Source: Candidatus Xiphinematobacter sp. Idaho Grape (GTDB lineage: Bacteria > Verrucomicrobiota > Verrucomicrobiia > Chthoniobacterales > Xiphinematobacteraceae). Taken from it: a DNA stretch of 64,000 nucleotides. The stretch is taken from positions 682,001 to 746,000 of the forward strand of contig NZ_CP012665.1 of assembly GCF_001318295.1 (NCBI RefSeq). Reading direction: 5' to 3'. Below are positions 1-64,000 of the stretch, in pieces (within the stretch, counting starts at the first letter, position 1; each line of letters starts with the position of its first letter). The translations under genes and the position numbers were made by a program. The notes below the pieces were generated by a model. It was given only the letters and a program-made list of their open reading frames with translations, was not told where the DNA came from and ran no database searches.

Positions 1-121
1 AAAAGTCGAGCCCTCTCCATTCCATATCCATAAAGCCCGGCTGACATTGTAGAGCGCTATGACGCTGCCCAACAATTGACTGAGGTGAGTCACGGCTAAT
101 TTTTGCCAGGGTAAACTCCAT
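1..121 (-). CDS. Possible partial ORF running off the left edge, downstream of fumC
   Basis: An ATG at 119-121 (minus strand) opens a frame of about 40 codons that stays open to the edge of the window. It starts only 8 bases after the fumC stop codon, which is the spacing expected of a second gene in a fumC transcript. The visible N-terminus begins MEFTLAKISRDS and has a mixed, protein-like composition, but I do not recognise a family from this short piece. It could also be a chance open frame; the sequence left of the window would decide. Confidence 0.3.
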   Translation of the reverse strand, partial: MEFTLAKISRDSPQSIVGQRHSALQCQPGFMDMEWRGLDF

Positions 122-129
122 GGTACTTA

Positions 130-1536
130 TCAAGCGGCGGCATGAGTCATGTTCTCAGGGCGAACAATATTATCAAACTGTTCCCCGCTTAAATAGCCAA
201 GTGTCAAGGTAGCCTCGCGGAGGCTAAGATTTTCTTTGTGAGCTTTCCTGGCAATTTGGGCGGCTTTATCGTATCCAATGACGGGATTTAAGGCGGTGAC
301 TAGCATGAGAGAGGTTTGGACGTAAGCATCGATGCGTCCGTTGTTAGCCTCGATGCCAGAGGCACAGTAACTGCTGAAAGAGCTACCAGCATCCTTGAGC
401 AGTCTGACAGAGTTAAGAAAGTTGTGGATTATAACTGGTCTAAAGGCGTTGAGTTCAAAATTGCCCTGGCTACCGGCAATTCCAATGGCAGTATCGTTTC
501 CTAGTACTTCTACTGCTACCATGGTCAAAGCTTCGGACTGGGTGGGGTTTACTTTTCCTGGCATAATAGAGGAACCCGGTTCGTTTTCAGGGATGTTCAA
601 TTCACCGAGGCCGCAACGTGGACCAGATGCAAGCCAACGGACATCGTTGGCGATCTTCATGAGAGTGCAAGCAAGAGTTTTGAGGGCGCCGCTAGCAAAC
701 ACCAGCTCGTTATGGGCAGAAAGTGCAGCAAATTTGTTGGGAGCAGAAAAAAAGGGAAGTCCAGTAAGTACTGCAACATGGTGAGCGGCAATCTCCCCAA
801 AGAGAGGGTGAGAGTTTAGCCCAGTTCCTACGGCAGTACCTCCAATCGCTAAAGCATATAGACCGTGAAGCACGGCCTGCAACCGCTCTAAATCCGTCTC
901 AAGTAGAGCAACGTAACCAGAAAACTCTTGGCCTAGGGTTAAAGGAGTAGCATCTTGCAGGTGGGTACGCCCAATTTTAACAATACCTGAAAATTTCCTC
1001 TGCCTTTCAGCAAGTATGTCTCTTAACCTACGGACCATTGGAAGCAAGGCATTGTGTACCTGAGAGGCAGCCGCAATATTCATTGCAGTTGGAAAGACAT
1101 CATTAGAAGATTGCGACAGATTTACGTCATCATTGGGATGGATTGGTTTTTTGGAGCCAAGCACACCCCCGTCTATTTCAATGGCACGGTTAGAAACTAC
1201 TTCGTTTACATTCATATTGCTTTGCGTGCCACTCCCAGTTTGCCAAACCCGCAAGGGAAAATGACTGTTTAGCTCCCCGGAGATAATTTCGTTCGCTGCT
1301 TGGATGATGAGACAAGCCTTTTTCTCAGAAAGCTTTCCAAGCTCTCGATTGGCGAGAGCACAAGCTTTCTTGAGAATGCCTAAGGCCTTGATTAGTTCTT
1401 CGGGCTGAACCTCTTTGCCAATATTAAAGTGGATAAGTGAACGGGCGGTCTGCGCCCCATAGTAACGGTCAGTTGGAACGTTAATTTCCCCTATGCTGTC
1501 GGTTTCAGTACGATAGGCAGTGGTATTGTTAGACAT
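130..1536 (-). CDS. fumC: Class II fumarate hydratase
   Basis: Interconverts fumarate and malate in the cytosolic TCA cycle. The 468-residue length fits the iron-independent class II family. Visible family motifs are the [10 protein letters not shown] substrate-loop region, [10 protein letters not shown] with the catalytic histidine, and the signature [11 protein letters not shown] with the mobile serine loop. The frame extends 16 residues further upstream, but I chose the ATG at 1534-1536 because [16 protein letters not shown] matches the usual FumC N-terminus and the upstream residues do not. No clear Shine-Dalgarno sequence precedes it. It pairs functionally with the succinate dehydrogenase genes at 43.6-47.0 kb. 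A possible second gene follows 8 bases downstream. Confidence 0.97.
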
Positions 1537-2106
1537 AGCGATATTGAGAGAGATGACAATGCTCAGGCAGCTCCCTACCCACATGGTTATTCCCTGGGAG
1601 GAAACAGCCTTTTGGTAACGAATTGGAAGGTCGGCTCCTCAGAAGTAGCTGATCGACAGCGAGGGTATTATCATATCGACTGGAAAACAAGTCGAGACAC
1701 AATGTATCTCCTTCTTCCAGTGGAGTCTCCAATTGATTTGGAGCGTTTTGATCCAAAACACATATCTCGCCCTAACTAATAATAATAACCAAACTAAGTT
1801 CCTTGCTAAGGCTACTAATTGCATCTTGCACCACTAAGCTGGATGATATAGAGGGTGGAAACGATCAGATGCCGATAGTGTGGAGGAACTCAAACAGAAG
1901 ATGCGAGGTAAGAGGGGTCATTGGGTCTTCTCTAGGAGGTTTTCCAGGTCGGCGTGGGCTTTTCCACTTCCGCTCTCTTGGAGGCCTGTTTGACCTGTGT
2001 TGACTAGAAAGGATGCCAGCGGCAACACCATCCTTATAGGCGTTATCGTCCTAGGGCGGTTTGGTAATTGGGGCGCTTACTCGCCAGTGGGTGCCTGGTC
2101 AGAAAG
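1537..2106. other. Gene-poor gap between fumC and the YggS gene
   Basis: This 570 bp divergent gap holds only short open frames that overlap each other on both strands. One minus-strand frame of 75 codons (1529-1756) overlaps the start of fumC, and one plus-strand frame (TTG 1612 to stop 1779, ending ISRPN) has a fairly protein-like composition. Neither matches a family I know and they exclude one another, so I call neither. The promoters of fumC and the YggS gene should lie here, but I see no strong -35/-10 pair. Confidence 0.5.
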
Positions 2107-2796
2107 ATGCGAAGTGTTGCTCAGAAATTGATAGCAGTTAGGGAAAAACTGGTCCAAGCGGCCCGGAGGTCTAGAAGGAATCCGGACGAGATCACCCTGG
2201 TAGCTGTTTCTAAGACGCACCCAGCAGGCCAGGTTCAAGAGGCCGTCGACATCGGACAGCAAGTGTTTGGAGAGAGTTATCTCCAAGAGGCTTTGAAGAA
2301 AGCGTCTATGCTTCCTAGTTATCTCAATTGGCATTTAATTGGACATTTGCAGACCAATAAAATCCGAAGGGCACTAGGGTTGTTTAGTCTGATACACAGC
2401 GTGCACTCTCTAGCACTGGCCAGAAATATTGATAAGATAGCCAGAGAAAAGAATGTTCTCCCATGCCTCCTTTTGGAGGTTAATGTTTCCGGTGAAACAT
2501 CTAAATTTGGATTTACTCCAGCAGCCTTAGAAGCTTGCATGGAGGAACTGCTGGCTTTGCAATGCATCCAAATCAATGGACTAATGACCGTAGCGCCATA
2601 TGCTCAAGATCCGGAGGATTCTCGCTCTTTTTTTGCTCAACTTCGGGAATGCCGAGACCGCCTGGCCAGACAGACTGGCACACCACTAGGAGCACTCTCC
2701 ATGGGGATGAGCAGTGATTATCAGGTAGCAGTAGAGGAGGGAGCGACTTTAATCAGAGTAGGGAGTTCTATCTTCGGAAAGCGGCATACTCGTTAA
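2107..2796 (+). CDS. YggS/PLPHP family pyridoxal-phosphate homeostasis protein
   Basis: A 229-residue single-domain alanine-racemase-fold protein of the YggS/PROSC family, which binds pyridoxal 5'-phosphate without known catalysis and helps balance vitamin B6 and amino/keto acid pools. The PLP lysine lies in AVSKTHPAGQVQEA; further family blocks are FGESYLQEALKK, WHLIGHLQTNKIR, and the C-terminal SMGMSSDYQVAVEEG followed by IRVGSSIFGKR, which holds the phosphate. The ATG at 2107 was preferred over an upstream in-frame start at 2068 because MRSVAQKLIAVREKL is the normal N-terminal helix. It stands alone, followed by a 230 bp gap before secA. Confidence 0.93.
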   Translation: MRSVAQKLIAVREKLVQAARRSRRNPDEITLVAVSKTHPAGQVQEAVDIGQQVFGESYLQEALKKASMLPSYLNWHLIGHLQTNKIRRALGLFSLIHSVHSLALARNIDKIAREKNVLPCLLLEVNVSGETSKFGFTPAALEACMEELLALQCIQINGLMTVAPYAQDPEDSRSFFAQLRECRDRLARQTGTPLGALSMGMSSDYQVAVEEGATLIRVGSSIFGKRHTR

Positions 2797-2923
2797 GTCC
2801 CCTTTTACCAGTCTATTAATTCAACTATTGCTCAGCTCTCTTCTCTCTTTGAGTCTAGTCTCAAAACCGCCTAGCCGATAGTTTCGCTACTAGTTTTCTT
2901 TGCTTTTCTCAGGCAGATCTGTT

Positions 2924-2939
2924 TCGCCTCACGAGGCGA
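2924..2939 (+). terminator. Short GC-rich hairpin between yggS-like gene and secA
   Basis: TCGCCTC and GAGGCGA form a perfect inverted repeat with a very short loop, about 125 bases after the YggS stop and 88 bases before the secA start. Only a short T stretch (TTT) follows, so it is a weak candidate for an intrinsic terminator; a secA leader hairpin is the other possibility. Confidence 0.3.
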
Positions 2940-3026
2940 TTTCGCACTTCCTGTTTGCTTTTTCTTGAAATTGGACTTTGCGTGTCTGGCTATCTTGTTT
3001 AGCTAAGGTCGATTGTTGTCATTTTC

Positions 3027-6002
3027 ATGATTAGCCGGCTTTTAAAAATTCTAGGTTCTAGAAACCAGCGGGAGCTTCGTCGGATGCAGCCCCTCATTTT
3101 ACAATGTAATGAGGCTGAACGAAAACTACAACTTTGCTCAGATGAGGCACTAAGGGAAAAAACGACTACCTGGAAGGCACATTTTTCCGCGATTCAGTCT
3201 CCTCGTCACCTGGCAGCTGACCTAGAGTCTATTTTGCCAGAAGCCTTTGCGGTGGTAAAAAATGCAGCTCATCGCCTTTGTGGGCATTCCTTTACTGTCT
3301 GCGATCAACCAGTGACCTGGAATATGGTGCATTTTGACGTGCAGCTTTTAGGAGGAATTGTTCTTCACCGAGGACGCATTGCAGAAATGTCTACAGGAGA
3401 AGGAAAGACGCTGGTAGCCACGTTGCCAGTCTTCCTTAATGCATTGGCAGGACGTGGTGTTCACGTTGTCACTGTCAACGATTACCTAGCTAGGCGGGAT
3501 GCAGAATGGATGGGCCAGCTTTACCAATTTCTTGGATTAACTGTTGGCTGCATTCAGCACGACCAATCTCTGGAACTCCGGAGGCAACAATATATTCGAG
3601 ATATTACATACGGGACTAATAGTGAGTTCGGCTTTGACTATCTACGAGACAATGGAATGGCAACTAGCAGGGCAGAACAAGTACAACGAGGACACTATTA
3701 TGCCATCATAGATGAAGTAGATTCTATCTTGATTGATGAGGCACGTACTCCTCTCATTATTAGCGGTCCGGCTACCATTTCAACCCATCAGTATGATCAT
3801 CTCAACCCACTGGTGGAACAACTGGTACGGAAGCAAACCATGCTTTGTAATCACTTAGTTTCTGAGGCTAAAGCAGCCGTGGAAATCAAGCATTTCGAAG
3901 AAGCTGGTAGAATTCTCTTCAAAGTAAAGCTAGGACAACCTCGTAACAAGGGGCTTTTGAGGATGATGGAAAGTCCAGAACTACGGCGTGTGGTTGAGAA
4001 AGCGGAACTTTCCTTTTATCAGGACACAGACGGCAAGAAACGCCTAATTGAACTGAAAGAAGAACTCCTTTTTACTATCGATGAGCAGCAACACGATGCA
4101 GACTTAACGGAGAAAGGACGCAACTTTCTTGACCCAAATGACGGCGATGCCTTCATGTTACCCGATCTGTTGACGGAATTTGCGGACATCGACGGTAACC
4201 ATCAACTAGATGAATCAGAAAAAGCCAACAAAAAGGCTCAGTGCCAACTTTACTGCAACGTCCAAGCCGAGCGGATCCATAATATTTCCCAACTACTCAA
4301 AGCGTACTGTCTCTACGAAAAGGATGTTGAGTACGTGGTCGAAGAAAATAAAATCGTTATCGTTGACACATTTACCGGACGCAAGATGCCTGGTCGTCGA
4401 TGGAGTGATGGGTTACATCAGGCAGTAGAAGCAAAGGAAGGAGTTCAGATTGACCGAGAGACACAGACCTTAGCCGCTATTACTATCCAAAATTACTTCC
4501 GTTTGTATGAAAAGTTGTCTGGCATGACTGGTACAGGAGAAACGGAAGCCAATGAGTTCCACGATATCTACCAGCTGGACGTGATAGTTATCCCTCCCAA
4601 CTGTCCTGTACAACGGAGGGATTTAAATGACCGTATCTATAAAACACGTCGTGAGAAATATAGTGCCGTAGTTGAGGAGATTAGAAGCGCTCACAAGCGG
4701 AAGCAGCCTGTCCTTGTTGGCACAGCGAGTGTGGAAGCTTCTGAATTAGTGAGTCGCATGTTAAAGCGGGAGGGGATCCCGCATACTGTGTTAAACGCAA
4801 AATATCATAGGCAGGAGGCGGAAATTATTGGTCATGCGGGAACAGCTGGGGCAGTAACGATTTCCACGAATATGGCTGGGCGAGGAACAGATATCAAACT
4901 TGGCCGGGGAGTAGGCAGTCTGGGTGGTCTGTATGTCATTGGTACAGAACGTCATGAATCCCGTCGAATTGACCGGCAGCTGCGAGGTCGTTGTGCTCGG
5001 CAAGGAGATCCTGGTATGTCCAGATTTTATGTGAGTTTTGAAGATGACCTCATGCGCAATTTCGGAGCTAGCGAGCGCATGACAAAAATGATGGAAACTT
5101 TCGGCATGAGGGAGGGAGAGGAGCTAGAACATCCCCTGCTAAACAAAAGTGTAGAAACTGCACAGAAACGTGTAGAACAACGCAACTATCTGATTCGACG
5201 CCGCACGCTAGAATTTGATGACGTGATGAACCAACAAAGAGAGATAGTTTACAGCCGTCGTAACGAAATTATGGATGCAGAGGATTTGCGTGCAATGATT
5301 TTCGAGATGATGAGCGAAGTAGTGTCGAAGAAAGCGGGGGAATTTGCAGCAACAACAGAGGATGCTGACATCTGTGGCCTTCTTAACTGGATTCACACAA
5401 CATTTTCGCTCGGCTTATCTGTAGAAGAGGCAAACTTCTCCTCTCGGTCTTTTGAAGAAAACAGTGTGTGTCTAGCAAAACGCGTTTGTGATGCTTATGA
5501 ATGTCAAACGATGACAGAAGATCCTCTGGAGATGAGAGAGTTGGAGCGTCGTATTATGCTCAGTACGGTGGATCATCTTTGGCAGGAGCACCTATATGCC
5601 CTGGATGGACTCCGAGAGGCAGTATACCTCCGTGCGTTTGGACAAAAGGACCCATTAGTTGAATATAAGAATGATGCCTACACCATGTTTGTGGAGATGA
5701 TGGACGCCGCTAAGGTGGAGATCTTGGTTAATCTCTTTCGGAACTGCTTTGTTCGTCCCTCTACGGGACCCCTTTTGTCTCGTAGAGACCTGATAGAGAG
5801 AGCTGCATTTGTCAGTTCTCCAGTTTTTTCCTTATCCACCTCATCAGTGTCTCAGGACGGAGAGCAATTCCCTTTTTACGGAGAAGGAGGCACACACAAG
5901 GTAGGGAGAAATCATCCCTGCCCTTGTGGGAGTGGTAAAAAGTTTAAAAACTGCTGCGGACGTCAAAGTTCCTTTTCAAATGAAGGGCAGAACTGTGTCT
6001 AG
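3027..6002 (+). CDS. secA: Preprotein translocase ATPase SecA
   Basis: Motor ATPase that drives unfolded preproteins through SecYEG at the inner membrane. At 991 residues it is longer than E. coli SecA (901). Walker A is STGEGKT at 122-128, the Walker B region IIDEVDSILIDEART is near 227-241, and YGTNSEFGFDYLRDN, MTGTGETEA, TNMAGRGTDIKLG and the arginine-rich RRIDRQLRGRCARQGD follow in order. The C-terminus carries the zinc-binding SEC-C motif HPCPCGSGKKFKNCC, which contacts SecB or lipids. An insert of roughly 130 residues between the first nucleotide-binding domain and the crosslinking domain holds an EF-hand-like loop at 387-398 (see findings). No Shine-Dalgarno precedes the ATG. Confidence 0.98.
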   Translation: MISRLLKILGSRNQRELRRMQPLILQCNEAERKLQLCSDEALREKTTTWKAHFSAIQSPRHLAADLESILPEAFAVVKNAAHRLCGHSFTVCDQPVTWNMVHFDVQLLGGIVLHRGRIAEMSTGEGKTLVATLPVFLNALAGRGVHVVTVNDYLARRDAEWMGQLYQFLGLTVGCIQHDQSLELRRQQYIRDITYGTNSEFGFDYLRDNGMATSRAEQVQRGHYYAIIDEVDSILIDEARTPLIISGPATISTHQYDHLNPLVEQLVRKQTMLCNHLVSEAKAAVEIKHFEEAGRILFKVKLGQPRNKGLLRMMESPELRRVVEKAELSFYQDTDGKKRLIELKEELLFTIDEQQHDADLTEKGRNFLDPNDGDAFMLPDLLTEFADIDGNHQLDESEKANKKAQCQLYCNVQAERIHNISQLLKAYCLYEKDVEYVVEENKIVIVDTFTGRKMPGRRWSDGLHQAVEAKEGVQIDRETQTLAAITIQNYFRLYEKLSGMTGTGETEANEFHDIYQLDVIVIPPNCPVQRRDLNDRIYKTRREKYSAVVEEIRSAHKRKQPVLVGTASVEASELVSRMLKREGIPHTVLNAKYHRQEAEIIGHAGTAGAVTISTNMAGRGTDIKLGRGVGSLGGLYVIGTERHESRRIDRQLRGRCARQGDPGMSRFYVSFEDDLMRNFGASERMTKMMETFGMREGEELEHPLLNKSVETAQKRVEQRNYLIRRRTLEFDDVMNQQREIVYSRRNEIMDAEDLRAMIFEMMSEVVSKKAGEFAATTEDADICGLLNWIHTTFSLGLSVEEANFSSRSFEENSVCLAKRVCDAYECQTMTEDPLEMRELERRIMLSTVDHLWQEHLYALDGLREAVYLRAFGQKDPLVEYKNDAYTMFVEMMDAAKVEILVNLFRNCFVRPSTGPLLSRRDLIERAAFVSSPVFSLSTSSVSQDGEQFPFYGEGGTHKVGRNHPCPCGSGKKFKNCCGRQSSFSNEGQNCV

Positions 6003-7572
<1,570 letters not shown>

Positions 7573-7573
<1 letters not shown>

Positions 7574-8280
7574 TGAATAATGAAAAAGTTCCTACACACA
7601 TTGCTATCATTATGGATGGCAATGGGCGTTGGGCAGAGCAGCGGGGGTTTCCACGCCTGTCGGGCCATCAAGCTGGGGCAGATTCTATCCGGGAGTGCAT
7701 AGAAGTCTGTGGGAAGATAGGGGTCCAATACCTAACTTTATATGCATTTTCGTCTGAAAATTGGAAACGACCTTCTGCAGAAGTGAAAGGATTAATGGAT
7801 CTGCTAGAGCGCTTTCTTCGGGAAAGCATTGAAGAAATGATCCATCAGGAAGTCCGTTTATGTGCCATTGGGCGTTTACAAGATTTACCGATTACCTGTC
7901 GGCATCTTCTAGAAAAAGCAAGAGAACGCACTGCTTCTAACCGCGGCATTACACTAGTCCTTGCTTTGAACTACAGCAGTCGAATAGAAATCGTTGATGC
8001 GGCCAGACGTATTGTACAAGCCGTACAAGATGGAAAAGTGGATATGGATCAAATTGATGATCGGCTATTTGGGAATTACCTGTACACTCAGGGTATACCT
8101 GACCCCGATCTTTTGATCCGGACTTCCGGGGAAATCCGGCTTTCCAATTTCCTTCTTTGGCAGTCTAGCTATACGGAGATTTATGTGACATCGAAACTGT
8201 GGCCGGATTTTCGGGCCGCAGACTTGCAAGAGGCTCTGAATGACTACGGTCGTCGTCGTCGTCGCTATGGAAAGCTATAA
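7573..8280 (+). CDS. uppS: Isoprenyl transferase (undecaprenyl diphosphate synthase)
   Basis: Cis-prenyltransferase that builds the C55 lipid carrier needed for peptidoglycan and LPS. The 235-residue protein has the catalytic aspartate in IIMDGNGRWA (Asp15), the GHQAG block, YLTLYAFSSENWKRP, and the C-terminal pair DPDLLIRTSGEIRLSNFLLWQ and YTEIYV that bind Mg-pyrophosphate. It overlaps purA by one base. It links the isoprenoid route (ispD at 28.2 kb) to envelope synthesis. The tail RRRRRYGKL is basic, as usual. Confidence 0.97.
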
Positions 8281-8876
8281 CAGTTCAGTTGCTGGTAAAC
8301 AGAGAACAGCAAGTTTTGGCTCTTTAAGTGTCGTGATGCGGGCTCTAGTGTAGAAATTGCTGACGGTTATATTGAGTAAAGTGCCCACTGTCAGCTTAAT
8401 TTATAGCCACCAGTTGCCAGCTCAAGCATACCCTAGCAATGCGTTGCTAGGGCCCGTGTAGCACTTCTCAAAACTTAATGACGACGAGATGCAACCTGTG
8501 AGCAGGAAGGTTTCTTTCCGTGCTGAATAGCGTAAACTTCCAGAGCCAGCCCAGAGCCTAGCAAAAGGGGATAGATAAAAGCGGAGTGCACCTATATTGT
8601 TGATACTGTGCAGGTATATAAGCGCACCCATCGGATCCTAGCAAATCTCCTGAGCAGGGATGATGGCACGAGAATGGAGGAAGCGCATTATAATCTTCCT
8701 TCTGGGTATTTGAGATTGCAGATAAGCTAGATGACAGTTAGAATCCTGCTATGGCGGTAGGAGAGGAAAAGCATGGCTGTTCGGGTGCTCGCAGGGGGCG
8801 TCTCCTTGCTTGATGCTTGGAAATCTAAAGTCCGGGGTAGCCGTCCTTGGGCCGTCTTGGCGAGACGTTCAGGATA
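8281..8876. other. Gap between uppS and the SurA-like gene
   Basis: Nearly 600 bp with no recognisable gene. A minus-strand frame of 69 codons is unconvincing. The one structured element is a perfect 9-bp hairpin at 8431-8452, listed separately. Confidence 0.5.
8431..8452. repeat. Perfect 9-bp inverted repeat (hairpin) in intergenic DNA
   Basis: CCCTAGCAA and TTGCTAGGG flank a four-base loop TGCG. The stem is perfect, about 150 bases beyond the uppS stop. No T-run follows on either strand, so it is not a standard intrinsic terminator; it could be an RNA-end stabiliser, an operator or a relic of a mobile repeat. Confidence 0.5.
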
Positions 8877-9869
8877 ATGTACAAGTTAACAGTTGTTCTT
8901 TTATGCACCCTTGCTGTGGCTCCTATAGCTCCCGCGTGGGTCTGGGGTTCTTCTGAGGGATTCTTGGATGGAGTTGCTGCTGTCGTCAATAGTAGCGTGG
9001 TCACGGTTTCAGAGGTCCGGGAAGCTATGCATAATAGGAAGCAGGCGGCGCTGGAGGACTGGAATGGAGTTGAACGCCAGGAAAAATTACAAGGCTTAAA
9101 AAACTTGGTGATTAGGGAGCTAGTCGACCGTCAGCTCATACTCCAAGAGTTCCGAAAACGTGAGTTTGCTATACCTTCTGGCGTAGTAGAGGGACAAATA
9201 CGGAAGATTGTCTGTGAGAACTTCGACGGGGATCGGACAGCGCTTGTCCGAGTCCTATGGTCCCAATGCTGTACGCTGAGCCAGCTCGAAGAAACAGAAA
9301 TGGACAGAATGGCCATTCTGGCGATGCGTCAGGAAAACGTAAAAGATGATTTTGTTATCTCGCCCAGGCAAATTTGGCAGTATTTCAGAAAAAATAGGCG
9401 CTTGTATACTACTCCAGAGCGGGTAAAGCTGCGGATGATCGTTCTGCGTGAAGGCGACAGTAGCAATGATCTTACAGTGAATAGAGGAAACAGGAGGGCT
9501 ATAGCTGAAGAGATCCGCGCTAAACTGCTCAGTGGAGAGAAATTTGACCGTATGGCGCGTGTATACTCTGAAGATGCTTCTACCAAGAACTCCGGGGGGG
9601 ATTGGGGCTGGATTGAGCGGACAACCCTAAATGCAGATCTTTCCGACTTAGCGTTTTCCATGAGACCTGGAGAGATTAGCCCTGTTACCTCCATTGGGGG
9701 CGCCCATTACATCCTGTTTGTAGAGGCTCATAAGCATGCCTTAGTAAAAGGAATCGAAGAAGTTCGCGACGAAATTGAACGCTATCTCATCCGCCAGCAA
9801 CGTTTCAAAATTCAGGAGCGTTGGTTGAAGGGACTGCGGAAAAGGGCTTACATCAAAATTCTATCTTGA
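8877..9869 (+). CDS. SurA-like periplasmic peptidyl-prolyl isomerase/chaperone
   Basis: A 330-residue exported protein with a Sec signal peptide (MYKLTVVLLCTLAVAPIAPAW, residues 1-21), an N-terminal SurA-type chaperone helix region (VNSSVVTVSEVREAM and following), and one C-terminal parvulin domain with FDRMARVYSEDASTKNSGGDWGW and the LAFSMRPGEIS helix. SurA proteins escort outer membrane proteins through the periplasm. E. coli SurA has two parvulin domains; only one is seen here, so it may be closer to PrsA/PpiC-type proteins. The ATG at 8877 was chosen because it gives a clean signal peptide; an upstream in-frame start at 8847 adds ten residues. AGGA lies just upstream of the ATG. Confidence 0.88.
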   Translation: MYKLTVVLLCTLAVAPIAPAWVWGSSEGFLDGVAAVVNSSVVTVSEVREAMHNRKQAALEDWNGVERQEKLQGLKNLVIRELVDRQLILQEFRKREFAIPSGVVEGQIRKIVCENFDGDRTALVRVLWSQCCTLSQLEETEMDRMAILAMRQENVKDDFVISPRQIWQYFRKNRRLYTTPERVKLRMIVLREGDSSNDLTVNRGNRRAIAEEIRAKLLSGEKFDRMARVYSEDASTKNSGGDWGWIERTTLNADLSDLAFSMRPGEISPVTSIGGAHYILFVEAHKHALVKGIEEVRDEIERYLIRQQRFKIQERWLKGLRKRAYIKILS

Positions 9870-10321
9870 TAAGTATTTTTCCGCCAATGGTTGTGATCTT
9901 CTCTGGTGTAGCTTTGGAAGCGTCCTGTAAGGCTCGCATTTATCAATGGTGGAACAGCTAGAAGGTTCTGTGGCTTTCTTCTAGTGTCATTGGAAGGTTC
10001 TTAAGGTCCCCTCGGGAGGAGTCTCAAGGAAACTTATCCGGTTGCTTTGCTTCAGCTGCTCTAGTTGGGCTTAGACGCGAGGCAGTAATGTCTATCAAAA
10101 AAGGAATGGAGACGCAGTGGGTCCCTTGTAGTTCCTTCAGATAAAGGCTTCATTGTACAGAGAAGGAGGCATTCGACGCCGATGCTATTCCCACGATGGG
10201 ATGATAGGACTGTCCCACTCTCAAATGCCTAATTTTTCTTGATCGATGATGTAGTCACAGTCCGGTTCGTTTTTGCGTTGAATAATCACTGCGGGAGAAG
10301 CAAGGTCTACTTTACGGATGC
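9870..10321. other. Gap upstream of the tRNA gene
   Basis: About 450 bp. Apart from the short minus-strand open frame next to the tRNA (listed separately) I see no gene, repeat or terminator. Confidence 0.4.
10221..10320 (-). pseudogene. Possible C-terminal gene remnant beside the tRNA
   Basis: The minus strand between the tRNA and a TGA at 10221-10223 encodes a strikingly protein-like stretch ending IIQRKNEPDCDYII then DQEKLGI. The frame stays open into the tRNA gene, where it meets a stop, and has no ATG; a GTG would give only 22 residues. I read it as the preserved tail of a decayed gene or a very short real gene. I cannot name the family. Confidence 0.25.
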
Positions 10322-10393
10322 AGGGGCGTAGCTCAATGGCAGAGCAGGCGGCTCATAACTGCTTGGTTCCCGGTTCGAGTCCGGGCGCCCCTA
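10322..10393 (+). tRNA. tRNA with CAU anticodon (elongator Met, or Ile2)
   Basis: The sequence folds into a full cloverleaf: acceptor AGGGGCG with CGCCCCT, D stem GCTC/GAGC, anticodon stem GGCGG/CTGCT with two G-U pairs, loop CTCATAA giving anticodon CAU, and T arm CCCGG-TTCGAGT-CCGGG. The discriminator base is A and no CCA is encoded. The first pair is A1-U72, so it is not a usual bacterial initiator tRNA (C1-A72 mismatch). CAU is read as Met, or as Ile when lysidinylated by TilS (a tilS gene lies at 22.4 kb); the anticodon arm resembles that of Ile2, so the identity stays open. Confidence 0.9.
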
Positions 10394-11304
10394 ACCTAGA
10401 ACTATCTTTAGTGATCCGAAATGAATGGGCTGCTAGCAAATCCGTCTAAGACGCGGTTCCTGTCAAGAAGGGATTTTAGAATCTGGTAGGAGAACAGAGA
10501 CTCTTCGCATTTTATGTCACAAGAACGCTGGAGCCATCTCCAGTCTGCTCTACATATGAGAATGGGGGAACTAATATGAGTCCAACTTTCCTGCCAACTG
10601 GCCTAGTACCTAATGCTTTTAGTGCTTTTTTGGCCAAATCAGCATAGAAAGCTTGGTTCCAATGGAACCCTCTACGTTAGAAGGTCCATAGATATAGGAA
10701 AATAGGGTGTTGGGATTGGGAGGTTGAGCTTATACTGAATTCCGGACTGGGATGGCCGACTGCAAAAAGACTGGAAAATGTCTAGCTAATTTTCCTCTAG
10801 CTGAGGAGCAGTTCCACTGCATCTTTCGACCCCTCGTGCTTCCTCCTCCATAGGGCCCTTGTTCCAAGGGGAACACAACTTTAACTTTTCTTGCCAATTC
10901 AGGTGTTCATATGCTGCTTGCAAGGCTATAATCCTACTATTGCTAAGCGAGCTGAAAGCCTAATCAGGCTTGCAAAAAAGTCTTGGGGAGTGGAAGAAAC
11001 CTTCAACATTCATGCTAGATCCTTCTAAGTCGGTAAGAAATGTACGCTAAGCTTTTTGAAATATCCTGGGTTCTCCACACTGGCGGGGTAAGGGGTTATC
11101 TATTGACTCATCTCTAAAAAATTAGAGAGTCACAGAAGGACGGGTGCTTAGTGAGGGCACACCCCTGACAACAAATCCTAGGCTGCATCCACACTTTGCT
11201 ACCTCTAACCTCACACAGCTGACCGGCGGGGCTCACGGGGCTCCCCCCCCCCTTCCACGAGGGACATGTTTCTCACATGGAACATACGAAAATAAGGCAC
11301 CATT
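10394..11304. other. Long gap after the tRNA gene
   Basis: About 910 bp without a recognisable gene on either strand; frames are short and contain many stops. It ends in a run of ten C residues at 11243-11252. It reads like decayed coding DNA of unknown origin. Confidence 0.45.
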
Positions 11305-12078
11305 ATGGCAAAATTAAAACTTACCTTTTTAGGAACCGGAACCTCCACTGGCGTACCAGTTATTGGTTGTAACTGCGAGGTTTGTCATTCGCAGGATCCA
11401 AAGGACCACAGGCTACGGCCCTCCATCCTGCTGCGGACCGAGCAGATATGCATTGTTGTAGACACACCACCGGATTTCCGCACACAGTGCTTGCGAGAAA
11501 ATGTTCATGGTATGGATGCTGTCCTCTACACGCACGCACATTCTGACCATATTCTAGGATTCGATGATCTGTGTCACTTCCTTAAGTTCAAGAACCGTGA
11601 TATACCCATTTACGGTGTTTCAGAAACACTTATAGGGATTAAGAGGATGTTTTTCTATCTCTTTGAGAAGATAGGCAATTACGTACGTCCATGTTTAAGA
11701 GAAGTCCACGAGGAATTCAAATTAGGAGATCTCCTAATTGTCCCAGTAGCTCTTCCTCATGGAGTGTTCACCACAGCAGGTTTTGTATTTCATCATGCAG
11801 GCAGGAAGGCCTTAGCCTACTATACAGACTGCAGTGCTGTTCCTCCGAAGGCACAAAGTGAAGCAAAAGGAGTGGAAGTCCTGGTGGTCGATGCGCTGCG
11901 TCACACACTCCATCCTACCCACTTAACAGTCCAGGGTGCTTTAAGAGTAGCCAGGAATTTAAGGAGCCGCACCTGTTATTTTACTCACATGGGACATGAA
12001 CTCAAATATGCGAAGATCCAGTCTTCCTTACCTAATGGAGTTTTTCCTGCTTATGATGGGCTCCAAATCCAAATCTAA
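11305..12078 (+). CDS. MBL-fold metallohydrolase, PhnP/RNase Z-like
   Basis: A 257-residue metallo-beta-lactamase-fold hydrolase. The start LTFLGTGTSTGVPVIGCNC is typical of the PhnP-like branch, which includes cyclic phosphodiesterases, and CNCEVC is a cysteine pair that binds an extra metal in PhnP. The metal ligands HAHSDH occupy residues 77-82; PHGVFTTAGFVF, AYYTDCSAVPP, VVDALRHTLHPTHLT and FTHMGHEL provide the remaining ligands. There is no phn operon nearby, so phosphonate breakdown is unlikely; general phosphodiesterase activity is the safer reading. It is flanked by large gaps on both sides. Confidence 0.85.
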   Translation: MAKLKLTFLGTGTSTGVPVIGCNCEVCHSQDPKDHRLRPSILLRTEQICIVVDTPPDFRTQCLRENVHGMDAVLYTHAHSDHILGFDDLCHFLKFKNRDIPIYGVSETLIGIKRMFFYLFEKIGNYVRPCLREVHEEFKLGDLLIVPVALPHGVFTTAGFVFHHAGRKALAYYTDCSAVPPKAQSEAKGVEVLVVDALRHTLHPTHLTVQGALRVARNLRSRTCYFTHMGHELKYAKIQSSLPNGVFPAYDGLQIQI

Positions 12079-12993
12079 GGAATCTGGTGATGTGGGTGAT
12101 CTGGGAGTTTTTGGGGGAGAATCGTGGAGTTGCTAAAGATAGGAGGAGAGCTGCTCTCCGCATAGAGTAACGCCACAGCCTGCACTGCTTTAACAAGAGC
12201 CCAACCAAAACTTGGTCGGGGATACCAATAGTGTGCTATATGTCTTCTCTAGCGGAAAAATAATTCCTGTACACACGAACTTTTAGGTGATTAGCACTTT
12301 TTAGTGCCAATGCCAAAGTGCCTGCCACGGAGCCCATTGGAGAAATCATGAATATCCAATGGAATGGAGATTTAGAGGTAAATAAAAAAGTCTGTAGGAG
12401 GGAAAGGGTATTTCTCATCAGTAGTTATTCCGGGGGCTTTTGGAACCGCCTTGCTTTTCTCCTATCAGTATGTCAGTGCCTGGGCCAGGCTGCAGCCTTC
12501 TTTCTTGCGCGGAAGCTGAAGTCCCTACCTCTCGGTCTTAATCCTACGAGATTTGCAAGATATCCGGTGAGCTTACCACCAGTGGCTGTAGAGGGAGAGC
12601 TCCTGTCGGTAGGGGAGAAGACGGAGCAAGACAAAATTTATGTGGAGTACAGAACGTCAGCACAAATCCCAAAACCCTCTGTAAAATACATGGGATAGGG
12701 GCCAATGTAGCGAATTTTGGTGGGGGCCGGATTCAACCTTTGCTGTGGGGCCTAGAAGCGACAACAGTGGTGGACGTTACAAGAAGGTATGCGCCCAGTA
12801 TAATTTTGTTAAGAATCCTACCTTGCTTGGTCTAACCGGCGCCCAAATCTGTTCATCCCGTTTGTTTCTCAGGGAACTGAGGATATGTTCACGCAGGCCA
12901 CATAGGCCATCAGAATAGAGAAAATATCGCGTCGCTCTCCCCATAAATGAAAAGGCGCGCAAAAGCGACGGTTCCGTCCGTATCAGAACTCTT
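12079..12993. other. Gap between the MBL hydrolase and ribD
   Basis: About 915 bp. A plus-strand frame of 126 codons (12318-12698) is the longest; its product has no recognisable domain and an odd mix of a hydrophobic centre with a proline-rich tail. A minus-strand frame of 84 codons overlaps the ribD end. A third minus frame of about 56 codons ending near 12073 is protein-like but has no start codon. None is supported well enough to call, and the region may be a decayed gene. Confidence 0.4.
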
Positions 12994-14082
12994 CTAGGAA
13001 GTTCCTGGCACAATTTTAATTGGCGATACATTTAAACGGCCAGAACAGCCACCTATAGCAGTTGTTTGGGGGTAGGCCTCTAGGCGGACGTCATCTCCAA
13101 TACATCTATACCGAACTTTAGTCAGTCTTAATGCTTGAGCGAGAGAAGAAATACCCAACCCACCAAAGGCTGGCACCCTCCCACCCAAAAATAGTGGAGC
13201 ATAATAAAGGCAGAATTTGTCAATGACGTGCTGATCTAGTGCTTCTCCAAGCAAATACCCCCCTCCTTCGATTAGTACGGACCTAATGCTACGTGCTCCC
13301 AAGGAGTGGAGTATTTCCCTAAGAGAGCTTTTCTGAAAGACTAGAGTGCGATCGTGGTAGCGATCGGTGAAAATCCTCGCATCCGGAGGTAAGCTTTTTT
13401 GCGTCCAAACTACACGCCAGGGTTGCGGACGAGGTGGAACCCTACGAAGGGTAAGGCGTGGATTATCAGTTCGGATTGTTTCTCCCCCAACTAGAATGGC
13501 GTCCACAGTGGAGCGGAGACCCATGGCATCCCGTCGGCTGGCAGCACTGGTAATCCAGCGTCGTCGCGGGTGGGAAGAAATATAACCGTCCAGAGACATG
13601 GCAGCCTTAGCGATAACCAATGGACTTCCAGTGCATATCCACTTATTCCACCCTTCGTTAAGAAGGAGACATTCTTCCTCCAAAACGCCTGTAGCAACTT
13701 GAATTCCTGCGGATCTTAGTAAAAGCACCGCATGGCCAGCATGGAGAGGGTTTGGGTCAAATGCTCCAAATACTACTCGGGAAAACCCTGCGGCGATGAT
13801 GGTATCGGTGCAAGGGGGCGTCCGCCCGGCACTAGAACAAGGTTCTAGCGTAATAAAGAGCTCGGCGCCACGGGCATCTCCGGGCGATTTCAGCATCTGC
13901 AATGCTGCAATTTCTGCGTGAGGACCACCAGCCCGACGATGAAAACCCCGTGCAATGAGGCGCCCCTCCCGCACAATAACCGCCCCCACAGCTGGGTTTG
14001 GGCTTGTCCAACCTACACCCCTTACGGCCTCAGCGAGCGCCCTCCTCATCCAGAGCGTATCCGAGGCAAGATGTAGGTCCAT
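12994..14082 (-). CDS. ribD: Bifunctional riboflavin deaminase/reductase RibD
   Basis: Carries out the second and third steps of riboflavin synthesis: deamination of the pyrimidine from GTP cyclohydrolase II and reduction of its ribosyl group. The N-terminal deaminase domain shows TSPNPAVGAVIV and the zinc site HAE near residue 55 with PCSSAGRTPPC (about 82-91). The C-terminal reductase begins near VIAKAAMSLDGYI and contains ILVGGETIRTDNPRLTLR and the glycine-rich SVLIEGGGYLLGEALD. I chose ATG 14082; a GTG two codons upstream (14088) is equally possible. No FMN riboswitch is visible upstream, and no other rib gene is in the window. Confidence 0.96.
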   Translation of the reverse strand: MDLHLASDTLWMRRALAEAVRGVGWTSPNPAVGAVIVREGRLIARGFHRRAGGPHAEIAALQMLKSPGDARGAELFITLEPCSSAGRTPPCTDTIIAAGFSRVVFGAFDPNPLHAGHAVLLLRSAGIQVATGVLEEECLLLNEGWNKWICTGSPLVIAKAAMSLDGYISSHPRRRWITSAASRRDAMGLRSTVDAILVGGETIRTDNPRLTLRRVPPRPQPWRVVWTQKSLPPDARIFTDRYHDRTLVFQKSSLREILHSLGARSIRSVLIEGGGYLLGEALDQHVIDKFCLYYAPLFLGGRVPAFGGLGISSLAQALRLTKVRYRCIGDDVRLEAYPQTTAIGGCSGRLNVSPIKIVPGTS

Positions 14083-14405
14083 CGACACTTATCAGCAACC
14101 AAAACTACTAGAACTACTCTAAAGAGGATCCCACCTTATAGCAAGGGTAAAATAGCTGGGGGCTACTACAACTTATTGTGCTTGTGGTCTACTTTGGTCC
14201 ACTCTATGAAGGTTCTTTTAAATGGCGCTTAAGAGCCAGTCTCTAGAATTGACGGCAACAGGAAATAAGAATCATTCCGGCTGCTTTGTAAGCAAAATAG
14301 CTTACGGTCTTTTAGGAGAAGGATTATTGCAGAGAACTGGCCAAATTATTGTTGCTAATTCGGCTTATAGGGTGTATAGCTCCCCCAAGGTGAAAGGAGG
14401 AGAAG
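14083..14405. other. Divergent region between ribD and the hsp20 pair
   Basis: About 320 bp holding the leaders of both ribD and the small heat-shock operon. A small inverted repeat, GTAAGC/GCTTAC with a six-base spacer, lies at 14288-14305. I see no confident sigma-32 or CIRCE element. The open frame here (14222-14473) overlaps the first hsp20 and is not credible. Confidence 0.4.
14393..14401 (+). promoter_or_regulatory. Strong Shine-Dalgarno of the first hsp20
   Basis: AAAGGAGGA sits five bases from the ATG at 14406. It is close to the ideal anti-16S complement and unlike most starts in this window, which lack a visible Shine-Dalgarno sequence. A CTCC within GCTCCCCC about ten bases upstream could pair with GGAG and mask it, so a simple RNA thermosensor is possible but unproven. 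Confidence 0.6.
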
Positions 14406-14858
14406 ATGAACAGACTTCAAGATTACGAGATGTCCCCCTGGGGAGCATTCCACCAAGCGTCGTCGCTGCGTGATTTTTTTAGTCGCGCTCTCGAGTGGAT
14501 TTCCGAGCCGTCATTTTTACAGGCTTCCTGGGAGCGTTACTTCTTTACTATGGAAGAGGAAGAGGAAAGAGTTATTGTGAGGGTGGAGCTGGTGGGGATG
14601 AAGCGGGAGGATTTTGAAGTTGAGTTGAAGGATGGTCTGCTTACTGTTGGTGGTCAGCGCAAGGTCGAGCGGAGAGCGAAGGAAGGAGAGCCGCTCCGAA
14701 GGGAGCGCTTCTTCGGGAAGTTCTCTAGGTCTGTTAGTCTGCCCACGAGAGTGGACGAGAGTGCGGTAACTGCTTCCTACAAGGAAGGCATCTTAGTCAT
14801 CGTCCTACCCAAAAGTGAGAGGGCGAAACCAAAGAGGATCGCAATCCATGCAAACTAA
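14406..14858 (+). CDS. Small heat-shock protein, Hsp20/alpha-crystallin family
   Basis: A 150-residue ATP-independent holdase that binds unfolding proteins. The alpha-crystallin domain spans about residues 50-140: VIVRVELVGMKREDFEVELKD, then LTVGGQRK, a RRERFFGKFSRSVSLPTRVD beta strand and the closing ASYKEGILVIVLPKSE, which contains the A-x-x-x-G-I/V-L-x-V signature. The N-terminal arm (MNRLQDYEMSPWGAFHQ) is short and aromatic, as in bacterial class A members. It is followed after 32 bases by a second, diverged hsp20, so the pair is likely one heat-inducible operon. Confidence 0.95.
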   Translation: MNRLQDYEMSPWGAFHQASSLRDFFSRALEWISEPSFLQASWERYFFTMEEEEERVIVRVELVGMKREDFEVELKDGLLTVGGQRKVERRAKEGEPLRRERFFGKFSRSVSLPTRVDESAVTASYKEGILVIVLPKSERAKPKRIAIHAN

Positions 14859-14890
14859 GGTAGTTTTACCGGTAGTTTTACCATAAGCCT

Positions 14891-15280
14891 ATGTCTCAAG
14901 CTATTATTCATAAACCAGAAGACAAGATAGAGCGGACTGAGAGTGGTTCATTTTTCATCACTCCCGTTGCGGATATCTGGCACGATAGGGAGGGCTACAC
15001 TCTGGAAATAGAAGTACCGGGTGTCGATAGGAGCGGCGTGGAGGTGTCTATTGAAGATGGAAAGTTAGTGGTAGTAGGATGTCGCCAGTCGGATCGGTCT
15101 CCTGCAGGAGAGAAGCCGCTGCCCCGAGAGAGAGGTGAGAGGAAGGGCTACCGGCGAGTGTTTGATCTTTCTCCGGAGGTAGATGCCTCTGGTATTAGGG
15201 CCTCTCTAGAAGAGGGGTTACTTACGCTTCGTGTACCGAAGTCAGAGAGGGTACAACCGCGGAAGATTCCTATAGAATAA
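14891..15280 (+). CDS. Second small heat-shock protein, Hsp20 family
   Basis: A 129-residue Hsp20 paralogue directly downstream of the first. The alpha-crystallin domain begins near residue 27 with DIWHDREGYTLEIEVPGVDRSGVEVSIEDGKLVV only in part conserved with its neighbour, and ends with ASLEEGLLTLRVPKSERVQPRKIPIE-type strands containing the EEGLLTLRV signature. Class II-like Hsp20 pairs of this kind often form mixed oligomers with their neighbour. Unlike the first gene it has no clear Shine-Dalgarno, so it may depend on coupling to the upstream gene. Confidence 0.94.
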   Translation: MSQAIIHKPEDKIERTESGSFFITPVADIWHDREGYTLEIEVPGVDRSGVEVSIEDGKLVVVGCRQSDRSPAGEKPLPRERGERKGYRRVFDLSPEVDASGIRASLEEGLLTLRVPKSERVQPRKIPIE

Positions 15281-15478
15281 AGGAGACGGTAATTTGGTGG
15301 AAGGCTGCCTGTCTCTCGCACATTGCGGCAGCAGGGTCTGTGGTTTTTTTGCGGGGGGATTCAGCGTCCTGTCTTTTTTTAGCCCTTTCTCTCGCTTCTC
15401 GGCTCCGAAACAAAGAGGGGCGGAGGGAGTTTTTAGTGGCTGCTGCTCTGCTCCCTGACTTTACAGGCTTGCCGCCTT

Positions 15479-16021
15479 TCAGAGGAGGGCTTGTTCGATT
15501 CTCTCTACGGAAGGGAAGGTTGGAAGCAAGAGAAGTTGCTCCCGGACCGTCTTCTTTTCTCTGAAGAGAAAGAGGTGAGGCGCAAAATCAGACAGTGGAG
15601 CAAGAACAAACCTGCGGCATCCGATCTTCGGATGCGGCAATATAATCGGGCCGAAGATTCCTTGGTACGAGCTAAGGTAGAGCAGATCCAAGTCTAGAGG
15701 GCGAGGAGCGTGTCTTGGGTGTGGATGCTTGCGACCGGCAAGAGTTTCCAGTCGCTGGAGCTCCTCCCACAAGGCTTCCGGTCCAGAGCTCCACCCGATT
15801 TCTATTACGGCATTCAGAAAGTGTCTAGAATCTGAGGGGCAATCCACTGGAGCAGTTCGATAAACGCTCGAGGAATAGTTGGCAGCAAAAGACCGTGAAG
15901 GAGAGGAAAGCGAAAGAATAGCTGCTGCAGCCCTCCGAAGATGAAGCAAGCTACTTCCCAGGTTAGAGCCCAAAGCAATACCTGCTCGGCAATTAGAAGA
16001 GGAAGGAGAAGAAAATCTCAT
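15479..16021 (-). CDS. folK: HPPK, 2-amino-4-hydroxy-6-hydroxymethyldihydropteridine diphosphokinase
   Basis: Transfers pyrophosphate from ATP to hydroxymethyl-dihydropterin in folate synthesis. The 180-residue protein shows the opening IALGSNLGSSLLHL, the substrate loop with Y and R in SVYRTAPVD, the FLNAVIEI strand, ELQRLETLAGRKHP, and the Mg-binding PRPLDLDLLYL followed by ILPHPKIGCRRFVLAPL. The first about ten residues are Ser/Asn-rich and poorly conserved. It overlaps the dapB stop by four bases (ATGA), placing it last in the trpA-dapF-dapA-dapB-folK run. It converges with the hsp20 pair. Confidence 0.95.
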   Translation of the reverse strand: MRFSSPSSSNCRAGIALGSNLGSSLLHLRRAAAAILSLSSPSRSFAANYSSSVYRTAPVDCPSDSRHFLNAVIEIGWSSGPEALWEELQRLETLAGRKHPHPRHAPRPLDLDLLYLSSYQGIFGPIILPHPKIGCRRFVLAPLSDFAPHLFLFREKKTVREQLLLLPTFPSVERIEQALL

Positions 16022-16779
16022 CTCGCTAGCAACCCAAGAACATCCTGCATGCTGTAAAGTCCAGCAGGTTGCCGAAGCACCCAGATAGCAGCCTGCAGAG
16101 AGCCTAAAGCAAAGGTATTTCGGCTGGAGGCCTTGTGAGCAAGTTCAAGACGTTCTCCACCACCAGCAAATATTACAGTGTGTTCCCCAACGATATCCCC
16201 TCCTCGGAGGGAGTGCACTCCAATCTTACGCTTGGAGTAAGGTGTAGCGGTTGCTACACCTTGTCGGCTATGTTCTATCTTTTCTGGAATACAGAGAGAA
16301 GGGTGTACCTCTGCAAGAATTTCTTCCAGTCTTGCGGCGGTACCGCTAGGAATGTCTCTTTTGTGTCGATGGTGCATCTCTATAACTTCTGAGTCAAAGT
16401 CTACGCCCAAGATTTCCACGGCCTTACGGGTAAGCCAGAAGAGAACATTCACGCCAGTGCTAAAATTGGGGGAAAAGACAATAGGGATAGCACGCGCATA
16501 CTGTGCAAGGGTAGGACCTACAGCATAGGAATGCCCTGTGGTACCGATGACAATAGGTTTACCGGCATGGGCTGAAGCCTTGACAAATGGCAGCGTTGCT
16601 TCCGGCTGAGTAAAGTCGATAGATACGTCACTCTGGGAGAGTGCTCTTGGGAAGGAGTCGTTAGAATTGATTTCAGCGGAAATTCGAAAGCGCGGGTCCT
16701 CCCTGGCGCACGTGGCAACCGCTTTTCCCATCCTACCATGACTACCAGCTATGAGGAGCCGAACGGGAGGAATCATCAT
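16018..16779 (-). CDS. dapB: 4-hydroxy-tetrahydrodipicolinate reductase
   Basis: NAD(P)H-dependent reductase of the diaminopimelate pathway, acting directly after DapA. The 253-residue protein shows the nucleotide-binding loop IAGSHGRMGKA, the VSIDFTQPEA strand, IVIGTTGH, the PNFSTGVNV block and the catalytic segment MHHRHKRDIPSGTA, with the histidine pair and lysine used for acid catalysis. Its start overlaps the dapA stop (ATGATG) and its stop overlaps folK, so translation is probably coupled through dapA-dapB-folK. The pathway supplies both lysine and the meso-diaminopimelate of peptidoglycan. Confidence 0.97.
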   Translation of the reverse strand: MMIPPVRLLIAGSHGRMGKAVATCAREDPRFRISAEINSNDSFPRALSQSDVSIDFTQPEATLPFVKASAHAGKPIVIGTTGHSYAVGPTLAQYARAIPIVFSPNFSTGVNVLFWLTRKAVEILGVDFDSEVIEMHHRHKRDIPSGTAARLEEILAEVHPSLCIPEKIEHSRQGVATATPYSKRKIGVHSLRGGDIVGEHTVIFAGGGERLELAHKASSRNTFALGSLQAAIWVLRQPAGLYSMQDVLGLLAR

Positions 16780-17675
16780 GAAAGAAGGGTACCACTGGTG
16801 CTAGATTGCAGTATATCTCTAATATACCCTTTACTGGGCTCAGTGAGTTCACATAGCGGGAGACGGACTTCCTCGGAAATCCTCTTGGAATGCAGGATAG
16901 AAAGTGCGTACTTCACTGGTACAGGACTGGTTTCCACGAATAGACTTTTGAAAAGGGGAAAGTATTTGTAGTGCAGTTGCATTGCCAGTCTGGACTGGCC
17001 TATCTTCCAGGCATGGACCATCTGGTAGACCTGTTTCGGAATCACGTTGGAAGCCACGCTAACAACTCCCTCAGCCCCCACTGCTAAGAAAGGCAGGGTG
17101 AGCGAGTCATCACCGGAAAGAATGGTAAATGAGTCGGGTAATTCCTCCCGAAGTTGGCTGACACGTTCCACACTTCCCCCGGACTCTTTGAGAGCAACAA
17201 TATTTGGACATCCCTCTACCAAACGTACAACTGTTTTTGCACTAATTTCCACTCCACAACGGCCTGGAATATTGTAAAGGACTAACGGTAGCCTGGTGGA
17301 AACAGAGATTGCTCTGTAATGTCGGTAAATCCCTTCTTGGGAAGGTTTATTGTAGTACGGCGCTACTAAGAGGGCGCCATGCGCACCCAATTTTTCGGCT
17401 TCTTGGGTTAAATGGATAGCCTCTGCAGTGGAGTTAGATCCTGTACCGGCAATAACGCGCACGGTGGAGTTGCAAGCTACCTCGACGGCTACTTGAATAG
17501 CTCGTGTATGTTCTTCCGTGGTGAGTGTCGGAGATTCTCCCGTAGTTCCTACAGGAACGACTCCATCCACCCCAGCCGCAATTTGTTGTTCGATTAACCA
17601 GCGATAAGCTGGGATATCCAGTTCCCCCCCCCGAAAGGGGGTGACAAGGGCAGTGTAAGTTCCGCAGAATTTCAT
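16776..17675 (-). CDS. dapA: 4-hydroxy-tetrahydrodipicolinate synthase
   Basis: Condenses pyruvate with aspartate semialdehyde. The 299-residue TIM barrel shows the hydroxyl pair GTTGES (Thr44, Thr45), the proton relay tyrosine in LYNIPGRCG (Tyr134) and the Schiff-base lysine in IVALKESGG (Lys163), matching the family positions. A run of nine G bases (C at 17624-17632 on the plus strand) falls in codons 14-18 and leaves the frame intact, but is a slippage hotspot (see findings). dapF lies 18 bases upstream and dapB overlaps downstream. Confidence 0.98.
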   Translation of the reverse strand: MKFCGTYTALVTPFRGGELDIPAYRWLIEQQIAAGVDGVVPVGTTGESPTLTTEEHTRAIQVAVEVACNSTVRVIAGTGSNSTAEAIHLTQEAEKLGAHGALLVAPYYNKPSQEGIYRHYRAISVSTRLPLVLYNIPGRCGVEISAKTVVRLVEGCPNIVALKESGGSVERVSQLREELPDSFTILSGDDSLTLPFLAVGAEGVVSVASNVIPKQVYQMVHAWKIGQSRLAMQLHYKYFPLFKSLFVETSPVPVKYALSILHSKRISEEVRLPLCELTEPSKGYIRDILQSSTSGTLLS

Positions 17676-17693
17676 AGAGCTAGGTAAGGCTAC

Positions 17694-18503
17694 TTAGAAA
17701 ATTTCTATTTCTCCATCAAAAACAAAGCTAGCAGGGCCACAAACACACACGTTGCGCAAATTAGGAGAACTTTCGAAAGAAACTCGTAGGGTATCTCCTC
17801 CTTGCACCGTAACCCAGATTGGAGAAAGAACAGACCTGTGCATGTGATAAAGGAGAGCGCATGCGGCAGCTCCAGTACCACACGCCAAAGTTTCCGCTTC
17901 TACCCCCCGTTCGTAGGTACGGATGCGCAGGTGATCAGTGGCAACAATTTGTATAAAATTGACATTTGTTCCCAGTGGGGCGAAGGCTTCATGAAGACGA
18001 ATCTCCTTCCCATGAAGGTTAACATCTACTTTTTCCACAGCCTCTACAAAAACAGCTGCATGAGGAACCCCGATACTGAGAAAATGCACCTCTTCCGTCA
18101 CTCCTGCTATCTGTAAGAAAGCAGGCGGACAATAGTTACTAGGCTCGCTCATCTGGACTTCTACGCTCTCACCCAGCAACGCACCACGGATAAGGCCAGC
18201 TGGAGTTTCAAAAGAAAATGCTCTCTGCTTACTCTTTAAGATACGTTGAGCATATCGAGTAAAGCAACGGGCGCCGTTCCCACACATTTCTGCCTCTTGA
18301 CCGTTGCCGTTATAGTAGCGCATCCTGAGATCGCCCCCATTTTGAGGTGACTCCATAAGAAGTAACCCATCAGCCCCAACCCCATAATGCCTATCACAGA
18401 TTTTGGTAATTTGAGAAGGGGCAAGATGCACCCGTTGATCCCGGTTATCTATCAGCACGAAGTCGTTACCGGAGCCGTGCATTTTTGTAAAGGAGAGCCT
18501 CAT
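17694..18503 (-). CDS. dapF: Diaminopimelate epimerase
   Basis: Converts LL- to meso-diaminopimelate, the form used for peptidoglycan crosslinking and lysine synthesis. The 269-residue protein has the two catalytic cysteines in EMCGNGARC (Cys74) and TLACGTGAAAC (Cys208) and the opening KMHGSGNDFVLIDN. It lies between trpA (21 bases upstream) and dapA (18 bases downstream) in one direction. Its presence beside dapA and dapB argues that the cell keeps a complete peptidoglycan precursor branch despite genome reduction. Confidence 0.97.
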   Translation of the reverse strand: MRLSFTKMHGSGNDFVLIDNRDQRVHLAPSQITKICDRHYGVGADGLLLMESPQNGGDLRMRYYNGNGQEAEMCGNGARCFTRYAQRILKSKQRAFSFETPAGLIRGALLGESVEVQMSEPSNYCPPAFLQIAGVTEEVHFLSIGVPHAAVFVEAVEKVDVNLHGKEIRLHEAFAPLGTNVNFIQIVATDHLRIRTYERGVEAETLACGTGAAACALLYHMHRSVLSPIWVTVQGGDTLRVSFESSPNLRNVCVCGPASFVFDGEIEIF

Positions 18504-18524
18504 GGAATGGAGCTGGTAACTGCT

Positions 18525-19337
18525 TTATGCTGTCCGAAGAGTTTCAACAAGTGGTTCCACAAACTCCTTGATCTGTAACAGCCACCGTGGGGAGGAGGCA
18601 TATTCGGCAATGCGACGCACAATAGCACTACCTATTACTACCGCATCTGCGTAACCAGCGACAACCCTTACTTGATCAGGAGTGGAAATACCAAACCCTA
18701 CTGCTATTGGAAGAGAAGTGTATTGACGAATGCTCTGGAGCTGAGTGCGGAGAGTTGTAGCAAGTTCAGGTCGCTCTCCAGTAACCCCTTCTCTAGAAAC
18801 GCAATATACAAAGCCCCGAGCAGCGTTAACCAGACATGGAATTCGCTCCTGGGGGGTTGTTGGAGAAACGAGCTGAATAATCTGTAGCTGATGATTTCCG
18901 ATAGCCAAGTCTTCATTGCAAGAAACTTCATCGGGTGGTAAGTCGAGTACTAGAAGCCCGTCCACCCCTGCGGAGATGGCATCCTCTAAAAACCTTTTAA
19001 TTCCATAAAAGTAAATGGGATTAAGGTAGGTAAAGAGGATGACTGGAAGGGAAGATGATTCACGTAAATGGCTTATAAGTTCCAGAATTTTTTCTACACT
19101 ACTCCCCGCGCGCAACGCGCGCTGGATAGCTGCCTGGATGGTGGGTCCATCTGCTAGTGGGTCTGAAAAGGGAATCCCCAACTCTAGCATGTCTACTCCT
19201 AATTCTTCCAATACATGGATAATTTCTAACGTGCCTTTCAAGGATGGATCTCCCCCAGTGATATAGGCAATTAGGCCCCTTTTTTTCTGGGAACGAAGGC
19301 GGGCGAACACCACGTCCATCCGGGATTGCTTGGACAT
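18525..19337 (-). CDS. trpA: Tryptophan synthase alpha subunit
   Basis: Cleaves indole-3-glycerol phosphate to indole, which is passed to TrpB. The catalytic glutamate and aspartate are in MLELGIPFSDPLADGPTIQ-type sequence; YITGGDPS, LFTYLNPIYFYG, GLLVLDLPPDE, FVYCVSREGVTG and VGFGISTPDQV follow in barrel order. I prefer ATG 19337 (MSKQSRMDVVF) over the frame's first start at 19373 because the extra 12 residues are not TrpA-like. No other trp gene is in the window, and trpA leads the dapF-dapA-dapB-folK run, an unusual placement that suggests trp genes are dispersed. Confidence 0.96.
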   Translation of the reverse strand: MSKQSRMDVVFARLRSQKKRGLIAYITGGDPSLKGTLEIIHVLEELGVDMLELGIPFSDPLADGPTIQAAIQRALRAGSSVEKILELISHLRESSSLPVILFTYLNPIYFYGIKRFLEDAISAGVDGLLVLDLPPDEVSCNEDLAIGNHQLQIIQLVSPTTPQERIPCLVNAARGFVYCVSREGVTGERPELATTLRTQLQSIRQYTSLPIAVGFGISTPDQVRVVAGYADAVVIGSAIVRRIAEYASSPRWLLQIKEFVEPLVETLRTA

Positions 19338-19463
19338 TCTATAGGAAATAGGGTAGAATAAAACTCTCCCCACGGGAAAGGTAGAGAAATAGATCCATCC
19401 ACGCTTGTCAAGTACAGCCTTCTTTCGGATCGAAGTAGTATGACTTGTAAAGAGAGTCCTTCC

Positions 19464-20579
19464 CTAGGAAACAGCTGCCAAAATGGCTTTTGCTGCTCGC
19501 ATAGCAGCCCCAGACCCACTAAGAGTAGTTACGACTGCGCGAAACTTCGCAACCAGTTGTCGGCGATCTGGATGGGAATACAGTAGTCTGAGGCACTCAT
19601 GAGCAATGGCTTCTGGTTTGGCCGAGTGCTGGACGAATTCTCTCACGACGAGTTCCCCTGCAAGGATATTAACGATTCCAAGAAATGGAACTGTGGCGAC
19701 ACAACAACCCATCCAAAAGGTAACCCAAGCTGTTTTGTAAATAAGGCAATATGGGAGCTCAAAATAAGCAGACTCAAGTGTGGCTGTCCCGGAACAAACA
19801 ATTCCTGCACAGGCACGCTGCATTAGACTGTAAGCGGTACCTGTGCAAATACACATTGGAATCTGAGCCTCTCTTGCTCCGTTACGCATCCACTTGGCAT
19901 GATTCTCATTGGCTGCTGCTACTTCAAACTGAATGCATGACCTTCTTTTTAGAAGAAGGGAGGCAGTACGCAACATAATAGGAAAGATGCGATGTACTTC
20001 TTCCCAGCGACTGCCTGGAAGTAAGGCTAGCAGATCACTGTCGCGTCTTGCACAGAGGTGTTCCCCTTCCAGTTTCTCTACAAGAGGATGGCCAACAAAC
20101 CGGCTTGCTAAGCCGGAGGACTCATACAGCTCCTTTTCAAAGGGAAAGATACAAAGTACAAGATCCAGGAGCTTGGCCATTTTGGTCATGCGCCTTCGGT
20201 TCCACGCCCAAACCTGGGGGCTAATATAGTAGAGAATTTTGAGGCCAGGAAACCGAGAGCGCGCTGTCCTTGCTAACCGCAAGTTGAAGCCAGGGTAATC
20301 GACAAGCAGTAAGGCATGTGGTTGTGCGTTGTTTATACGTTGTAGCATTTCAAAAAACTTCTTGCGGAACCATGGGTAAATCTTAAGAACGTCCCAAAGG
20401 CCAGTTACACTAGCTTTTTCCACCCAGTTGTCGAACGGTTGAGTGGAGAGACGCTCCATTTTTGGACCACCTGCTCCCTGGAAAATTACGTTTGGATCTT
20501 GCCCAAGAATCGCTTCCATAACTGTGGAGGCATGGTGATCTCCACTGACTTCACCAGCAATTACCCAGATTTTTTTCAC
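19464..20579 (-). CDS. lpxB: Lipid A disaccharide synthase
   Basis: Joins UDP-2,3-diacylglucosamine and lipid X to make the lipid A disaccharide at the inner membrane face. The 371-residue protein has VKKIWVIAGEVSGDHHA, LVDYPGFNLRLA, YISPQVWAWNRRR, FVGHPLVE, LALLPGSRWEEV and the donor-binding SGTATLESAYFELP. I chose a GTG start at 20579 because VKKIWVIAGE is the normal N-terminus; an upstream ATG (20645) would add 22 unrelated residues lying inside the neighbouring gene. The overlap with the Gfo/Idh gene is then 29 bases. It forms the last gene of the lpxI-Gfo/Idh-lpxB run. Confidence 0.95.
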   Translation of the reverse strand: MKKIWVIAGEVSGDHHASTVMEAILGQDPNVIFQGAGGPKMERLSTQPFDNWVEKASVTGLWDVLKIYPWFRKKFFEMLQRINNAQPHALLLVDYPGFNLRLARTARSRFPGLKILYYISPQVWAWNRRRMTKMAKLLDLVLCIFPFEKELYESSGLASRFVGHPLVEKLEGEHLCARRDSDLLALLPGSRWEEVHRIFPIMLRTASLLLKRRSCIQFEVAAANENHAKWMRNGAREAQIPMCICTGTAYSLMQRACAGIVCSGTATLESAYFELPYCLIYKTAWVTFWMGCCVATVPFLGIVNILAGELVVREFVQHSAKPEAIAHECLRLLYSHPDRRQLVAKFRAVVTTLSGSGAAMRAAKAILAAVS

Positions 20580-21528
20580 GGAGGGAAAGAGGGAAAAAAT
20601 TATGGGGACCACTATGCCAAATTTGGCGAGTAATTTCGAGCGCAACGTCTAATGCAACTGCCGCTTCATGGCCACTAACACGCGGTCTTTTTTTTTCGCA
20701 TGCGCAGGAGATAAATGAAGCAAGTTGGAACTTTAAAGGCTCCCCACGAGGAACTCTTAGTCGATCTGTCACAATTTTTCCGTCTACCAGCCGATGTATT
20801 TTGCTGCTTTGGCGATAGTAATCGAGAGAAAGGTAGGCATCTTTTTGGAAAAGACGGATCTTGCGGAGCCTCTTATTGCTAATGCGGCTGGCAGTGACAT
20901 TGGCTATGCATCCATTTTGAAAGCGAATCCGTGCATTTGCGATGTCTTCATTCTTACTGAGAACGGCTATTCCTACCGAGTCCATATTAATGACTGGTGA
21001 CTGTACGATGTGCAACACGACTTCAATATCGTGAATCATTAAGTCTAGAACTACCCCAATGTCCGTGTTCCGATAAGGGTAGGGAGAAAGGCGAATGACC
21101 TCTAGAAAGCGCGGGTTCCTTAGCTTGCACTCTAGGGCTTCTAGTGCAGGGTTGAAGCGTTCTACGTGACCCACCTGAAGAATGCACTGCCTTTCCTGAG
21201 CAATTAAGACTAGCATGTGAGCATCCCTTGAGGTTTCTGCAAGAGGTTTTTCTACCAGTAGATGTTTCCCGCGTTCAAGTAGGAACCGGCTAATCCCGAA
21301 ATGTGTGGCCGTTGGAGTACAGATTGTTGCCGCATCTACATGGTCCGCAAAATTCTCCATAGAGACGGCAGCAGGAACACGATATTTCCTGGAAACAGCT
21401 TCTACCACCATACGGTTTGTGTCGAAGATAGCTGTTAATTGGCACGCATGGTTAAGCTCTGAACACACCCGCACATGATGCATGCCCATGTGACCGAGCC
21501 CAACAACACCTACTCTTAATGGATTCAT
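20551..21528 (-). CDS. Gfo/Idh/MocA family NAD(P)-dependent oxidoreductase
   Basis: A 325-residue sugar-dehydrogenase-like protein. The Rossmann fold opens with VGVVGLGHMGMHHVRV, continues with AATICTPTATHF and has the family's EKPLAET with catalytic lysine; DLMIHDIEVVL is the conserved helix of the C-terminal domain. It sits between lpxI and lpxB with overlaps on both sides, the same order I recall from chlamydiae and other PVC bacteria, so a role in lipid A or UDP-sugar metabolism is plausible, but the substrate cannot be read from the sequence. A nine-T run (20688-20696) lies in its coding region. Confidence 0.88.
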   Translation of the reverse strand: MNPLRVGVVGLGHMGMHHVRVCSELNHACQLTAIFDTNRMVVEAVSRKYRVPAAVSMENFADHVDAATICTPTATHFGISRFLLERGKHLLVEKPLAETSRDAHMLVLIAQERQCILQVGHVERFNPALEALECKLRNPRFLEVIRLSPYPYRNTDIGVVLDLMIHDIEVVLHIVQSPVINMDSVGIAVLSKNEDIANARIRFQNGCIANVTASRISNKRLRKIRLFQKDAYLSLDYYRQSSKIHRLVDGKIVTDRLRVPRGEPLKFQLASFISCACEKKRPRVSGHEAAVALDVALEITRQIWHSGPHNFFPLSLREKNLGNCW

Positions 21529-22343
21529 GAAGCTTTTAATCCATAGATAGACAGAGAGTGGAGATCGGCATATTCAATCAATCTGTCCTTTTCTAACAGG
21601 AGTGTGCAATGGGCCTCTATACCTATAGATCGGATTCGCACGCTACTTGCACATTCTAGCGTAGTCAGACCAATAGCAGGCACGTCGAATCGCATATCCT
21701 GGTTCGGCTTAGCCACTTTGACAATAGTAGCATTTTCTATTCCTAGCTTGCCTCCTCGGAGAATGGAGGCATTTGTTCCCTCGAATGCCTCCACAGCAAG
21801 TACTGTCCCTTTACGGACAACTACTGTTTGACCAATATCCAGCCGGCTGATCTCCTTAGCAATTTGATAACCAAACCGAAGATCTTCCATTACAGGAAGC
21901 TTAATTTTGGGACCGGCCAGAAGGCCCTCATCGGCAAGATAGTTGTTCAGAAAGGTAGTGGCAGGAAGTAGCTCAACGCCTATATGAGATAACTCGTCCG
22001 CTACTGCTCCAAATAGAGTTTCAGCGTTCCTCTTGCGGAGGCGAGCAAGAAGAAGGAGAGCTCGCATGTCTAGATGTAAATCAAAAAGGTTTTTTGGAGC
22101 AATCTGTCCAACAGCCATCGCATAGCATGCGCCAGACTTCCTTGCAACAGAAAGGAGATGGCTGAGTCGTCCAACTCGTACGGTATAAATTTCATCAACC
22201 CATCTACTAAGTTCTGGAGAGGTTTCTCCTTCAAAGGCGACTAGGATAATACGTCTCACACCGGCTGCACGAGCAGAATGAACCACGAGGAGTGGGTATT
22301 TGCCACTTCCAGCAATCAGGAGTAAATTTTCAGGTGGATACAT
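21525..22343 (-). CDS. lpxI: UDP-2,3-diacylglucosamine diphosphatase LpxI
   Basis: Hydrolyses UDP-2,3-diacylglucosamine to lipid X, the step done by LpxH in enterics. The 272-residue DUF1009-type protein shows LLIAGSGKYPLLVVHSAR, the middle AVGQIAPKNLFDL segment and the C-terminal domain with QTVVVRKGTVLAVEAFEGT, RGGKLGIENATIVKVAKPNQDMRFD in part and PAIGLTTLE. The stop overlaps the Gfo/Idh start by four bases. LpxI instead of LpxH is expected for alphaproteobacteria, chlamydia-related and verrucomicrobial lineages. Confidence 0.93.
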   Translation of the reverse strand: MYPPENLLLIAGSGKYPLLVVHSARAAGVRRIILVAFEGETSPELSRWVDEIYTVRVGRLSHLLSVARKSGACYAMAVGQIAPKNLFDLHLDMRALLLLARLRKRNAETLFGAVADELSHIGVELLPATTFLNNYLADEGLLAGPKIKLPVMEDLRFGYQIAKEISRLDIGQTVVVRKGTVLAVEAFEGTNASILRGGKLGIENATIVKVAKPNQDMRFDVPAIGLTTLECASSVRIRSIGIEAHCTLLLEKDRLIEYADLHSLSIYGLKAS

Positions 22344-22411
22344 GCTACAAATTTGGTCAACTAAACACCGCGTGGTCTGTGTCTGGAAGCTTGCTTTTGT
22401 AAGCCACGTTC

Positions 22412-23425
22412 CTAGCAGTCGAGATGTGGTGGTCTCTCCAAGAAGAGCACACCAGACCGCCTTCGAGCATGGACTCCGAAAGGCAAGTTAACTTTTGCCA
22501 GCTTCGAAAGCGGAAGGACTATCAGACTGCGGATACGCTCCACTGCGGCAAAATCCACCTCTGGCACTCCCTGTTTCAGTAACCATTGCCGCAAAATTCT
22601 TCGTTGAAGCCCCCTAGGGAGGGAGCAAAGTTTTTTATAAGCAAGCTGTGTCTCATAGGAAAAACTCTCGGCAATTCCCTTCATCCAGTCCTCCTCATCT
22701 GCAAGGATTTCTGTGCAACGCAGAATGGCTTTCCGATAGTTAATTCCAAATCTTCGATCCAAGAAGGGTAATAACTCATGGCGTATACGGTTCCGCATTA
22801 GATTTGTATCCAGATTAGTAGCATCCTCCCGAAACGGAACTTTCCTTTCGCAGGAAAACTGCACAACTTCCGAGCGAGAAAGTCTAAGAAGTGGACGGAT
22901 AATATGTAGGGTATTCCCTCTTTCCTTTTCTATTCTGCGTGCCGATTCCATCCGCATCCCAGCCAGACCAGCAGTGCCTGTTCCTCGTAGAAGGTTTATC
23001 CAACAGGTCTCTAGTTGGTCATCAGCATGGTGAGCAAGAAGAAGGGTAGCACAGTGGGTCTCCTTGGCAACCTCAGCAAAGAATGCATAGCGTAATTCGC
23101 GCCCTGCCATTTCGGTGCAGAACCCCTGATCAGAGGCAAATTGCTCCGTTTGTGCTCGTGCAAGCCTAAGTGATAGGCCTAACTCTTGTGCCTGAGAGAT
23201 AACAAAGCGCTCATCCATTCTTGCTGCTGCTCCTCGTAACTGGTGATTAAGATGGCATAAAATAAGCCGCTGGTATCCGAGTGTTAACAATCCATAGAGG
23301 AGACACATGGAGTCACGACCCCCAGAAATCCCCACGAGAAATTTAGTCTCGGGAAAGAATCTGGCAAGACCCCTAGAGAGTTTGTTAAGAAACAGGCTCA
23401 ATGCAGTCTGCTCGAAAATATCCAC
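22412..23425 (-). CDS. tilS: tRNA(Ile)-lysidine synthase
   Basis: Modifies C34 of the CAU-anticodon tRNA(Ile2) to lysidine so that it reads AUA. The PP-loop ATPase motif ISGGRDSM lies at about residues 33-40; ILCHLNHQLRG, CTEMAGRELRYAFF, LLLAHHADDQLETCWINLLRGTG in part, RPLLRLSRSEV and DATNLDTNLMRNRIRHELLP follow. I chose the GTG at 23425, giving 337 residues and a 41-base overlap with serS; longer starts exist upstream (to 23548) but run inside serS. The C-terminal substrate-binding domain appears shortened relative to E. coli TilS (432 residues). It implies a tRNA-Ile(CAU) gene, possibly the one at 10.3 kb. Confidence 0.92.
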   Translation of the reverse strand: MDIFEQTALSLFLNKLSRGLARFFPETKFLVGISGGRDSMCLLYGLLTLGYQRLILCHLNHQLRGAAARMDERFVISQAQELGLSLRLARAQTEQFASDQGFCTEMAGRELRYAFFAEVAKETHCATLLLAHHADDQLETCWINLLRGTGTAGLAGMRMESARRIEKERGNTLHIIRPLLRLSRSEVVQFSCERKVPFREDATNLDTNLMRNRIRHELLPFLDRRFGINYRKAILRCTEILADEEDWMKGIAESFSYETQLAYKKLCSLPRGLQRRILRQWLLKQGVPEVDFAAVERIRSLIVLPLSKLAKVNLPFGVHARRRSGVLFLERPPHLDC

Positions 23426-24671
23426 GTAGAGATTGCGGGAGCAGCACAGATCCATCCGACTGTACGTGATTCTCAAGAAGGGCCACATACAAACGAGGGA
23501 GGGCGGTCCCAGAACCATTGAGTGTATGAGCAAAGCGGCTTTTTCCATTGAAGTCCTTATATCGGAGATTCATACGCCGGGATTGAAAATCACGGAAATT
23601 CGAACAGCTGGAGACTTCTAAAAAGGATCCCTGCCCGGGCGACCATACCTCAATATCGTAAGTGTGCGAAGCGCTAAAGCCAAGATCGCCTGTGCAGAGT
23701 TCCACTACGCGATATGGAAGATCCAGCAATTGTAACACTTTTTCTACATCAACAGTGAGCGACTGTAGCTCTTGCTCTGAATCTTCAACTTCACAAATTT
23801 TTACCAACTCTACTTTGTCAAATTGGTGTAGACGGATCATGCCGCGCGTGTCGCGGCCTGCTGAGCCAGCCTCTCGCCGAAAGCAAGGGGTATAAGCCAC
23901 GAAGCAAAGCGGCAGGTGAGAAATGTTAAGGACTTCGTCACGATAAAGGTTAGTTACAGGAACTTCTGCTGTAGGAGCAAGGAAAAGGCGACTACTATCG
24001 CCATTGACAGCATACATATCTTCCTCAAACTTAGGCAATTGGCCAGTGCCAACCATACATTCGCGATGAACTAAAAGTGGGGTGTTGACTTCACGGTAAC
24101 CGTGTTGTACAGTGTGGAGGTCTAGGAGGAAGTTAAGCAGCGAGCGCTCTAGGCGGGCCCCGGCCCCGGTAAAGCAGAGGAAGCCGCTCCCGCTGATTTT
24201 TGCCGCTCGATTGAAATCAAAGAGTCCCAAGCGCCGCCCGATGGCAACATGGTCTTCCGTTGTGCTTTTCTCTGACGGGTTGCCCCAGGTGCGGAGCGTG
24301 GGATTAGCAGAGGCGCTCGTCCCGTGCGGGACAGCTTCCTCGGGGAGGTTGGGGAGCTGAAGTAAGAGATCCTTCTGGCGGAGGTTGAGTTCTGTCGTAC
24401 GCGAATTGAGGGCGTTTATCTCCTCACCAAGGGAGTTCGCGGTCGCTTCGGCTTGTAAAGGAGCCCCCCCTTCCCCCCTGCGTAGCTTTTCGACCTGCCT
24501 ACTTAGGCGTCTGCGCTCCGCATACAGAAGCTGAAGGCGAGTCTTTGCCAGCCTGCAGTCGGCATCACACTCTAGCACAGCATCAATTGCGGCATCTAGT
24601 GACTTTCCACGTGCGGCAAGCTTAGCCTTTATTAAACCAGAGTTTTCTCGGATGAGACGGATATCAAGCAT
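23385..24671 (-). CDS. serS: Seryl-tRNA synthetase
   Basis: Class II synthetase charging tRNA-Ser. The 428-residue protein opens MLDIRLIRENSGLIKAKLA and has the long N-terminal antiparallel coiled-coil arm (about residues 30-105) that grips the tRNA variable arm, then motif 2 (PCFRREAGSAGRDTRGMIRLHQFDKVE in part) and motif 3 near LNGSGTALPRLYVALLEN. I used ATG 24671; the frame continues 48 residues upstream but these do not resemble SerRS. The arm contains two G-runs of 6-7 bases (plus-strand C at 24464-24470 and just after). Confidence 0.97.
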   Translation of the reverse strand: MLDIRLIRENSGLIKAKLAARGKSLDAAIDAVLECDADCRLAKTRLQLLYAERRRLSRQVEKLRRGEGGAPLQAEATANSLGEEINALNSRTTELNLRQKDLLLQLPNLPEEAVPHGTSASANPTLRTWGNPSEKSTTEDHVAIGRRLGLFDFNRAAKISGSGFLCFTGAGARLERSLLNFLLDLHTVQHGYREVNTPLLVHRECMVGTGQLPKFEEDMYAVNGDSSRLFLAPTAEVPVTNLYRDEVLNISHLPLCFVAYTPCFRREAGSAGRDTRGMIRLHQFDKVELVKICEVEDSEQELQSLTVDVEKVLQLLDLPYRVVELCTGDLGFSASHTYDIEVWSPGQGSFLEVSSCSNFRDFQSRRMNLRYKDFNGKSRFAHTLNGSGTALPRLYVALLENHVQSDGSVLLPQSLRGYFRADCIEPVS

Positions 24672-25762
24672 GCAGTAAGAACCGAGTAAAAGATAATGGA
24701 ACGCCGGGGAGTATACGAGACAGCCTACGGCATGAGGACTTGCTTTCGGAGATAACTTACTCACTCCATAGCTTTTCTTGGTCTGTTGGCTGGGTATGTG
24801 TCTTTCGGTGACCAAACGTCCCAGGGAGTCTTTTTGTTAGTACAAGTCGGACCGAGCCCACTCAGGTCATGTCCAGTCTGTACCATTTAGCACAGCGGCT
24901 TAGTTTCTAGGTTATATTTAATTGTAAACTGGGTTATCCCTCTCGCTCTCTGCAGGCCCCCCCCTGTTGCAGCTCTTAACTGCTCTTCCGATGAAAGAAG
25001 AGCATACAAGCACTTCTAGTACAGCCAAAATGAGGAGCTTGCCAAAGAGAAAAACCTGAGAAAGTCAGCAAGGTCTTGAGTATTTTCAGAAAATGCAGGG
25101 GTGTGATAATCTAGAAAAGATGTGCGTTTTGAAGGAGCTCAGCTTTAGAGCCACAGAGTGGGTATAAACCACACCTGGCAGGGGCAGACATCCAAAAGCA
25201 CATCTTGGCGCTAAACTTCCACTGGACCCCCCCTTTCTGGTGGTTTCTCAGAAACAAGAGGGCCTTAGAAATATTCTAAAAGGAACATGAGAAGGGTCAT
25301 CAACTCACTCAACAGGTCAAGGAGAAACTCGGGTAAGTAAAAGAGCAAAAAGAGTAAAATATATCAAGTTAGGCTGTTAGGCTATTTCTTCGTGTCTACT
25401 TCAGCTGCCGCTAAGACCGTATGATGGGAAAGGACAGTTACATCCAAACGTTAAAAGGTAAAGACGAAACTACATTCCTACTGGTACGCGAAATAAAAAA
25501 GCGTTGCGGCGCTTAGATTAGTGTTTCCCTGTGGTCCTCTTGTGGGAAAGAGAGCCATGGCAACTTCCCGCCGGTATTACCCAGTCGCTCTTGCATTTTC
25601 ATAAAAAAGGTCTCATAAAACTGACGAGATTACCGGCTAATCAAAAGTTATGCCAAAATACTTTGGGAATCTGGTATTTATTCTATCTGAAGGTGCCTGG
25701 GAATTGAGACTAGGACACTAAACGAAAACAGAGTGTCACGAATCTCATGAGAAAGCAGGAAG
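24672..25762. other. Long gap between serS and aroE
   Basis: Almost 1.1 kb with no recognisable gene on either strand and stops in all frames. It contains an eight-C run at 24957-24964 and a perfect 7-bp hairpin, GCTCTTC/GAAGAGC, at 24982-25003. It probably includes the serS promoter, and otherwise reads as decayed DNA. Confidence 0.5.
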
Positions 25763-26716
25763 TTATGCCGTGGCAGGAGAAATGAGTCCCTTTCGCATTA
25801 TTGCAAGCGGCGCTGGTCGATTAAACCAGATCTCGAAGGAAAGGGCTCCTTGATGAAGGAGCATAGAAAGGCCATCAGTTACACGCGCTCCATTAGCCTC
25901 TGCATCTAGCAAAAGCTGCGTTTTCTTCCCACCAGTGTAAACGCTATCCAATACCATTAAACGAGGAGTAAGGAGGAGTCTGGGAACCAACTGAAAATCT
26001 GAATTCTTCTCCATTCCGACGCTGGTAGCGTTAATAAGCAGGTCGGTTCGAGGCAGTTCACTGGATAGAGCACACTCATCCAATTTTATAGCTACAAGGC
26101 GTTCCATGGAGCCAAAAAGGGGTCTGTTCCGGAAATAGGGCTGTAATTGCCTTTTTAGTGACTCTATCTTCTCGAAAGACCGGTTGGCAAGTACGAGACG
26201 TTCACAACCTCCCAAAGCACACTGCGCGGCAATTGCTCGACCTGCTCCTCCACAGGCACCTAAGATGAGGATTGTCAAATCCTTAATATCTACACGAAAC
26301 TTTTCACGGACAGCCTGTACGAGACCAGGACCATCGGTATTATAGCCACTGAGACTGCCATCATTCCTCACTACAACGGTGTTAACTGCACCAGAAAGGA
26401 GTGCAAGGCGGTCCATATGGTCCACAAGCTTAGCAGCCGCTGCTTTGTGCGGGATCGTGAGATTTGCGCCAATCCACCTAGCATTAGCCAAAGCGCGCAA
26501 ACTGGCAGGAAGCTCATCTGCACGCACATGGATTCTTACATATTGAGCTTCTATCCCAGACTCCAAAAGAGCAGGATTATGCATCTCCGGAGACCGAGAA
26601 TGACTGACAGGATCTCCGAAGACAGCAATTTTTGCTGGGGGAGAAAACTCTTTGAATTTTTCTGGGTTATAAATCAGGTCTGTTGCGGAAAATTTGCGGG
26701 GAGCTATGGTCGTCAT
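25763..26716 (-). CDS. aroE: Shikimate dehydrogenase
   Basis: NADPH-dependent reduction of 3-dehydroshikimate in the route to chorismate. The 317-residue protein shows the shikimate-binding SHSRSPEMHNPAL, catalytic lysine in NLTIPHKAA, GYNTDGPGLV, the NADP-binding GACGGAGRAIA and the C-terminal DGLSMLLHQGA. The N-terminal about 28 residues ahead of IAVFGDPVSHS form an extension not found in E. coli AroE (272 residues). Its start overlaps the gltX stop by four bases, indicating co-transcription with gltX. Together with aroB at 60.8 kb it suggests aromatic amino acid synthesis is kept. Confidence 0.95.
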   Translation of the reverse strand: MTTIAPRKFSATDLIYNPEKFKEFSPPAKIAVFGDPVSHSRSPEMHNPALLESGIEAQYVRIHVRADELPASLRALANARWIGANLTIPHKAAAAKLVDHMDRLALLSGAVNTVVVRNDGSLSGYNTDGPGLVQAVREKFRVDIKDLTILILGACGGAGRAIAAQCALGGCERLVLANRSFEKIESLKRQLQPYFRNRPLFGSMERLVAIKLDECALSSELPRTDLLINATSVGMEKNSDFQLVPRLLLTPRLMVLDSVYTGGKKTQLLLDAEANGARVTDGLSMLLHQGALSFEIWFNRPAPLAIMRKGLISPATA

Positions 26717-28038
26717 GCGAACTTTTGTAGTGTTCTTGTGAAACGCATTAACACGCGACTCTTACCGAGAACCTCTAGCATATGATACAGACTGGGCCCC
26801 ACGGAGCGGCCACTGGCTGCAACGCGAGCTGGGTGCACGAGACCTCCCAGACTGCATCCTATCTCTGCAGCAACTTCCCTAAGTTTGACTTCCAACGCAG
26901 CAGCACTCCAATTTTCCATGGCTGTATAAGCCTTCTGAAGTACCTTGAGACGGTCGAGGGCATTAGGGGCATAAAGAACTTTTTCCACACTATCCGGGTC
27001 AAAAATAAATTCTTCCGTAAAAAAGTAGCTAGTCCAATCGGGGATATCACACAGAAGTTTAATCTTTTCCTTTATAAGCGCCAAAACTGGCAGAAGTTCC
27101 TCGTAAGAACCATACTCGATACTCCTTCTCTCTATAAATGGAAGAGCCAGCTCAGTAAAACGCTCTAGCTTCATCTGCAAAATGTGCTGCCGATTTATCC
27201 AAAAGCATTTATCCAAGTCAAAGATAGCATTACGCCGACTGATAGATTCTAAATCGAAGAGCGTCTGAATTTCCGAAAAACTCAAAACTTCTCGATTACC
27301 TCCTGGGGACCACCCTAGTAGGGCAAGATAGTTGAGCATTCCCTCAGGGACATAGCCCTGAGTGAAATATGTAGCAATGCTCGTACCACCGTCTCGTTTG
27401 CTTAGTTTTTTTCCTTCTTGGTTTAGAATGAGAGGAAGGTGTGCAAACGTAGGTGGGGTGATTCCGAGTGCTTGGTAGAGTTCAACATGCTTTGGTGTAT
27501 TAGAAAGGTGATCTTCCCCTCGGATCACATGGGTGATCTTCATTTCTATATCGTCTACTACGTTCACAAAATGGAAGACCCAACTTCCATCAGAACGTCT
27601 AATGGTCATATCCGGATGAGTAAGAGGGTTGGACATATCAAAGGAAATCCGTCCGCAGACCACATCCTCCACTACAATGGGGGCACGCGGTGAGCGGAAT
27701 CGAAAGGCCCCCTTTTCCTCATATAGTACACCCGCTTTCTCAAGTCGGCCAAAATAGCTCTCATAAATAGAACTCCTTTGGCTCTGACAGTATGGTCCAA
27801 AGCTACCGCCGGTTTCCGGCCCTTCATCCCAGCTAATCCCTAGCCAGCATAAGCCATCGTAAACTGCTTTATAACCCTCAGCAACATTGCGTCTTTTGTC
27901 GGTATCCTCTAGGCGCAGAATGAACTTACCACCATGCTTTCGACTGAAAATCCAGTTGAACAGGGCAGTCCTCGCCCCGCCCACATGAAGATATCCGGTA
28001 GGCGACGGAGCAAACCGAGTGCGAACCTCAGAGGGCAT
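26713..28038 (-). CDS. gltX: Glutamyl-tRNA synthetase
   Basis: Class I synthetase charging tRNA-Glu. The 441-residue protein has the HIGH-type motif SPTGYLHVGGARTALFNW, the glutamate/ATP site around ILRLEDTD, the acceptor-binding VIRGEDHLSNTPKH and the KMSKS-type loop KKLSKRDGG. It is about 25-30 residues shorter than E. coli GltX, mostly in the C-terminal anticodon-binding half. No cysteine cluster is seen in the insertion region. If the organism lacks GlnRS, this enzyme would also mischarge tRNA-Gln for GatCAB; that cannot be decided here. aroE follows with a four-base overlap. Confidence 0.97.
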   Translation of the reverse strand: MPSEVRTRFAPSPTGYLHVGGARTALFNWIFSRKHGGKFILRLEDTDKRRNVAEGYKAVYDGLCWLGISWDEGPETGGSFGPYCQSQRSSIYESYFGRLEKAGVLYEEKGAFRFRSPRAPIVVEDVVCGRISFDMSNPLTHPDMTIRRSDGSWVFHFVNVVDDIEMKITHVIRGEDHLSNTPKHVELYQALGITPPTFAHLPLILNQEGKKLSKRDGGTSIATYFTQGYVPEGMLNYLALLGWSPGGNREVLSFSEIQTLFDLESISRRNAIFDLDKCFWINRQHILQMKLERFTELALPFIERRSIEYGSYEELLPVLALIKEKIKLLCDIPDWTSYFFTEEFIFDPDSVEKVLYAPNALDRLKVLQKAYTAMENWSAAALEVKLREVAAEIGCSLGGLVHPARVAASGRSVGPSLYHMLEVLGKSRVLMRFTRTLQKFA

Positions 28039-28162
28039 AAAGAAGAAGACATTTGCTTGGAAGTTCAGAGGACATGGACCTATTGGGGAGATGCAGGAGA
28101 AGGATATACAAATTCTTTAACTCTTTTTTACTCTTTCGTTTTACATTGTTCTACCGAATATC

Positions 28163-28882
28163 ATGACTATACCCAATGTAGTAGCAATTATCGTTGCTGC
28201 AGGCACAAGTCGACGCATGGGTTTTGACAAATTAACCGTTCCACTAGCAGGACAACCCCTACTCACCCACACGCTACGTGCATTTGAACAGTGCGTCTAT
28301 GTATCAAGGATAGTTCTAGTCTGTACCCCTTCACGGGAGGACGAATTTCGTCGCATTGCTCGAAGGGGTAGAATTAAAAAGCCGGTCACTTTTGTATTTG
28401 GAGGCAAGGAGAGACAGGATTCCGTGTGGAATGGACTTCTCGCAGCAGGAGAGTCCGCCGAATATTTAGCAGTGCATGATGGGGCGCGTCCGCTAGTCAC
28501 GCCATTTCTCATTGCTAGCTGTATTCGCGCCGCCCAGCGCTGTGGCGGAGCTTGTGCAGCTGAACCTCTTACAGATACCGTGCACCAGGTGAACAGAGAG
28601 AAATTGCTTGTAAAGTCTATCGAGAGGAGGGGGGCTTGGAGAATGCAAACCCCGCAGGTTTTCCTCCGAAGCAGTCTTCTGGAGTCATATCTCCAACTCA
28701 TGCGAGAGGGTTGGTCTATCACAGATGAAGCATCCATCCTGGTTCGATTCGGGAAACGAGTCGTCATTGAAGAGTCTGTAGATTGGAATTTTAAAGTTAC
28801 AGTTCCACAAGATCTTGTGTTGGCTGAGGCGGTACTAGCTTACCGCCAAGGTAGGTCATCGAAGTGGAAATGGGACTCCTAG
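28163..28882 (+). CDS. ispD: 2-C-methyl-D-erythritol 4-phosphate cytidylyltransferase
   Basis: Forms CDP-methylerythritol in the MEP isoprenoid pathway. The 239-residue protein shows the nucleotide-binding AIIVAAGTSRRMGFDKL, the glycine-rich FVFGGKERQDSVWNGL, VHDGARPLVTP, and WRMQTPQVFLRSSL with DEASILVRFG. The usual PKQ after the RMG loop is replaced by DKLTVPL, which is common. It is divergent from gltX across a 124 bp region that probably holds both promoters. It feeds uppS and the squalene/phytoene synthase family enzyme. Confidence 0.95.
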   Translation: MTIPNVVAIIVAAGTSRRMGFDKLTVPLAGQPLLTHTLRAFEQCVYVSRIVLVCTPSREDEFRRIARRGRIKKPVTFVFGGKERQDSVWNGLLAAGESAEYLAVHDGARPLVTPFLIASCIRAAQRCGGACAAEPLTDTVHQVNREKLLVKSIERRGAWRMQTPQVFLRSSLLESYLQLMREGWSITDEASILVRFGKRVVIEESVDWNFKVTVPQDLVLAEAVLAYRQGRSSKWKWDS

Positions 28883-29300
28883 TTTTTCAACGAAGCCGTA
28901 CCTTCTGAGCATTTCTACTAGCTCTTCCTTGCCGAAGTAATGCCATACGCGAATACGATCCCTTCCTGCCATAAAAAAGAAGGTCGGATGCTTGCTGCCC
29001 TACCCGCAGGGGGTCATTCTGGTTTTGTAGAGCGAAGGGTTCATTGGGGAATAACTATCTTTTCACAGCTAGCATCCTACCTAACTTGTTTCCTCAGCGT
29101 AGCAAAATGGCACGATGAGACCTATTGCTGCCATCATATTCGATCCTGTATTCTTAACAAAAGGCCTCTCCCCGTTTGGGTGATAGGGAGGGTGGACTAC
29201 TCTTCTACGCAAGCATGCATGAGCATGCTGAGCTGAAAGAATATTCTTTCTGATTCTACTTTGACGGCATTGCGCTTAGGAAAGCCTCATGAGCACACTA
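28883..29300. other. Gap between convergent ispD and ccsA
   Basis: About 420 bp. A plus-strand frame of 98 codons (28940-29236) is cysteine- and histidine-rich and has no recognisable domain; I treat it as chance. No T-run terminator hairpin is clear. Confidence 0.4.
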
Positions 29301-30926
29301 TCAATGTCCACGAGATACGTGGAAATATTGGCCACGAACTACCGCAGAAATAACAAACAAAGCGTCTAGTCCAACCGCTGAAGCGACATATGCACGCCCA
29401 CCTACTCCAAATCCATAGCTATGTAAGCCTGTGCCAAGTACAAAATTAACCCCATACCAAGCCATTAGGACAGATAGGAAACAAACAATGGCACCTATAG
29501 CTAGCCCAAGTGCATCCCATTGGTGCGCAATACGTCCGTGAAGAAGCACTAGGTAGGTGAGGAGTGTGACTAAAGCCCATGTCTCCTTTGGATCCCAATC
29601 CCAAAATCGTCCCCAGGAGTAGTTCGCCCATATGCCGCCTAGAAAAATTCCCCCAGTCAGCAAAAAGGTACCTATTTGTAGGACGCGGTAAATATACTCG
29701 TAGAGGGAGTCGGAAATTGGTTGACGGAAGAAGACTTTCCATAGAGCGATATGGCTCATACCCATGGCAAGAGCAAAAGCAGCATAGCTGAGAGTGGTAA
29801 TGAGAACATGAGTAGTGAGCCAAAAATTGCTTTGCAATACTGCGGTTAAGGGCTGAATAGAGTGAGTGAGAATAAGTGGTTGCCTATCGGCAAGGAAGAG
29901 GGCTGCGCTGGAAACAGGAATAGCCCCGGCAAGAAAAAAATGGGTGCGATAGACTTGCTCAAAGAGCAAAGCGAAAAGAATAGTGCCAAAGGCAAACCAA
30001 ACTACTGACTCGTACATATTGGCAACGGGTGGACGTCCAGCAATTAGGATGCGGCAGATAAAACCAAAAAGTTGAAACAAGAGACCAGCAACGGTTAGCA
30101 CTCGAGCGCATAGATATGATAGTGTGCTAGGATAAGAATTGGAGAAAAGGAGCACAAGACCACCTAACAGATAGAGAATCCATGCCGAACGGAACGGGCG
30201 GATAGTCTGGTAGAGGAGCTCTAATCGAATCTTGAACATTCCTTTTGCATAGCAAGCAGGAGCTCCCTTTGCGAGGGAGGTTTTGAGAGCAGTGACGGCA
30301 GTTTCAAAGGCTGCAACATTCCCAGAAGTGTAGGTGGACCGCAAATACTCTAGGCAGGGATCGAGTGGACTAAGAGCGCTCCAGGGAGCGCTATTGTCGG
30401 ATGGGTTTGGAACTATTCGGACAAGGGAGCCACTAGCCAAGTCTACCAGGAGTGACATGCGGGTAGCGACTTCCTCTGCCGCTCTAAGTGCAGCCGGAAG
30501 TTTTACGCTCGGATTACGTATGCGAGCAGCCCGTGCTTTCTCAATTTGCGATTGTAAGGTACGGTTGTCTCGTAGGGTCTCAAAGGAGAAGAGACCTTGG
30601 TTTTCTGTCAGTCTGCAGGCCTTTTTAAGAGATTTATCTCCTACCAGAAGAATGTGTATCTGTTCCCACCCCTCCGGAGATAGCCAAAGGGCAACGACTA
30701 TTTGCACGGCAGGAAGAGAGGTGTGGCCTAGTGTGAGAGAGGAAGCCCCAGCTACGGAAAGCAAAAATTCGTTTGCGAAAGCTAGGAACGGCTTCTTCCT
30801 ACCTTGATTCTGGATAGGAAGAGACTCAAGAGAGGGGGGGAGATTTAAAGCATGCAGGTCTGCATAACAGGATAGGGGGACCCCAATCCATAGGTTGACT
30901 AGAAAAAGAAAAAACCGAACAGTCAT
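29301..30926 (-). CDS. ccsA: System II cytochrome c biogenesis protein CcsA with long N-terminal extension
   Basis: Heme-handling subunit of the ResB-CcsA (system II) synthetase that attaches heme to c-type cytochromes outside the inner membrane. The C-terminal about 300 residues are a classical CcsA: about eight membrane segments, the tryptophan-rich WWD-type motif around YSWGRFWDWDPKETWAL, and conserved histidines in LTTHVLI, MGMSH and GTGLHSYGFG. The preceding about 230 residues begin with a signal-peptide-like stretch and look soluble; CcsA proteins are usually near 300 residues, so this is an extension or fusion. It overlaps resB by four bases. Confidence 0.92.
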   Translation of the reverse strand: MTVRFFLFLVNLWIGVPLSCYADLHALNLPPSLESLPIQNQGRKKPFLAFANEFLLSVAGASSLTLGHTSLPAVQIVVALWLSPEGWEQIHILLVGDKSLKKACRLTENQGLFSFETLRDNRTLQSQIEKARAARIRNPSVKLPAALRAAEEVATRMSLLVDLASGSLVRIVPNPSDNSAPWSALSPLDPCLEYLRSTYTSGNVAAFETAVTALKTSLAKGAPACYAKGMFKIRLELLYQTIRPFRSAWILYLLGGLVLLFSNSYPSTLSYLCARVLTVAGLLFQLFGFICRILIAGRPPVANMYESVVWFAFGTILFALLFEQVYRTHFFLAGAIPVSSAALFLADRQPLILTHSIQPLTAVLQSNFWLTTHVLITTLSYAAFALAMGMSHIALWKVFFRQPISDSLYEYIYRVLQIGTFLLTGGIFLGGIWANYSWGRFWDWDPKETWALVTLLTYLVLLHGRIAHQWDALGLAIGAIVCFLSVLMAWYGVNFVLGTGLHSYGFGVGGRAYVASAVGLDALFVISAVVRGQYFHVSRGH

Positions 30927-32644
30927 AATTGCCTATGGGTAAAGTAGAACATTGTGAAGATACCAACGCAGATAGCGAATGAACCACTCCATTTGAAAAG
31001 CCATCCTGGATCGTAAAGCACTTGGAGAGTTGTTTCTCGAAGATCAGTTGGATCCCATTGAGCTTGGGAGAATTTATAATTCCAGCCTGTAAGAGTTCTC
31101 CACCATCCATCAGGAAAGCTCGCAGGGTGGTTCATTTTGGATGTGGTTTGCTTGCGAGTGCCAGTGCGGTCATCTTGAAAATCCAACAGCGAAATGTAGT
31201 CTGATGGAATGTCCGTGCCCTCATAGCGTGGGACTACAAAATTTCTCAGCCGAATATTGAAAGGAAGACGACGCACTGACAGGCCGTAGGTAATGCGTAC
31301 GAGTCCATCTCGGTGTAAAAGTGTAGTTACCACCCCCGGCCCGATCCATGCAGAGGGACCACAGAGACCGTCTTTGCTTTGGAGGTAGGCTCGAAATCCG
31401 GTTATGCCAGGGTTTGCAGAAGGAGTAAGCCGTGAAGCAAGAGAAGCTGATGGAAGAAAATCCAAGAGTGTGGCTTTCCAGTCCCCCCACCCCGTGTGGA
31501 AGGAATCGCCGGACGTAAGGCTGCCAGAAGCGTAGATGGTACCGCCACGACTCAGTTGATAGCATAGGATATGTCTATTATCTGAATGAGGAGCAATTTC
31601 TAGCAATGGAAGGTAGCTACTGCTTTTTGAAGGAGCTGAGATGCGTAAAAGCACTGCTGGGTTCTTGGGCAGGCAAGAAGCGCTGGCAGGTTTTCCATTA
31701 TGGATTCTAAAATCTGGCCAGAAAGCTTCTACGCGAATGGTGGCAAAATCCGTCTGGATGGAATGACCGAGATGCTCAGAGACCTTCAAAGTTTTAGGTT
31801 GGTTAGTAGGGCTGATGAGGGTTAATACTGAGCCGTCCGGGTTAAGCATGGCTTCCCATCCGGTGTTTTCCTTAGAAATTCCCTTTATGGGTGGGTGGTG
31901 ACTGAAGATCATGTGCGACTCTGAGACAACGTGGGATATCCGTTTGGGTAGTTTTGGGAGAAACAAAATGTTGGCTAAACGAAAGAAATCAAATTCCTGT
32001 GACGAAAAGCCAAGAGAAAGTGGAACTCGAATTGGGACAGCAATCATAGAGCTAGAAAACTCTAGCAATATCGCTGGTGGTGCATCCGATGCCGCAAGCA
32101 GTTCTGGATCACTGCGGAGTGAGGTGCTCAGGTCATTTGCCACAATAGTGAGTGAGGTACCAGGTACAGCAAAACGACGGAGTCGCCTAGGAGAAGGGGG
32201 GGTCATTTCAGCATCGAAGTCCATCCAATATAATCGACCATCAGTAGAGTCCTCTACTTGGACCACATTACGGCTAGTGGTGACTTGATTGGTAGGAGCA
32301 TCATCTACCCGCAGGGTAACATTCCCTTCAAATCCCCATGTGGAACCGACGAGAGCGCCGACCAGGAGGGTGACGATACCAAAGTGTGTAATTACGAACC
32401 CAATATGCTTGCGTTGCCACGGCCAACGAGTGAGGGTAACCGCTAGGAGATTTATGCAAAGCAGCGCTAACCAACAAGTGAACCACGGTGCCTTGTAAAC
32501 GGTTGCCTGGGCAAGCTTAATGCTGAAATTGGACTCAGTAAAGGTAGCAACAGCACAGGCAGCTGCTAGCGTAGCAAGGAGGACAAGAGCAAGCTTTAAA
32601 GAGCCGAAAAGGTAGATGAGTTTCCAAATCGGAGAGTTACGCAT
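30923..32644 (-). CDS. resB: ResB-like cytochrome c biogenesis protein
   Basis: Partner of CcsA in system II cytochrome c maturation. The 573-residue protein has three N-terminal membrane segments (about residues 15-35, 52-72 and 83-103), a large extracytoplasmic domain of about 430 residues and a final membrane helix near the C-terminus (WSGSFAICVGIFTMFYFTH). That topology is typical of ResB/Ccs1. Few invariant motifs exist, so the call rests on topology and on the four-base overlap with ccsA. With SDH it points to an aerobic, c-type-cytochrome respiratory chain. It is divergent from hisS. Confidence 0.88.
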   Translation of the reverse strand: MRNSPIWKLIYLFGSLKLALVLLATLAAACAVATFTESNFSIKLAQATVYKAPWFTCWLALLCINLLAVTLTRWPWQRKHIGFVITHFGIVTLLVGALVGSTWGFEGNVTLRVDDAPTNQVTTSRNVVQVEDSTDGRLYWMDFDAEMTPPSPRRLRRFAVPGTSLTIVANDLSTSLRSDPELLAASDAPPAILLEFSSSMIAVPIRVPLSLGFSSQEFDFFRLANILFLPKLPKRISHVVSESHMIFSHHPPIKGISKENTGWEAMLNPDGSVLTLISPTNQPKTLKVSEHLGHSIQTDFATIRVEAFWPDFRIHNGKPASASCLPKNPAVLLRISAPSKSSSYLPLLEIAPHSDNRHILCYQLSRGGTIYASGSLTSGDSFHTGWGDWKATLLDFLPSASLASRLTPSANPGITGFRAYLQSKDGLCGPSAWIGPGVVTTLLHRDGLVRITYGLSVRRLPFNIRLRNFVVPRYEGTDIPSDYISLLDFQDDRTGTRKQTTSKMNHPASFPDGWWRTLTGWNYKFSQAQWDPTDLRETTLQVLYDPGWLFKWSGSFAICVGIFTMFYFTHRQL

Positions 32645-32958
32645 CCTAGTTCTCAGTGAGGAGAGTAGTACCGTATAGATTCCACTAGACAGAAAAAAAC
32701 TCCCTGGCGAAAGGAGGGATAATTTTTACCGAAGAATGGTATGGCTCTGACTGTGCAGGCATGAATTTGATGAAACTCATCGGCTAGATAAGATGGGGGC
32801 AAGAAGCTAGAACGCCTCATTAAGCGCGTGACGATCCCACGGCCTCTCCTTTCTTAGGAGGCTGAAGAGACACGAAACCAGTAGTGCCAGACCGTGTGGG
32901 TACGCCCTCGCTCCTTTCTCCTGCTAATTTTGACCAAAATACTACAAGTCCTTCTATT
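32645..32958. other. Divergent region between resB and hisS
   Basis: About 310 bp that should carry promoters for both directions. A GTG at 32884 opens the hisS frame 25 codons earlier than the start I chose. A hairpin-like CTCC-TTTCTTA-GGAG occurs near 32847-32862. No T-box leader is recognisable. Confidence 0.4.
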
Positions 32959-34233
32959 ATGCAGATACTCCCAGGATTTCGCGACTTTTATCCCTTGGAC
33001 ATGGCAAAAAGGAACTACCTTTTTTCTACCCTACGACGGGTTGTTCTTAGTTATGGATTTGTAGAGGTGGACGGTCCTACGCTGGAAAGCACTGATCTTT
33101 ACAAAAGAAAGGGTGGAGGTGAGCTAATGGGGCAACTTTATCAGTTTATGGACAAAGGAGGCAGGGAAGTGACCATCCGACCAGAAATGACACTCACGGT
33201 TGCACGCATGGCTGCGAGGTCTGAAAAACACTACCGTAAACCTATGAAATGGTTCAGCATTGGTAGCTTCTTTCGTCATGAGCGGCAACAGAAGGGTCGG
33301 TTGCGAGAATTTTCTCAACTAAACTGTGATCTCATCGGCGAAGCTTCGTTTGCCGCGGATGCTGAGCTTCTGGCACTGGTCATCGATTGCCTACGTGCGT
33401 TTGGATTGGGCCCGCACGATTTCGTCGTACGACTCAGCAATCGCACAGCATGGCTTCGTTTCTGTCAAGAAAGAGGAGTCCGGGTGGATCAGATGGAGGA
33501 ATTTCTCCAAGAGGTGGATAGAATGGAACGCTATCCGATGGGGGAAACTGCCAAAAAGTTCGCAAAATTCGGAGTGAGCCTACGGGAGGTGCATGACTTT
33601 GTCGAGTCAAAGGACTCTACCCATTTTAGTGAAGTGCTTGATGAGCTCTCTGCCCGTGGGCTTTCTGAATACGTAGAAGTTGATTTAGGCATTGTGCGAG
33701 GGCTGCTTTACTACACCGGAACAGTATTCGAGGTGTTTGATCAGAAGAAATGCTTGCGAGCTATAGCCGGTGGAGGACGCTACGATCAGCTGATTTCTTC
33801 CGTAAGCAACGGGAGGGTAATTTTGCCTGCAATAGGGTTTGGCATCGGGGACGTAGTACTCGGAGAATTGATCGAAACAGTCCCAGTTGCTGCTGAAAAA
33901 ATGCATACTGCCTTAGCGTCTCAACCAGGATGTGAAGTCTTTGTGGTCATTGCCGAAGAAAATCGAAGAAAGCAGGCCTTGCGGTTAGTTCAACTCTTAC
34001 GAGAAGAGGGGAAAAGCGTAGATTTCTCCCTGGGGGTGATACGTATTGAAAAGCAGTTTCGGCGTGCGCAGCAGCTGAGGGCCCAATATCTTGTCGTTGT
34101 CGGAAGAGAATGGCCTCAGGTCAAATTTCAACGATCAGCTTTCCACGAGGCATCTGTCTGTTCATATGAAAAACTTGCAGAGCATCTGAAAACTGATCAT
34201 CCTGTCGCCCCTAATGAGGTATCGAACTTGTAG
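32959..34233 (+). CDS. hisS: Histidyl-tRNA synthetase
   Basis: Class II synthetase charging tRNA-His. From ATG 32959 it has 424 residues: [12 protein letters not shown] with the family's GxRD, motif 2 around [29 protein letters not shown] in part, the histidine-binding loop [19 protein letters not shown] in part and [12 protein letters not shown], then a C-terminal anticodon-binding domain ([16 protein letters not shown] onward). An upstream GTG (32884) would add 25 residues; I preferred the ATG because PGFRDF is normally near the N-terminus. The 3' end overlaps the start of aspS by 20 bases. Confidence 0.95.
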
Positions 34234-36001
34234 CTGTGGTGCGCTTCGTCTCGCACATGTTGGTGTTGAGTCTACGCTTTGTGGTTGGGTAGATTCTCGC
34301 CGCGACCACGGTGGTGTAGTTTTTGTGGATCTTCGCGACAGAGAGGGAAAAACACAGGTGGTTTTTCGCCCAAGGGGGGATGCTGTTGTCCTCACGGAAT
34401 TAGCACACAGCTTGCGTTCTGAGGATATCATTCAAGTGATAGGAAAAGTGGCTGCTCGCCTACCAGGTACGGAGAACAGAAAACTGGTTACTGGAGAAAT
34501 TGAGGTGGTCGCCTCCTCGCTTAAAATATTTAGCCGTGCAGACGTACTCCCATTCCTGCTCGGTGATTCGGAAATGACTAATGAAGATCTTAGACTTGCC
34601 TATCGCTATCTCGACCTTAGACGTTCTCCCATAATACGTAATCTTCGCCTACGCCATCGTCTCGAGCAGAGTACTCGCCTATACATGGACGCACTGGGAT
34701 TCTTAGAAGTAGAGACGCCCATCCTGACCAGAAGTACCCCTGAGGGCGCACGTGAATTTCTAGTTCCGAGCCGTCTCCATCCCGGCCACTTTTATGCTCT
34801 TGCTCAGTCCCCACAACAGTACAAACAACTGCTCATGGCGGGGGGGGTTGAAAAATATTTTCAGATTGCAAAGTGTTTTCGCGATGAAGATGGCAGGGCG
34901 GACCGTATTATGGAGCTCACACAGATAGATATTGAAGCTTCCTTTGTAAGCCGCGGGGATATCTTCGTCCTTATTGAGGGACTGATGGAAAGAATTTTTC
35001 GAGACACACTGGAGATACAAATTCCAGTTGCGTTTCCGCGTCTAACCTATCGACAGGCTATGGACCGCTTTGGAAGCGACAGGCCGGATACACGGTTTGG
35101 CATGGAATTGGTGGATATAGGTGACATTTTCCATCTGAGCAGTTTTGGAGTATTTCGTAGAGTCTTGGACGCTGGGGGTTATATCAAAGCGATTAATGTC
35201 AAAGAAGGAATGTTCTATGCTACCGCTGGCCGCATTGAAAAGCTTGAGCAGATTGCCCACCGACATGGAGCCCAAGGGATCTCCTTTATTAGTGCGGAAA
35301 GTAGGGGATGGAAGTCTCCTGTTGGAAAATTCTTTTCCCGTTTAGAGAGAGATACGCTCACCAGTCGTCTACATATTGAGGAAGGCGATCTCGTTCTCTT
35401 TTGTGCAGACAAGTGGCAGACTGCCTGCGAGGTATTAGGGAAAATCCGCCTCTATTTAGCAGAGGCTTTACAACTGATAATAGATACAGGCCGTTGGGAT
35501 TTTGTGTGGATAGTGGATTTTCCTCTACTAACACTCGATGACGCGGAAGGGAAATGGGTAGCAGTACACCACCCTTTCACGCGTCCCAAACAAGAGGATT
35601 TTCCCTTGCTGGATTCCGGAGAGTTTGGCCAAATACGCGCAGAAGCCTACGATCTAGTACTCAATGGAATTGAGATTGGTGGAGGTAGTTTAAGGGTCCA
35701 TGAACCGGACTTGCAGGCCAGAATTTTTGACGTGTTGGGGATAGCTCCGGAGAGACAGAGTCGACTTTTTGGTCATCTCTTACGTGCTTTCCAATTTGGA
35801 ACCCCACCTCACGGGGGTATTGCAATTGGAGTGGATCGATTGACAATGCTCCTGTGTAAGACTCCCCATATTCGAGATGTTATTGCCTTCCCAAAAAGTG
35901 GTCGTGGTCAAGATCTTCTCTTTTCTTCCCCTTCTACAGTAGAGAATTGTCAACTGCAGGAGCTTTCCATTCGACTAGCTGGAAATCCATCTTCGTCTTG
36001 A
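34214..36001 (+). CDS. aspS: Aspartyl-tRNA synthetase, probably non-discriminating (Asp/Asn)
   Basis: Class II synthetase. The 595-residue bacterial-type protein has an N-terminal OB anticodon-binding domain ([20 protein letters not shown]), the flipping region [14 protein letters not shown], the catalytic core, an inserted GAD domain and motif 3 in [11 protein letters not shown]. His32 in RRDHGG and Gly85 in LPGTENR are the residues associated with non-discriminating enzymes that also charge tRNA-Asn. Motif 2 is unusual: residues 223-239 read [17 protein letters not shown] where most bacteria have LRADRQPEFTQ. An eight-G run (34840-34847) lies in frame. It follows hisS with a 20-base overlap. 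Confidence 0.96.
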
Positions 36002-36171
36002 CTTCTTTTTTTATGCCATTTGGAGGACATGCGCCCCGCTTTAACGGGCAAAACATCTAGTCGCTCACCAGTAAGTAGCCTTTTATGGACGCAGCAGAAA
36101 AGACTATCCTGTTGGTTTGTCTCATATAGGAAAGAAGGGGGATCCCCTCTTGTCGAGGACTTTTACTGTTA

Positions 36172-36187
36172 ACACAATATATTGTGG
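36172..36187. promoter_or_regulatory. NrdR box 1 upstream of nrdB
   Basis: ACACAATATATTGTGG matches the published 16-base palindromic NrdR consensus (aCACwATATATwGTGt) at 15 of 16 positions by eye. It lies about 170 bases before the nrdB start. NrdR is the ATP/dATP-sensing zinc-finger repressor of ribonucleotide reductase genes. Confidence 0.8.
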
Positions 36188-36203
36188 AATACTGGTTTAT
36201 TCT

Positions 36204-36219
36204 ACACAATATACAGGTT
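36204..36219. promoter_or_regulatory. NrdR box 2 upstream of nrdB
   Basis: ACACAATATACAGGTT keeps the left half of the NrdR consensus exactly and a degenerate right half. Its start is 32 bases from the start of box 1, i.e. three helical turns, which is the spacing usual for paired NrdR boxes bound cooperatively. The spacing supports it more than the sequence alone. Confidence 0.7.
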
Positions 36220-36358
36220 TTGTTGACTTTCTTCTCCTCGAATGCTGAACTTTGCAGGCACGGTGGTCGGTATAGGCCGATGGGGTTTTGGGAATATTGA
36301 TGGAGAGAAAACTGCGCGTATACGGTTGAATTAATCAAAGGGAGACCAGCATTTCACT

Positions 36359-37444
36359 ATGGCGATTACCACAATCCAAATTGGAGATAGGCGTTTCGTG
36401 CTGGACCGTGATAAAGCCGAAGCAGCGTTTGCTGCCAAACGAGTTATCAACGGACGGAAAACAATGTTCTTTAATATCCTCCCCCTCAAGTACCAATGGG
36501 CTTATGATCTATACAAGAAGATGAAAGCTAACCACTGGGAACCCGAAGATATCCCTATGCAAAAAGATTGCGAACAATGGGGGGATCTGGCTACTCCAGA
36601 GATTGAGCACTGGATCATTAAGATGGGTGTTGGTTACTTCTCAGCAGCCGAGGGAATTGTTGGGGATAACATTATGCACGTTGTTCGGGAGCTAGTGACA
36701 GCGCCAGAACTGAAGCTGGTTTTAGGACGCCATGCTCACGAGGAGAATATCCATACTGACTCCTTGGTGTATATGATTAGCTCCTTGGGAATCAATGCCC
36801 ATGAATGTGAGGCGATGTTTGAGGATATCAAAACGATTAGGAAAAAAACGGATTTCGTGGTGAGCAACAGCCACAAAATGCGGCGCAGTTTGGATCTGAC
36901 AACCAGAACGAACAAACAAGCATTAGCAAAAAACATTTTCCTCTTTGGGCAGTGTGTAGAGGGAACCCAGTTTTTTGGCTTATTTGGGCTCATTCTCGCT
37001 CTTTACCGAAACAATAAATTTCCTGGTATTGGACAAATGTTCCGATACACCCTTCGTGATGAATCCAACCACATAGAACTTCTGCGCAACCTGCTAATGG
37101 ATCTTGTAGAAGAGAATCCAGAGATTTGGACAGAAGCTTTCCGTTCAGACTTAAGGGAAACTATGGCTGAAGCTGTGCATCTAGAAAAGCAGTTTATCCA
37201 GGACTGTTTACCGGTTCATGTGGTCGGTCTGACGGGTCAAGAGTTTAAACTTTATATCGATTACATCGGAGACCGGCGTCTTATGGAGTGTGGATTACCC
37301 CCGTTAAATGTGCCTATTGCTAATCCGTTGCCGTGGATAGCCGAAATGATGGACATTAAAAAGGAGCAGAACTTCTTTGAAGGACGCGTTACCGATTACC
37401 AGAAATCCAATGTTCTGACTACCTCGCCTGATGACGAACTCTAA
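36359..37444 (+). CDS. nrdB: Class I ribonucleotide reductase R2 subunit lacking the radical tyrosine (class Ic-like)
   Basis: Small (metal cofactor) subunit that generates the oxidising equivalent for reducing ribonucleotides. The 361-residue ferritin-like protein keeps all six expected metal ligands: Glu98 (AAEGIV), Glu129 and His132 (EENIHTD), Glu201 (CVEGTQ), Glu235 and His238 (RDESNHIE). The position seven residues after Glu129, tyrosine in class Ia/Ib, is Leu136. Substitution here defines the chlamydial Mn/Fe class Ic enzymes, which usually have phenylalanine. The first ligand is glutamate, again as in class Ic. Trp47 and a C-terminal tyrosine (VTDYQ) could carry the electron-transfer path. 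Two NrdR boxes precede it. Confidence 0.95.
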   Translation: MAITTIQIGDRRFVLDRDKAEAAFAAKRVINGRKTMFFNILPLKYQWAYDLYKKMKANHWEPEDIPMQKDCEQWGDLATPEIEHWIIKMGVGYFSAAEGIVGDNIMHVVRELVTAPELKLVLGRHAHEENIHTDSLVYMISSLGINAHECEAMFEDIKTIRKKTDFVVSNSHKMRRSLDLTTRTNKQALAKNIFLFGQCVEGTQFFGLFGLILALYRNNKFPGIGQMFRYTLRDESNHIELLRNLLMDLVEENPEIWTEAFRSDLRETMAEAVHLEKQFIQDCLPVHVVGLTGQEFKLYIDYIGDRRLMECGLPPLNVPIANPLPWIAEMMDIKKEQNFFEGRVTDYQKSNVLTTSPDDEL

Positions 37445-38091
37445 TGCTCTAATTTGTTCCTGCGGTGCTTCCGCCATATGTCGCAAGGGGTCATAGCACC
37501 TAAGCAACTTGTCCAGTTTCCACAAGAAGAAAAGCCTTGGTGCACTTGTCGGGAACGGAAGATGTTTCAATGAAGATCACTATGTATAGTGGCAGAAGGG
37601 GGGGCAGCTGAGTGCGAATGAAGCAGTAGACAAAGTAAACATTTTTTCGAAATTCCTTTCTCCCTTTTCCCCGAAGGGAGAGAATCCAGACCGTAACCAT
37701 GAGTTTGTGGCAGGGTAGTATGCTTTAACTCCGCTCGTGGGATGAGTGGAACAACGGACAAATGCTCCATACATCTGAGGATGACATTTTTTTGCTTATC
37801 GAAATTGAAATCTAGTCGCTCTCCGAGGGGTTGTAGTAACTACTATGGAAACAGTTCCCTTTGGGACCGATCCTCCAGGCTAATTGCTCTTCCGATCCAG
37901 CAGAGTAGTCCTGCTGCGTCTCGGCATGAAGCAAAGTTAGGACTGCTTTCAAAAAGGCTTTCCTTGCCGTGGAAGAGTTTCTATCCCCAGCATCAAAAAT
38001 CGCAATTACTGTTCCCGAACGATTTTTATAAAACAGCGATACCTTGTTGGTCTGCCTTCTGGACATACAAGATATGGTATAAGAAGAGCTA
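37445..38091. other. Long spacer between nrdB and nrdA
   Basis: Nearly 650 bp separates two genes that are normally tightly linked. A plus frame of 116 codons (37742-38092) is not recognisable and is out of frame with nrdA; a TAA sits in the nrdA frame at 38080-38082. It includes an NrdR-like palindrome and an 8-bp hairpin TCTCCCTT/AAGGGAGA at 37659-37681. The region could be a decayed gene or decayed N-terminal ATP-cone sequence, but I see no cone motif in it. Confidence 0.5.
37578..37591. promoter_or_regulatory. NrdR-like palindrome between nrdB and nrdA
   Basis: CACTATGTATAGTG is a palindrome apart from its central pair and differs from the NrdR core CACTATATATAGTG at one base. No partner box is present 31-32 bases to either side, and it is about 500 bases from the nrdA start, so its function is uncertain. 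Confidence 0.4.
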
Positions 38092-40665
38092 ATGTGCGAT
38101 GGTCACTACAGCGAAGTTACAGAGAGTCACGTCCTTTACCGTATTCAACGCTCTCGTCTACGATATGAAAAATCTGGACGGGTCTTCTCTGGTCCGCCTG
38201 AACAAAAGGAACCTCCTATTATCGTCCGTACTATGACAGGCCAAAGTGTCTTTTGGGATGGAAGTGATCTAGAACACCGCATTCAGTTTGCCTCAGTTGG
38301 TCTGGATCTTTGTCTGAATAGCATACAGATTGAGAGCGAGTTGCGTCGCTCCATTGGAATAGAAGTTTCTGAAGACGTCCTCAGGAAAACTGTCATTTTG
38401 AATGCAAAGACTCTAATTGAGCGTGATGCCGATTTTTCCAGGTTTGCAGGTCGTATTCTACTTTCCTACATTTATGAAGAGGTGCTGGATTGGCACATTG
38501 CGCGCGATGGTGCTGAAGGTCTAAAGGCAGCGCACTGCAAAGCTTTTAGCACATATTTGGAGAGGGCAATCACTATTGAACGTTTAACTCCGAGATTGCT
38601 CTCCTATGATTTGGGGCGTCTAGCTGATGCATTAGATCCTTCTGCGGATTTAGACTTTGATTATCTTGGAATGCAAACCCTTTATGATCGCTACCTTATA
38701 GTAGACAAAACCGTAAAGCCGATCCGCCGCCTTGAAACCCCACAGTTTTTCTGGATGAGAGTAGCCATGGGTGTCTTCCTTGAGGACTTTGGGGATCGTA
38801 CTGCCCTAGCCATGCAATTATATTGCCTCTACAAAAATAGGAGGTTTTGTTCCTCTACGCCTACATTGTTTAACTCTGGCACCCTGCATAGTCAGCTTTC
38901 TTCATGTTACCTCTATAAGGTGGATGATAGTATCGAATCCATCATGCAACGGGGTATCGCAGATAATGCCTATCTCGCAAAGTGGGCAGGGGGACTTGGA
39001 GGGTCGTGGACAGCGGTACGTGGAACTGGTAGTTACATTAAAGGCACTAATGGGGAAAGCCAGGGAGTGATCCCGTTTCTAAAACTGCACAACGATCAGT
39101 TGGTGGCCGTTAACCAAGGGGGGAAGCGCAAAGGCTCTGGCTGCGCTTATTTAGAAACATGGCACAGCGATATTTTTGACTTCCTCAAGCTGCGTGTCAA
39201 TACAGGTGATGAGCGGCGGCGCACCCATGATATGAACACAGCAAATTGGATTCCGGATCTCTTTATGAAGCGCATGGAAGCACGGCAAAGCTGGATGCTT
39301 TTTCGCTCTAATGAGGTCCGAGATCTTCACGGACTTTACGGACGGTTATTTGAGGAACGTTATCAATATTATGAAACCCTTGCACGTCGAGGTCAGATCT
39401 TTGGACAAGAGGTACCTGCGATTGATTTGTGGAAGGAGATGCTCAGAATGGTCTTTGAGACAGGTCATCCCTGGATAACTTTTAAGGACCCTTGCAATAT
39501 TTGCTCACCGCAGGACCACGTTGGTGTGGTCTACTCCTCAAACCTCTGCACGGAGATTACGCTTAATACTAGCGAAGAGGAGACAGCGGTTTGCAACCTT
39601 GGATCCATTGTTTTAGATAGCCATATTCTTGAAGATGGCAGCATTGATCACACGATGTTGAGAGATACTATCCGGACTGCTGTGCGTGCACTAGATAATG
39701 TTATTGATATTAACTTTTATCCAATCGAAGCCGCTAGAAGAAGTAGCCTACGCCATCGCCCTATTGGGCTAGGCGTGATGGGATTGCAAAATGCTCTACA
39801 CAAGCGTGGGATCGGTTTTGCCTCACAAGAGGCCATAGAGTTTAACGACGAATTTATGGAAGTAATTGCATTCTACGCCTACAGTGCCTCTAGCGATCTC
39901 GCAGCTGAGCGTGGTACTTACGAGAGTTATGCAGGCTCCAAATGGGACCGTGGCATCCTCCCCCAGGATACTATTACTCTTCTGGAGCAGGAAAGAGGAG
40001 GATTCACAGAAGTTCCAAGAGACTGTAGTAGGATGGATTGGAAAATCGTACGCGAAAAGATACGTAAGCAGGGGATGCGCAATTCGAATGTGCTTGCCAT
40101 CGCTCCTACTGCAACTATCTCCAATATCATGGGGACCACTCCATGTATTGAGCCAAATTTCCGCAACCTTTACGTGAAGAGCAATTTAGGTGGTGATTTC
40201 GTTGTACTTAACAGGGAGCTTGTTCTAGATCTGAAAGCGGAAGGGCTGTGGAATTCAGATATGCTCGACCAACTCAAATACTTTAACGGTGAGCTTGAAG
40301 ACATTCCAAATATCCCTAAGCCTCTTAAGGAGAAGCACCTTACAGTATTTTCTATCGACTTTAATTATATTGTCGATGCCGCTGCACGCCGCCAGAAGTG
40401 GATCGACCAATCTCAATCTGTGACCCTTTTTCTGGCAGATCCAGACATGAAAACCCTTAGTCACATGTACCGTGCCGCTTGGAGAAAGGGACTAAAAACG
40501 ACCTACTATCTTCGCATACTGAGTGCTTCTGACATCGAAAAAATCACTCTTTCCGAATCAAAGAAAAAGATCCGTGGAACAGTTGCCAAAGTGGCTGCAA
40601 GTGCAGCAGCGGTTTGTTCCCTAGAAACTCACCAGGTCAGCTTTGGGTGTGAGGCTTGCCAGTGA
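38092..40665 (+). CDS. nrdA: Ribonucleoside-diphosphate reductase R1 (large) subunit
   Basis: Catalytic subunit that reduces ribonucleotides using the radical made by NrdB. The 857-residue protein has redox cysteines in LSSCYLYKV and TAVCNLGSI, the thiyl cysteine and glutamate in SNLCTEITLN, the tyrosine pair of the radical path in GLKTTYYLR, the PTATISNIMGTTPCIEPN loop and a C-terminal CEAC pair for re-reduction. The N-terminal about 130 residues resemble only the degraded end of an ATP-cone region (LIERDADFSRFAGRILLSYIYEEV); complete cones, present in two or three copies in chlamydial NrdA (over 1000 residues), are not visible. That may change allosteric control of activity by dATP. Confidence 0.96.
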   Translation: MCDGHYSEVTESHVLYRIQRSRLRYEKSGRVFSGPPEQKEPPIIVRTMTGQSVFWDGSDLEHRIQFASVGLDLCLNSIQIESELRRSIGIEVSEDVLRKTVILNAKTLIERDADFSRFAGRILLSYIYEEVLDWHIARDGAEGLKAAHCKAFSTYLERAITIERLTPRLLSYDLGRLADALDPSADLDFDYLGMQTLYDRYLIVDKTVKPIRRLETPQFFWMRVAMGVFLEDFGDRTALAMQLYCLYKNRRFCSSTPTLFNSGTLHSQLSSCYLYKVDDSIESIMQRGIADNAYLAKWAGGLGGSWTAVRGTGSYIKGTNGESQGVIPFLKLHNDQLVAVNQGGKRKGSGCAYLETWHSDIFDFLKLRVNTGDERRRTHDMNTANWIPDLFMKRMEARQSWMLFRSNEVRDLHGLYGRLFEERYQYYETLARRGQIFGQEVPAIDLWKEMLRMVFETGHPWITFKDPCNICSPQDHVGVVYSSNLCTEITLNTSEEETAVCNLGSIVLDSHILEDGSIDHTMLRDTIRTAVRALDNVIDINFYPIEAARRSSLRHRPIGLGVMGLQNALHKRGIGFASQEAIEFNDEFMEVIAFYAYSASSDLAAERGTYESYAGSKWDRGILPQDTITLLEQERGGFTEVPRDCSRMDWKIVREKIRKQGMRNSNVLAIAPTATISNIMGTTPCIEPNFRNLYVKSNLGGDFVVLNRELVLDLKAEGLWNSDMLDQLKYFNGELEDIPNIPKPLKEKHLTVFSIDFNYIVDAAARRQKWIDQSQSVTLFLADPDMKTLSHMYRAAWRKGLKTTYYLRILSASDIEKITLSESKKKIRGTVAKVAASAAAVCSLETHQVSFGCEACQ

Positions 40666-40769
40666 CTTGACCGGGTGCTATGTGCCTATGCACGGCATAA
40701 TTTGCCCCCAAAATCTTCCATCACCGCAAAGCAAACGTGGGAAGGGCCTCTCTTTGGAAGAATTGCCTT

Positions 40770-41801
40770 TTAACTCATAGATTCTAGAGCGTACCGTGCT
40801 GCGCCTAGAAGGGCGGTTTGATCATTTAGGATAATCTTGATGGGCATTGCTTTCATCAAAGAACCCATCCTTCCCTTATCCGCAAATGCATGGAGAAAGA
40901 CAGAGCTTTTTATGTATTCAGCATTTCGTATGGGGATGCCGCCCCCTAGGTAGACCCCACCGGTAGCCATTACTTTTAGGGCTAAATTTCCAGCTTCTGC
41001 ACCCAAACATCCCACAAAAATTTCCATGGTTTGTACACAAACAGGACACGTTCCTGCGTGAGCATACTTAGAGACGACGTATGCAGCATCCTGAAAGGCA
41101 ACATGTTGCTCTGCCATTTCTTCTACCACCCTTGGTGAGGGCTCCATGCGTCCTGTACTTTGCAAAAAATTAAAGATGTTCTGGATACCTTGACCGCTAA
41201 TAATGCGCTCATAGCTGACATGTCCAAATTGGCGTGTGAGATAGCGTAAAAGAGCGATTTCCAGATCACTGCGAGGTGAAAAATCTGCATGCCCCCCTTC
41301 ACAAGCCCAAACTTGGTGGCGTTTTCCATCCCAGTAGATGCCAGCTTCACCCAGTCCTGTTCCAGGGGAAATAACACAACGGTTGCCAGCACCTAATTCG
41401 AGATTTCCTTCCTGAATAGTCAGAAAATCGGAGAGTTTTAGTTCTGTGATTCCATGCGCATTTGCAGCTAAGTCATTGATAAGATGTACCGAAGGAATGG
41501 AAAACTCCTCTGCAATCTCTTGGCTGTGAATGCTCCAGGGCAAATTACTTAACTTAACCTCATCTCTATGGACAGGCCCGGGCACTCCAAAGCATGCTGC
41601 CTGGATGGGGAAGGTCTCTCTAAAAAGAAATCCACGTAAGATTGTATTCAGACGTGGAAAGGAGGCGCTTGGATATCGGCGAGTTCTTAGTAGCACTAGG
41701 TGCTTTCCTGTTTTATTGTGGTCTATGCTGAAAAGAGCAATGATGCATTTTGTGCCGCCGATATCTCCTGCCAGAATGTATTCTGATCGATGAGGGGGCA
41801 T
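40770..41801 (-). CDS. glk: Glucokinase
   Basis: Phosphorylates glucose to glucose 6-phosphate with ATP. The 343-residue protein belongs to the bacterial Glk (non-ROK) family: the phosphate-binding LAGDIGGTKCIIALF, FGVPGPV, the sugar-binding HLINDLAANAHG, VISPGTGLGEAGI and the conserved CEGGHADFSPR. I used ATG 41801 because MPPHRSEYILAGDIGGTK fits the family; the frame extends 19 hydrophobic residues upstream. Its product feeds zwf (55.1 kb). It is convergent with nrdA. Confidence 0.95.
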   Translation of the reverse strand: MPPHRSEYILAGDIGGTKCIIALFSIDHNKTGKHLVLLRTRRYPSASFPRLNTILRGFLFRETFPIQAACFGVPGPVHRDEVKLSNLPWSIHSQEIAEEFSIPSVHLINDLAANAHGITELKLSDFLTIQEGNLELGAGNRCVISPGTGLGEAGIYWDGKRHQVWACEGGHADFSPRSDLEIALLRYLTRQFGHVSYERIISGQGIQNIFNFLQSTGRMEPSPRVVEEMAEQHVAFQDAAYVVSKYAHAGTCPVCVQTMEIFVGCLGAEAGNLALKVMATGGVYLGGGIPIRNAEYIKSSVFLHAFADKGRMGSLMKAMPIKIILNDQTALLGAARYALESMS

Positions 41802-42041
41802 GAAGAAGTGTAATGTTAGCAATGTTTTGCTTGTTAGGGCAAAGGCAGACAATGCCATTGATACCTAGAGTTGGCAATAAGGATGATAGGTAAGTCTCCC
41901 TGTCAGAAACTAATGAATAGCTCCCCTAAGAGTGTCCTTTCCTGACGGGGAAAGAGTAAGTTATTGCGAATAACCGCTTGGCATTAACAAATTCCTTCTG
42001 GATATTTTTTGAAAGAGTGATAGACTCCGGTGTACTCCCTT
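41802..42041. other. Divergent gap between glk and the small winged-helix-like gene
   Basis: About 240 bp of divergent upstream sequence. It should contain both promoters; I see no clear element. Confidence 0.3.
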
Positions 42042-42344
42042 ATGCAAAGAAAAAGTGCTTTCTCCCGTCGGATTCCAGACCTTGTTACGGAGGAGCTTGT
42101 TGCTGCTCTTCTTAAAGGGAACAGTGCCTTTGAATTCAAACATCTGTTTGATATCGTCCACGAGAGACTGCGTGCCAGAAATGCTGCAAGTGGCGGTGAA
42201 GAGATGTTGCGCTTGAGAGCTTACGAAAAGCTTCAGAATCTTGTCTCCCGTGGGATGGTTAAAAAAAGTGGCAGGAAGTATAGGGGGTTGGCCTCTTTAG
42301 CTAAAGCATCGACTGCAGCAGACACTCCTCTAGCTATTAAGTAA
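42042..42344 (+). CDS. Small basic hypothetical protein, winged-helix-like
   Basis: A 100-residue protein I do not recognise as a named family. It starts MQRKSAFSRRIPDLVTEEL, and its second half (LRLRAYEKLQNLVSRGMVKKSGRKYRGL) has the look of a winged helix: a recognition-type helix followed by a short basic hairpin with R-G-M-V-K-K and K-Y-R-G-L. The charge pattern and length suggest a nucleic-acid-binding protein. I preferred the ATG at 42042 over a GTG four codons upstream. It stands alone next to glk. Confidence 0.7.
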   Translation: MQRKSAFSRRIPDLVTEELVAALLKGNSAFEFKHLFDIVHERLRARNAASGGEEMLRLRAYEKLQNLVSRGMVKKSGRKYRGLASLAKASTAADTPLAIK

Positions 42345-42533
42345 AAACCCCTCCTCCTTTTTAGCACGCCAAGCGAGCCCTGATATAGTAGGACAAATGT
42401 CTCCTTCCATGAAGGAATCTCCGCATGAAAGCAGAAGGGACTGCGTTGGAGAAGAGAGCAACCAGAAGAAGTCCCCCAGGAAGGGCACACAAGAGAACCA
42501 GTCGATTCTGCCTGCAGTGGAAGAACGGAAAAA
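42345..42533. other. Short spacer after the winged-helix-like gene
   Basis: Spacer of about 190 bp with a C-rich start (AAACCCCTCCTCC). No gene or terminator is clear; the small ORF that follows is listed separately. Confidence 0.3.
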
Positions 42534-42629
42534 ATGCGTCAGGGAGGCCCCAAGAAAAAGCTCAGAATAAAGAAAGATAGGTTCGGCACGAAGTTTCTAA
42601 AACTGATGCCCCATAAAAAGGCTTTGTAA
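42534..42629 (+). CDS. Possible 31-residue very basic small protein
   Basis: ATG 42534 to TAA 42627-42629 encodes a Lys/Arg-rich peptide containing GGPKKKLRIKKDRFGTKF and ending MPHKKAL, with 10 lysines and 3 arginines in 31 residues. Composition and size recall small ribosomal proteins or ribosome-associated peptides, but I cannot match it to bL36, bTHX or another named one. It is preceded by AACGGAAAAA, not a strong Shine-Dalgarno. It lies 20 bases from the convergent remnant gene. A chance frame in purine-rich DNA would also be lysine-rich. Confidence 0.35.
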   Translation: MRQGGPKKKLRIKKDRFGTKFLKLMPHKKAL

Positions 42630-42648
42630 ACTCACATGACTACAGCAC

Positions 42649-43377
42649 TTACGGAAATTTCTGAGAGCAACTGGTAAGTATGGCGCGAGCTACCATACTC
42701 TCCCAAAGCTTCTTCTTTTGAAAGATCTCAATGCTCTGACGTACAGAATCCAAAAACGCGTTTGGTGTGGCATCATAAAAGATAAATCCATATCCTGTAT
42801 TGCTAGTCTCATCGTACTCTTGCACTAGCCTGCAGAGGCTCCTTCTGGCAGAGGCAACCGGAATGGCTCCGTACCTTAATGCCCGTGTCAGGAAAATGCT
42901 ACCTGGCTCTTCTTCTGTTATAGGTGTAGGTGCTAAGAGCGCATGGGATCCTCTAAGGACACGATTGGCCCACGAATCATCATACTCCTGTAGATAGGAG
43001 AATTTAGAGACATGTCTACGAGCAATAAATCTGAGTGTGGATCCGTCTTTATCTCGAACATCACCTAGGACAATGAGACGTACATCTTCAGCAAGAAATC
43101 GGTCCAGAACAGGCAGCAAAATGTTCATCCACCCATCTTCTCCCAGCATTTGACTGATCAAGGTAAAGACAGGTCCCCGAGGAAAAGGAGCAAGCCAAAG
43201 CGAGGAAAGAAGCCTGGTCGTGCACAAAAACTTATCCCCTACTATACCACGTACTTTTGCCGACGATGAACAACCCTTATTGGAACTCTGGACTGCATCG
43301 CCTTTTCCACTTTGCCGGATGCCTGACTTACCACCAACCTTCGTTCTGGGGAACATACAAAACTTAAGAAAGCACAA
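42649..43377 (-). pseudogene. Truncated glycogen/starch synthase-like glycosyltransferase (GlgA C-terminal half)
   Basis: The 242-residue frame resembles only the C-terminal GT-B domain of GlgA: PVFTLISQMLGEDGW (usual ISR...QKG), VRLIVLGD, then EEEPGSIFLTRALRYGAIPVAS where GlgA has EPCGLTQLYALRYGT, and a closing GYGFIFYDATPNAFLDSVRQ. The N-terminal half (about 240 residues, including the KTGGL ADP-glucose site) is missing and upstream DNA is not coding. The T-G-G-L loop that follows the ALRYG strand is also lost. I therefore call a remnant, although the intact 242 codons leave room for a kept, repurposed domain. An ORF-level start at 43377 is arbitrary. Confidence 0.65.
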
Positions 43378-43584
43378 AGATATAATATCTATCTTAGTAG
43401 GCTATCTTAGTAGGATTACTGGGCATTGCGTATAGATATCTTCGAGCAAAGGATGAATCTCACCTGAGTTAAAGTACGCGGATACCCTCCCACCTTCCCT
43501 ACCTTCGGTACTATCCTTTACCACGTTTTCGGCAGCCGAAGTACGTCCCGGCGTGTAGCCTCCTTACATAAAAGTGCTAATTTG

Positions 43585-44352
43585 TCAGTCAGGAATACCG
43601 ATGGCTGTCCTCAAAGATGCCATAGTATAGTGACGGTTCGTTCTAGAGATAAATTCTACTGGAATGCTTGCAGGACAGACGGCCTCACACTCGTAAAAAT
43701 TGGAACATCCTCCAAATCCCTCGGCATCCGTGGCATGTATCATATTGAGAACACGCTGCCGAGCTTCCAGTCTCCCTTGTGGCAGGAGTTCCAAGTGCGT
43801 CACTTTTGCAGCGACAAAGAGCATAGCGGAACTATTTGGACAAGCGGCCACGCAGGCTCCACAACCAATGCATGCTGCAGCATCCATAGCTAACTCAGCG
43901 GTGGCTTTTGGAATAGGATGGGCATTTGCGTCCGAAGCAGAACCAGATCGTTCGCTAATGAAGCCGCCTGCTTGAATGATACGGTCAAACGCAGAACGGT
44001 CGACAGAAAGGTCACAGAGAACAGGAAATGAAGTAGCCCGAAAGGGTTCGATGTAAATAGTTGAACCATTAGAAAATTTCCGCATGTAAAGCTGGCAAGT
44101 AGTCTCACCTCCCGTACAGCCATGGCCATGCGGGACGCCATTGATTGTCAGGCCACATGTCCCACAAATTCCTTCCCGGCAATCATGATCGAACTGGATA
44201 GGAATCTCCCTCCGGGAGGTAAGGTCTTCATTGACAATGTCCAGCATTTCTAGAAATGAAGCCTCAGATGGAATATTCCTTGCTTCGTAGTCTACCATTC
44301 TCCCGAGCTCTCTTGGGCCGGCCTGTCGCCAAACCTTAAGATGGAAATTCAT
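43585..44352 (-). CDS. sdhB: Succinate dehydrogenase iron-sulfur subunit
   Basis: Electron-transfer subunit of complex II. The 255-residue protein has the plant-ferredoxin-type 2Fe-2S ligands in DCREGICGTCGLTINGVPHGHGC in part, and the 4Fe-4S/3Fe-4S ligands in CIGCGACVAACP and CSNFYECEAVCP. I used ATG 44352 (MNFHLKVWRQAGP), as the additional 20 upstream residues lie towards sdhA and are unlike SdhB. It is the last gene of sdhC-sdhA-sdhB, 16 bases after sdhA. The form matches type B enzymes of Bacteroidetes and chlamydiae. Confidence 0.97.
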   Translation of the reverse strand: MNFHLKVWRQAGPRELGRMVDYEARNIPSEASFLEMLDIVNEDLTSRREIPIQFDHDCREGICGTCGLTINGVPHGHGCTGGETTCQLYMRKFSNGSTIYIEPFRATSFPVLCDLSVDRSAFDRIIQAGGFISERSGSASDANAHPIPKATAELAMDAAACIGCGACVAACPNSSAMLFVAAKVTHLELLPQGRLEARQRVLNMIHATDAEGFGGCSNFYECEAVCPASIPVEFISRTNRHYTMASLRTAIGIPD

Positions 44353-44368
44353 GGCTGTGTGCACGGCT

Positions 44369-46288
44369 CTATTTGTAACTTCGTGTAGCAAACTGGACGG
44401 ATTCGTATACAAGGTGCTCTTTTATGAGAGAAGGAGCAACGTGTTCCCCATCAAACTTCCATGCTGCTACGTAGGCATAGTTTTCGTCGTCGCGAAGGGC
44501 TTCTCCCTCATCTGTTTGATGCTCTATACGGAAATGACCTCCACAGGATTCCTCTCGGTGGAGAGCATCGTAGCAAAGAAGCTCACCAAACTCCAAAAAA
44601 TCAGCTATGCGGCCAGCCTTTTCCAAGGACTGATTCAACCCCTCTCCAGTACCTGGAATGCTAGCATTCCTCCAGAATTCCTCGCGGATCTTTGGAATCT
44701 CCTCGAGTGCCCTCTGCAGGCCTTCTCGGCTACGAGACATGCCGCAGTTGTTCCATAAAAGCAACCCTAATTCACGGTGGAAAGAGTCTGTTGAACGGTT
44801 GCCACGGATAGAGAGCAGTTGCGCAGTGCGAGTACCTACCCTGTGCTCTGCGCTACGAAAGGCAGGATGGTCAGACGAAGGCCGCTGGACTCCCAATTGG
44901 GTAACAAGGTAATCTGTGAGGGTGTAAGGAATAATAAAATAGCCGTCTGCAAGCCCCTGCATGAGGGCACTAGCTCCAAGCCGATTAGCGCCATGATCAG
45001 AGAAATTGGCTTCCCCCAAAACATAAAGACCAGGAATATTACTCATCAGATTGTAGTCAACCCAAAGCCCACCCATAGTATAATGGACCGCTGGGTAGAT
45101 GCGCATTGGCAACTCGTAAGCGTCTTCCCCGGTGATATTATTGTAGATTTTGAAGAGGTTGCCGTAGCGTTCCTCAATTATAGGGCGTCCCAGTCTTCTT
45201 AGAGCATCACTGAAGTCAAGGTAAACACCACGCCCTCCTGGGCCAATTCCACGTTCCTCATCGCAGACTTCCTTCGCGCTGCGGGAGGCAATGTCGCGGG
45301 GAGCTAGGTTACCATAGCCTGGATATTTACGCTCAAGATAGTAGTCCCTTTCAACTTCTGAGATACCCCTGGGGGGCCTGAAACAGTCCTCTTTACGTTT
45401 GGGTACCCAGACTCGACCATCGTTGCGCAACGATTCAGACATAAGGGTAAGCTTAGACTGGTAATCTCCACTGGCAGGAATGCAGGTAGGATGGATTTGG
45501 GTATAACAGGGGTTGGCAAATAAGGCGCCTTGCTTGTAAGCCCTGTACGTGGCAGTCACGTTGCAGCCCTTTGCATTTGTTGAAAGGTAGAAAATATTGC
45601 TGTACCCACCGGTGCAAAGGAGCACTGCATCAGCTGCGTGGCTATCCACCCTACCGGTTACAAGGTTACGCACAACAATACCCTTAGCGTGTCCGTGTAC
45701 TAGAATTAGGTCGAGCATTTCTGTGCGTGGCAACATCTCGACCTGTCCTAAGGCGACTTGGCGCTGCAGGGCCTGATAAGCACCTAACAGAAGCTGTTGC
45801 CCAGTTTGGCCGCGGGCATAAAAGGTTCTGGAGACCTGAGCCCCTCCGAAAGAGCGATTAGCTAGAAGTCCACTATACTCGCGTGCAAAGGGGACCCCCT
45901 GTGCAACACATTGATCGATAATAAAAGTACTCACTTCAGCGAGGCGATATACATTGGCTTCACGTGATCGGAAGTCCCCGCCTTTGATGGTGTCATAAAA
46001 AAGACGAAAAACACTGTCGCCATCGTTTTGATAGTTTTTTGCGGCGTTAATCCCTCCTTGAGCTGCAATACTGTGAGCACGTCGGGGGCTATCTTGATAG
46101 CAAAAACACCTTACCTGATATCCCTGTTCCCCCAATGTTGCCGCTGCTGAGGCTCCAGCCAGACCGCTTCCTACCACCAGTATCTTAAACTTGCGCTTGT
46201 TGGCGGGGCTGATAAGCCCTGCAGTATCCTTGAATAGAGCCCACTTCTTTCCAAGGGGCCCTCCGGGAATCTTCGCGTCCAGCGTCAT
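44369..46288 (-). CDS. sdhA: Succinate dehydrogenase flavoprotein subunit
   Basis: Oxidises succinate to fumarate with covalently bound FAD. The 639-residue protein has the dinucleotide fold [20 protein letters not shown], the FAD-linking histidine in [15 protein letters not shown], the substrate region [11 protein letters not shown], active-site arginine/histidine blocks in [16 protein letters not shown] and [14 protein letters not shown]. Length and motifs fit the type B group. It follows sdhC by four bases. Its product, fumarate, is the substrate of FumC at the left end of the window. Confidence 0.98.
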
Positions 46289-46292
46289 TTTA

Positions 46293-47027
46293 TCATCTTA
46301 TAAAGTCCGCACCTAGTCCAAAAAATAGAATGGAGACAGGGATGGAAGTGTAGCCTACAAAAAGCATCCATGCGATAAAATAACCAGCAGCGCAAAAGAC
46401 TGGCCGAAACTTTCGGTTGGAAATACCTAATGTTTGGAAAAGACTTCCAACACCATGGCTTAGATGGAAAGCAAGCAGAAAAAGACCGAGGATATATAGC
46501 CCTGAAATAAAAGGATTGCGAAATCCATGAGCAATCATGCTGAATATATCACGTTCACCATCAGGGGTCTTTAAATGCGCATGCGCAGGTTGTACAAGTC
46601 CCCATGTGAAATGACAAAGATGGAACAAGACAAAGATAAAGACGCTGACCCCGCTCAGCCGTACTGTGCGATTAAAAAGCCTCGTTTGAATGTGTGTGCG
46701 AAAAACATTTTTTATGGTAGCCTTTGCAGCTCCTCTCCATAGAGCTACAGTAAAGTAAATGTGAAGAAAGCCTGCTACTAAAAGAATAATCCGTACTGTC
46801 CAGAGGACGGGCCAGAAGTCTCGCAAATGTTTCCCATAACTGTTGGTCCAACTTGGCCCCATGTAAACGGTCAAGTTCCCCAATAGGTGCCCAAACAGGA
46901 AAGACAGGAGGATAATTCCGGTGAGGGCGACGATGGTTTTACTTCCCACAGAAGAATGTGCCCAAACAGAGGAACCTAGCGAGGAGGAATTTCCCCGCAA
47001 GGTAGTCCATGTTGGAGGAGACGACAT
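46293..47027 (-). CDS. sdhC: Succinate dehydrogenase cytochrome b subunit, type B
   Basis: Membrane anchor that binds two b hemes and passes electrons to quinone. The 244-residue protein has five predicted membrane helices, roughly starting at [66 protein letters not shown] and [14 protein letters not shown], with histidines in each of the first four that fit di-heme ligation. A single fused anchor without SdhD defines type B. ATG 47027 was chosen over 47063. A small hairpin, CCCCT-ATTA-AGGGG, lies about 19 bases upstream of the start. Confidence 0.93.
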
Positions 47028-47741
47028 ATCTGAACGTCCTATTACCCCTATTAAGGGGGACATTCAATACTTCTTTTGGCAATCTTATGCTTGCAATCCA
47101 GGGTAACAGTTCATTGAAAGTTTATTCATGGATAAAATTTATCCCTTTCCAAAGCAAGCTCGCCTTGGTAAGGAAATGCGGCCTAGACGTAGCTACCGTA
47201 GCAATAATTAAAGAGAGATACGGTCGACGCCTGCTGGATACGGGAACCCTAAAAAATCGATCCTAACCAAGCATTGAGGATTGCAAGCGTTCAAGAGAAA
47301 AAACAACAGGTATGGTTTCATTGTACGAGTTATAGGCTGAGAAGGATAAGCGGTAAGGGAGTAGTTTGGCAGATCAAGCTTTTTGATTACACGGGAACAG
47401 TTGTTTGCCATTTGCTAGTCTCGGCGAAGGACGGTTCTGTTCTACTGCCCCTAGCGTCGGAGCTTAGTAGGTCTTCTCGATCTCGATCGAGGAGTGAGTG
47501 GATACAGGGCCGGTCTGGTTGGATATAAGAGGTCCACCGCCTTAACTCTCGCATACAAAGTACGGGACCCTAGTAGACAAATGGTAGATAAAACTAAAGA
47601 CACCTTTCTGCGTACTGTAGGGACTCTCCAAGAGTGGATTACAGGAAAACGAGCCATTGCAGTACACTAAGAAGATAGCACTCCCTGAGCATTTAAGATA
47701 GAGTGAGTCGATAGAGTAAGTCGGTGCTGAGTACAACTTGT
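47028..47741. other. Divergent gap between sdhC and nfeD
   Basis: About 710 bp. It includes a possible PepSY-like remnant at 47274-47528 (listed separately) and the GATCTCGATCGAG repeat-like stretch near 47480. Promoters for sdhCAB and the nfeD-floA cluster should lie here, with none clear by eye. Confidence 0.4.
47274..47528 (+). pseudogene. Possible PepSY-like gene remnant
   Basis: A TTG-initiated 84-codon frame contains VVWQIKLFDYTGTVV then CHLLVSAKDGSVLL, which resembles the strand-turn pattern of PepSY domains (W-x-I-x-L-x-D-x-x-G ... V-S-A-x-D-G-x-V-L). It lacks a signal peptide and ends in an odd arginine/serine-rich tail. I read it as a decayed gene at best; chance is not excluded. 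Confidence 0.2.
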
Positions 47742-48206
47742 ATGCATACAGTCTTTATCTTCGCCCTGGTTGGTTTCTTACTTTTGTCAGCGGAAGTATT
47801 TTTTCCAAGCATGATGCTGGGGGCACTAGGATTGATGGCGCTTATTACAGCAATGGTACTTGGGTACGCAGAATATGGCCCTATCTTAGGAAGCTGGGTT
47901 TTTGCTGGAATAGGGGTGCTTTGTTCAATGGGATTTCTTCTCTGGTTGAGAGTCCTTGCATATTCCTCAATTGGGAAGTGTATTTCCAACCGAGAATCCC
48001 TTTCATCTTCCTTGACAGGCGGTCCTCGTATGATAGGAGCTCGTGGTGTGACTCTTTCTGCATTGCGTCCTACAGGTATTGCTTTCGTTAATGAGAAACG
48101 ACGAGACGTTATAAGCGATGGATCCTTCATTGCTCCTGGCGTGTCCGTTACAGTCATCGCTGAGGACGGACAAAGGCTGGTTGTACAGGCTTCGGATTGC
48201 GGGTAA
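47742..48206 (+). CDS. NfeD-family membrane protein (short form)
   Basis: A 154-residue protein with two to three N-terminal membrane segments (MHTVFIFALVGFLLLSAEVF, LGALGLMALITAMVLGY, VFAGIGVLCSMGFLLWL) and a C-terminal OB-fold NfeD domain (MIGARGVTLSALRPTG, VNEKRRDVISDGSFI, VTVIAEDGQRLVV). It lacks the ClpP-class protease domain of long NfeD proteins. Neighbouring floA is its usual partner, with NfeD thought to help position flotillin microdomains. I used ATG 47742; a GTG six codons upstream is the alternative. Confidence 0.9.
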   Translation: MHTVFIFALVGFLLLSAEVFFPSMMLGALGLMALITAMVLGYAEYGPILGSWVFAGIGVLCSMGFLLWLRVLAYSSIGKCISNRESLSSSLTGGPRMIGARGVTLSALRPTGIAFVNEKRRDVISDGSFIAPGVSVTVIAEDGQRLVVQASDCG

Positions 48207-48214
48207 AGCTTGCT

Positions 48215-48234
48215 GATCATATATGAATATGATC
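48215..48234. repeat. Perfect inverted repeat between nfeD and floA
   Basis: GATCATAT-ATGA-ATATGATC is a perfect 8-bp stem with a four-base loop, eight bases after the nfeD stop and about 20 bases before the floA start. It could be a hairpin that lowers read-through into floA, an RNA processing site, or an operator. No T-run follows. Confidence 0.5.
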
Positions 48235-48256
48235 TTGTAGCCAGGGCTTAACAGTG

Positions 48257-49273
48257 ATGAGCATTCCCTCCTACTTTTTTTCTACTTTTCTAGTTACAGT
48301 AGTTGTCCTAGTACTGTTGTTTTCCTTCGTTCTCGCAAATTTTTTTGGGGTTTGGTTACGTGCTAAAATTGCGGACGCTTCAGTTCCTTTTTCCAAGCTT
48401 ATTGGAATGAGACTGAGGCGAGTGCCAGTAGGGCTCATCGTGGATAACCGTATCACGGCCCTCAAGGCTGGTTTGGAAGCGGATACTGATTTGCTAGAGG
48501 CTCACTATCTAGCAGGTGGTAACGTGTCTCATATCGTACTTGCTCTTGTTGCTGCAGATAAGGCCAGTATTCCCCTGAGTTTTAACCGTGCCTGTGCCAT
48601 TGATCTTGCTATAAAGGGGACTAGCAAAACTGTGTTAGAAGCTGTACGCACCAGCATTAATCCAAAGGTGATTGATTGTCCCAGTCCTTCCACTGGGAAG
48701 GTGACCATTGATGCTGTTGCGCGTGATGGTATTGGCGTAAAAGTGCGTGCGCGGGTAACAGTGCGTTCCAATCTCGATCGCTTTGTGGGTGGAGCTACCG
48801 AAGAGACTATCATTGCGCGTGTGGGTGAAGGTATCGTTACGGCTATTGGTTCCTCCCCATCCTACAAGGATGTCTTGGAAAATCCCGATCGAATTTCTAA
48901 AGTGGTCCTGGAGAAAGGATTGGATAGCGGCACCGCGTTCGAGATTTTGTCGGTGGATATTGCCGATGTAGATGTTGGCGAGAACGTTGGGGCGAAACTC
49001 CAGGTAAAACAGGCAGAAGCAGATAAAGTAGTTGCCCAAGCGAAGGCGGAAATGCGTCGAGCGGCAGCAGTTGCCTCCGAGCAAGAGATGAAAGCCAAGA
49101 CACAGGAAATGCAGGCTAAGGTAGTAGAGGCTGAAGCGCAAGTGCCACAAGCGATGGCAGAGGCTTTTCGAAGGGGCAATTTGGGTATTTTTGACTACTT
49201 GCGTATGAAGAACTTACAGTCAGACACTCACATGCGAGAAACCATTGCAGAAAGCCCTCGGCCGGAGGAATAA
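48257..49273 (+). CDS. floA: Flotillin-like protein FloA
   Basis: Membrane-microdomain scaffold protein. The 338-residue protein has an N-terminal membrane helix ([21 protein letters not shown]), a SPFH/band-7-like domain ([48 protein letters not shown]-type helix) and a long C-terminal coiled coil rich in A, E, K and Q ([20 protein letters not shown] and beyond). The sequence closely follows the YqfA/FloA family. The GTG at 48254 sits just before ATG 48257, and either may be used. It sits between nfeD and a small membrane protein, so the three probably act together. Confidence 0.95.
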
Positions 49274-49280
49274 GCAAAGT

Positions 49281-49760
49281 GTGAAAGAAAAGTTCTTCTT
49301 GCCCATTGGGCTAGAGCAAATCTTGCTGCTGGTCGCGCCCTTGCTCATCTTTATAGTGCTGTTTAAAAAGAGGTTCCAGCCAGGAGAAAGCGTCCGAGAA
49401 GAGAGGGCAAAGCCACCGCAGGTTACTGCGGAAAGATCTCAAAAAAAGTTAATGGAGGCATTGGGCCTGCCGGAAAGCATGGTGCCACCGGGTCCTCTAT
49501 CAAAAAAAGCGTTTCCTCCGTCTGAAAAATTATCCCCAGTGTCACCTCGGCTTTTGTCCCAAAAATCTGAGGGGCGCATAGATTTCTCCACTTTTGCTGA
49601 GAAGAAGGTTACCTCGCAAGTAAGACAGCGGTCTTTGTCTTTTCAGATTTTTGATCGGGCGCTACTGCAGCATGCTATCGTTGCACGTGAGGTACTTGGT
49701 CCACCAAGGGCTTTGGTAGGGACTGTGGCTGGGGCCCCATCTCAGATGGGCATGCGTTAG
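49281..49760 (+). CDS. Hypothetical single-pass membrane protein downstream of floA
   Basis: A 159-residue protein with one N-terminal membrane anchor (IGLEQILLLVAPLLIFIVLF) followed by a basic, proline-rich cytoplasmic region containing KLMEALGLPESMVPPGPLSKK and a C-terminal stretch (FDRALLQHAIVAREVLGPPRAL). I do not recognise the family. GTG 49281 is eight bases after the floA stop and is preferred; a TTG 12 codons earlier (49245) would overlap floA. The position suggests a client or partner of the flotillin microdomain, inferred from context only. Confidence 0.75.
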   Translation: MKEKFFLPIGLEQILLLVAPLLIFIVLFKKRFQPGESVREERAKPPQVTAERSQKKLMEALGLPESMVPPGPLSKKAFPPSEKLSPVSPRLLSQKSEGRIDFSTFAEKKVTSQVRQRSLSFQIFDRALLQHAIVAREVLGPPRALVGTVAGAPSQMGMR

Positions 49761-49771
49761 GCTATGACTTT

Positions 49772-50596
49772 TTATCTGCAGATGAAAGCTTTTGTCGCGC
49801 ACCATATTTTTTGAGCTCTGCTTAGTGTATAATGCTTCGTGAGGGACTGGAATCCATCTACTTCCATTATGGCAAGTAGAGTTTCGTAGGCAAAACGCAT
49901 GGTTTCGGCTGGGAGAAGGTTCTTGCGATCTGACTGAGGGAAGACCATTTTTACCTCATCAAAAAGCTTGCGGATACATTGACTTTCAAACCTCATAAGT
50001 TCGCTGAACCTCGGTTCACGCTCTCGGCGAAGAAGAGCCTGACGAGTAATCTGAAAATGTTGAAGGTCTTCCTCCGGAATATAAACCCGACCAAGTTGGG
50101 CATCTTTACCAAGATCGCGCAGGATGTGTGTTAATTGGAGTGCTAATCCGAGCATTTCAGCGTAGGTATAGCTTTGTGGGTCTTTACATTCAAAGATCTG
50201 GATGCTGATAAGTCCCACTGTACTTGCCACACGCCAGCAGTATCGACGGAGCTCGTAAAGAGTCTGGTATGAGACTGGATGTAGATCAGAGGAAACCCCG
50301 TGGATAATTTCTAAAAAGAGAGACGGATTTAATGCTCGACGAAAAATAAGATCGGAGAGTTCGCTGGGAAATGGGGAGTAATCGCATGCAATAAACGCGT
50401 CGGCCCAACTCTCCAGCATGCGAGATTTCTCTTTTGTTGACAGATTAGGGCTATCAGCAATATCGTCTACCGACCGGCAGAATTTATAAAGTGTGCGAAT
50501 ATCGGCTGACTTTTGTCCTCGTAAGAGTGAGAAGGCGAACGCAAGGTTCGATACCTTCTCAGCGGAGGAGGTAATCCCTGGTATCATAAAGGCCAT
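49772..50596 (-). CDS. Squalene/phytoene synthase family protein
   Basis: A 274-residue trans-isoprenyl head-to-head synthase. Two aspartate-rich metal sites are visible: YKFCRSVDDIAD near residue 43 and QLTHILRDLGKDAQLGRVYIP near 155-175, which also shows the family's RDLxxD and YIP. Products may be squalene, presqualene diphosphate (hopanoid HpnC/HpnD-type) or phytoene; the sequence alone does not settle it, and no hpn or crt gene is adjacent. Substrates would come from the MEP pathway. It is convergent with the floA cluster. Confidence 0.85.
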   Translation of the reverse strand: MAFMIPGITSSAEKVSNLAFAFSLLRGQKSADIRTLYKFCRSVDDIADSPNLSTKEKSRMLESWADAFIACDYSPFPSELSDLIFRRALNPSLFLEIIHGVSSDLHPVSYQTLYELRRYCWRVASTVGLISIQIFECKDPQSYTYAEMLGLALQLTHILRDLGKDAQLGRVYIPEEDLQHFQITRQALLRREREPRFSELMRFESQCIRKLFDEVKMVFPQSDRKNLLPAETMRFAYETLLAIMEVDGFQSLTKHYTLSRAQKIWCATKAFICR

Positions 50597-50756
50597 AGGA
50601 AGAAGCAGTTAAACTTATTTAAGTCCCCCCTCAGTGAGTCGTCAGGAAATTGGGTTCTCTTTCGTTGTTTCTCATGCTAGGAGCAGGCTTTCCTGATCCA
50701 GGCTTACCTGGAGTCCAACAGATTCAAGAATTTCCCCTATCTTTCCCTTTAAAGAA
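50597..50756. other. Short divergent spacer before pgsA
   Basis: About 160 bp between divergent genes, with CCTGATCCAGG near 50692-50702 as the only small palindrome. No element is confidently identifiable. Confidence 0.3.
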
Positions 50757-51398
50757 ATGGGCATTTTCCGGGGAGTGACTTTAGCCAATTGGATTACTTT
50801 AGTTAGAATTTTTCTCATACCAGTTTTTGCCCTTCTAGCTACCTATTATGGCATGAGTGTGGTAGAAGGGAATCCCAAGGAGTGGTGGCGCTTAATGGCA
50901 AGTGGAATTTTCCTTCTGGCTTGTGCTACTGACGCCTTAGACGGTTGGGCGGCCCGTCGGTTCGGGGGGAATACTCGGCTGGGGAGTATTCTGGATCCTA
51001 TTGCGGATAAGGGGCTTTTGCTTACAGCAATTTTAGCTCTCAGCTTTAGTAAATGGCCCATAGTGCTGCCGCTGTGGTTTGCATTATTAGTCGTCACTCA
51101 CGATTTAGTGCTTTTCCTCGGCTGCAGTTTGCTCTTTTATGCCTCGGGTGGTATTGACATTCGGCCTAGTTCTTTGGGAAAAATATCGACAGCATTCCAA
51201 ATGTTGGCAGTAGGATGGATTATGCTCCAGTTTCCGTTGTTTTGCTATCCCGTGTGGATCGCGGGGGTTTGTACTTTTATTAGTGGGGTAGATTATGTTT
51301 ACCGTGGTACACTTTTCCTTCGTGGTTTGTATAAGAGGCTTGAGCGAAGGAACAGAAAAAATGGCCAACAGTGGGACGAATTGGACGGAAAGGAATGA
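50757..51398 (+). CDS. pgsA: CDP-diacylglycerol-glycerol-3-phosphate 3-phosphatidyltransferase
   Basis: Makes phosphatidylglycerol phosphate, the precursor of phosphatidylglycerol and cardiolipin, in the inner membrane. The 213-residue protein opens LANWITLVRIFLIPVFAL and carries the complete CDP-alcohol phosphotransferase motif D-x2-D-G-x2-A-R ... G-x3-D-x3-D in TDALDGWAARRFGGNTRLGSILDPIADK in part, with about four further membrane segments. The C-terminus is basic. It is followed six bases downstream by der, so they are probably co-transcribed. Confidence 0.95.
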   Translation: MGIFRGVTLANWITLVRIFLIPVFALLATYYGMSVVEGNPKEWWRLMASGIFLLACATDALDGWAARRFGGNTRLGSILDPIADKGLLLTAILALSFSKWPIVLPLWFALLVVTHDLVLFLGCSLLFYASGGIDIRPSSLGKISTAFQMLAVGWIMLQFPLFCYPVWIAGVCTFISGVDYVYRGTLFLRGLYKRLERRNRKNGQQWDELDGKE

Positions 51399-51404
51399 GG
51401 GCAG

Positions 51405-52808
51405 GTGGGTCATTTTCGTCGTACTCCAAGGCTGACATTGTTTCATTCATCCGGCTATTCCAGCGCAGGGTCCGTAGCTATTGTAGGCCGTCCTAATGTA
51501 GGAAAGTCAGCGCTATTTAATCGTCTGGCGGGGAGAGGGATTTCTGTCGTTCACAATCAGCCAGGTACAACCAGGGACTGTGTTGTTGCCGTTTGTTATC
51601 TAGGAAAATCCCCATTTAAGATCACAGATACTGGAGGAGTTAGCATGGAGTGGAATTCAGACTTCTCTTCTGAAACTACCTCTGCTGCAGAAGCAGCGAT
51701 GAAAGATGCAGAATTGCTACTCTTCATGGCAGATGCTCAAACAGGAGTCGTACCCTTAGATAAGGAACTCTCCAAGTGGTTGCACGCAACTGCTAGGCGA
51801 CCCTTGATACTAGTAGTCAATAAAATAGACCATGAGGGACAGGAGAGCATGGTAGCGGATTTTGCAAGCTTAGGGTTCGAGTTTTGCATAGGCGTGAGTG
51901 CTATCCATGGACGGGGAATTACGGAGTTAATACTGCTTATTGACCGGTTGCTGTCTGATAAAACTAAACAGGCGGCACAAACAGCTTGGAAAGATGCTCC
52001 ACGTATTACAGTTGTGGGTCGACCTAACGTAGGAAAGTCTTCTCTAATTAATGCTATTCTTGAAGAAGATAGGATGATCGTAAGCGAGGTTCCAGGTACC
52101 ACCAGGGATACCGTGGATGTCACTTGCACTTGTCGTGGAGCCTGCTACACGTTCTGCGATACGGCTGGGATACGTCACCCTTCCAAAGGGAAAGCCTCTG
52201 TGGAGGCTTTTAGTATAGTGCGCTCGATGAAGGCTATCGAACATGCCGATCTTTGCTTGCTAGCGCTAGATGCCCAGTCGGGCGTAACGAGCCAGGACAA
52301 AAAGATCGCGGGCCTCATTCAGAAAGCGTGTAAAGCGGTGGTCATCCTCCTCAATAAGTGGGACTTAGTCAAACCTCAGGATGGGCAGCAGAAATTTCTG
52401 CGTGAGCTTGCAAAGGAGACAAAACGCGACTTGTTTTTCATAAATTTTGCGCCTGTCGTCATGCTCTCTGCAAAAACACGCGAGCACGTTCAGCAAATCT
52501 TTACTGTTATCCGCAAGGTTTCCCAATGTGCAGCATGTCGTATAGGGACCGGAGAGCTCAACCGCCTACTACAGGATGCCTTACGAAAGCACCCCCCTCC
52601 GGTACGCAGGAACAGGCGGCTGAAGGTTTACTATTCTACCCAAGTCCACTCCGAACCTTGTCATCCGTTCCCCACTCCTCGCTTCCTACTTTTTGTAAAT
52701 GATCCCGGGCTGTTAGTGGGTACCTATCAGACTTACCTAATAGGACAGATCCGCAAACACCTGGGGTTCCCCGGACTACCCATTGAGCTTCGTTTGCAGG
52801 GAAAGTAG
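51405..52808 (+). CDS. der: GTPase Der (EngA), ribosome assembly
   Basis: Double-GTPase that matures the 50S ribosomal subunit. The 467-residue protein has two G domains: the first with GRPNVGKSALFN (28-39), DTGG and NKID; the second with GRPNVGKSSLIN, DTAGIRHPSKG and NKWD, then a C-terminal KH-like domain (RRLKVYYSTQVHSEP and FLLFVNDPGLL). The GTG start at 51405 lies six bases after pgsA. The first about 20 residues before the first G domain are poorly conserved, so a later start is possible. Confidence 0.97.
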   Translation: MGHFRRTPRLTLFHSSGYSSAGSVAIVGRPNVGKSALFNRLAGRGISVVHNQPGTTRDCVVAVCYLGKSPFKITDTGGVSMEWNSDFSSETTSAAEAAMKDAELLLFMADAQTGVVPLDKELSKWLHATARRPLILVVNKIDHEGQESMVADFASLGFEFCIGVSAIHGRGITELILLIDRLLSDKTKQAAQTAWKDAPRITVVGRPNVGKSSLINAILEEDRMIVSEVPGTTRDTVDVTCTCRGACYTFCDTAGIRHPSKGKASVEAFSIVRSMKAIEHADLCLLALDAQSGVTSQDKKIAGLIQKACKAVVILLNKWDLVKPQDGQQKFLRELAKETKRDLFFINFAPVVMLSAKTREHVQQIFTVIRKVSQCAACRIGTGELNRLLQDALRKHPPPVRRNRRLKVYYSTQVHSEPCHPFPTPRFLLFVNDPGLLVGTYQTYLIGQIRKHLGFPGLPIELRLQGK

Positions 52809-52883
52809 GATCTTGGCTCCATCCCTTTGTAGATGAGATGTGGATGATGGGAAAAGCCCAAAAGGGCCCCACGGCTCTTTCAT

Positions 52884-53219
52884 TCATGCCCGTTTTTTTT
52901 GCCCATCAGCGGCAACACAACAAGGGGAGTTTAGGGGGACGCTTGTTGTGTGATGTGGGGCGTCCTCTACTAGTTTGCTGGAGAGCAAATAATGCTCCAG
53001 CTCTTCTCCGCTAATATCTGCTAGCATATGACCATTTACTACCACACAAGGGGAGAGGGACTGTTTGCTTCTCTGTTCCATTTCCAAGCGGAACTGAGGG
53101 CTAATGGTTATGTCTTTCTCTTCATAGGGAAGTGCGTACTTCTCAAGAACAGCACGCACTCCATTGCTCCACCCACAGGATGGTTTTAGATATGCAGTTA
53201 TTTGTAATTTCTGTTTCAT
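52884..53219 (-). CDS. Glutaredoxin family protein
   Basis: A 111-residue thioredoxin-fold thiol oxidoreductase. The active site is CGWS (in LKPSCGWSNG) where classical glutaredoxins have CPYC, so it is of monothiol character; SPCVVVNGHMLADISGEELEHYL provides the cis-proline and glutathione-binding part. The last about 30 residues are an extra tail. ATG 53219 lies one base after the rpsA stop, so it is transcribed with rpsA; other starts further up overlap rpsA. Function could be redox or iron-sulfur cluster handling. Confidence 0.85.
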   Translation of the reverse strand: MKQKLQITAYLKPSCGWSNGVRAVLEKYALPYEEKDITISPQFRLEMEQRSKQSLSPCVVVNGHMLADISGEELEHYLLSSKLVEDAPHHTTSVPLNSPCCVAADGQKKRA

Positions 53220-53220
53220 G

Positions 53221-54918
53221 TTAGCTATTTTTCTTCTTGGAATCACTGGGACGATACTCTTCTTCCGCCGCCTGAAAAGCTTGGGCTAAGCCCACCATGT
53301 CTTCACCAGGGCGTAGGCCGCCGAAAGCTTCGCCTTCGCGCCGTAAGTCTTCCTTACTGTAACTGGCTGCCTTAATTGAAAGGCCAATGCGTCGTTCACT
53401 TCTATCCACCTTGATGACGCGAGCCTCCACTTTGTCCCCAATCTTAAGGAACTCCTTTACCTTTTCCACATGACTCTCGCTAATTTGGGAGATGTGAACT
53501 AGTCCATCAATACCACCCTCTAGTTCTACAAAGGCGCCAAAACTAGCGATTTTAGTGACAGTTCCGTGGACAAGGTCACCAAGATGAAAGCGCTTATCCA
53601 TTTCTTTCCACGGATCCTCCTCGAGGTGTTTATAGCCAAGGCTGATACGCTGGTTCGACTTGTCAATATCAATGACAATAGCCTCCATTTTCTGTCCTTT
53701 CTGCAAGATCTCACTGGGATGGTTGATTTTTCGCGTCCAACTTAAGTCTGAAATGTGCACCATACCATCAATTCCATCTTCCAATTCAACAAAAGCCCCA
53801 TAGGCAGTCATATTGCGAACCTTTCCAGATACTTTCTTACCAATGATATAACGCTGCTCAATCTCATCCCATGGATTGGGTGTCAACTGGCGTATCCCCA
53901 AGGAAATCTTCTGCTCCTCTTTGTTTACACCTAATACAACTGCTTGAACTTGCTGTCCCAGATTGAGAACGTCTGAAGGCCGCGCAATACGCTCGGTCCA
54001 AGATAGTTCAGAAACGTGGATTAACCCTTCTACCCCTTCCTCAACTTGCACGAAGGCCCCGTAGGGCATCAAGTTAGTGACAGTGCCACTAACGACCTGT
54101 CCAGTGGGGAAGCGCTCCTCAATCCTCTCCCAAGGGTTATCTTGTGTCTGCTTGAGGCCGAGGGAGACACGCTCTTTTTCCTTGTTGACGTCCAGGACAA
54201 CTACCCTCACAGACTGTCCTACCCTGAGCATGGCACTAGGATGGTCCACTCGGACCCAGGAGATATCGGTAACGTGGAGGAGGCCATCAATGCCATCCAA
54301 ATCGATAAACGCACCAAAATCGGTGATGTTCTTGATGACACCATGGACTATATCCCCAATCTGGACCGAACTTAGAAATCTGGAGCGCTTTTCGGAGCGT
54401 TCCTTCTCAATGATTTCGCGACGGCTTAGAACCACGTTCTTACGGTCTTCATTGATTTTTACGATCTTAAAGTTGTAGACGTTGCCGATAAATTGCTGCA
54501 GATCCCGAGGAGGAGTAATGTCAATCTGTGAGGCAGGTAAGAAGGCTTCTACACCTACGTTTACCACAAGGCCCCCCTTGACGATTCCCTTAACTTTTCC
54601 CTGGACGAGGCCTTCCCTTTGGAAGACGGAGACGATTTTTTCCCAATTCTGGCGCTGGGCGGCCTTTTCTTTAGAGAGGATGCACATTCCCTCCTCATTC
54701 TCTAGCCGCTCAAGCAAGACCTCGACCTCGTCTCCAACTTCCACCTCCGTTGGGTTATCAAACTCTGCGGCGGGGATGATACCCTCCGACTTGTATCCAA
54801 TATCCACCAAAAACTCCCTTGGACGAACCTCTAGTATGAATCCTTTGATAATACTTCCCTCTCTATAATTTTTGACGGACCTAGCTATTAATTCCTGTAA
54901 TTCTGCCTGTTCGGCCAT
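53221..54918 (-). CDS. rpsA: 30S ribosomal protein S1
   Basis: Binds mRNA at the 30S platform and promotes initiation, notably on messages with weak Shine-Dalgarno sequences, which most genes here have. The 565-residue protein has six S1 repeats, seen as recurring G-x-V ... GAFV-x-L-x-x-GIDGLVH-x-S-x-LSW units beginning near residues 20, 107, 192, 277, 364 and 451. The C-terminal tail is short and basic (PSDSKKKNS). No Shine-Dalgarno precedes its own ATG. A glutaredoxin follows within two bases. Confidence 0.97.
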   Translation of the reverse strand: MAEQAELQELIARSVKNYREGSIIKGFILEVRPREFLVDIGYKSEGIIPAAEFDNPTEVEVGDEVEVLLERLENEEGMCILSKEKAAQRQNWEKIVSVFQREGLVQGKVKGIVKGGLVVNVGVEAFLPASQIDITPPRDLQQFIGNVYNFKIVKINEDRKNVVLSRREIIEKERSEKRSRFLSSVQIGDIVHGVIKNITDFGAFIDLDGIDGLLHVTDISWVRVDHPSAMLRVGQSVRVVVLDVNKEKERVSLGLKQTQDNPWERIEERFPTGQVVSGTVTNLMPYGAFVQVEEGVEGLIHVSELSWTERIARPSDVLNLGQQVQAVVLGVNKEEQKISLGIRQLTPNPWDEIEQRYIIGKKVSGKVRNMTAYGAFVELEDGIDGMVHISDLSWTRKINHPSEILQKGQKMEAIVIDIDKSNQRISLGYKHLEEDPWKEMDKRFHLGDLVHGTVTKIASFGAFVELEGGIDGLVHISQISESHVEKVKEFLKIGDKVEARVIKVDRSERRIGLSIKAASYSKEDLRREGEAFGGLRPGEDMVGLAQAFQAAEEEYRPSDSKKKNS

Positions 54919-55076
54919 ATATGAAAAGTTATGTTGAGCAAACGCACGAGCACCCTTTACAGGTACCCCCCTCCGGTTACTTTTTCTTAAACGGGGAAAG
55001 GGTCACGGATTGCACTGTTTGGTGACTAACCACTTACTGCTGTAAGACAGCTCAATCAAGCAGTATTTTGTCGGCG
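54919..55076. other. rpsA leader region
   Basis: About 160 bp between rpsA and the zwf 3' end. A CAGGTACCCCCCTCC stretch and a T-rich strip are present. It probably contains the rpsA promoter, but no convincing -35/-10 pair was found. Confidence 0.3.
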
Positions 55077-56561
55077 TTACAAACGCCTCCATTTTGCACC
55101 GCATACCTCAGTGAGACGATCTGCCTCCGAAGAACCCCAGCTTCCCGCTGGATAAAAGGCGACGTCCTTCGTGGAGGAGGTATTCCAATGGGAGCGGATG
55201 CCATCCACAAATCTCCAGGCTTCTTCTACTTCATCGCGGCGGGCAAAGAGTGATGCATCGCCGTTTATAGCATCCAACAGAAGTCGTTCATAGGCTTCTG
55301 GGGTAGCCCTTCCAAAGGAGGTACCATAATGAAAATTCATCTTAACCGGTTGGATACGTACAGTAGAACCTGGAAGTTTGGCACTCACCTGAAGGAATAC
55401 ACCTTCGTCAGGTTGAATACAAATGGCTAAGACATTCTCTTCTACCTCTTGGATAGCCTTCTTAAAGAGGATATGTGGGACACTCTTAAAATGGACGGCA
55501 ATTTCCGTTCTCCGTTTGGGAAGACGCTTACCAACTCGGATAAAGAATGGGACTCCAGCCCAGCGCCAATTGTCAATATTTACGTGGAGAGCCACAAAGG
55601 TTTCTGTAAAAGACTGCGGATGCACACCACGTTCTTCACGGTAGGCAAGTACCTCCCGACCATTAATAGTACCGGCCATATATTGGGCTCGCACCACGTA
55701 GAGAGGTACCTCATTCCCTACGATAGGACGTAGGGAGCGTAATACTTTGACTTTTTCATCACGAATACTATCAGCTCCCAGATCAATTGGCGGTTCCATT
55801 GCGATGAGACAGAGAAGCTGTAGCAGATGATTTTGTACTATGTCTCGCAGAGCGCCTGCCTGCTCATAGTAACCTGCGCGGCCTTCCACACCAATAGTTT
55901 CACTTGCTGTAATTTGCACATGGTGAATATAGCGAGCGTTCCATACTGCTTCAAACAAGGCATTTGCAAAGCGTAGGACCATAATATTCTGAGCAGTTTC
56001 CTTTCCAAGATAATGATCAATGCGATAAGTACTATGCTCTGGACAAACTCCCTCAACTAGCGAGTTTAAGCGCTGAGCACTCAAAAGGTCCGTTCCAAAC
56101 GGCTTCTCTATAACGATACGTGTCCAGCTATTTGCACGAGTTGTACTCAATTCGCTCTGCCTAAGATTCTCCAGGATTGTTTCAAATTGCTCAGGAGCTG
56201 CTGCCAGATAAAAGAGACGGTTGCCACATGTCCCTCGTTGTGTATCCAGTGCATCTAGAGTCTTGGCAAGAGAAGTATATTGCTCTGTTGCCCCAAATGC
56301 TCCCCTGCAATAGTAAATCGAGGAGGCGAAGTGTTCCCAACGTGTTCCATCAATCTTCTGGCGGGAAAATTCCTCTGCCGTTTCTTTCAGCTCGGAACGG
56401 AACTGTTCGTTGGTTTTTTCTCTCCTTGCAAACCCTAGTATAGTTAGAGCCGAGGATAAATTGCCATCTATCCAGAGGTTATAGAGTGCTGGAATAAGTT
56501 TGCGGTGTGTGAGATCACCAGTGGCCCCGAAGATGATTAGAGTGCAAGGCTGTGATGGCAT
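55077..56561 (-). CDS. zwf: Glucose-6-phosphate 1-dehydrogenase
   Basis: First enzyme of the oxidative pentose phosphate pathway, making NADPH. The 494-residue protein shows the coenzyme fold FGATGDLTHRKLIPALY, the EKPFGTDL block, the active-site RIDHYLGKETAQN, FANALFEAVWN, and the substrate region GVPFFIRVGKRLPKRRTE. No pgl, gnd or edd/eda gene is next to it. Together with glucokinase at 40.8 kb it suggests host glucose is a carbon and reducing-power source. Confidence 0.97.
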   Translation of the reverse strand: MPSQPCTLIIFGATGDLTHRKLIPALYNLWIDGNLSSALTILGFARREKTNEQFRSELKETAEEFSRQKIDGTRWEHFASSIYYCRGAFGATEQYTSLAKTLDALDTQRGTCGNRLFYLAAAPEQFETILENLRQSELSTTRANSWTRIVIEKPFGTDLLSAQRLNSLVEGVCPEHSTYRIDHYLGKETAQNIMVLRFANALFEAVWNARYIHHVQITASETIGVEGRAGYYEQAGALRDIVQNHLLQLLCLIAMEPPIDLGADSIRDEKVKVLRSLRPIVGNEVPLYVVRAQYMAGTINGREVLAYREERGVHPQSFTETFVALHVNIDNWRWAGVPFFIRVGKRLPKRRTEIAVHFKSVPHILFKKAIQEVEENVLAICIQPDEGVFLQVSAKLPGSTVRIQPVKMNFHYGTSFGRATPEAYERLLLDAINGDASLFARRDEVEEAWRFVDGIRSHWNTSSTKDVAFYPAGSWGSSEADRLTEVCGAKWRRL

Positions 56562-57498
56562 GAACCGATAAGTGGGACAACCAACGTGAGGATCAGACCC
56601 ATAAGATCCCCCGCAAAGCTACGCAGTATAGTCTATATGGCTTCCTACAGTCGACATAATTAAACCATTCTGATGGAAAGTCCATCAGCCAGTTTCTCTT
56701 GCTACCTCAGTTTAAAGGGATCGCCAAGCATATGAAACGAGATTTGTTAAGGCGAGATACCCTGCTAACAAGGATAGTTTGGACGGTTGCTTCCCACTGT
56801 TTCATAGTCTTGTCGATATGGAAACAGAAAAGACGGCGGCTAAGCATTGCATGTGCTTTTTTTGTGCTTGTTGAGAGCCCTGAAGAGCCTGCTGCTTAAG
56901 CCAGCCCACATTTTTCGGAGTGGCATGTGGGCTTGCAGGGGTTGGCATTCTCGCGTTATCGAAATGCCTGATGCTATACCCTGTGCTGCTGACTGCATTC
57001 AATCTTTGTGGCGTTAAGGAAACCTCAACGGCTACACCACGTGGCCACGGCGCAACGTATTCTATCTTGCTCTCCTTGCTTCCCTCTCCCTGAGGCCAGA
57101 ATCCTCTAAGGGAAGGGGCTTTGGAATAATGGCTTGGAGAACTTCTATGTCAATCACAAGTCTGAAACCCTAGAACACCCACTAGCTCGGATGAGTTGCT
57201 CCATGTTAAACATTTTCCCAAAATGGCCGACACGTAATCCATACCAACTTGAAATCCAGCAGATTTTTAAGCAAAACCTAGGCCGGCTGCGACCCAACAC
57301 GCCTAGGTACGAGCAAGCGTCCTTCTGGAGGAAGCGCACGCTTTTCCTGGGTACTTTACCAAAAATGAGAATGGCACCGTTGGGAACTAGAGTCCTCGGT
57401 CTTCTTGCTTAACTGGTTTGAGATGGGCAGAAGTTAAGTTTTTACAAAAATTAATCTTTGAATTCAGAAGAAATTTTAATTGTCCACCCCACTCCCAA
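56562..57498. other. Long gap between zwf and ogt
   Basis: About 940 bp. A plus-strand frame of 92 codons (57134-57412) is unrecognised, with no domain signature. The one structural element is the 9-bp hairpin at 56903-56933, listed separately. It otherwise reads as non-coding or decayed DNA. Confidence 0.45.
56903..56933. repeat. Perfect 9-bp hairpin in a gene-free stretch
   Basis: AGCCCACAT and ATGTGGGCT are perfect complements with a 13-base loop TTTTCGGAGTGGC. It lies about 340 bases beyond the zwf start in a gap with no gene. A terminator T-run is absent, so a small structured RNA or a regulatory hairpin is possible, as is chance. Confidence 0.4.
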
Positions 57499-58014
57499 TT
57501 AGAGATAAAAGATCCCCTCGAGACGCAGGAGCAGTGCCTTGCGATGTAGGCCACCGGTGTAACCGACGAGTTGTCGAGTCCTACCTAGGACACGATGACA
57601 AGGAATAAAGATGGCAATTGGATTTCTTCGACAAGCTGCACCAACAGCGCGAACAGCTTTCGGGTGACCCAAGTCACTGGCTATTTCTCCGTAAGTTGTC
57701 CACGAACCACATGGAACTTTCATCAGTGCGCTCCATACCTTGCAGCTGAAGTAGGACCCCTGGGGACGGACAGGAATCGTAAATCTCCTTTGCCTACCGT
57801 GGAGATAATTGTCAATTTGGTAAGAAACCTCTTGGAAGAAGCTGCTTGAGTGTTCCCCTAGGTTTGAGATGGGAGGTAAACCATGGGGAAATGTATCGAG
57901 AAAAGAGGCGTAAACCAATGCACGGTCGTCTGCAGCCAATAGCATCTCTCCGAGTAAAGTGGAAACACGAATGGCCCTACTTGCTGAAGGGAAGCAGCTT
58001 ATGTTACTCATCAC
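57499..58014 (-). CDS. ogt: Methylated-DNA-[protein]-cysteine S-methyltransferase
   Basis: Suicide repair protein that removes O6-methylguanine. The 171-residue protein has an N-terminal RNase-H-like half and the C-terminal DNA-binding and acceptor domain with TTYGEIASDLGHPKAVRAVGAAC in part, then the acceptor cysteine in IPCHRVLG (Cys139), and GYTGGLHRKALLLRLEG. An alternate ATG follows the first by one codon. It is between a gap and rho. Keeping a direct-reversal repair gene in a reduced genome is noteworthy but not unusual. Confidence 0.95.
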   Translation of the reverse strand: MMSNISCFPSASRAIRVSTLLGEMLLAADDRALVYASFLDTFPHGLPPISNLGEHSSSFFQEVSYQIDNYLHGRQRRFTIPVRPQGSYFSCKVWSALMKVPCGSWTTYGEIASDLGHPKAVRAVGAACRRNPIAIFIPCHRVLGRTRQLVGYTGGLHRKALLLRLEGIFYL

Positions 58015-58070
58015 AGCCTGTGGAGGTAAGCGCAGGAGAGTTCTTCACTCATAACAAACTCTGACGACTC

Positions 58071-59429
58071 CTATCCTGGAATATTATGCAACATTTCTGC
58101 ATTGGAAGAGTATTTTTGGACAAAAAATAGCAGCCTCTCAATGGCCTCAATTGGCTTGTGTCCAGCTAAACCACGGCGGATAATGTTTACCTTGTGGAGG
58201 TCTTGCTCCGGAAGAAGCAGCTCTTCGCGGCGAGTGCCAGAGAGGAAAATGTCTACTGCTGGATAGATGCGCTGATCACTGATTTTACGGTCTAAAACGA
58301 GTTCCATATTTCCAGTTCCTTTGAATTCTTGGAAGATCAGTTCGTCCATGCGACTGCCCGTGTCAATGAGAGCCGTAGCCATGATGGTGAGAGATCCAGC
58401 CTCCTCAGTGTTGCGGGCAGCTGCAAAAAGTTTACGGGGAATTTCCAGTGCTCTAGAATCGACTCCGCCAGACATGGTACGCCCCCCTCCACTTTGTACG
58501 TTATTAAACGCTCTCCCGATACGGGTCAGGGAATCCATAAGGACAAAAACATGCTTTCCCATCTCTACAAGGCGTTTGGCTCGTTCGATGGCTAACTGGG
58601 CAACACGGGTGTGGCTTTTAATGTCACTGTCGTTGGAACTAGCCATGAGTGCAGCCTGAGGGACTGTCCTACGGATTTCTGTCACCTCCTCGGGGCGCTC
58701 GTCCACAAGGAGAATAATTAACCCCATTTCCGGGTAATTTTTTACCACTGCTTCTGCGATATGCTGAAGAAGTGTAGTTTTTCCAGTACGTGGGGGGGCC
58801 ACAATTAAACCTCGCTGTCCGCGCCCAATGGGCGCTATAAGGTCCATGATGCGGGTTGTAAAACGCTCTGGGATTGTCTCAAGTCTTATTCTGGCTTTTG
58901 GATTAACTGTTGTTAGCTCTTCAAAGATGGGAAAGTTTCGAACAATACCTGGTACCTCTCCCTCAATTCCGATAAGTCTGAAAAGCTGGAGGCCACGGCT
59001 ACCTCGGCGAGTCTCGCCCTTAATTTTCATCCCGTCTCGGAGACCGTGTTTACGCACAACCTCTGGAGTAACAAAGACATCATTCTGGGATTGTGCAAAA
59101 TTCCGCCTCGCTTCCCTCAGAAAGCCGAACCCCTTACCTGATACTTCTATAATTCCCTCTGCGTAAGAAGGAACATGTACGGAGGAAGAACCTGAATATT
59201 CTTCAGCATGATACTGCGTCGGGGACTCTGCAGTAGAAGGGGTTGTACCTTCCTTATCTGTAAGAGTGAGTGTGTTTCCTGGGGAAGCAGTTAGAGCAGA
59301 AGACTGCGGGAGAGGGCCCATGGTAGAAGTAGGGAAGGCCCGAGTGGGAGCGTTTTTCTTTGGATGGCGCAAATGCGCCGCACGTTTGCGCCTAGGCTTT
59401 GTATCAGCGGTTTCTTTTTCTTCAATCAT
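58071..59429 (-). CDS. rho: Transcription termination factor Rho
   Basis: Hexameric RNA helicase ending transcription at Rho-dependent sites. The 452-residue protein has a low-complexity N-terminal stretch of about 85 residues (basic, Ser/Thr/Pro-rich), the RNA-binding domain (YAEGIIEVSGKGFGFLR), Walker A PPRTGKTT around Lys217, Walker B and the Q/R loops (LIILLVDERPEEVTEIRR in part, DSLTRIGRAFN) and R-loop RIYPAVDIFLSGTRREEL. Intrinsic terminators are scarce in this window, so Rho may do much of the termination, an inference. yebC is 18 bases upstream. Confidence 0.97.
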   Translation of the reverse strand: MIEEKETADTKPRRKRAAHLRHPKKNAPTRAFPTSTMGPLPQSSALTASPGNTLTLTDKEGTTPSTAESPTQYHAEEYSGSSSVHVPSYAEGIIEVSGKGFGFLREARRNFAQSQNDVFVTPEVVRKHGLRDGMKIKGETRRGSRGLQLFRLIGIEGEVPGIVRNFPIFEELTTVNPKARIRLETIPERFTTRIMDLIAPIGRGQRGLIVAPPRTGKTTLLQHIAEAVVKNYPEMGLIILLVDERPEEVTEIRRTVPQAALMASSNDSDIKSHTRVAQLAIERAKRLVEMGKHVFVLMDSLTRIGRAFNNVQSGGGRTMSGGVDSRALEIPRKLFAAARNTEEAGSLTIMATALIDTGSRMDELIFQEFKGTGNMELVLDRKISDQRIYPAVDIFLSGTRREELLLPEQDLHKVNIIRRGLAGHKPIEAIERLLFFVQKYSSNAEMLHNIPG

Positions 59430-59447
59430 ATCACGCAGATGTTTGGA

Positions 59448-60209
59448 TCAATTTGGGTGGATTTTTGCGAGCAACTCTTCTGAGATATCAAAATTAGAGT
59501 GGACGTGCAGAACATCATCATGGTTTTCCAATACATCGCAAAGCTGGAGAATGTAAGAAGCTGTTTGCAGATCACTAATATGCACGATTCTTTGTGGAAG
59601 GAAGGTTAGCTGCTGAGATTCAATCGGGACTTGGAAATTCCTCAAGGATTCCGCAACTAGGTGGAACTGGTTAGGAGATGTAAGGACAGCAAAAGATTCG
59701 TCGTAATAGACAAGGTCTTCAGCCCCAGCCTGCAGCGCTGCTTCCAAAAGCCGCTCTTCTTGCAGAGCACTTTTTGAGACGAAGATTTGTCCCTTTCGGA
59801 GGAAAAGATGAGACACGCTGCCAGGACCACCTAAAACCCCTTGTTTTTTGGAAAACAAGGAGCGTAAAACAGCGGCAGTTCGGTTTCTATTATCAGTGGC
59901 TGCCTCCACAATGAGAGCAACACCTCCTGCACCGTAACCCTCATAGAGTACTTGTTCTACACTGCTAACAGTAGCGGATGCTGCTCGTTCTCCCCTTTTG
60001 ATGGCCCGTACAATGTTTTCGTTTGGCATACTTTTAGATCGTGCAGATTGAACTGCAGCTCTGAGTCGGGGATTCAATAGGAAGTTTCCCCCGCCCAATC
60101 TGGCAGCAATCATGATTTCCTTTGAAAGTTTAGAGAAGAGCTTGCCGCGTTTCGCGTCTAGGGTCCCCTTCAAACGCTTAACTTTCGACCATTTACTGTG
60201 GCCGGCCAT
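59448..60209 (-). CDS. yebC: YebC/PmpR family transcriptional regulator
   Basis: A 253-residue YebC-family protein; members act as transcription regulators or, in recent work, as translation factors at proline-rich motifs. The opening MAGHSKWSKVKRLKGTLDAKR is the family signature, followed by the KEIMIAARLGGGN helix, NENIVRAIKRGE and the EGYGAGGVALIVEAATDNRNRT stretch in part. It lies 18 bases upstream of rho on the same strand and may be transcribed with it. No Holliday-junction ruvC gene, its common neighbour elsewhere, is nearby. Confidence 0.95.
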   Translation of the reverse strand: MAGHSKWSKVKRLKGTLDAKRGKLFSKLSKEIMIAARLGGGNFLLNPRLRAAVQSARSKSMPNENIVRAIKRGERAASATVSSVEQVLYEGYGAGGVALIVEAATDNRNRTAAVLRSLFSKKQGVLGGPGSVSHLFLRKGQIFVSKSALQEERLLEAALQAGAEDLVYYDESFAVLTSPNQFHLVAESLRNFQVPIESQQLTFLPQRIVHISDLQTASYILQLCDVLENHDDVLHVHSNFDISEELLAKIHPN

Positions 60210-60794
60210 GAAGTAATTAACAAATCTGCTTTTCGCTTTCTTGGTAAGAAGGTGTACCTTGACCTGATGCGTACGCTCTTGCGAAGACTCTATCAGGATT
60301 AGTGAAGATTCTACTCCCGTGCTTGTGAGGTCAGAAACGGTCTGAGCACCCAGGGGGGGGATCCAAAACCTACCAAAGAACGCTTTTCGCCTCTTCTGTC
60401 AACTGAAAACCTAGACGCCGCACCTGCTTAGCCAAGACACCTCCTTCCAGCCCAACTTCAACAGAAACAGAAGTACAAAAGGTGCCAGAAACCCAAAGGC
60501 CCTCCGTCCAGAGGGTAAAACACACACGCCCACCCCTGCTCAGTTACACTAAATACCGCTACCAGTAGCAGTAGCATTAAAACTAAACACATTACAACAT
60601 CATAGTAGATTGTAGTGGTCAATATTGAGCTTAACTACGAGCTAAAAATGACCGAGCCTAAGGAGACAACTGCAACCGTCTTGAGGTGTCCCAATACTGC
60701 GACTTAATATCCAATCGTAATCTCGTAACCTAAGCGAGAGGACACCGTCGCTCGTTTGCCAATAAAATTGGCCTGCTTGCTAAAAAGTTACCGG
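60210..60794. other. Gap between yebC and aroB
   Basis: About 585 bp with no recognisable gene on either strand. It carries an eight-G run (about 60353-60360) and a small hairpin, GCCAAT-AAA-ATTGGC, near 60759-60773, 20-35 bases from the aroB stop; that hairpin could end aroB transcription, though no T-run is seen. Confidence 0.4.
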
Positions 60795-61877
60795 CTAGTT
60801 CGGCTGGAGCTTTCTGAGGAATTCAATTGCAGAACGGGCGTCCTGTAGGTCAACCTCGTCGCTCAGATAGGCACTCCCTAGGCGGTGAGTGAGCACAAAG
60901 CGTGGCTTCCCTTGCTCGAACTTCTTGTCCTTTCTCATAGTGGTTAGGACGGAGTCAGTAAGAATCCTGTCAGGGAGTACGATAGGAAGAGAAAGGCGCT
61001 GTAGGATTCTCGCAATATATTCCAAATCAGATTGCAGGAGCCCTGAGAAACGTTTCGAAAGCCAAAGCGCAGCTATGATACCAAGACTAATGGCCTCTCC
61101 ATGGAAGAGTGAACCATAACCAGCAGCAGTCTCAATTCCATGTCCAATGGTGTGCCCGAAGTTTAGAAGCGCACGTAGTCCACTTTTATCCCCTTCGTCA
61201 GAGGCAATGAGAGCGGATTTGACAGTTATGTTCCTGGCAATAAGAGCACTCAGATCTTTTGGCCGCTCGGGGGACAAGGTTTTTAGCATCGCCATATCCT
61301 GGATGATGGCGTGTTTTACTATTTCTGCAAACCCCTCCCAATATTCCCGATTTGGCAATGTGTTTAGTGTAAGGGGATCCGCAATGACCAATTGGGGCTG
61401 ATGAAAGGCTCCAATCAAATTTTTTCCCGCCGCAACATTAACGCCAGTTTTTCCACCAACCGAACTATCCACTTGGGCAGTGACAGTCGTCGGGAGTTGC
61501 ACGAGCGGAATCCCGCGCTGAAAAATTGCCGCAGCGAACCCCGACAGATCCCCGATAACACCGCCTCCAAGGGAAAACAAAACAGATTTTCGGTCTAAGC
61601 CAGCTACGACCATACTATGACACAGGTTGTATACCTGGCGGAAAGATTTAGATCGCTCTCCAGAGGGAACCACCAGTGTTATGGGTTTAAATCCTACATT
61701 TTTTAGGGAGGCAAGTACTGGCTGCAAGTAATGTCTTGCTACATTAGAATCAGTTACGACTGCACACCTACTAGGGGCCAGTATCTTGGCGACGAGATCT
61801 CCACTGTGGGTGAGTAGCCCGCCACCGACAAGGACGTCATAGGAGGCATGCGAGCAAGAAATAGGTATTTTTAACAT
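60795..61877 (-). CDS. aroB: 3-dehydroquinate synthase
   Basis: Second step of the shikimate pathway, cyclising DAHP to dehydroquinate with NAD and a divalent metal. From ATG 61877 it has 360 residues, the family size: LSLGGGVIGDLSGFAAAIFQRG in part, LPTTVTAQVDSSVGGKTGVN in part, GFAEIVKHAII and the metal histidines in LNFGHTIGHGIE. The open frame extends 72 residues upstream, but these are not AroB-like and overlap the fabV leader. With aroE (25.8 kb) it supports retained aromatic amino acid synthesis. Confidence 0.96.
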   Translation of the reverse strand: MLKIPISCSHASYDVLVGGGLLTHSGDLVAKILAPSRCAVVTDSNVARHYLQPVLASLKNVGFKPITLVVPSGERSKSFRQVYNLCHSMVVAGLDRKSVLFSLGGGVIGDLSGFAAAIFQRGIPLVQLPTTVTAQVDSSVGGKTGVNVAAGKNLIGAFHQPQLVIADPLTLNTLPNREYWEGFAEIVKHAIIQDMAMLKTLSPERPKDLSALIARNITVKSALIASDEGDKSGLRALLNFGHTIGHGIETAAGYGSLFHGEAISLGIIAALWLSKRFSGLLQSDLEYIARILQRLSLPIVLPDRILTDSVLTTMRKDKKFEQGKPRFVLTHRLGSAYLSDEVDLQDARSAIEFLRKLQPN

Positions 61878-62123
61878 AGAAGAAAAGTTATCTTTCCCTG
61901 TATAAACGCGGGGCCTAGTCCTGTCAGCTGTAGACAGTGGGAGATTTGGAGACCAAGGGAAGCTCGCCGCAAGGTAGAAACTATCCTTGATAAAAGCCAC
62001 GGCTATACTAACGAGAGTCTCTTTAACTCGTGTAAAGAACAGGAAAATAGCTAGGCAAGTCATTTCAAAGACTTGCCTCAGAGGGTAGAGCAATCAATAC
62101 TGGGCGAGAGGATGTGGACTGGT
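61878..62123. other. Divergent region between aroB and fabV
   Basis: About 245 bp that should hold promoters in both directions. No clear element is visible. Both frames extend into it by open sequence with no support from their families. Confidence 0.3.
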
Positions 62124-63311
62124 ATGTTCATCAAGCCGAGAATCCGTAGTTTTGTTTGTACGACAGCTCACCCTGACGGATGTGTTGCCCATGTCCGGCA
62201 ACAGATGCGCTATGTAATGTCTAAGCCCTTACTGCCTAGTGCTCCCCAGCGCGTACTCGTGATAGGTGCCTCGTCTGGCTATGGACTTGCTTCACGGATT
62301 GTGGCAGCGTTTGGTGGCCGTGCATCGACAGTAGGTGTCTTCTTTGAGAGGGAAGGTACTAAAAAAAAACTTGCTTCAGCAGGTTGGTACAACTCCGCTG
62401 CTTTTGAAGCAGCTGCAATCAAGGAGGGACTTTACGCGAAAAGTTTTAATGGCGATGCCTTTTCTGAAGAGATGAAGAAAAGAGTGACTTCAATTATTCG
62501 GAGAGATTTAGGCCAAATAGACCTTATTGTGTATAGCGTAGCTTCTCCTCGTCGTCTGGATCCAGCAAGGGGAAAAATCTACAAATCCACCCTGAAACCG
62601 ATAGGATCTTCCCTTGTCACCAAAAGCATCTGTACGGATAAGAAAGAAATCGAGTCAGTAACTCTCGAGGCTGCTACATGGGAGGAAGTTTTCCATACAA
62701 TTAAGGTGATGGGTGGGGAGGATTGGAAGATATGGATTAGTTCTATGGCAGATGCTGGCGCATTATCGGAGGGGTTTAGAACAGTTGCCTATTCCTACTT
62801 GGGTCCAGGACTCACTCGGGCAATCTATGCACAGGGCACTATCGGACGTGCTAAAATAGACCTGGAACGGACGGCTAGAGAGCTAAACAAGCAGTTTGGT
62901 GATAGAACTGCTTTTATTTCAATCAACAAAGCAGTAGTAACCCAGGCAAGTTCCGCGATTCCTGCTGTTCCACTTTATATATCTATCCTCTTTAAAGTTA
63001 TGAAAGAAAGGGGGATACACGAGGGGTGCATTGAGCAAATGTATCGCCTATTTAGGGATCATCTTTGCTCTCCGAGGGGTCCAAGACTGGATACAGAAGG
63101 TCGTATCCGTCTCGATGACTTGGAAATGCGGGAGGACATACAGACCGAAGTTACCAAGATTTGGAGGGCGATTACTACAGACACAATAGACAAACTCTCT
63201 GACTTTAAGGGATATCAGAAGGAATTCTATCACTTATTCGGATTTGGCTTTCCAGAGGTAGATTATAGTAAGGAAATTAACCCTGTCCACTACCTTCCAG
63301 ATCCCACTTAG
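62124..63311 (+). CDS. fabV: Enoyl-[acyl-carrier-protein] reductase FabV
   Basis: NADH-dependent reductase of the last step in fatty acid elongation; an isoform of FabI that is often triclosan-tolerant. The 395-residue protein opens MFIKPRIRSFVCTTAHPDGC, has the nucleotide-binding VLVIGASSGYGLASRIVAAFG in part, and the extended-SDR catalytic tyrosine/lysine as YAQGTIGRAK (Tyr-x8-Lys), which is diagnostic for FabV rather than FabI. ATG 62124 was chosen over 62112 or 62073 because the family begins at this point. A nine-A run (62361-62369) lies in frame. Confidence 0.97.
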   Translation: MFIKPRIRSFVCTTAHPDGCVAHVRQQMRYVMSKPLLPSAPQRVLVIGASSGYGLASRIVAAFGGRASTVGVFFEREGTKKKLASAGWYNSAAFEAAAIKEGLYAKSFNGDAFSEEMKKRVTSIIRRDLGQIDLIVYSVASPRRLDPARGKIYKSTLKPIGSSLVTKSICTDKKEIESVTLEAATWEEVFHTIKVMGGEDWKIWISSMADAGALSEGFRTVAYSYLGPGLTRAIYAQGTIGRAKIDLERTARELNKQFGDRTAFISINKAVVTQASSAIPAVPLYISILFKVMKERGIHEGCIEQMYRLFRDHLCSPRGPRLDTEGRIRLDDLEMREDIQTEVTKIWRAITTDTIDKLSDFKGYQKEFYHLFGFGFPEVDYSKEINPVHYLPDPT

Positions 63312-64000
63312 GGGACTTTTATTCCTTTTCCTTTCTTCTTAGCAATAGGTGGGCAACTCCACCCTCGGTGCGACCTTTTAGTAATAACGGATTCTGCTAT
63401 AACGTGATGCTAGGCGATGCCAAACTCGTATGGCGCTAGTAGGCCCTTCTTCCTTTCCCTGATCCTTTTGTCGCGACACCAGAAAGACTTGGATATAAGG
63501 GGGAACATGCAAATCTGCGCGAGGGGAAAGAGTAACGCGAGCGTCCGTCTATGGATAGTTTGTCACACTAAAACCAAAGTAATGACGGTGAAAAGAAGCT
63601 AGGAAGCGGAGTGTTATGTCCTCCGACTGACAGACTTTATTTGTAACTCGGACGCTTTAGGCATCACAAGCGAAAGAAAGAGACTGTGACTGTTAGAGTG
63701 GGTAAACAAGTTACCGCAGTGTCCGATCGACTTTTCCTCACCTTTTCCTAACCGAAGAATAAATAACGTCAGCGAAGTGACTAAACTGGCAACTGCAGGA
63801 GTAGGGAGTCCTTTAAAATCTTTTACTCTTTTCCCTGATGGGTGCCTACTTGACTCAGGACTCTCTCTGCATGGGGAGATGGAGTTTGATATGTGAGAAT
63901 CAATCTAATCATTCTGAACCGCTCATTTACAAAATCCGATTACCTTCCTAGCCAGAATACTAGGAGCTGTCCACACTAACGCTTAATTTTTTTCGTCGAA
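63312..64000. other. Right-end gap after fabV
   Basis: About 690 bp to the edge of the window. Short frames only, none recognisable. At the extreme end the minus strand has a short open tail that could be the end of a gene outside the window; I do not call it. Confidence 0.4.

Follow-up and report, generated by a model that had tools for sequence, protein, structure and literature searches.

In Candidatus Xiphinematobacter sp. Idaho Grape (G000), a pair of NrdR boxes ahead of nrdB very probably forms the operator of an NrdR repressor that the genome still encodes. Because the ATP-cone region of the catalytic subunit NrdA is eroded, NrdR probably also provides the last feedback by dATP on the single ribonucleotide reductase found in this bacterium, which lives inside nematodes. 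Positions refer to the window, the whole 64,000-nt stretch of DNA analyzed, unless a contig is given.

When dATP is high, an NrdR tetramer carrying dATP and ATP (or ADP) would bind both boxes on the same side of the double helix, at a distance of three turns and just upstream of the promoter. Bound NrdR would lower the transcription of nrdB and nrdA. The boxes stand directly 5′ of the presumed −35 element TTGACT; NrdR would therefore bend the DNA and exert its effect immediately upstream of the polymerase. Binding, dATP requirement and repression are proposed for this genome by analogy with studied NrdR proteins: PMC9110341 and PMC12176259 describe NrdR with dATP and ATP or ADP as binding two boxes three turns apart and repressing. 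The sequence-only reading had suggested that dATP-sensing repression appears to be kept; the boxes and an intact nrdR support this as far as its components go, and repression by dATP itself is carried over from those proteins.

The box pair ahead of nrdB

The NrdR box is a 16-bp palindrome with the consensus ACACWATATATWGTGT. Box 1 (ACACAATATATTGTGG; 36172–36187, + strand) had 1 mismatch in 16, and its description as a near-perfect match was accurate. Box 2 (ACACAATATACAGGTT; 36204–36219, + strand) had 3 mismatches and a degenerate right half. The first ten bases of the two boxes were identical, in agreement with the claim of a second box with an exact left half 32 bases further on. The distance was 32 bp from start to start, leaving a 16-bp spacer, and the boxes started 187 bp (box 1) and 155 bp (box 2) 5′ of the nrdB start (36359). 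The claim that three-turn spacing is typical of NrdR pairs also held: in PMC12051234, NrdR boxes stand ahead of reductase genes with a spacer of 15–16 bp, three turns. PMC9110341 describes a G/C pair as critical; by our own count this pair is C4 and G13, and it was kept in both boxes.

Four sites with at most 3 mismatches were found in the window, compared with a shuffle mean of 0.41, and four were reached in none of 100 shuffles. Box 1 was the sole site with at most 1 mismatch in the 915,884-bp, one-contig genome (backward-read control, 0). Genome-wide, 8 sites had at most 3 mismatches vs. 3 for the backward-read pattern. Three of the 8 lay at nrd genes, and every site elsewhere had at least 3 mismatches; equally good matches at unrelated genes, sought across the genome, were absent. 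Other sites with 3 mismatches lay within long frames (120805 and 245142 of the genome) or shortly before frames (82739 and 891495). When the 14-bp core was searched with up to 2 mismatches, 7 sites were found genome-wide vs. 5 in the control; box 1, with 0 mismatches in the core, and a third site at 37577–37592, with 1, stood out, and sites with 2 were at control level (5 vs. 5). When the upstream region was shuffled 2000 times, no shuffle equalled the pair (4 mismatches in total, offset 31 or 32), and the best had 10 mismatches. On a scoring matrix built from 14 relatives, box 1 scored 25.4, the top of the window, and no equal was found in 30 simulated genomes. Box 2 scored 2.5, a value expected at approximately 245 sites per genome; because this score is weak, the case for box 2 rests on its spacing, and box 2 as a free-standing site, being at background level on the relatives' matrix, was dropped. 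Both boxes are confirmed as sequence features.

The boxes were conserved among relatives in the Verrucomicrobiota. We found nrdB in 35 of 57 genomes; the close set comprised 14 relatives with an upstream region and 76–86% NrdB identity (G003 was treated separately, and G009, which has none, was left out). The best box ahead of nrdB had at most 3 mismatches in 12 of the 14, 4 in one and 5 in one, and in 12 of them the strongest further site in the surrounding 45 bp lay at exactly ±31 or 32 bp. Among distant nrdB loci (38–52% NrdB identity), 2 of 13 had a site with at most 3 mismatches within 400 bp upstream. A wider set of at least 80 titled loci was reduced to 73 by removing 4 repeats of earlier genomes and 3 short upstream regions. 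Among these 73 further loci listed, a box with at most 4 mismatches was present in 52 (3 when shuffled) and a pair with at most 10 mismatches in 36 (none when shuffled). The G000 pair had the fewest mismatches of the four genomes of the genus (4; the others had 6, 7 and 14).

A candidate −35 element, TTGACT (36223–36228, + strand), lies just 3′ of box 2 and was aligned in all four genus genomes; in 13 of 15 genomes, a TTGAC-like element stood 51–55 bp from the point where the first box begins. A sigma-70 scan of the + strand from 36000 to 38300 gave no promoter-like site and did not list TTGACT, and no convincing −10 element was found. From its position and conservation we infer that TTGACT is the −35 element. 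The G000 boxes thus lie just 5′ of the candidate −35, whereas PMC9110341 describes boxes as often overlapping the polymerase site.

The arrangement resembles the NrdR regulons of Escherichia coli and Streptomyces coelicolor, as portrayed in PMC9110341, PMC12176259 and PMC12051234, in having a repressor with Zn-ribbon and ATP-cone and palindromic boxes that share a conserved G/C pair and stand in twos with a 15- to 16-bp spacer. It differs in that G000 has a single reductase operon, with nrdB before nrdA, and no detected box before nrdR.

The nrdR gene

The gene nrdR lies outside the window (G000 contig C1, 492733–493221, − strand) and encodes 163 aa from a conserved Met, with no stops. Its absence from the complete genome had been named as fatal to the sequence-only reading; it is present and intact, with the residues examined kept. 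Both domains exceeded the Pfam cut-off (Zn-ribbon, PF22811, E = 5.2e-19; ATP-cone, PF03477, E = 1.5e-16), a genome search with the Zn-ribbon returned nrdR at E = 1.2e-19, and all five solved sequences matched by the protein were named NrdR. Numbering follows a gap-free alignment to 9fzf_A, which we take to be E. coli NrdR, with positions counted by eye. The protein keeps the Zn ligands C3, C6, C31 and C34, as well as D15, R17, R26, R28, R37, K53, E59 and K65. The roles of the residues checked (Zn, DNA and nucleotide contacts) are those given in PMC12176259 and PMC9110341. Position 12 is Lys in G000, as in 9fzf_A, and Arg in Streptomyces NrdR according to PMC9110341. The G000 protein deviates at several positions that are constant among 7 relatives.

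NrdR was found in 53 of the 57 genomes and was not found in G003, G004, G030 and G044, the last three of which are drafts. The G014 protein was divergent (37% identical). A box with 2 mismatches stands approximately 31 bp 5′ of nrdR in two relatives of the genus, G001 (C55:91520–91535) and G002 (C139:5288–5303), a position that suggests autoregulation of nrdR in both. No comparable box was found upstream of nrdR in G000, where the best site had 4 mismatches and was 173 bp away.

The reductase genes and the eroded ATP-cone

The small subunit of a class I ribonucleotide reductase is encoded by nrdB (36359–37444, + strand; 361 aa; PF00268, E = 3.5e-64). In the NrdB stretch EENIHTDSLVY, a leucine apparently occupies the place of the usual radical tyrosine (by E. 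coli numbering); the same was observed in G003, G001 and G047. Because of this leucine, the enzyme looks class Ic-like (compare PMC9669993).

The catalytic subunit, NrdA (38092–40665, + strand; 857 aa), matched PF02867 (E = 2e-181) and PF00317 (E = 3.9e-18). It is preceded by an eroded 5′ part of nrdA (37445–38091, + strand), with stops and frame changes, that holds the remnant of an N-terminal ATP-cone. The gap between nrdB and nrdA was 647 bp in G000 and approximately 670 bp in G003, in which the open frame of nrdA had 865 codons. NrdA was 1083–1095 aa long in 7 relatives, and in all 7 scanned an ATP-cone (PF03477) exceeded the cut-off at approximately residues 162–250. No match to PF03477 was found in NrdA of G000 or of G003 at E up to 1. 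When the first 255 residues of G001 NrdA were compared with the gap by tblastn, residues 176–253 aligned in G000 with 2 stops, and the same query gave 3 stops in G003. Longer NrdA queries reached E values down to 3.6e-50 against the remnant, but these alignments extend into intact nrdA. Across 89 loci (two genomes being counted twice), residues 175–235 of NrdA were stop-free by tblastn in 79, interrupted by stops in 2, partial in 3 and not found in 5; both loci with stops were Xiphinematobacter. This count replaced a motif-based count of intact cone regions (41 of 78) that we judged too strict.

A whole-genome PF03477 search of G000 returned NrdR (E = 4.2e-17), the nrdA remnant (E = 2.0e-4, with 2 TAA stops) and, at E = 0.34, one insignificant place, so that no intact ATP-cone other than that of NrdR was detected; the same search of the whole G003 genome, at E up to 1, was empty. 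A single PF02867 reductase was present in each of the four genus genomes, and the class III model PF13597 had no match in G000 or G003.

A cone-like stretch persists beside the NrdA core in G000, without a Pfam match. According to PMC9669993, the ligand-binding residues vary more in inner ATP-cone copies, and the second copy of Pseudomonas aeruginosa cannot bind ligands. Since the outer cone is eroded and inner copies are variable elsewhere, we infer that the G000 reductase has lost its cone-mediated response to dATP; the remaining stretch might still bind nucleotides. In PMC9669993, Chlamydia trachomatis reductase has three and that of P. aeruginosa two N-terminal ATP-cones. The long NrdA of the G000 relatives is like these multi-cone enzymes in having cone-like stretches before the catalytic core, whereas in G000 and G003 the outer part has decayed where it stands, and the open gene begins nearer the core. 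The G000 subunit resembles cone-less NrdE and viral NrdAe (same source) in having no recognized N-terminal ATP-cone, but unlike them it is preceded by a readable remnant, in a reduced symbiont genome. The extent of erosion is alike in G000 and G003, and it is therefore likely that it began in their common ancestor.

The eroded region also contains candidate box 3 (37577–37592, + strand), a palindrome, TCACTATGTATAGTGG, with 1 mismatch in the 14-bp core. Its matrix score was 14.3, and approximately 1.6 equally good sites are expected per genome by chance. A palindrome-like site at 28805–28820 (CCACAAGATCTTGTGT) scored 17.8, second-best in the window and above box 3; it was set aside, lying inside a long open frame that resembles ispD by eye. 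Because of the chance expectation and of this higher-scoring site in an open frame, box 3 is uncertain: it may be a chance match, or it may be an operator of recent origin that serves the shortened nrdA. No site like box 3 was found at the nrd genes of G003.

The sister genome and the loss of dATP control

The sister comparison involved one sister genome, G003 (917,278 bp, one contig, 99% complete), whose NrdB was 95.3% identical to that of G000; the value for G001 was 85.9%. No NrdR match was found in the whole G003 genome at E = 0.001. The DNA of the G000 nrdR locus aligned to G003 on both flanks, which carry HIT-like and fabG-like genes (by eye), and the syntenic 1131 bp between the flanks had no NrdR frame. 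NrdR-like fragments there were weak (tblastn E = 0.80 and 1.1), and their best score was equalled in 26 of 300 shuffles; the description of this place as a proven pseudogene was withdrawn on that account. It is likely that nrdR decayed in place in G003.

The region upstream of nrdB in G003 aligned with that of G000 and retained TTGACT. The best G003 box pair had 14 mismatches and was equalled in 83 of 500 shuffles. When the two genomes were aligned, 9 of 16 bases were kept in box 1 and 13 of 16 in box 2, with 160 of 239 identical over the whole upstream region, so that box 1 looks unconstrained in G003 and box 2 less clearly so. With nrdR missing between the same neighbors and the pair at shuffle level, G003 appears to have neither the regulator nor a recognizable operator, clearly for box 1 and less so for box 2.

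The G000 boxes could be relics, with an nrdR that is intact by sequence yet no longer regulates and sites that are disappearing as they did in the sister. The degenerate box 2, the missing counterpart of the nrdR-upstream box of G001 and G002, the absence of the system from G003 and the wide loss of regulation described for this genome in PMC4607532 are what one would expect of relics. However, 15 of the 16 bases of box 1 are the same in G001, compared with 9 of 16 in the nearer sister, no other pair in the genus has so few mismatches, and NrdR has no stop and keeps its named residues; we regard the relic explanation as improbable. It is more improbable still that the sites belong to another factor favoring CACAATATATTGTG palindromes. 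G004, one of the 14 close relatives and a 95% complete draft, has a box and no nrdR was found in it, so the correspondence of box and regulator is imperfect, but the position before nrdB, the pairing at 31–32 bp, the conservation and the joint absence of boxes and nrdR in G003 argue for NrdR. A chance match, for which only the background score of box 2 by itself speaks, is scarcely credible given the shuffled upstream regions, the uniqueness of box 1 in the genome and its conservation in relatives.

The dATP brake of Xiphinematobacter may have been dismantled in steps. The enzyme cone would have eroded first, before the two lineages parted, so that G000 was left with NrdR as its sole ATP-cone protein and sole dATP feedback; NrdR and its boxes would have decayed later in the sister, whose reductase would now run freely; and box 3 would have emerged as a new operator within the dead cone region. 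This order of events, read from the sequences of two genomes, seems to us evenly balanced between right and wrong.

NrdR control is widespread, and as a regulatory site the boxes are ordinary; the new part would be the stepwise loss of dATP control in this genus. The words nrdR and ribonucleotide are absent from the main text of the genome papers PMC4607532 and PMC7857533. A search of the open literature returned nothing on Xiphinematobacter with NrdR and, by title, nothing on-topic with ribonucleotide reductase. The genus would offer a natural series in which two relatives have both brakes (cone and NrdR), G000 has one and G003 has none recognizable. Such a series makes it possible to ask directly whether cells survive when their reductase is unregulated, and how their nucleotide pools and mutation rate are affected.

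Follow-up and report, generated by a model that had tools for sequence, protein, structure and literature searches.

The closest known system to the reductase analysed here is the class Ic R2 protein of Chlamydia trachomatis, in which a Mn(II)Fe(II) pair reacts with O2 to yield a Mn(IV)/Fe(III) centre that acts as the stored oxidant; manganese occupies site 1, nearest the missing tyrosine (PMC8463856). Subclass Ic is defined as having Phe, Leu or Val in place of the tyrosine, and its residue pattern is given as E E H E E H together with E, D (PMC6370689). The first metal ligand is Asp in classes Ia/Ib and Glu in class Ic, and metal specificity is not set by the identity of this ligand alone (PMC4118035). 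Leucine at the radical site is already recognised as a subclass Ic residue. A 2026 preprint gives Phe or Leu as the reference residues of the subclass (PMC12918982), and R2c proteins carrying Leu, Ile or Val are cited in a further paper (PMC3824934). A literature search joining class Ic, radical tyrosine and leucine returned no matches.

We analysed a 64,000-nucleotide stretch (the window) of the genome of Candidatus Xiphinematobacter, a symbiont of the nematode Xiphinema americanum (CP012665; PMC4607532). This symbiont is verrucomicrobial rather than chlamydial, and its genome comprises one contig of 915,884 bp. The window contains the only R2 gene in this genome, nrdB. A search of the genome for other ribonucleotide reductases detected neither a class III enzyme (NrdD) nor a separate NrdJ; the class II model had nrdA as its only match.

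The nrdB gene and its subclass assignment

The nrdB gene is an intact open reading frame on the forward strand (36359–37444) that runs from an ATG start to a TAA stop and encodes 361 amino acids. Its product matches PF00268 (E = 3.5e-64, 217 bits), placing it in the class I R2 family in agreement with NCBIfam, and it combines the PF00268 fold with a dinuclear metal site and an adjacent nrdA, as class I R2 proteins do. The closest PDB sequence in a phmmer search was C. trachomatis R2 (1syy; E = 5e-70), at about 35% identity. An earlier note on this DNA had described an R2 protein with six visible metal ligands and a leucine seven residues past the second of them, in place of the radical tyrosine. 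Alignment confirmed both points. Glu98 (ligand 1; 36650–36652), Glu129-x-x-His132 (ligands 2 and 3; 36743–36754), Glu201 (ligand 4; 36959–36961) and Glu235-x-x-His238 (ligands 5 and 6; 37061–37072), all on the forward strand, align with known ligands. Leu136 (codon TTG; 36764–36766, forward strand) pairs with Phe127 of C. trachomatis, at the site of Tyr122 in E. coli. Because the note's reading could have been overturned by a tyrosine brought into register through a shifted gap, the interval from Glu129 to Leu136 was checked; it is ungapped against 1syy and no such tyrosine was found. Leucine occupies the site in all examined homologues with at least 72% identity, and nrdB is under strong purifying selection relative to the sister symbiont (dN/dS = 0.026); Leu136 is therefore not a sequencing error or a chance occurrence.

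The predicted protein shows the features of subclass Ic: the ligand set EEHEEH, with Glu rather than Asp first; a non-tyrosine residue, Leu136, at the radical site; and a second-sphere pair, Glu128 before ligand 2 and Asp234 directly before ligand 5, that matches the Ic (NrdBzc) pattern when columns 7 and 8 of Table 4 in PMC6370689 are equated with these positions by our own reading of the E. coli sequence. Among all fetched R2 proteins with complete sites, the EEHEEH ligands and E/D second sphere were present in 181 of 181 tyrosine-less rows (140 Leu, 23 Phe, 14 Ile, 4 Val), and the 36 Tyr-type rows all carried DEHEEH; the counterpart of Glu98 is thus Asp in every Tyr-type R2 sampled (cf. PMC4118035). 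The association between a first-ligand Glu and loss of the tyrosine is perfect, but a formal test of co-change had only three independent pairs on supported branches to draw on, which is too small a number to reach significance (p = 0.25).

The protein did not differ in any tested sequence feature from the RNRdb group NrdABz subclass Ic (NrdBzc). Tyr-type NrdBza proteins (Pseudomonas, Acinetobacter, Burkholderia) share the R2 family and the Glu/Asp second sphere, but are set apart by their radical-site Tyr and by Asp in the first-ligand position. In class Id proteins the site keeps its Tyr and second-sphere position 7 is Cys/Ser; in the symbiont protein these two residues are Leu136 and Glu128. 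C. trachomatis R2 (1syy, 4d8f, 4m1i) shares the EEHEEH set with Glu first, the lack of a radical tyrosine, the Glu128/Asp234 pair and the Trp/Tyr/tail-Tyr pathway; it differs in having Phe127 where the symbiont has Leu136, in belonging to a separate clade, and in that the leucine type is common in free-living bacteria. Judged by sequence criteria, membership of subclass Ic is well supported.

We also predicted the structure of NrdB with AlphaFold2 from 27 rows, obtaining a model of moderate confidence (pLDDT 78.5, pTM 0.76). The best solved Foldseek matches were C. trachomatis NrdB structures, Mn/Fe forms included, at about 1e-17. VIA gave Z 37 and an rmsd of about 3 for C. trachomatis NrdB, and Z 30–33 for class Ia/Ib/Id chains.

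Distribution and phylogeny of leucine-type R2 proteins

The earlier note had regarded leucine as the less common choice and had tied the reductase to life as an intracellular symbiont. Neither view survived a survey of Verrucomicrobiota, where leucine is the norm and is shared by free-living members. Thirty loci from the symbiont's order included 17 Leu proteins (the window's own and homologues of 74–95% identity), six further Leu proteins at about 50% identity with His138, and seven Phe-type proteins at 38%. The best 80 genome matches, drawn from one genome per species across 84,980 species, all carried leucine; they include cultured Haloferula, Cerasicoccus and Luteolibacter, which are examples of cultivated, non-pathogenic sources of the leucine form. 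A phylum sample of 64 further R2 loci yielded 38 Leu, 18 Tyr and 8 Phe. By these counts, leucine is the commonest R2 state in Verrucomicrobiota. Since free-living species also have the leucine type, the symbiont simply inherited it and did not acquire it as an adaptation to intracellular life, and we rejected leucine as a symbiosis-specific adaptation. The leucine-type R2 is a standard, already recognised version of the protein across much of the phylum and not a special symbiont trick. In one sub-clade of leucine proteins (L018–L023 and L164; about 50% identity), Tyr138, which lies two residues away from the radical site, is replaced by His.

This distribution bears on why such proteins exist. 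Tolerance of peroxide and NO is a hypothesis proposed for Chlamydia (PMC4390871). That leucine-type R2 proteins are spread through free-living species is evidence against host defence being their reason. A tyrosine-free, probably Mn/Fe, reductase is a standard enzyme in a common and mostly free-living phylum, which argues against such enzymes existing mainly to resist host immune chemistry.

Phylogenetic trees of R2 proteins were built without columns 98 and 136. With distant outgroups removed, leucine-type R2 proteins formed their own clade (support 100/100). This clade groups with Ile/Val R2 proteins from viral contigs (98/89). In the tree that included distant outgroups, C. trachomatis R2 falls within a Phe clade of its own kind (99/98), together with R2 proteins of other Verrucomicrobiota. 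The proposed match to the chlamydial class Ic group thus stands insofar as the protein is a tyrosine-less R2 of Ic type (EEHEEH, E128/D234, nearest structure); it fails in the narrower sense of membership in the chlamydial clade, outside which the leucine clade lies. The deeper branching depended on the outgroups. Without distant ones, a single branch (100/99) had the Leu/Ile/Val proteins, the chlamydial Phe proteins and haloarchaeal Phe proteins together on one side, and testing among near rows did not reject monophyly of the tyrosine-less rows as a whole (p-AU = 0.40). With long-branch outgroups, the chlamydial Phe clade joined Tyr-type rows and the rooting of the Phe and Leu clades was unstable. 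We consider it unlikely that the leucine lineage and its viral Ile/Val relatives arose apart from the chlamydial Phe type and use a metal pair or assembly chemistry different from Mn(IV)/Fe(III).

Three R2 proteins on alphaproteobacterial plasmids (L180, L186, L216) are Phe-type with Glu as first ligand and sit inside Tyr-type rows. Because of this placement, the trees suggest that the radical tyrosine was lost more than once, each time with an Asp-to-Glu change at the first ligand. The IMG/VR contigs L194–L211 encode tyrosine-less R2 proteins in which Ile/Val takes the radical site and the first ligand is Glu; these resemble the viral 'subclass Ic-like' R2 already described (PMC12918982). They are like the leucine proteins in lacking the tyrosine, in their first ligand and in grouping with the Leu clade; they are unlike them in their Ile/Val residue, their viral contigs and their identity of 36–38%. 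A second, diverged leucine-type nrdB (L173) adjoins the first (L162) in genome G167; in its product Asn replaces the pathway residue Tyr230, and it is perhaps an inactive partner subunit.

Cofactor, radical transfer and alternatives

The symbiont NrdB is probably a functional subclass Ic member of the class I R2 proteins that forms no tyrosyl radical and whose metal centre, most likely Mn(IV)/Fe(III), serves as the stored oxidant. Its Mn/Fe use, metal identity, oxidation states and O2 chemistry are most likely those of the Phe-type Chlamydia proteins, from which we infer them by analogy. We know of no assayed leucine-type R2. In the mechanism we propose, Glu98, Glu129, His132, Glu201, Glu235 and His238 would hold the dinuclear site, and oxidation of the metal pair by O2 (or peroxide) would give a high-valent centre, of which Mn(IV)/Fe(III), the form known from C. 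trachomatis, is the most likely version. This centre would itself store the oxidising equivalent, which would travel by way of Trp60/Tyr230/Asp234 to Tyr347 in the C-terminal tail (37397–37399, forward strand; C. trachomatis Tyr338) for transfer between subunits, and from there to the NrdA Tyr-Tyr pair and the active-site cysteine. Trp60, Tyr230, Asp234 and Tyr347 are all conserved in the symbiont protein, and we take their roles in radical transfer to be those of their counterparts in Chlamydia R2. Leu136 would fill the space of the radical tyrosine as Phe does in Chlamydia and have no redox part. The genome encodes one MntH-type Nramp manganese transporter, which scores above the NCBIfam cut-off and counts in favour of this reading. 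It also encodes one Fe/Mn superoxide dismutase.

The main alternative keeps the tyrosine-less R2 but gives it a metal-centred oxidant other than Mn(IV)/Fe(III), such as the Mn2(III/IV) pair of class Id or a high-valent di-iron centre. The leucine proteins do form a separate clade with a second-shell pocket of its own, differing from the Phe-type pocket at many positions (e.g., Y93, Q198, Q204, L208), and a first-ligand Glu is common to class Id and di-iron monooxygenases (PMC4118035; PMC6370689 Table 4). However, Glu128 precedes ligand 2 as in Ic, where class Id has Cys/Ser; class Id retains Tyr at the site (PMC8463856); and the Mn/Fe Chlamydia protein is the nearest in both sequence and fold, leaving another oxidant improbable, though the most credible of the rivals. 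Much less probable is a disguised class Ia enzyme whose radical tyrosine has moved elsewhere, e.g., to Tyr93 or Tyr138. Position 93 is Tyr in all leucine-type rows and Phe in Phe-type rows, and Tyr138, the nearest tyrosine, lies two residues past Leu136. Yet Tyr93 drops out of the conserved columns once the viral Ile/Val relatives are included, the first ligand is always Glu, the residue of the non-Tyr state, and we rejected Tyr138 as the radical residue, as C. trachomatis shares it and the sister sub-clade of leucine proteins has His instead.

Two further readings would deny the protein its role as a reductase subunit, and we give each a negligible probability. An R2-like ligand-binding oxidase (R2lox) or other non-RNR oxidase might be suspected, given that Glu is likewise the first ligand of R2lox, that R2lox carries an aliphatic residue where R2 has the tyrosine, and that NrdB attracts weak NCBIfam R2lox scores. 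These reach 57 bits against a cutoff of 194, on which score we rejected the identity, whereas reductase models reach 308 bits; moreover, R2lox lacks the tail tyrosine and has Ala at the position of Phe205, whereas NrdB has both Tyr347 and Phe205, adjoins nrdA and is the genome's one RNR small subunit. The loss of the N-terminal ATP-cone region from the neighbouring nrdA could in turn suggest that genome shrinkage has left the R2 degenerate and inactive, but the catalytic residues are kept, the genome has no other ribonucleotide reductase, and between the two symbionts the remainder of nrdA (dN/dS = 0.054) is, like nrdB, under strong purifying selection. As purifying selection on nrdB is what an inactive R2 would be expected to lack, degeneracy was rejected, and we retain the reading of a working subclass Ic protein with a metal-centred oxidant.

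The NrdA ATP-cone region and NrdR control

In every relative with both genes on the fetched stretch, nrdA follows nrdB, and its frame begins shortly past nrdB and spans about 1,060–1,100 amino acids or more. In the symbiont, the 647 bp past nrdB (37445–38091, forward strand), which correspond to the N-terminus with the ATP-cone in relatives, hold only remnants of this region, broken by in-frame stops and frameshifts. The surviving frame (38092–40665, forward strand; 857 amino acids) starts near the end of the cone, which occupies NrdA residues 165–249 in L031; it matches PF00317 and PF02867 and retains the barrel, the Tyr-Tyr pair and the C-terminal CEAC. The sister symbiont (G003; L002/L188) shows the same N-terminal decay with different indels. 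The region is intact in L003, L004 and L031, and of the closest relatives with larger genomes, two that belong to this genus carry it undamaged. Because the ATP-cone region has decayed in two Xiphinematobacter genomes, the symbiont's only reductase has lost the dATP on/off (overall-activity) switch. This decay is a fresher finding than the leucine.

The genome keeps an nrdR gene elsewhere, and the symbiont is a natural example of genome reduction in which a reductase has lost its dATP off-switch but its transcriptional repressor has stayed. A search at the sister symbiont locus (G003, L188 stretch) found no NrdR boxes. Upstream of nrdB in the window, sequence search identified a candidate box 1 (ACACAATATATTGTGG; 36172–36187, forward strand) and, 16 bp past it, a weaker match as box 2 (ACACAATATACAGGTT; 36204–36219, forward strand). 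No other pair of this kind occurs in the window, and known NrdR boxes are spaced 15–16 bp apart (PMC12176259). Because a predicted pair with the known spacing precedes nrdB, transcriptional control by NrdR may remain despite the lost activity switch.
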